From: a virus | Length of the DNA: 22,307 nucleotides | Virus record (IMG/VR): IMGVR_UViG_3300030099_005031 | Location: 1-22,307 of that record | Reading direction: 5' to 3' (one strand) | Part shown: piece by piece, positions 1 through 22,307 of the stretch | How the letters are laid out: each line of letters opens with the position of its first letter | Numbering within the stretch: position 1 is the stretch's first letter | Position numbers and translations under genes: made by a program | Notes under the pieces: model-generated | Databases searched by the model: none | What the model was told of the DNA's origin: nothing | What the model saw: the letters and a program-made list of their open reading frames with translations, nothing else

Positions 1-2
1 AA

Positions 3-146
3 GAGGGCAAAATTGTTTTTGTTGCTATGTCTATACCAGACTATGAGCTCATGTCCTACAATATGCAAGAACTTAAACGTTACATCAACGAGCTCAAAGA
101 GGTTGTTGTGTACTACAGAAAAGTTACGACTAAGGAGGCAAAATGA
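3..146 (+). CDS. C-terminal end of a small unknown phage protein (5' end outside window)
   Basis: An open frame enters from the left edge and gives 47 residues before TGA at 144-146. The visible part is charged and helical-looking, with a Met/Tyr/Leu-rich segment followed by a Lys-rich end (KVTTKEAK). No membrane segment or signal is visible, so I see no support for a holin or spanin. Its stop overlaps the lysozyme start as ATGA, and its last codons contain the lysozyme's Shine-Dalgarno, so the two genes are very likely translationally coupled. I do not recognise the family. Calling it a real gene rests on the coupling and the uninterrupted frame. Confidence 0.6.
   Translation, partial: EGKIVFVAMSIPDYELMSYNMQELKRYINELKEVVVYYRKVTTKEAK
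132..138 (+). promoter_or_regulatory. Strong Shine-Dalgarno of the lysozyme gene
   Basis: AAGGAGG lies 4 nt before the ATG at 143, inside the end of the preceding reading frame. It is a near-perfect anti-16S match. It fixes the lysozyme start and marks it as a strongly translated gene. Confidence 0.8.
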
Positions 147-589
147 AGATATCGCAAGAAGGTATAGATTTGATAAAACACTTCGAAGGCTGTGAGTTAG
201 AAAGTTATCGTTGTTCGGCTAACGTTCTTACCATAGGCTATGGAACCACTAAAAACGTGGTCGAAGGCATGAAAATATCGCAGCATCAAGCAGAAGAACT
301 GTTAATGAAAGACCTAGAAGAGTTTGAAGGATACGTCGAAGATCTTATTGACGTGCCGTTAGAACAAAACCAGTTTGATGCTCTCGTAGCATGGACCTAC
401 AATCTCGGACCAACGAACTTAAAAAATTCTTCGTTAAGAAAAATTTTAAATAAGGGGGCGTACGACGACGTAGCAGAGCAAATAAAACGATGGAACAAGG
501 CTAACGGCAAAGTTTTGAAAGGTTTAGTACGCAGAAGAAACGCTGAAGCAGAGCTTTTTGACGGCAACGACTGGCACGTTTATACATAA
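143..589 (+). CDS. Endolysin, T4-type lysozyme (GH24 muramidase)
   Basis: This 148-aa protein should cleave the beta-1,4 bond between N-acetylmuramic acid and N-acetylglucosamine in peptidoglycan. It could act in host lysis or, given its place at the head of virion-type genes, in wall penetration. The N-terminus carries the GH24 active-site block: E15 in HFEG, then C24 and T30 just before IGYGTT, with spacing E-x8-C-x5-T. T4 and P22 enzymes have Asp at the middle position; Cys variants are known in the family. The downstream helical part (ALVAWTYNLG, then VRRRNAEAELF) is typical of the C-terminal lobe. There is no signal peptide or SAR segment, so export would need a holin or delivery with the virion. 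The length is normal for the family. The start is fixed by a strong Shine-Dalgarno and the ATGA overlap. Confidence 0.93.
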   Translation: MKISQEGIDLIKHFEGCELESYRCSANVLTIGYGTTKNVVEGMKISQHQAEELLMKDLEEFEGYVEDLIDVPLEQNQFDALVAWTYNLGPTNLKNSSLRKILNKGAYDDVAEQIKRWNKANGKVLKGLVRRRNAEAELFDGNDWHVYT

Positions 590-647
590 AAATAGTGGCA
601 GTAGAATAAATTTGCACATACAATAGAGAAAACTTAAACGAGAGACT

Positions 648-1886
648 ATGCAGTTACAAGAGTCACTAAACATAGCAAAAGGTTTAGGTCGTTTTGAAGA
701 CGACCATATAGCTCACGTGGCAACGGGAGAAACCGTTGTACCTAAAGGCATATTAGATGCTAACCCAGAGCTACGCAAAATGCTTTACGATCAGTTTAAG
801 GAACTCCAAGTTAACCCAGAAGAGTTTGTAGTCGGTTCACCGGCTATGAAAATAAACCCTGTAACGGGTCAGCCAGAGTTCTTTTTAAAGAGTTTAACCA
901 AAGGATTAGAAAAATTTGCAGAGAAGTCTGGCCTTAAAAAGCTGGGTAAAAAACTAGCGCCGTTAGCTCCCATAGCTGCTGCTTTTATACCGGGCGGACC
1001 AATAATATCTGGAGCTGTAGGAGCAGCAGCGAAAGGATTTTTAGGCGGAGAAAAACCAAAAGATTATGTTGCTGATGCAGCGTTAGGTGCAGGCTTAGGC
1101 GCGTTAGCGCAAGGAGCTACAGAAGGATTTACTAAAGAAGGGTTAAGTCCTTTTGTTAGTGGTCCCACTCCATCTGGCGGACCTCAGTTAAAAACTTCTG
1201 TAGGTTCTCGTATTATAGAGGGACTTAAAACAGGAGGCATTGAAGGACTGAAAGATCAATTAATTATGTCAGACAGCCCTCTTGGAAAATTCTTACAAAC
1301 AGAAGCTGGGCAAGAATTAGCTGGTAGATTAAAACTACAAGGACTAGGTGACACATTACAAGATGCAACTAAAGGAATTTTAGGCGGAAATACAGCAGCT
1401 GCATTGTTTGGTGGCGGCACAGGCGGTGGCGGAATTATGGGTGGCGGCACAGGCGGTGGCATGGGAGGATTAGGTGGCATAGCTACTTTAGCTCTTGTGA
1501 AGAAGTTGCTAGATCAACCAAGTAAAAGCCCAGAAGACATAGTGCCAACTGGGGTATCTGCTTTCGGTTATACACCAGAGCAAATGCAAAACATACCAAG
1601 TTACAGAATAGCTAATTTACAGCCCGCTTTAGTTGAAGGCGCACAATACGCAAACGTAAAACCCGTTACAGCAGAAGAAGGTGGATTGTTAAAAGGTATT
1701 GCTAGTATTAAACAAAACGGCAACATAAAGGGGTATGAAAAAGGCGGCATGGACGATGACGGTCCCGGAGACATAACACCAGCATTTTTAGAACCCGGTG
1801 AGTTTGTTATGACTAGACCAGCCACCAGAGCGTTAGGGGCAGACAATTTATATAGATTAATGAAAATGGCAGAGAGTGTAGCGTAA
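648..1886 (+). CDS. Glycine-rich virion-associated protein with paired GE-V motifs (412 aa)
   Basis: This is a probable structural or ejected protein; the exact role is unknown. The N-terminus (about residues 18-36) has IAHVATGETVVP, which resembles the 'AHVTPGE-V-P' opening of marine phage virion-region proteins. It is followed by KINPVTGQPEFF. Residues about 95-160 are Ala/Gly/Pro-rich and hydrophobic (PIAAAFIPGGPI), compatible with membrane contact. Residues about 255-277 are nearly pure glycine, encoded by a short tandem repeat. The C-terminus has GYEKGG (362-367), then LEPGEFVMTR and ALGADNLYRLM, a motif familiar from tape-measure-like proteins. The ATG at 648 is the first start after an in-frame TAG; its Shine-Dalgarno (GAGA) is weak. 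The stop overlaps the next ATG by one base (TAATG). Neighbours are the lysozyme and two further virion-type genes. Confidence 0.75.
   Translation: MQLQESLNIAKGLGRFEDDHIAHVATGETVVPKGILDANPELRKMLYDQFKELQVNPEEFVVGSPAMKINPVTGQPEFFLKSLTKGLEKFAEKSGLKKLGKKLAPLAPIAAAFIPGGPIISGAVGAAAKGFLGGEKPKDYVADAALGAGLGALAQGATEGFTKEGLSPFVSGPTPSGGPQLKTSVGSRIIEGLKTGGIEGLKDQLIMSDSPLGKFLQTEAGQELAGRLKLQGLGDTLQDATKGILGGNTAAALFGGGTGGGGIMGGGTGGGMGGLGGIATLALVKKLLDQPSKSPEDIVPTGVSAFGYTPEQMQNIPSYRIANLQPALVEGAQYANVKPVTAEEGGLLKGIASIKQNGNIKGYEKGGMDDDGPGDITPAFLEPGEFVMTRPATRALGADNLYRLMKMAESVA
1410..1460 (+). repeat. Two-copy tandem repeat encoding a poly-glycine tract
   Basis: A 21-bp unit occurs exactly at 1410-1430 and again at 1440-1460, a period of 30 bp (10 codons). 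Each copy encodes Gly-Gly-Gly-Thr-Gly-Gly-Gly. Such repeats can expand or contract by slippage while keeping frame. The product is a flexible linker within the 412-aa virion-type protein. Confidence 0.85.
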
Positions 1887-4081
1887 TGGCTAGTTATCTT
1901 GATCCAGTAACCACCCTATCAGGAGTAGAAGATCCGTTTGCCGCTAGAATGCGTAGAGACTTTTTAGAGTCTGCGTTTGATTTAGCTGCTACACCTACAC
2001 CAATAGCTCAACAACAAATTGCTGGGTTAGATCCGTTACAACAACAAGCTAGACAGTTAGCTGGCGGACTGGGTCAGTTTCAACCTTTTATACAACAAGC
2101 AGCAGGGTTTTACGGCCCACAAGGAGCAAGAGACTTTTACAACCCGTACGAAGATGCAGTCGTACAACAAACCATAAGTGATTTAACAGAAAGATCTGGT
2201 ATACAAGGTATAGCAAACAGAGCTGACGCTGTTAAAGCAGGCGCTTTTGGTGGTTCGCGTGGCAGACTCATGGAGTCAGAAAGGTTTAGAGCTTTGAATA
2301 GAGGGCTAGGAGAAGCCATAGGCGGCATAAGACAAAGAGGGTTTGAAGGAGCAAGAACCGCAGCGCAAAGGGCAGCTTCTGGTTTAGCTGGGCTAGCACA
2401 AACAGGACAAGCAGGGTTAATAAATCAAATAGGAGCATTAGGACAATTAGGTAGTTTAGGTAGAGGCATACAACAAGCAGGTTTTGACGCTACGTTTGAT
2501 GCAGCTAGAAGAACTGCACTAGAGCCAAGACAAAGACTACAAACCCTACAAGGTATGCTAAGTCTACTACCAAGAACACAAGCTTCTACAGTGTTTAGAG
2601 CAGCGGCTGGAACAGATCCAACAGCACAAGCACTAGGTCTTTTACGAGGCGGTGGACTAGGCGGAATACTAGGATTTGAAGAAGGCACAGGACCAGAAGG
2701 CGTACCGCAAATACCTGAAGGTAAAAAGTTTGCTGGTTTAAGAGCGTTAGCTAAAGAAAGACCTGACGTAGTTAAGAAAATGGGCTACGAACAAGGCGGT
2801 GAAGTTTTTCCAACAGATGAAGCGTACAATTTTGTAGGCGGCACAGGCCCAGAAGGAGTGCCTTACCCGGTAAAGATGCAAGTAGGCGGCATAACGCCAG
2901 AGGTTTTTGAAGAAGGCGACGATGAAATAAACAACGCTCTTAATAAAATGGTGGATATGACAAGAGGAGTTGGGGGCACTGAAACTCCAATGGTAGATAT
3001 GCCAGAGGTTGATATAGAAACAGCTAGAGTTAAGTCTCCGGGAGGAAGTCAACAAGAATTTATTTCGTTAGTAAAAGAAAAAGAAGGTAATTTACAAGAC
3101 GCTATAAAAATATTTTTAACAGAAAAAACAGAAGACGATAGCCCTCCTGCACAAATACAACAAGAGATACAGACTTTTGTAGACAAAGCAGAAGGCAGGT
3201 ATAAAAAAGAAGTTGCTGACGCTGCTTTAAAATTAAACATAGACATAAACACCGATCAGGTTACTTTAATTACAGATGAGTTTGATAAAGAGATAGAAAG
3301 CATGTTTCCTAAACTAGCTTCTATGTTAGACGGAGAAGCCACACAAAAAGTAGCTATGATGGAAAAAGGGGGAGAAGTAGATAATTCTGAAATTATAGAA
3401 AAACAAAAACAAATTATAAAAGAACTTGAAGAGGCTTACGAAAGACAACTTCAAAGAGGGGATAGAGGAGCCTTTGGTGGTGGCACTAGCTACATAGATC
3501 AAGCTAAAGAAAAATTAGATCAAGCTAGAAAACGTTTAGAACAATTACAACAAGGGGTGTCTCCTTCAGATATTAGAGCCGGAGAAAAAACTCAAAAAGA
3601 CCTACAAAAAGAAGCTGACGCAGCTGCGGCTAAGGGAGACTTTGACGACTTTGAGGCTACACCAAAAAAAGATGAAGGTGGTGGACCTCCAGACCCTATA
3701 GTTGCTACAAGAACTACAGAAGACATCATATCTCCGTACCTTCAAAACCTACAACAAGGAGCTAGAAGAATAGGAGACGCCGCTCTGCTTTCAGCTACTA
3801 ATAAACAAGGCGGGCTAGCTGGCACTCTTGGAGTAATTGGTAAATCTAAATTAGCAGAAGAAAAAGCACTATCGACTGGAGACTTAGCTGCTATAAACGT
3901 TCTCGGCAGGGGCACGGGATCAGAACAAACGCGGAAAGAGTTAGGTATAGCATCTATAATTCAAAAAGAGTTAGAAGGCTCAAATATTCTTCCATATACT
4001 GATGAGGGGCTACCTAATCCACTATACAATAAAGCATTTCAAGAATTAATGCGTTTTTACAAAAATCAACTAGGTGCCTAG
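1886..4081 (+). CDS. Virion/ejection-type protein with AFGGSR motif and coiled coil (731 aa)
   Basis: This is a probable internal virion or ejection protein; the function is not proven. The N-terminal third is Ala/Gln/Gly-rich and helical, and contains AGAFGGSRGR (118-127). 'A-FGGSR' is a recurring signature of phage virion-region proteins of podovirus-like genomes. The middle has two copies of GTGPEGVP (267-274 and 319-326) around GYEQGGEVFP (300-309), then an acidic region. A second MEKGGEV motif lies near residue 491. It is followed by a charged coiled-coil stretch (about 500-560, heptads rich in Glu/Lys/Gln) and an acidic linker. The C-terminus has NKQGGLAGTLG and ends in QLGA. There is no signal peptide or clear transmembrane helix. 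The start overlaps the previous stop by one base, and the end overlaps the next GTG start. Confidence 0.72.
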   Translation: MASYLDPVTTLSGVEDPFAARMRRDFLESAFDLAATPTPIAQQQIAGLDPLQQQARQLAGGLGQFQPFIQQAAGFYGPQGARDFYNPYEDAVVQQTISDLTERSGIQGIANRADAVKAGAFGGSRGRLMESERFRALNRGLGEAIGGIRQRGFEGARTAAQRAASGLAGLAQTGQAGLINQIGALGQLGSLGRGIQQAGFDATFDAARRTALEPRQRLQTLQGMLSLLPRTQASTVFRAAAGTDPTAQALGLLRGGGLGGILGFEEGTGPEGVPQIPEGKKFAGLRALAKERPDVVKKMGYEQGGEVFPTDEAYNFVGGTGPEGVPYPVKMQVGGITPEVFEEGDDEINNALNKMVDMTRGVGGTETPMVDMPEVDIETARVKSPGGSQQEFISLVKEKEGNLQDAIKIFLTEKTEDDSPPAQIQQEIQTFVDKAEGRYKKEVADAALKLNIDINTDQVTLITDEFDKEIESMFPKLASMLDGEATQKVAMMEKGGEVDNSEIIEKQKQIIKELEEAYERQLQRGDRGAFGGGTSYIDQAKEKLDQARKRLEQLQQGVSPSDIRAGEKTQKDLQKEADAAAAKGDFDDFEATPKKDEGGGPPDPIVATRTTEDIISPYLQNLQQGARRIGDAALLSATNKQGGLAGTLGVIGKSKLAEEKALSTGDLAAINVLGRGTGSEQTRKELGIASIIQKELEGSNILPYTDEGLPNPLYNKAFQELMRFYKNQLGA

Positions 4082-7000
4082 TGTGTCACTTGAGGAACTA
4101 CAACAGGGCTATCTAGACGGAGATCTTTCCAGAGAAGAGTATTTAAGACTCTTAGAAAATTTACGAGCCAACCCCACAGCAATAGAGCCTACAGACGAAC
4201 AAGCTGGGTTCTGGGATACTCTTTTTCAATCCACACAACAACTCATAGCTACCGGGGGAGCGGGCATACGTGTTCTTGGTGAAGCGTTTGACAACGAAGC
4301 TTTACAGAACTACGGAGATGAAGTAGTTAGAAACAGAGAAGCGCAGATAGCCAAGTACGGTAAGCCTATGCAAATAGAAGATATAGAAGGCGTGGGCGAT
4401 GCAGCTGAGTGGTTATTCACCAGCGCTATACCACAAGTCATACCTTCTATAATTGCTTCAGTTCCGTTAGCTATTGGTGGTGCTTTTGCAGGTAAAGCGG
4501 CGCTTGGTACTGCTGTAGCAGCTAGAGTAGGTGGAGCGTTAGGTGCTTTTCTGCCATCGTCTTTTCTTGGCGCAGGTGAAATAGATAGAGAGATGAAAAG
4601 AAGAGCGGGCGATGGATTTGAAGACCCAGCCGCTGCATTAGGTGGCGGAGCTATCATAGGTGCTTTAGATACAGCTGCGCTAGCTTTTGGACTAAAAGGC
4701 GTAATACCGCAGATAACAAAAAATACACCCTTACAAAAAGACACCGTGCGTGCTTTAACAAAAGAGTTAGTAGACAAAGGTGTAGAAATTAACGTTGCTA
4801 CCAGAGGGGTAGCTCAAGGAATCTTAGCCGCTATCGCTGAAGGTACGACAGAAGCATCGCAAGAGGTTGTAAACGATTTAGTTGCAGAAAGTAGCACGGG
4901 AATAACACAAGACGAGCAAGAAATGTCTAGCGCACTACTTAACTCTTTTGCTTTAGGTTTAGTCGGTGGAGCGCCAATAGGTTATTTTGCTGGTAACAAA
5001 GCAGCTAAAACTCAACGAGATAACATAGAAACAGAAAAAGAAGCGCAACGATTACGTCAAGAAGCAAAAGAAGAAACAACTCAATTTTTAATTGATGAAA
5101 ACGTTGCTAACCTTAATATCGATGATTTAAGAAAGTTTGCTACTAGATATAAAGGCACTAATTTAGATTTAACAAAAAGCGGCCCAGAAATAGTAGAGCA
5201 GATAAGAGAACAAGAAGAAGCGCAAAGAGCCACTAGCAAACTTAAACGCAGAGCCGTAGAAATGGGTCTACCAGAACTGGCTAAGTTTGATTTAGAAAAT
5301 TTAGAGCTCGCTAGAATAGAAGAAGAGCTCACGCCAATGGAAATAATTAATGCTGTTAGAAGAATAGATCCCGAGTTTGATGTAACAGGTCCCGGATCAG
5401 TTAGGAGAGCTGCCGAAAGATTAGCTAGCTTTAATATTTCTACCGCGTTCATAAACACGGGCAAAAGCAAACTGCTTTTTAACCCATATACTTTTGATAA
5501 ATATAAAGAAATATTAAAAACACAAAGCAAAGAAGAATTAGCTGTAGAAGCCAGCACTCTCTTACCAAACAAATATTTAACCATAGACGAGGCGCGTAAC
5601 ACGCCGACAGAAGTTTTGGCTAAAGATTTAGCAGAAAATCAATATTGGATACAGCAGGCGCAAGAGAACATGAACTATAAAGAAAAACAAACTCCTGCGC
5701 CAATAGAAGTAACAGAGGGACAAGATTACAAAGTTAAAACAGAAACTATTAACATAGACGATCCAAAAAGAGGAGAGGCTTTAGGGTTCACCGTAGCCAT
5801 GAAAGACGAAGATGGTAACAGAACCGGGGACATCGTAAAGTTTGAAAAGAAAGAAGTAAGAGACGACAACGATAACATTATAGATTACGAATACGTTTCA
5901 GAGTACGGTGAAACGTTTAGTGAGTTTCAAACTAACTATCCTATGCAAATGGAAACTAAGCAGGACGTAGATGAGTTAGGTAGAGAGCAATACGAGATAA
6001 TTTCTTACGACGTTTACAAAGGCAAGTACCCACAGTTTCAAGAAGGTCCGTTTAAAAAAATATATTCAACCGTTATGAATTTGTTTTCGCCGTATGCTCC
6101 ACTAGGAGACAGAGCGTTTTTACTTGATAGAGAAAGAATAAGTAATCAAAGAGCCATAAACAAAGCAGCGCAAATGCTGGCTTATGCGTATGAAGAAGCT
6201 GCAAACGCAGCGGTGTTAAATGGACAAATAGAAAACAGAGCCATGGCTGATGAAATGGTGTTAGATTTTTTAAAGAAATCGTACACCAGAAAAAAAGGTG
6301 ATGACAATGTTAGTCTAATATTGCAGGGAGAAATAACTAAATTAGAAACAGAACTACAAACTACGACCAACGAAGTTAGAAAAGCAGCGCTTCAAAGAAA
6401 CATAGCTGATTTAAAAAAAGATTTAGCAGACGGTCTTAGAGTAGACGTAGTTGCCTTAAAGGATTTACCAGAAAACTTACAAGGCGTAGCTGTGCAAATG
6501 AGAACTTTAATTGATACGTTAAGTGAAAGAGTTTTGTCTGAGATGCCTGATTCTATTTTAGATAAACCAGATCCAGTAACTAAAGAAACTAAAAGAGATA
6601 TTATAAAAGCTCAATTAGGTTCGTACGTAACACAAAGCTATAAATTGTTTGAGCCAACATTAGGTTGGAACCCGTCAAGAACATTTTTTGGTAAACGATC
6701 TAAAGAACAACAAGCTGCTTTTAATACTGCGGTTGAATACGTACTAAACAATAAACAATCGTTTCCAACTGTAGTAGATAGAAAAAGTGCAGAGGATAAA
6801 GTAAACGATATTATAAAACAGTCTTTACGCGAAGATGATGTACCCATCGAATTACAGTCTGCTGATGGCCGAAGGACCAAGGACAAGTTTAGTAAAGTAT
6901 CACCGATATCTCAGTTTTTAAAACCAAGAGATAGTATTCCACAAGAGTTCAAGGCTTTGTTTGGAGAATTTAAAAACCCAGCAGAAATACTAGCGACTAC

Positions 7001-9131
7001 AGTAAATAGATTAACGAGTTACGTAGAAAACTATAAGTTTTACAGTAAGTTGTTAGAAGTAAATAACGAACCCGGAGAGAGGCTTTTTACGGAGTTTAGA
7101 ACTAAAGATTACAACACTCCCGTGCCATTAGAAGACTCTCCTATAGACGGTATGTACACAACCCCTGCTGTAGCAGAGGCTTTGCAATTAGTAAAACAAG
7201 ATAAGTCTTCTTTAAAGAAAGCTTACGATGCTATGGTGTTGTTACCAAAAGGTATCGTGCAATCATTTAAAACTATCTTTAGCCCCATGGCACAGGCTCG
7301 TAACTTCTTAACTGCCAATATGTTTTACCTAGGTAACGGGCACATTAATTTATACAAAGACTTCCCGGCTGCAATGAAGGTGTTGCGTTCAGAATTATTT
7401 AGTTCTGGTTTTGATTCTATGGGGAGAGAAACTTCGGCAAGAATAAAATCAGAAAACCTGTATCAAGAGATGTTAAGGCTTGGAGTAATTAACACTAACT
7501 CAAGATTAGGAGAGATACTACAAAACTTTGAAGAGGGCGCTTCTGGTGGCTACAGAAGTATAAACGAGTTTATGTCTTTCTTAACCTCACAAAATGGAGG
7601 TTGGGCAGGCAAACCAGTTTCTTTAGCTAAGAAGATTGGACGACAGCCTGCAAAACTTTACACAGCAGCAGATGACTTTTACAAGATAGCTGCTTTCTTG
7701 TCAGAAAAAAGAAAGTTAGAACGAGCGTATGACAACACAGACATAGGTAAAGAAGGTCTAATAGATTTTGGTAAGCAGATAGGTAGAACACTTACCAATC
7801 AAGACTACGACAAGATGATAACTGAAATAGCTGCGTACAAAGTGCGTAACACTATACCTAATTACGATTACATAGGGTCTTTCGTAAACATGTTGAGACA
7901 AACCCCATTTGCTCCGTTCGTAGCTTTTCCAACAGAAATTTACAGGACTAGTTACAACATGGCAGATTTAGCCTTAAAAGAAATTAGATCCGGTAATCAT
8001 CAGATGAAAGTACAAGGGTACCGTAGATTGTTTGGTTTGGGCTCAATGACCTTTGGACTATCCAGCATTATGGTAGCTTTAGGTAAGGCTTTGACTGGAG
8101 CAGATGACGAAGACATAGAAGACATTAGAAGAATGGGACCAGAGTGGTTAAGGAGAAGCCAGATAATACCTGTAGAAAAGAAAAAAGATGGTGGCTACGA
8201 ATACATAGACGGCAGTCACTTTTTTGTATACGACACCGTTTCTTCCATACCGTTAAGTTTTGTTAGAGCTCTTAAAGAAGGACAAAATCTAGATAAGGGT
8301 ATACCAGAGTCGATTAGAGAAGGCATGGTTGATGGGGTCTCAGCTGTAGTAGAACCGTACATAAGTTTGTCTATAGCGCCTGAATTAATTGTTGAAATGT
8401 TTCAAAACAGGAAAGCAGACTCAGGAGCACCTATAGCTTCAACAGAAGATGCCTTCGGAGAACAAGCTAAACAATATTTAGATTATGCTATTCAAAAAGC
8501 TCAACCGGGTTTTATGCAACAGATAGGTAACTTATTAAATGCCGGAACCTTTGATGAGCACTCGTTCTCTAAGTTTGGTACTAAACAAGATTTTGACGGA
8601 GCGTTTTTAAGTTTAGTTGGCGTTAAAATAAATACGGTGGATCCAAATAAGTCCATACCGTTTAAGATAACCGAAGCTAAAAAACGTTTGGCTAACGCAG
8701 AAAAAATATTTGAAAGATTGGCTTTGCAGTCGGGTCCTGTGTACGCTCAAGATTTAGTTAATGCCTACGTAAGAGCACAAGAGGCTTACTTTGATGTGCA
8801 AAGAGAACTTGCTTTAGATATAAAAGCGGCTAGAAATTTAGGCGTTAGTAGAAGTATTCTTGCAGAAAATATAAGAAGGCTGCCTAGCAAAGCCTTAAAA
8901 AACAATATCCTTAGATATAGGTTTGTACCTTACGTGCCTCCTAAAACATCCATGCGTAAATATAATTTAGCTACTAAAAAAATGAAACAAGAAGGCGCAG
9001 AGGTATCTTTAGAAAGATATTATCCATTTACCACTATTGGTAAAATAGAAAGCTTTTACAAGAGAGCAAGATTAAATCTATTCTTTGACTTTATCACTCC
9101 TGATTTTACGGATCTTGAGCCTCGCGAATAG
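4074..9131 (+). CDS. Giant ejection/polyvalent-like virion protein (1685 aa)
   Basis: The size, position after lysozyme and virion genes, and composition suggest a protein packaged in the capsid and ejected with the DNA, like podovirus internal proteins. This is inference. Domains seen: a short charged N-terminal helix (SLEELQQGY to EEYLRLL); a Gly/Ala-rich hydrophobic module (about 115-165); GALDTAALAFG (about 196-206); AEGTTEASQEV (255-265); a long charged coiled-coil middle; and a C-terminal part from about 1060 with SPMAQARNFLTANMFY, NTIPNYDY and a hydrophobic helix near 1320 (GLGSMTFGLSSIMVALG). That last region resembles 'large polyvalent protein' associated domains (LPD38-like, from memory). 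I see no lysozyme, ADP-ribosyltransferase or protease motif. The start is GTG at 4074, 8 nt inside the previous gene. GTG at 4083 is an alternative, with AGG (4072-4074) better spaced from it. The 3' end overlaps the opposing nuclease gene by 26 bp. Confidence 0.8.
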   Translation: MPSVSLEELQQGYLDGDLSREEYLRLLENLRANPTAIEPTDEQAGFWDTLFQSTQQLIATGGAGIRVLGEAFDNEALQNYGDEVVRNREAQIAKYGKPMQIEDIEGVGDAAEWLFTSAIPQVIPSIIASVPLAIGGAFAGKAALGTAVAARVGGALGAFLPSSFLGAGEIDREMKRRAGDGFEDPAAALGGGAIIGALDTAALAFGLKGVIPQITKNTPLQKDTVRALTKELVDKGVEINVATRGVAQGILAAIAEGTTEASQEVVNDLVAESSTGITQDEQEMSSALLNSFALGLVGGAPIGYFAGNKAAKTQRDNIETEKEAQRLRQEAKEETTQFLIDENVANLNIDDLRKFATRYKGTNLDLTKSGPEIVEQIREQEEAQRATSKLKRRAVEMGLPELAKFDLENLELARIEEELTPMEIINAVRRIDPEFDVTGPGSVRRAAERLASFNISTAFINTGKSKLLFNPYTFDKYKEILKTQSKEELAVEASTLLPNKYLTIDEARNTPTEVLAKDLAENQYWIQQAQENMNYKEKQTPAPIEVTEGQDYKVKTETINIDDPKRGEALGFTVAMKDEDGNRTGDIVKFEKKEVRDDNDNIIDYEYVSEYGETFSEFQTNYPMQMETKQDVDELGREQYEIISYDVYKGKYPQFQEGPFKKIYSTVMNLFSPYAPLGDRAFLLDRERISNQRAINKAAQMLAYAYEEAANAAVLNGQIENRAMADEMVLDFLKKSYTRKKGDDNVSLILQGEITKLETELQTTTNEVRKAALQRNIADLKKDLADGLRVDVVALKDLPENLQGVAVQMRTLIDTLSERVLSEMPDSILDKPDPVTKETKRDIIKAQLGSYVTQSYKLFEPTLGWNPSRTFFGKRSKEQQAAFNTAVEYVLNNKQSFPTVVDRKSAEDKVNDIIKQSLREDDVPIELQSADGRRTKDKFSKVSPISQFLKPRDSIPQEFKALFGEFKNPAEILATTVNRLTSYVENYKFYSKLLEVNNEPGERLFTEFRTKDYNTPVPLEDSPIDGMYTTPAVAEALQLVKQDKSSLKKAYDAMVLLPKGIVQSFKTIFSPMAQARNFLTANMFYLGNGHINLYKDFPAAMKVLRSELFSSGFDSMGRETSARIKSENLYQEMLRLGVINTNSRLGEILQNFEEGASGGYRSINEFMSFLTSQNGGWAGKPVSLAKKIGRQPAKLYTAADDFYKIAAFLSEKRKLERAYDNTDIGKEGLIDFGKQIGRTLTNQDYDKMITEIAAYKVRNTIPNYDYIGSFVNMLRQTPFAPFVAFPTEIYRTSYNMADLALKEIRSGNHQMKVQGYRRLFGLGSMTFGLSSIMVALGKALTGADDEDIEDIRRMGPEWLRRSQIIPVEKKKDGGYEYIDGSHFFVYDTVSSIPLSFVRALKEGQNLDKGIPESIREGMVDGVSAVVEPYISLSIAPELIVEMFQNRKADSGAPIASTEDAFGEQAKQYLDYAIQKAQPGFMQQIGNLLNAGTFDEHSFSKFGTKQDFDGAFLSLVGVKINTVDPNKSIPFKITEAKKRLANAEKIFERLALQSGPVYAQDLVNAYVRAQEAYFDVQRELALDIKAARNLGVSRSILAENIRRLPSKALKNNILRYRFVPYVPPKTSMRKYNLATKKMKQEGAEVSLERYYPFTTIGKIESFYKRARLNLFFDFITPDFTDLEPRE

Positions 9132-9831
9132 TGTCCATAACCTGATCTGCCCAATACTTATCTACACGCTCCATCCACATGTCTGCATGACGTCTAAACT
9201 CTCTGCCTTGTATGACAAACTCTTGATACACAAGATCGACGGAACACATTAAGACAGCACCTTTTTGTATGTCTGTGCCATACAGCTCGTTGTGCGCAAG
9301 AGCATACGCAGCAAGCTGACAGAAATAGTCTTCTATCCATTCACGTCGTTTAGGTTTATTGGTCTGTTTAAAATCCATGATGCAAGGCTCGTCCTCAAAC
9401 ACACCGATAACATCAGCTTTACCTGCGTATCGATTTGGATTGTACAAAGACACCTCACAGCCATAGACCTGATTTATCCTAGAAAAAGAGTTATCCATGA
9501 TGGTACATGCCATCTTGTATGCTCTCTTCTCTTCAGCTGTTTCAGGTCTATAGTCCCACAAATTACCATGCACTATCTGTTTCTCTAGTATGTGATGCAC
9601 GGTGGTACCGCGAGCAGCCGCCTCCATGCGTATCCTATTGGCTTCTTCCTCACCAACACGTTCTATCCACTTCTTTATCCCGTCGTTATCTTCTTTCGTC
9701 CCGGATAATATCGTAGTAACAGAAGGCAGCTTTACACCGTTACAGTCATAAAACCTTCTTCCGTCTTTGCCGTCCTCACTAGAGAAGTCATTGTATTCGT
9801 ACGGTGACTCGTACAAGATTACATGCTTCAT
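9106..9831 (-). CDS. PD-(D/E)XK exonuclease, RecB/Cas4-like (241 aa)
   Basis: This is a predicted metal-dependent DNA exonuclease of the RecB/Cas4 nuclease superfamily. In phages such enzymes serve recombination, concatemer processing or host DNA breakdown. The motifs appear in canonical order: RGTTVHHILE (about 95-104, motif I His), YAGKADVIG (Asp of motif II), CIMDFKQT (Asp-x-Lys of motif III), and the C-terminal helix motif DYFCQLAAYAL (Gln-x3-Tyr). The N-terminal segment KLPSVTTILSGT is also typical of phage members. I see no Cys cluster for the Fe-S centre of classical Cas4/AddB. It is the last gene of the leftward replication operon. Its ATG overlaps the stop of the 56-aa gene (ATGA). 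Its own end runs 26 bp into the opposite-strand giant gene. Confidence 0.88.
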   Translation of the reverse strand: MKHVILYESPYEYNDFSSEDGKDGRRFYDCNGVKLPSVTTILSGTKEDNDGIKKWIERVGEEEANRIRMEAAARGTTVHHILEKQIVHGNLWDYRPETAEEKRAYKMACTIMDNSFSRINQVYGCEVSLYNPNRYAGKADVIGVFEDEPCIMDFKQTNKPKRREWIEDYFCQLAAYALAHNELYGTDIQKGAVLMCSVDLVYQEFVIQGREFRRHADMWMERVDKYWADQVMDTIREAQDP

Positions 9832-9998
9832 GTTTTTGGTAACTCTTCTACTTTGCCTTTTTTCACGTCATCGTGTAGACGCTTAATTGCAAAAGCAAAA
9901 ACGTTACTGGTAGATCTTTCAGTTCGCTTACCTATATCTTCAGCGATCTTAACGATCTCCTTACGTATGGCTACGCTACGCCATTTTTCTGTATCCAT
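9828..9998 (-). CDS. Small ribbon-helix-helix DNA-binding protein (56 aa)
   Basis: This short gene sits between polymerase and nuclease. The protein opens with MDTEKWRSVAIRKEI and reads as a beta strand (about WRSVAIR, residues 6-12), a first helix (KEIVKIAEDIG), and a turn plus second helix (RSTSNVFAFAIKRL). This is the Arc/MetJ/CopG ribbon-helix-helix pattern. Such proteins bind DNA as dimers, with the strands in the major groove, and usually act as repressors. AAGGAG stands 10 nt before the ATG and overlaps the polymerase stop. The stop TGA overlaps the nuclease ATG. It may autoregulate the operon or the divergent control region; AT-rich dyads there are candidate operators. The fold is inferred from pattern only. 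An accessory subunit role with the nuclease cannot be excluded. Confidence 0.7.
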   Translation of the reverse strand: MDTEKWRSVAIRKEIVKIAEDIGKRTERSTSNVFAFAIKRLHDDVKKGKVEELPKT

Positions 9999-10012
9999 TT
10001 TACTGAACTCCT

Positions 10013-11884
10013 TTAATCATTATCGTTTTGTGACTCCATAGAATCACCCCAGTTTTTGCCTACCTCTGCGTCTACCTTATTAGGTACACACAAAGACACA
10101 GCTTGTTCCATGGTTTCAGTTATGCCTGCTACATCTTTATCCGAAGCTACAGAAAACACAAGCTCGTCGTGCACCTGTAGTAACGGCATGTAACCAGACT
10201 GATAACAGTCGACCATGGCCTTCTTTGTCATATCCGCCGCCGAACCCTGTATAAGTTTATTCAGCGCCTTATAGACAAATGCTCTTTTTATTTCGCCGTT
10301 GTATTCGTGTATGGCTTCTTTGTATTTCATGGGTCGACCCGTGCCATAGCGCATCGGCTCCCACATATCAAAGTGACAACGACGTCCTAATAGTGTTTTT
10401 ATATATCCTTTTGAGCTAGCACTTCTCATAACAGAATCTGCTAACTGTCTAACAAAAGGAGCGTAGGTATTGAACTTACTAAGTATGTCAGCAGCTTCGT
10501 CAGTCGTTACACCCAACTGATCTGCTAATTTACCCTTGCCCATACCGTACATAATTCCTAGACCAATAGTCTTTGCGGTCTTTCTATCTATACCCACCAG
10601 ATTGGCTACCTCTTGGTGAAAGTCTGCATCTCCTTCTAAGTACGCATCGGCAATAGCATCTGCGCCATCGTACTTAGACAAATTAGCATAGTGAGTAAGT
10701 ATTCTTGGTTCCTGTTGACTAAAGTCTGCTGAACACCAGCGCTCGCCTTCTTCTGGCAAGAACAAAGAACGAATCAACGGACCTATGTTTTTGTTTCGTG
10801 CCGGGACCTGTTGCAAGTTTGGATTGCTCATGGACAACCGACCAGTGACTGTACCACCGCTCTCGCCTTTCAGCTGTCTTATCTCTGCGTGTATCCTGCC
10901 GTTGTGCTCGTGCTTCAGGATAGAGTCGATAAACGTGCTGTGCGATTTGTTTATCTCTCTAGCTTCTTTAATCATCTTAGCTACAGGATGTGTGTGATTG
11001 TCTAAAAATGCCTTGGTAAAACTAGGCTGCCCTGTTGGAGTACGTGTATACGTTAGCTTCAGGGCGTCAAAAACGGTCGCTAACGAGTTTGCTGCCCAAA
11101 GTTGCAGTTCTCCTACACCAGACTGTTTCTGTATCTCTAAGAGCAGTTTTTTCTCTTGTTTGATTAGCTGCCTCTTAATTGTCTCTGCTCTCTCAGTATC
11201 AACACGAACACCTTTCTTTTTCATTTCGTACAACACGGGCAAAACTTCCATCTCCAAATCAAAGATGTTCCACAGGTTCTGCTCTTCAATTAAAGTCTTG
11301 AAATGATTCCAAAGCTTCAATGTCAAAGCAGCGTCCTGTGTTGCATACGTACCTACGTATGCCGAAGGCAGACGCCACATCTCTGCTTTCGGGTCTAAGC
11401 CCCACTCCTCAGCAGCGGCGTTTAGTTCTGCCTCCGTTTTACCCTCGTTTACATATTCTCTACCCAAAGCATTTAAGGTGTACCAATACTGGTTCTCATC
11501 TATTAGAGGAGCAACCACCATCGTATCGATAATCCTGCCGTTTACTTTTATATCTTCTGATCCTAGCCAACCCATATCGTACGATGCGTTGTGAAATATT
11601 TTGTCTGAGTTACTAGCGCATACTTCCTTAGCAAAACTAATTACTTTGTTTTTAGGAAAGTTAAATCCACTCTCGTGCGCAAACGGAAAGTAGCCTTCAA
11701 AGCCATCGCAAGCAAACGATATGCCCACTATCTCTCCGTCACCTCTTATGTATCCGGGACCTTTCTCTTTTAGATTCGGGTCTCTGGTTTCTGTATCTAT
11801 CGCTACCTCTTTTGCGTTGACCAACAGCTCTGTTGGAAACACATCAGGCGGAGTCCATTCCGTAGGTGGTTTAAATGTTGTCAT
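10013..11884 (-). CDS. polA: DNA polymerase I (family A) with 3'-5' exonuclease
   Basis: This 623-aa replicative polymerase has a proofreading domain and no 5' nuclease domain, the usual phage form. Exonuclease motifs: D30-x-E32 (AIDTETRD), N99-x3-D103 (HNASYD) and Y180-x3-D184 (YATQD). Polymerase motif A is SADFSQQEPR (D387). Motif B is RKTAKTIGLGIMYG (R434, K438, Y446). Motif C is QVHDEL (H572, D573, E574). The residue aligned with E. coli Phe762 is Leu442. In motif A the usual Ile-Glu-Leu reads Gln-Glu-Pro. There is no CxxCxGxG (DnaJ-type) insertion. The ATG overlaps the helicase stop by 4 nt (ATGA), and the stop overlaps the Shine-Dalgarno of the small RHH gene. It acts with the upstream primase, helicase and putative SSB. 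Confidence 0.97.
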   Translation of the reverse strand: MTTFKPPTEWTPPDVFPTELLVNAKEVAIDTETRDPNLKEKGPGYIRGDGEIVGISFACDGFEGYFPFAHESGFNFPKNKVISFAKEVCASNSDKIFHNASYDMGWLGSEDIKVNGRIIDTMVVAPLIDENQYWYTLNALGREYVNEGKTEAELNAAAEEWGLDPKAEMWRLPSAYVGTYATQDAALTLKLWNHFKTLIEEQNLWNIFDLEMEVLPVLYEMKKKGVRVDTERAETIKRQLIKQEKKLLLEIQKQSGVGELQLWAANSLATVFDALKLTYTRTPTGQPSFTKAFLDNHTHPVAKMIKEAREINKSHSTFIDSILKHEHNGRIHAEIRQLKGESGGTVTGRLSMSNPNLQQVPARNKNIGPLIRSLFLPEEGERWCSADFSQQEPRILTHYANLSKYDGADAIADAYLEGDADFHQEVANLVGIDRKTAKTIGLGIMYGMGKGKLADQLGVTTDEAADILSKFNTYAPFVRQLADSVMRSASSKGYIKTLLGRRCHFDMWEPMRYGTGRPMKYKEAIHEYNGEIKRAFVYKALNKLIQGSAADMTKKAMVDCYQSGYMPLLQVHDELVFSVASDKDVAGITETMEQAVSLCVPNKVDAEVGKNWGDSMESQNDND

Positions 11885-13437
11885 ATTAAGTACCTGTAGT
11901 ATTCGTTTCTAGCCTGCACGATGTAGAGATTCTCTAATGCTCTGGTAACAGCCACATAAAACTGTCTGTGTAAGCCATCTGGGTTGAGCAAAAAGTTTTG
12001 CTTTATCGCCGGAGATATATCTAACAAGACTGCAACGTTGTCAGCCTCACCACCTTTTGCTTGGTGTATTGTAGATATCGCTATCCTCGGTTCGCCATGT
12101 AAATCTTCGTTATTGTTTTTTGCTTTTTCTATAAATGCTCTTCTTTCTACGTCTATGGTTTTATTGAAAGTCTCCTGCCAATCGCCGCCCAAGGTTTCTT
12201 CCTTCAAACCGTAGTTGTCTAATATTTGTTGTTTAGTTAGTTCTTGCCCCTTGTTTTCATCGTTTAATACTTTAGTTATAAATCCTCTCTTCACATGCGC
12301 TTTGCCTAGATAAGCATATAAATCACCGAGTTGAGCCATAGTAAGCACTCCGTCACTGTTTAGTTTCTCCCAAGCGTCCATGGCTGCAATCATCTTGTAC
12401 GGAATATATCTGTAGTGATTGTGTGAAAAGGGGTAGCCGTGGTTTATCAAATGCTTTCTAGTGCTGTAGCCTTTGTTGTAATCGGACAACATGTAGTCGC
12501 AAGACGATAGAATCAACCAGTTGCCTTCTTCTAACGGCAACAGGTTAACAGAAGATACTTCTGTCACTGCGCCTTCTTGCTCTCTTGGTTTGTACTCTTT
12601 GTCCGCTCTCTTTCTTATCTTGTTTGATATGCGCTCTGCTACGTTGTGTACGGTCTTTGGTATTCTGAAAGACTGATTCAGTACAATGTTCTTGCCCTCA
12701 TAATCTACAAACCTGTCTGGTCTGGCTCCGCTCCACTCGTAGATAGCCTGATCGTCATCGCCTGCTATGTAAGTCTTAGCAACGTTAGCAGACAATACAT
12801 CAACCAAACGCCAGTTTAATTCTGCCAAGTCCTGAGCTTCATCAACGATAAGAACATCTAACGGTGGACAAAGGCCTCTCTCAACAAACTCTTTTATCAT
12901 GTCAGCAAAAGAATAAATAACAGGAGAGCTTTGCGTGCGATACTCTTCCCATGCGTCGTAAAGATTTTTTAAGATAACAGGTACTACATTCTTGCGTAAA
13001 GCTACGTCGCAGTTAAGTCTTTCTTCTTCAATATCTCTACAGTTTGCTTTTGAGTTTTCTATCAGTTGGAAGTATGGATCTTCTAGCATTTTATCCAGCG
13101 ATTGTCTTTTATCCATTTTGTAATTCTTGGTTAAATTGAAGCTGTACTCTTCTAAAAAGTCTCGGATATCTTCGCCTGACATTACTCTGCCTATGGCTAA
13201 CACGCGCTTGCAGAAGGCGTGACTTGTGCAGAAGTAAGGCATTTCATCAAAACCAAGCCCCAAGGACGCGTACGCCCTGTTTTTAGCTTCTGTAGCAGCT
13301 TTTACTGAGTAAGATATAAAAGCTATTCTGTCTGGCTGCACACCGTCATCTAGATGCTGCTCTACCAAATCAAGCAGCTTAGTTGTCTTGCCCGTTCCCG
13401 GAGGACCAAAGAACTTCTGTATGTTTCTAATCTTCAA
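11881..13437 (-). CDS. SF1 DNA helicase, UvrD/Dda-like
   Basis: This is an ATP-dependent DNA helicase for the phage replication fork or recombination. Motifs, numbered from the GTG at 13446: Walker A GPPGTGKTT (14-22), Walker B VDEAQD (201-206), motif III GDDDQAIYEWSGA (229-241), motif IV QSFR (258-261), motif V ISTIHQAKGGE near 460, and motif VI RQFYVAVTRALE near 500. At about 520 aa it is compact, lacking the large 1B/2B insertions of full UvrD. Two starts are possible. GTG at 13446 has no usable Shine-Dalgarno. TTG at 13437, chosen here, has AAGGAG 8 nt upstream and forms the 4-nt TTGA overlap with the primase stop, the arrangement seen elsewhere in this operon. The choice changes only three residues. 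Confidence 0.95.
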   Translation of the reverse strand: MKIRNIQKFFGPPGTGKTTKLLDLVEQHLDDGVQPDRIAFISYSVKAATEAKNRAYASLGLGFDEMPYFCTSHAFCKRVLAIGRVMSGEDIRDFLEEYSFNLTKNYKMDKRQSLDKMLEDPYFQLIENSKANCRDIEEERLNCDVALRKNVVPVILKNLYDAWEEYRTQSSPVIYSFADMIKEFVERGLCPPLDVLIVDEAQDLAELNWRLVDVLSANVAKTYIAGDDDQAIYEWSGARPDRFVDYEGKNIVLNQSFRIPKTVHNVAERISNKIRKRADKEYKPREQEGAVTEVSSVNLLPLEEGNWLILSSCDYMLSDYNKGYSTRKHLINHGYPFSHNHYRYIPYKMIAAMDAWEKLNSDGVLTMAQLGDLYAYLGKAHVKRGFITKVLNDENKGQELTKQQILDNYGLKEETLGGDWQETFNKTIDVERRAFIEKAKNNNEDLHGEPRIAISTIHQAKGGEADNVAVLLDISPAIKQNFLLNPDGLHRQFYVAVTRALENLYIVQARNEYYRYLI

Positions 13438-15038
13438 TCTTCCCACTCCTTCTTAGCTGTAGGGTTTTTAAAATCATCTACAGTAATCTTACTGTTATCT
13501 ACTTCGACAACATCTAACACCCAAATGTTTTTGTTGCCTATGTTCTTGTCTATCCATTTAACTGAGTTGTTTGCTCCCATGTTCTTTAGTTCGTCAAAGA
13601 TCTCTGCTTCTTTTATGTTCTTCATGTTTTTGTATTCTCTAATGTAGTTGACTATGTCTCTGCCTCTAAACCACCATTGATTAGTTTCTTCCTCCTCCAT
13701 ACGAAAAGCTCCGCCAGATACGATGGCCATACGAGAAGTAGACTCTGTGGTAATACAAAACTCCATGATAGATTCTTCAAGCAACCCACTCTTGGTCATG
13801 TCAGCAGGCACGTCTATCTCCTGCACGTCCTGTAGCAATGCGTTTAGTTTTGCTACCCAATCTATTTTCTTCACGTCTGGTGGACAGATGTTTAATACTT
13901 CCATACATCTTTGTTGGTACATGCTGAAGTTGTGGAGTTGTTTTGTTTCAAGCACGATAGTCTGTCCGTCTATATCTAAGTGCCACAAGGGTGGGTCGGT
14001 TAGATATTTCCGTAGCCCACCAAAGACAGGATCGCGTTCTGCGGCATCGATGCCAAACCTTTTGGTTACACAGATGCCGCTCTGACAAAAGTCTTGTAGC
14101 GGAGCTTTGCTGCACGGATACCGATAGTCAGACTTCTCCACGCTTTGTATTAGGTTATTAACTTCGCTATGCGGTAGTGGTTTGGCGCAGACCTGCTTGT
14201 TTACTTCTTGCAGCTTATCTTTCCACTCTTCGCCCTCCGGGTGTACTTTTCTAAAGAACACACCGTAAGCAAACATAGCACTGTTGCGCATACCTTCAGG
14301 TATGCCGTTCAGCTTCATGTGAACCAGACAAGGTGGAGCCTCGCTCCAGATGTCTTTGTCTGCGCCGTTAGATGCGATAAGTTTTCTCCTAGATTTCTTT
14401 ACCGGGAGGAGCTCATCTAATTGTTCCTCTGTGATTGCTTTACGCTTTGCATACTTTATAAAGTCTTCCGAGGATAAAGACTCTGCTTTTTTATTCAAGC
14501 CGTATCTGGTTGTATCGTCGCCTGCAAAGTACGGCATGTTCAACCAGTTACCTGTCTGTTTTTCTTTGGGTACTTGGTCGGACCATTGATATTGTTTCGG
14601 AAATATCTCATCTCCAGTTCTGCCCATGGCTGCTGTAATGTCCTCTAGTTTATTTTTTATTTTGATGGCTGGGACAGGCTCACTTGTAAAAAGGAATAAG
14701 TGAAGCCCGCCCGACTTAGTAGAACAAGCGACCAAGGGCAGAGACATCTCATCGATGTTTTTTAAAATCTTTTTTATGTCGATAGGGTATTCATCTATAT
14801 CTATGCAGCCCCATCTACATGTTTCATCATCGGTTATCGGAATCACTCCGATAGAAACCTCTCCGTCTAAATGTTTTTTCCAAAGCTCAAGAGTAAGCGG
14901 TTCATGCAGGGTCTTTGCTATCCCGTCTTTCTTTACTCCGCGTGCTGTGTTCTTCTGCCCTGTGATTTCATATATTCCGTGCGCTCTGTCTAGCCCGGAA
15001 AAAACATCCATAAATTCTTTTTCTATTTCTTTTGTCAT
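13434..15038 (-). CDS. Archaeo-eukaryotic-type (AEP/TOTE-like) DNA primase with C-terminal Cys cluster
   Basis: This 534-aa protein probably makes primers for the phage polymerase. The N-terminal half has AEP hallmarks: CIDIDEY (D80-x-D82, metal site), a separate motif STKSGGLHLF ending in H113, and GNWLNMPYF (164-172), resembling the primases of TOTE-type and phage prim-pol families. The C-terminal half has APPCLVHM (C237), a helical segment, and then YPCSKAPLQDFCQSGICV (C309, C318, C323). Four such cysteines could bind Zn or an Fe-S cluster, as in the PriL C-terminal domain; this is inference. The last 180 residues are unassigned. There is no Walker motif, so the helicase is the separate downstream protein. 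The start lacks a good Shine-Dalgarno. A GC hairpin precedes it. Its stop overlaps the helicase start. Confidence 0.85.
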   Translation of the reverse strand: MTKEIEKEFMDVFSGLDRAHGIYEITGQKNTARGVKKDGIAKTLHEPLTLELWKKHLDGEVSIGVIPITDDETCRWGCIDIDEYPIDIKKILKNIDEMSLPLVACSTKSGGLHLFLFTSEPVPAIKIKNKLEDITAAMGRTGDEIFPKQYQWSDQVPKEKQTGNWLNMPYFAGDDTTRYGLNKKAESLSSEDFIKYAKRKAITEEQLDELLPVKKSRRKLIASNGADKDIWSEAPPCLVHMKLNGIPEGMRNSAMFAYGVFFRKVHPEGEEWKDKLQEVNKQVCAKPLPHSEVNNLIQSVEKSDYRYPCSKAPLQDFCQSGICVTKRFGIDAAERDPVFGGLRKYLTDPPLWHLDIDGQTIVLETKQLHNFSMYQQRCMEVLNICPPDVKKIDWVAKLNALLQDVQEIDVPADMTKSGLLEESIMEFCITTESTSRMAIVSGGAFRMEEEETNQWWFRGRDIVNYIREYKNMKNIKEAEIFDELKNMGANNSVKWIDKNIGNKNIWVLDVVEVDNSKITVDDFKNPTAKKEWED

Positions 15039-15054
15039 ACATATTGTTAGAGGT

Positions 15055-15078
15055 GGGCGGCGGGGTTACTCGCCGCCC
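15055..15078 (-). promoter_or_regulatory. GC-only hairpin between putative SSB and primase genes
   Basis: GGGCGGCG (15055-15062) and CGCCGCCC (15071-15078) form a perfect 8-bp stem with an 8-nt loop, all G/C in an AT-leaning genome. It fills most of the 46-nt gap between the stop of the 259-aa gene and the primase ATG. No U-run follows on either strand, so it is not a classical intrinsic terminator. In the leftward mRNA it could act as an attenuator, a 3' RNA-stability element, or a brake on primase translation. Confidence 0.7.
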
Positions 15079-15084
15079 GATAGA

Positions 15085-15864
15085 TTACTCCCAAGTTTTA
15101 GCTTCGGAATTATCCTCTAATGCAGCAGTATTGGAGCTCCCCGGGAGTTGATCCATACCACCGTCTGCACAAAACTCAGAAAACTCTTTTGCTTCTGTAA
15201 ACAAATCAGTTTCCTGTTCATCTAAGACCCGTTCCTGTGAAATGGAAAATGAATACCATGACCCACGATCGTTAGATTCTATTTGTGTCTTTAAAAGATA
15301 CCAGTGCGAGTATGAAGGAGGGGTAAACATACCCTGTGCTCCTTGCATTTTCGTACTCTGTATCAGTGTGTTGAAGTATCTAGAGTGCTTCAACTGTGAC
15401 CCCGTCATGTTGATGACGCATTTCTGCGGCTCTTCATCAATCATAGCGTAGCCATAGTGGTTAGCTGTTGGTGTAAGCTGAGTTTCACCTGCCGGTGTGA
15501 TAAGCCTACCTTGGCTATCACGGCTACATCTGTTGAACAGATCGCTATCAGCAGAGTGAACCTTAACTAGCCCACCGCCCTTCTCACGAAGTTTCCACTC
15601 GACCAACGTTTTGTTATACCAAACTGGTAAGAAACTCAAACCCGTCTCACCTGATATTATTTTGTTGGAACCAGTAAAAAAGAGATCTCCCTCTTCCGCA
15701 TCAGGATTATAGTCAGCGTTGTCTTTTTTCCTTTGCGGAGACATTGCCTGTATGATCGTGATACGCGGAGTCCTAAGATCGTCTGATGATACTTCGCCGA
15801 AGCCTTTCTCTTCGACACCTTCAAATAAAGATACTATGTCACTTTTTGGTTTTTTAGTTGCCAT
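15085..15864 (-). CDS. Putative phage ssDNA-binding protein (259 aa)
   Basis: I assign this as an SSB candidate mainly by context and family resemblance. It precedes primase, helicase and polymerase. It begins with a short polar tail, then TPRITIIQAMSPQ and EGDLFFTGSNKII, a pattern seen in a conserved phage family of about 250 aa found in replication regions. The middle is beta-rich with many aromatic residues (SFLPVWYNKTLVEW, YSHWYLLKTQI), as expected for an OB-type fold. The C-terminal 25 residues are disordered-looking and moderately acidic (ALEDNSEAKTWE), reminiscent of SSB tails. GAGGAA stands 7 nt before the ATG. No catalytic motif is visible. It could also be another recombination-associated protein. 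Confidence 0.55.
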   Translation of the reverse strand: MATKKPKSDIVSLFEGVEEKGFGEVSSDDLRTPRITIIQAMSPQRKKDNADYNPDAEEGDLFFTGSNKIISGETGLSFLPVWYNKTLVEWKLREKGGGLVKVHSADSDLFNRCSRDSQGRLITPAGETQLTPTANHYGYAMIDEEPQKCVINMTGSQLKHSRYFNTLIQSTKMQGAQGMFTPPSYSHWYLLKTQIESNDRGSWYSFSISQERVLDEQETDLFTEAKEFSEFCADGGMDQLPGSSNTAALEDNSEAKTWE

Positions 15865-15878
15865 ATCTTCGTTCCTCG

Positions 15879-16448
15879 TTATTTAGTTATTTTCGTTCGC
15901 TTGCCCTCGTAGACAGAGAAAAGTTCTCTGACTGCTTGGTCAAACACCTGATTGCCCGACTCAACTTGTTCGCGAACGAACGCCTTGAGCGAGCTAGGAT
16001 GGACATTCTCTTTCTGTTCAGGCAATAGCCCTTCCTTCTTGAGTACATCTATCACTTCTTTAGCGCGATCGTCCTCACCTCTGCCGAACTGCACGCTGAC
16101 GACATTCTTAATTAAGTCGCCATGGCCGTTCTCGCGGAGCCAACTGTGAGCCGCATCAGCTTTGTCTTTGCTGATACGAGCGCTGTAAAACGGTTCAGCT
16201 GCTATCCTCGATCCGTCGTTCAAACGAATGTCTTGGATACCTAGCTCTAATAATCTTTGGGGTATAACTTCTTCTGATAGTTCACGCTCTTGTTCTTTCA
16301 AGCGTTGTAGTCGGTCCTCTGTGTTTCCGATTGTGCCCTGTACGCGCAGAAGTTTGTCGCATAGTTTTGATAAATCGGCTAAATGATTTTCGTTGAGGTC
16401 TTCTACTTTCTTCTTTGTTTGTTCTTCAAATAATATTTCTATTGCCAT
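15879..16448 (-). CDS. Conserved phage coiled-coil protein of the replication operon (189 aa)
   Basis: This is the first gene of the leftward operon; its function is unknown. Residues about 10-62 are a charged coiled coil (QRLKEQERELSEEVIPQRL). They are followed by a small beta-rich part (IRLNDGSRIAAEPFYSARI) and a helical segment with WLRENGHGDLIKN and VSVQFGRGEDD. The C-terminus has HPSSLKAFVREQVESG. The last two blocks resemble a conserved phage protein found beside SSB-like genes in podovirus replication modules; I know of no assigned activity. AAGGAG (16459-16464 on the plus strand as CTCCTT) gives a clear start. The gene lies 14 nt before the putative SSB gene, so the two are probably co-expressed. 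Confidence 0.72.
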   Translation of the reverse strand: MAIEILFEEQTKKKVEDLNENHLADLSKLCDKLLRVQGTIGNTEDRLQRLKEQERELSEEVIPQRLLELGIQDIRLNDGSRIAAEPFYSARISKDKADAAHSWLRENGHGDLIKNVVSVQFGRGEDDRAKEVIDVLKKEGLLPEQKENVHPSSLKAFVREQVESGNQVFDQAVRELFSVYEGKRTKITK

Positions 16449-16475
16449 TATTTATTTTCTCCTTCGTTAGTGCGA

Positions 16476-16552
16476 GGTCTAGCAGGATCTATGAACATAA
16501 ATTAAACCCGACTGTCCTTGCTAGACCCCGGCTTTTAAAAAAAACCAGTCGG
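16476..16552 (-). promoter_or_regulatory. Interleaved inverted repeats, potential H-type pseudoknot in leader RNA
   Basis: Pair A: GGTCTAGCA (16476-16484) with TGCTAGACC (16519-16527), extended by GGA (16485-16487) with TCC (16515-16517) across a one-base bulge. Pair B: CCGACTG (16508-16514) with CAGTCGG (16546-16552). The order A-B-A'-B' is the H-type pseudoknot topology. The B arm at 16514 directly abuts the A' arm at 16515, which would allow coaxial stacking. The connecting loops are 18 and 20 nt. The element lies inside the predicted leader of the leftward replication mRNA, about 11 nt before its Shine-Dalgarno. The repeats are seen directly; RNA folding is inferred. They could instead act as DNA operators. 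Confidence 0.6.
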
Positions 16553-16553
16553 A

Positions 16554-16582
16554 TTGACATGAGTATATATTACTTTTAAAAT
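16554..16582 (+). promoter_or_regulatory. Sigma70-type promoter for the SNF2 operon
   Basis: A perfect -35 box TTGACA (16554-16559), a 17-bp spacer and the -10 box TAAAAT (16577-16582, 5 of 6) point rightward. The expected start is near 16589, about 43 nt upstream of the SNF2 ATG. It is the best host-type promoter in the window. Confidence 0.75.
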
Positions 16583-16591
16583 AAAAGGCAA
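16562..16591 (-). promoter_or_regulatory. Sigma70-like promoter for the replication operon
   Basis: Reading leftward: -35 TTGCCT (16591-16586, 4 of 6), an 18-bp spacer and -10 TATACT (16567-16562, 5 of 6). The expected start is near 16555, giving a leader of about 107 nt before the 189-aa gene. It is interleaved with the rightward promoter, so polymerase could occupy only one at a time. It is weaker than the opposing promoter. Confidence 0.5.
16573..16587. promoter_or_regulatory. AT-rich dyad over both promoters, candidate operator
   Basis: CTTTTA (16573-16578) and TAAAAG (16582-16587) are perfect inverted arms around AAA. The dyad covers the -10 box of the rightward promoter and touches the -35 box of the leftward promoter. 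A dimeric binder such as the 56-aa RHH protein could use it. AT-rich sequence makes chance dyads common, so this is tentative. Confidence 0.35.
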
Positions 16592-16631
16592 GATATTTTT
16601 GAATATTAACGAAAAACGAAGGATAAATCTT

Positions 16632-18071
16632 ATGAACTACGAATTTAAAACGCCGCCTTACGCACACCAAAAACAAACTTTAGAACAAAGCGCCGACAAA
16701 CCGCTGCACGCTCTCTTCTTAGAGATGGGTCTTGGTAAATCAAAGATACTCATCGATAACATGGGTATGCTTTTTATGAAAGGAGAAATCTCTGGAGCAT
16801 TAATTGTTGCCCCCAAAGGTGTCTTGCAGAACTGGTCTGTCAACGAGATTGAACGCCACTTGCCTGATAGCATAGAAAGAAATGTTTTAGTCTGGCAACC
16901 GAACCACACGCAACGTTGGACCAAGAACTTTAAAGACATGGTCACAGAAGATAGCACAGGTAAATTAAATATTCTACTTATGAACGTCGAAGCATTTGCT
17001 ACCGACAAGGGTTGCAAGTTTGCCGAAGAATTTTTGGCTACGCACGAGTGCATGATCGCCGTAGATGAATCCACCACGATAAAGAATCCAAAGGCAAAGC
17101 GTACGAAAAACCTAATAAAACTGGCGCCTCTAGCCAACTACCGCAGAATACTCACAGGTTTTCCAATAACCAAAGCGCCGTTAGATTTGTACTCGCAATG
17201 TTTTTTCCTGAGCCCAAACTTACTTGGCTACAACAGCTACTACGCCTTCCGGGCACGCTACGCTATCATGCAAAGAAAGCAGATGGGCGGTCACGCATTT
17301 GACCACATCGTAGGCTTTCAAAGGCTGGACGAATTACAAGAAGCTCTCAAACCTTTCTCTACAAGAAAGACCAAAGAGCAATGTCTTGACCTACCAAAGA
17401 AGGTCTATACCAAACGTTACGTTGAACTAACGCCAGAACAAAAGAAGGCATACGAACAGATGAAGAAAGAAGCCATCATGGTATTGGAAGACGAAACCTT
17501 TTCGACAGTGAACGTGCTAACTCAACTGATGCGATTGCAACAAGTCGTGGCGGGCAGTCTGAAGAACGAAGACGGCGAGACGATCATTATAAAAAATAAT
17601 CGATTGCAAACGGTGATGGATATCCTAGAAGAGACTCAGGGTAAAGTTGTGATATTTGCTGTGTTCCGCTCAGACATAGAACAGCTAGCAAAGCTAATAG
17701 CAGAAAAACATGGGACCAATGCGGTGGCGACATACTACGGTGATACTCCTCAAGCTGAACGTCAAAATATTATCACTCGCTTTCAAGACCCGGACAGCGA
17801 GCTGCGGTATTTTATCTCAAATCCGCAGACAGGTGGTAGAGGTATTACGCTGACGCAAGCCAAAGCGATGATCTTTTACTCGAACAGCTATGATTTAGAG
17901 CTACGAATCCAAGCCGAAGATCGTATTCACCGTATCGGACAGGAGCACAGCTGCACGTATATAGACTTGGTATCGCCTGATACCGTTGACGAAAAGATAC
18001 TGGAGAGTCTTTTGCAGAAGGTAAAGATTAGTAACCAAATACTCGGAGAAGTTCGCCAATGGTTTGATTAG
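16632..18071 (+). CDS. SNF2-family (SF2) DNA translocase/helicase
   Basis: This 479-aa ATPase of the SWI2/SNF2 family is expected to translocate on dsDNA and remodel or remove bound proteins. Motifs: an early Gln (YAHQKQTL, Q13), Walker A EMGLGKSK (31-38), motif Ia IVAPKGVLQNW, Walker B as DEST (145-148) where many relatives have DEAH or DEGH, motif III LTGFPI, motif V GGRGITLTQA, and motif VI QAEDRIHRIGQ. Both RecA-like lobes are complete, and there are no extra accessory domains. The ATG at 16632 is chosen because AAGGA lies 8 nt upstream. An upstream in-frame TTG at 16599 would add 11 residues but has no Shine-Dalgarno. It is the first gene of the rightward operon. Compact phage SNF2 proteins of this type are common in marine phage replication modules. 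Confidence 0.93.
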   Translation: MNYEFKTPPYAHQKQTLEQSADKPLHALFLEMGLGKSKILIDNMGMLFMKGEISGALIVAPKGVLQNWSVNEIERHLPDSIERNVLVWQPNHTQRWTKNFKDMVTEDSTGKLNILLMNVEAFATDKGCKFAEEFLATHECMIAVDESTTIKNPKAKRTKNLIKLAPLANYRRILTGFPITKAPLDLYSQCFFLSPNLLGYNSYYAFRARYAIMQRKQMGGHAFDHIVGFQRLDELQEALKPFSTRKTKEQCLDLPKKVYTKRYVELTPEQKKAYEQMKKEAIMVLEDETFSTVNVLTQLMRLQQVVAGSLKNEDGETIIIKNNRLQTVMDILEETQGKVVIFAVFRSDIEQLAKLIAEKHGTNAVATYYGDTPQAERQNIITRFQDPDSELRYFISNPQTGGRGITLTQAKAMIFYSNSYDLELRIQAEDRIHRIGQEHSCTYIDLVSPDTVDEKILESLLQKVKISNQILGEVRQWFD

Positions 18072-18086
18072 TTGTATAATCAACTA
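18064..18086. promoter_or_regulatory. Overlapping dyads at the SNF2 stop / giant-gene start
   Basis: Two alternative perfect inverted repeats overlap: TTGATTA (18064-18070) with TAATCAA (18077-18083), and TAGTTG (18069-18074) with CAACTA (18081-18086). The second spans exactly from the SNF2 stop codon to the A of the next ATG, and its loop is TATAAT, a perfect -10 box. The -35 region (TTCGCC at 18052-18057) is poor. No Shine-Dalgarno precedes the ATG at 18086. Confidence 0.5.
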
Positions 18087-21000
18087 TGGCCGAGCCTGAG
18101 AAAAGTACATCGATAATCGACGCATTGCGGTTTGCGGTGGATCAGCCGTTGGAAAACTTTGGTACAACGCTGCAAGCCATGGGTTACGATAAACAGGGAC
18201 AGTTTCTTAAAGACCTGTTAGAAACGCCAGAAAACTATGAAGTTGCTACCGAAAAGTTCTTAAACAGAGAGGGCGAAGGCTTTGACTTTTCTTATCTACC
18301 TAGATCGGTTCTAGAACAAGTAGGACAGCTAGCGGGATCGTTGGCAACTAGAGCGGGGTTTGCTGTTGGTGGAGCAGCGGTAGGAGGCTTACCGGGAGCG
18401 GCAGCTGGAGCATTGCTTGGTCCAGCGTTGTTTGAAGCTGCGCAGATTGCAGGACCCGTAGCCTTAGCCAGAGCACAAGCGAACGGTAGAGAAGAGCCGA
18501 ACTGGCAAGACTGGACTGGCGCCACAGGTACGGCAACGGCGAGCGGATTGTTAAATGCTTTTGGTGTTAGAGGTTTAGGTAAACTAAACACCACAATCTA
18601 CGGAGCCGCAGCTCGTGAAGGTGTTACTGAAGGATTACAAGGCTTGACCGAACAGATCGGTAGCACAGCGCTCACGGACCAAGGACTTGAAATAGATCCT
18701 AAATCTGCGGTGGGAGAAGCTATCATAGGTGGTACGACCGGGGCTGCATTTCAAGCGCCGGTATCTGCTCGTACGCTGGTAGACCAGCTAAAACAAGAAA
18801 TAGATACGCCACCTGCCGTGGCAACCACAACACCTGAACCGGAACCTGAGACCGCTCCAATAGTAGAGCAACCTGCCCCGGAACCAGAACCTGAGCCAGA
18901 GCCAGAACCAGCGCCGCCACCTGTACCAACGATAGCAGAAATATTAAATCCCGATACGATAAAGACGTACACAGACGTAAGCCCACAAGCCTTAGAAATA
19001 GCGGCGATAGAACGAGTTAATCCAGTGGGAACGTTTACCGATACTGAGTTTAGAGAAATCATACAAAAAACCAATTCAGATTTAATAGGCAGTTACGTAA
19101 GTAATGAAGGAGAGGTTATGACTACTGAACCCAGACTTAGCGCAGATTCCTTCAGTGCAGTGGCTGAAGGTGCCGCTAAAGACAAGAAAGAGCAAATTTT
19201 AAGAGACTTAATTAACTCGCCAGAAGCTAGACAACGTTTTGAGGATATTTTAAGAATTAAAAATGCTGAAGTAAAAAGAGTAAAAGAAGAATTCGGAGAG
19301 GAATGGGTGGAAGAAGGAGGAATATCTGAAGAGGAAATAAGTTACGAAGACGTAGAGAATTATGCACAGTTTGAGTTGGAGTTTCGACCTATTGAAGAGG
19401 GGCTTTTAAGGAGAGCAATGAACGCAGGAGAGTTGGTTGACAATGCTTTTAGAAGAAGATTTGAATCAGATGTTAATGAAACTAATCCCGACTTTAATTT
19501 ACCGTTAAAAAAATATCTCGATAATGTTTTTGCGACCGTTGCGTCGTCTGCGGCGTCTAAAAAATTTAGGACTCTACCGCAGCTAGATCCAAACGTCCGC
19601 GCAGACAACCGATACAAAAGACCTGACTTAGTTAGAAAACTTGAGTACAACCCTTTGCAAGAGGGTATAGCTAAACTAAATAAATCAGGTGTCTCTACCT
19701 TAACTTACGATACGTACATGAACTTTGATCTTACTGATACAGAGCAACTCAGTGATTTTCTTGACACGATCCCAGCTGAAGCAGAGACAGAGCTTAAAAT
19801 GTTGCGACAAAAGCAAGATTTAATTGATGCGCAGGGTGGAGCAAGTTTATTAGAACGAATAAAAGCAGATCCTGTTTTTGGTAGTACCAGTTTAATTAGA
19901 GAAGCTTTAGACGGACTCCCGGATAGAGCTACCGGAGAAGAGTATTTAAACTTTTTAAAAGGTGAAACAGCACAGGACGATCAGATCATACAACAAGAAA
20001 TAGAGGATTCTGACTTAGATAAGTTTTTACAACTAAACGCGGACAAGGTAATTAATAAAACAGAGATTGACGATCACATGCAAGGGCATATGGGAGCGAT
20101 TAAAACCATAACAGGGGGAGACACGCATCCCGGCATCGGCATAAATAAAACCCTTTTAGGCATGGGCAATAATCCTATGAGGTCTAGTTACCAAACAGAG
20201 TTCGCCTATTTGCCTAGGCTAAACGCTAACAATGAAAAAAGAATTAAGGAGATAGAAGACTTTTTAAGCAGCGCTGTTCCCGAAGAGGGTTATATGGAAA
20301 GTGTAAGACAAGAGGCGGGAGCTTTAAGTAACATTTCAGAAATAGCAAGAATATACAGAAACAGCGCTTTTCAACTAAGGGACGAAGGACATTTTGACAA
20401 CACAAATTACGGTAAATCTTTGTTTCACGTGCGCGACATGAAGGGAGAGGTGTACAGGGACTTTGATTACGAAAACGGCGGCAGGCCCATTGAAACTACG
20501 TTTATCATCGAAATACAAAATGACTTTGAACAACGTTCGAGAGACGCTGGACAACCAGAAACTAGACGTAGAGTGTTTGAAAAGCAACAAAAAGAGATAG
20601 ATAAAATAGAGGAAGACTTTGAAGTTTTTGATGACATAAAAGGTTTTATAGACACCAACAGGCTTTCTGCGTCCATTGATATGCCTAGGCTTCCAGATTA
20701 TCCATACTTTAACGAAACAGAAACAGAGCAAAAAGAGTTGTTTGATGTGTATCGAGATGCCGAGAATGATGTTATTAGGCATAACGAAAAAAGCGGTAAA
20801 CACGCGCGCCCGCTTTTAAATAAGTACAGTCCTTTGTACAACTTTGCTACGTTAGTTGGTGATGCAGAAGTGCCAAAATATTTTTATGACAATTCAGTTA
20901 AGACGGACTATAAAAAGAACTTGGACCAATTAGCCGCAATACAGGATCAAATAGACAGGGATTATGAAGGAGATCGTTACGATGCTCCAAGCGTTTTAAT

Positions 21001-22132
21001 TAATAAACTAGAGCTTTTGGAAGCAAAAGGAGAATGGTTAAGCCGTTCAAAAGGCTATTCGACAAGTCCTATTATCGAATCGGCAAAACTTATAGTGGAT
21101 CAATACCGAGATTCGCAAGATTTGTCTTCGATAGAAGGAGATTTTATTACCGCTTTTAAAAATCCAGAGAGCGTAGAGGTGTTTGCAAAGGCGTTAATGG
21201 ACAACTTGACCAACAAACAAATGAAAAGGGTGTACCGAGAAGCAGGGTTGTCGGAAGTGCAAATGCCGTCAATAGAACAGGTTATGAAGCACGTTAAAGA
21301 TAAGACCCTAGGTTTTGACTCGCTTTACATGGAACTTGGTAACGATCCTTTCGAATCGGCTACCAACTACATTCTTGCTAACTTACGAGCGGGCGATAAG
21401 CTAACTGACATACAAAAACAGGTAGAAGGGCAAGTGAAGGCTGCCGAAAGTAGAATGAAAAGTCAGTTGCAGTACGGTAAAAAGCTCGCCGAAGCGTACC
21501 AGAAGGAAGCTAGAAGGATAGCCGACGACGTGCCGTCGCTGTTTCAATACGTGGACGAACTTAAATTAAAAATGCAAAACGCAAAACAAATCCCGGACAA
21601 AGAAAATCCGTTTAACTCTTTTCTTGAGACAATAAACAATTACAAAGAGCCGTATCGATATCAAGGTGGAAGCAGACAAAAAAACATTCCTTTGAGAGTA
21701 TTAGAAAGAGAACAAGATATTGATATGCCGTTTGGTGATTCGTACATACGAAAAAGTATTTTGAACACGATCATACGGGCCTTGGACGAAGGTACTGACG
21801 TATCCTTAACCGACGACAAGAACTATGAAAAGATAAAAACCGAAACGCAGATGGTGGCTGGAGGCACATACGACAAAGCATTACAGGAGCTTAGACGCAT
21901 AGCCGACGAACAAGGATTAACTATTTACGAAGACCATTTCATCTCTGACGAACGAGCAGACGGAGCTAGGTTGTACACGTTAGATTTACAGCCGTTGCGT
22001 GACAAGATAGAGAGCGGCGAGTATGAAGGATTTAAAGGTTTTAAGAAGGGTGGTTTAGTGCCGAAGAAAATGAAGCCTGCCACCGGGCTGTTTAAAGTAG
22101 ACTACGGCGATTACGGTAGGACGTATAAGTGA
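18086..22132 (+). CDS. Second giant polyvalent/ejection-like protein (1348 aa)
   Basis: This is an unassigned giant phage protein. Its N-terminus mirrors the 1685-aa protein: a Gly/Ala-rich hydrophobic stretch (about 88-130), SGLLNAFGVRG (153-163) and REGVTEGLQ (177-185). Next come a Pro-Glu low-complexity linker (250-281) and long charged helical regions. Near residues 795-812 an aromatic block with FHVRDM leads into FIIEIQNDFEQRSRD, which matches the 'EEIQSDW' signature I know from large phage and polyvalent proteins. Near 1254-1276, MVAGGTYDKALQEL resembles the 'FYD-LP-L' block that follows it in that family. The C-terminus has GFKKGGLVPKK, related to motifs in the 412- and 731-aa proteins. 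No signal peptide or known catalytic residues are visible. The start is the first ATG after an in-frame TAA and lacks a Shine-Dalgarno. The end overlaps the next gene as GTGA. Confidence 0.8.
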   Translation: MAEPEKSTSIIDALRFAVDQPLENFGTTLQAMGYDKQGQFLKDLLETPENYEVATEKFLNREGEGFDFSYLPRSVLEQVGQLAGSLATRAGFAVGGAAVGGLPGAAAGALLGPALFEAAQIAGPVALARAQANGREEPNWQDWTGATGTATASGLLNAFGVRGLGKLNTTIYGAAAREGVTEGLQGLTEQIGSTALTDQGLEIDPKSAVGEAIIGGTTGAAFQAPVSARTLVDQLKQEIDTPPAVATTTPEPEPETAPIVEQPAPEPEPEPEPEPAPPPVPTIAEILNPDTIKTYTDVSPQALEIAAIERVNPVGTFTDTEFREIIQKTNSDLIGSYVSNEGEVMTTEPRLSADSFSAVAEGAAKDKKEQILRDLINSPEARQRFEDILRIKNAEVKRVKEEFGEEWVEEGGISEEEISYEDVENYAQFELEFRPIEEGLLRRAMNAGELVDNAFRRRFESDVNETNPDFNLPLKKYLDNVFATVASSAASKKFRTLPQLDPNVRADNRYKRPDLVRKLEYNPLQEGIAKLNKSGVSTLTYDTYMNFDLTDTEQLSDFLDTIPAEAETELKMLRQKQDLIDAQGGASLLERIKADPVFGSTSLIREALDGLPDRATGEEYLNFLKGETAQDDQIIQQEIEDSDLDKFLQLNADKVINKTEIDDHMQGHMGAIKTITGGDTHPGIGINKTLLGMGNNPMRSSYQTEFAYLPRLNANNEKRIKEIEDFLSSAVPEEGYMESVRQEAGALSNISEIARIYRNSAFQLRDEGHFDNTNYGKSLFHVRDMKGEVYRDFDYENGGRPIETTFIIEIQNDFEQRSRDAGQPETRRRVFEKQQKEIDKIEEDFEVFDDIKGFIDTNRLSASIDMPRLPDYPYFNETETEQKELFDVYRDAENDVIRHNEKSGKHARPLLNKYSPLYNFATLVGDAEVPKYFYDNSVKTDYKKNLDQLAAIQDQIDRDYEGDRYDAPSVLINKLELLEAKGEWLSRSKGYSTSPIIESAKLIVDQYRDSQDLSSIEGDFITAFKNPESVEVFAKALMDNLTNKQMKRVYREAGLSEVQMPSIEQVMKHVKDKTLGFDSLYMELGNDPFESATNYILANLRAGDKLTDIQKQVEGQVKAAESRMKSQLQYGKKLAEAYQKEARRIADDVPSLFQYVDELKLKMQNAKQIPDKENPFNSFLETINNYKEPYRYQGGSRQKNIPLRVLEREQDIDMPFGDSYIRKSILNTIIRALDEGTDVSLTDDKNYEKIKTETQMVAGGTYDKALQELRRIADEQGLTIYEDHFISDERADGARLYTLDLQPLRDKIESGEYEGFKGFKKGGLVPKKMKPATGLFKVDYGDYGRTYK
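18833..18928 (+). repeat. Pro-Glu low-complexity tract
   Basis: Codons 250-281 of the giant gene are mainly repeated CC(N)-GA(R) units giving PEPEPE-type sequence, broken once by a short hydrophobic spacer. It encodes a stiff, acidic, unstructured linker separating the membrane-active-looking N-terminal module from the rest. On the opposite strand it produces a meaningless Ser-Gly shadow frame. Confidence 0.85.
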
Positions 22133-22307
22133 CCCCTAAATATAATAAATTTTATTATCGACCCCTGCCGAAATGCTTGGAGGTAGGTGAGAGCGATATC
22201 GAAGGCGCAGGAATCTTTGCGGCTGAGGGCATAGAAAAAGGCGTGGATCTCGGCATGACGCACATTAAAGTACCTATTATTCAAGGCTACATACGCACAG
22301 CGCTCGG
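22129..22307 (+). CDS. SET-domain protein, N-terminal part (runs off window)
   Basis: Fifty-nine residues are visible from GTG at 22129, which overlaps the previous TGA as GTGA; AGGA lies 7 nt upstream. After a short basic/aromatic start (YYRPLPKCLEV) comes ESDIEGAGIFAAEGIEKG, the opening of a SET domain ('S-I-G-GlFA--dI-KG'). It is followed by LGMTHI and GYIRTALG, close to short phage SET proteins as I recall them. These are predicted S-adenosylmethionine-dependent lysine methyltransferases. The catalytic NHS and C-terminal Tyr motifs would lie beyond the window, so activity cannot be judged here. It is probably co-translated with the giant gene. Confidence 0.68.
   Translation, partial: MTPKYNKFYYRPLPKCLEVGESDIEGAGIFAAEGIEKGVDLGMTHIKVPIIQGYIRTAL

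Follow-up and report, generated by a model that had tools for sequence, protein, structure and literature searches.

In bacteriophage T4, the operator directly 5' of gene 32 comprises a pseudoknot and, 3' of it, an A+U-rich stretch of UUAAA repeats that exceeds 40 nt and covers the ribosome-binding site (PMC535899, PMC3014915); gp32 and gp43 each autoregulate via leader RNA structures (PMC3014915). Two other kinds of structured leader are also close to the locus described here: HK022 putL, a strong RNA structure of two stem-loops just downstream of a phage promoter and before a long operon, and the 5'-terminal stabilising stem-loops of the ompA/papA type, which are local hairpins. RNase E is slowed by base-paired 5' ends (PMC3997798).

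We analysed a 22,307-nt stretch of viral DNA (IMG/VR record IMGVR_UViG_3300030099_005031, hereafter the window), for which an original prediction held that two interleaved inverted repeats in the leader of the replication operon can fold as a pseudoknot, and that the product of the second gene, a putative single-stranded DNA-binding protein (SSB), might feed back on it as in T4 gene 32. The repeats do lie in the predicted leader and exceed chance. The T4 gene 32-type feedback was not borne out: gp33 intervenes between the leader and the SSB candidate, relatives with that candidate are without the leader, and the SSB call is weak.

As in gene 32 of T4 and RB69, the 5' leader of the phage replication mRNA contains a potential H-type pseudoknot, after which comes an unpaired, A-rich ribosome-binding site. 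The T4 knot spans ~28 nt, however, whereas the knot here spans ~83 nt, its helices having 10 and 12 pairs and its loops being long. Where T4 has a UUAAA-bearing tract of more than 40 nt, this locus has a 24-nt tract, CACUAACGAAGGAGAAAAUAAAUA, and where the T4 operator adjoins the gene 32 ribosome-binding site, the next gene here is gp33. Because these two defining features fail, the leader should not be filed as T4 gene 32-type. The knot is not conserved in relatives that share the SSB candidate, and we regard the analogy with T4 gene 32 as weak. The position of the structure, just past a phage promoter and before a long operon, recalls HK022 putL; the helices here interleave instead of forming two stem-loops and so depart from the put layout. 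Like the ompA/papA type, it has an open ribosome-binding site and a stem that begins at or close to +1; with the predicted +1 at 16555, the stem would lie within a few bases of the 5' end. It differs in being a long-range pseudoknot helix, and a stabilising effect is here a proposal.

Layout of the leader and its operon

The repeat arms are present where they had been reported: arm A (GGTCTAGCAGGA, 16476-16487) with arm A' (TCCTTGCTAGACC, 16515-16527), and arm B (CCGACTG, 16508-16514) with arm B' (CAGTCGG, 16546-16552), zero bases separating B from A' and the loops measuring 18 and 20 nt by that count. When G-U pairs are permitted on the minus strand, which is the operon strand, the arms are longer than first given. 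Helix S1 then has 10 pairs (16546-16555 with 16505-16514, AAUCCGACUG/CAGUCGGGUU) and helix S2 has 12 (16473-16484 with 16519-16530, CGGGGUCUAGCA/UGCUAGACCUCG), and the minus-strand order S1, S2, S1', S2' is the interleaving of an H-type pseudoknot. By helix-geometry reasoning, this layout of stems and loops is sterically feasible. The features of the locus are listed below; L024 and L023 are the two nearest relatives.

16554-16582, plus strand: rightward promoter of the divergent SNF2-type helicase (TTGACA, 17, TAAAAT), predicted by consensus scan
16562-16591, minus strand: leftward sigma70-type promoter of the replication operon, predicted by consensus scan
16546-16555, minus strand: S1 5' arm, AAUCCGACUG, whose first base is the predicted +1, placed by a 6-nt discriminator after TATACT
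16548-16540 with 16536-16528, minus strand: competing hairpin CUGGUUUUU/AAAAGCCGG, the version of the window only
16531-16545, minus strand: loop 1, 15 nt, part of which can enter the competing local hairpin
16519-16530, minus strand: S2 5' arm, CGGGGUCUAGCA, with the same letters in L024 and L023
16515-16518, minus strand: linker AGGA, 4 nt, whose GGA, in the window and in L024, can pair with UCC and so lengthen S2
16505-16514, minus strand: S1 3' arm, CAGUCGGGUU
16485-16504, minus strand: loop 3, 20 nt, which varies more than any other part of the leader (13/26 alignment columns differ among the three relatives)
16473-16484, minus strand: S2 3' arm, UGCUAGACCUCG; three pairs change between G-C and G-U and one becomes C-A in L023
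16459-16464, minus strand: Shine-Dalgarno sequence AAGGAG of gp33, read directly and kept in L024 and L023
15879-16448, minus strand: operon gene 1, 189 aa, Pam3 gp33-like (PF23984, phrog_2378)
15085-15864, minus strand: operon gene 2, 259 aa, Pam3 gp34-like, candidate SSB (PF23977, phrog_2402)
9106-15038, minus strand: rest of the operon, with AEP-type primase, UvrD-like helicase, family A DNA polymerase, 56-aa ORF and PD-(D/E)XK exonuclease

The leftward promoter consists of TTGCCT (16591-16586), an 18-nt spacer and the -10 hexamer TATACT (16567-16562), and syntenic relatives carry a promoter of the TTGC/TTGA...TATA type in the equivalent position, with the divergent helicase on one side and the operon on the other. 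The -10 hexamer and its discriminator put the predicted start at about A16555, the first base of S1. A start downstream of 16508 would have told against a place for the repeats in the leader; the predicted start is upstream of that position, and the repeats fall within the predicted leader of the replication operon as had been claimed. The predicted leftward and rightward promoters overlap (16554-16591), so RNA polymerase at one should shut out the other.

AAGGAG starts 8 nt past the end of S2 and is unpaired with respect to both stems. Weak pairing of this Shine-Dalgarno sequence with the U8 of loop 1 is possible in the window, but sequestration of this kind was rejected, as L024 has UUUUAUAUAAAA there and the pairing is not kept. 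We also considered a leader peptide of 16 codons starting in loop 3 (AUGUUCAUAGAUCC..., 16447-16496, minus strand), whose stop overlaps the gp33 start. It was ruled out: every difference that separates the window from L024 within the frame alters the encoded residue, the frame is lost in L023, and a well-spaced Shine-Dalgarno sequence is absent upstream, so that the frame is probably a chance one. No terminator-like site was found at the leader in a search for an intrinsic terminator or attenuator.

The gp33-like protein is predicted to contain a long coiled coil and an alpha/beta domain, and a fold search with it gave no significant match. For the 259-aa candidate SSB, there was no PDB fold match below E 0.001; several weak fold matches are to RPA, SSB and MCM OB folds, so an OB fold is only weakly suggested. 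Its viral matches are mostly unnamed, two weak ones being called SSB, and the Pfam and PHROG families that it matches give no function. The primase (13434-15038, minus strand) is of the archaeo-eukaryotic type, akin to TOTE conflict system primases (PF22548). The 56-aa ORF (9828-9998, minus strand), which lies between the polymerase and the exonuclease, is without a Pfam match; it looks ribbon-helix-helix-like by eye and is a possible regulator of the replication operon.

Stability and conservation of the paired arms

The interleaved S1 and S2 helices have a summed stacking energy of -41.0 kcal/mol. In a scan for H-type pairs across 106-nt stretches on both strands of the 22.3-kb window, the S1/S2 site ranked first, with the runner-up non-overlapping site at -34.2 kcal/mol. 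When the leader was shuffled 20,000 times with its dinucleotides preserved, no shuffle reached -41.0 kcal/mol (best, -35.4 kcal/mol). The same leader site is also the top H-type candidate in L024 and in L023. Since both the shuffles and the rest of the window fall short of -41.0 kcal/mol, the repeats exceed chance, and they are stronger than first described.

The two helices do not stand equally well. S2 also occurs in the best knot-free folds, which leaves S1 as the doubtful helix, and S1 is rivalled for the same 5' bases by local hairpins (CUGGUUUUU/AAAAGCCGG in the window, CCGACU/AGUCGG in L024 and L023). With a crude pseudoknot energy (strict rules, 9.6 kcal/mol pseudoknot penalty), the energy of the knot is -24.6, -21.7 and -25.9 kcal/mol in the window, L024 and L023, as against knot-free minima of -28.7, -24.9 and -26.5 kcal/mol. 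If extra S2 pairs are permitted, the knot drops below the knot-free fold, and in the window loop 1 is then too short. By these crude energies the knot is about as stable as the best knot-free fold, above or below it depending on the assumption, and they cannot decide the fold.

A core-pattern search of IMG/VR found the leader in only two further contigs, L024 and L023, whose nearby coding DNA is ~98% identical to that of the window; the L023 leader aligns with the window at ~90%. A covariance model run against 24 related records recovered only these three known copies. A blastn search in phages gave nothing better than E = 4, and a pattern search of genome_contigs gave a single match, within chance expectation for 17 fixed bases. 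A looser S1-based pattern matched three more loci (L122-L124), in which the S2 arms are absent by eye, and Rfam gave no gathering-score match in the window and only chance-level weak matches for the leader. We scanned relatives by gp33 (10 loci), the helicase (11 loci) and the SSB candidate (13 loci), and by an alignment-based scan of the best 80 of 539 relatives. Among these 80, 73 other loci (some redundant) share the divergent helicase-operon arrangement, and none of the 73 has the leader or an equally strong knot. In relatives without this leader, the promoter-proximal slot contains a small accessory gene in some cases, and in others a short inverted repeat or hairpin, or just a short leader.

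In L023, two ORFs that are absent from the window stand between the pseudoknot leader and gp33. These extra ORFs and the leaderless relatives, which include those whose SSB candidates are 67-77% identical, indicate that the leader travels with the promoter and not with gp33 or the SSB candidate. The slot between promoter and gp33 contains differing small ORFs in L003, L013, L015-L017, L023, L028-L032, L034 and L036 and is gene-free in the window and L024.

Thirty-five of the sister-phage loci L054-L092 (20 distinct sequences) have an inverted repeat, CAACY-N3-RGTTG, that sits 7 nt past the -10 in 34/35 loci (in L061, for example, the repeat precedes the gp33 match at 2501 by ~55 nt). It occupies the same promoter-proximal place (~+2 to +14) of the same operon as the leader described here, just before TAACGAA...AGGAG, but has five pairs, a 3-nt loop, another sequence and no pseudoknot. 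Its stem letters are nearly invariant and its centre variable, a pattern that suggests sequence-specific recognition over mere pairing, and the repeat may serve as an operator in the DNA or as a hairpin at the transcript 5' end. In another sub-lineage, a leader hairpin upstream of gp33 reads AGCCU-GAAG-AGGCU in L096 and L105 and AGUCU-GAAG-AGACU in L101, a two-sided compensatory change.

The covariation alignment comprises three close sequences, those of the window, L024 and L023. Standard pairs fill 64/66 pair cells (97%), as compared to 26-41% when partners are slid. Four changes are one-sided and keep the pair, and two-sided compensatory changes number zero in the three-sequence alignment; a single S2 pair is broken, giving C-A in L023, and S1 loses one terminal pair. 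Columns vary less often in stems (6/44) than in loops (17/46; Fisher p = 0.015), and the share of changes that keep pairing (4/6) is no more than chance (p = 0.43). The opposite strand forms 20, 19 and 21 of 22 pairs in the window, L024 and L023, the L023 count comparing with 20 on the operon strand. Covariation in these sequences is compatible with either RNA or DNA as the working form, and with either strand.

Candidate functions of the leader

The element is a credible candidate for a control element, one that is specific to a single lineage made up of the window and its two nearest relatives. Our leading, tentative reading, to which we assign a probability of roughly 0.37, is that the ~107-nt leader acts in cis as an RNA structure placed at the very start of the replication-operon mRNA, most likely hindering 5'-end-dependent decay. 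The transcript would start near A16555 and its first ten bases would pair with 16514-16505 as S1; S2 would close the pseudoknot and the ribosome-binding site would stay open. A 5' end paired in this way would obstruct enzymes of the RppH and RNase E type at the entry step of decay; the 7-kb operon mRNA may then last longer, with the first gene still being translated. A 5'-end structure fits best because the fold is strong, starts at the predicted +1 and frees the ribosome-binding site, and decay protection leads among the mechanisms because 5'-end pairing slows RNase E. A role for the whole transcript is suited by L023, in which the leader stays 5'-terminal before a different first gene. The low variation of the stems relative to the loops counts for a 5'-end RNA structure, as does the finding that the sister group also has a potential stem where its transcript would start, at a fixed distance from the -10. 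Set against this reading are the small set of three close sequences with no two-sided change, one break and one end-pair loss, the more than 70 syntenic relatives that do without the leader, the roughly equal stability of knot-free folds by the crude energies, and the fixed stem letters and varying loop of the sister group.

An RNA form is unproven over a DNA form, since the opposite strand forms almost as many pairs and, in L023, more. The main rival to a 5'-end RNA structure, although we hold it to be unlikely, is that the arms are DNA operator half-sites for a phage or host regulator, the pseudoknot geometry being incidental. Half-sites CCGACT, AGYCGG and AGTCGG and a CTAG-centred pair can be read in the repeats, which adjoin the leftward promoter on its downstream side and the overlapping rightward promoter; the site spans ~+1 to +50 of the one and touches the -35 of the other. 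In L024 there is a near-palindrome, CCGACT-N14-AGTCGG, with an A/T-rich middle and a further AGTCGG 20 bp on, and the inverted repeat that the sister group carries in the corresponding position is nearly invariant apart from its variable centre. An operator would fit less well with the window, where the proximal copy is degraded (AGCCGG) and the distal S1 arm is kept, and where no second cluster of half-sites was seen. Interleaved repeats of 10 and 12 pairs also exceed what an operator needs, and the S2 changes are mostly of the G-C/G-U kind tolerated by RNA, a tendency that is not significant.

Another reading that we think improbable on balance is that the fold has no function, the spacer being newly acquired or fast-drifting in a slot that swaps genes and leaders, and the repeats deriving from a past duplication. 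This would account for a leader that is lineage-specific, fast-changing, absent in more than 70 relatives and without compensatory change, and L024 and L023 contain the direct repeat AGTCGG-N14-AGTCGG, as a duplication leaves. It would not account for two long interleaved helices beyond any shuffle or for stems that change less than loops.

A variant with RNA as the working form turns on the local hairpin that rivals S1 for the same 5' bases and may make the leader switchable. Pseudoknot and local hairpin could form a small RNA switch that sets operon stability or translation, recent and confined to one lineage, having arisen where sister phages carry their short hairpin; we judge this a decidedly unlikely arrangement.

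Autogenous translational control, in which the putative SSB or another replication protein would bind the knot and repress translation as T4 gp32 does, is more doubtful still. The precedent of T4 gp32 and gp43 (PMC3014915) argues for it, as does a replication operon whose potential H-type pseudoknot has an A-rich, unstructured ribosome-binding site on its 3' side. The SSB candidate, however, is gene 2, ~600 nt downstream (~1,000 nt in L023), and its proposed OB fold is only weakly suggested; relatives with 67-77% identical candidates manage without the leader, and only ~24 nt, with no UUAAA repeat tract, separate S2 from the start codon. Least probable is put-like antitermination, in which the nascent leader would bind RNA polymerase for read-through of the 7-kb operon: a strongly structured RNA of ~70-100 nt just past a promoter matches HK022 putL (PMC9378689), but putRNA is two stem-loops whereas the arms here interleave, no Rfam family matches, no terminator-like site was found on the operon strand, so that a need for antitermination is not obvious, and relatives have the same operon without the leader.

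The leader is at present a lineage-specific candidate with weak evolutionary support. Control of phage mRNA by pseudoknots is rare, and a 2010 review named the T4-type gene 32 element as perhaps the sole viral pseudoknot used in translation autoregulation (PMC3014915). If true, the leader would be a second, unrelated case, one that heads a whole replication operon, is small enough for reporter work and would be useful for the study of phage RNA regulation.
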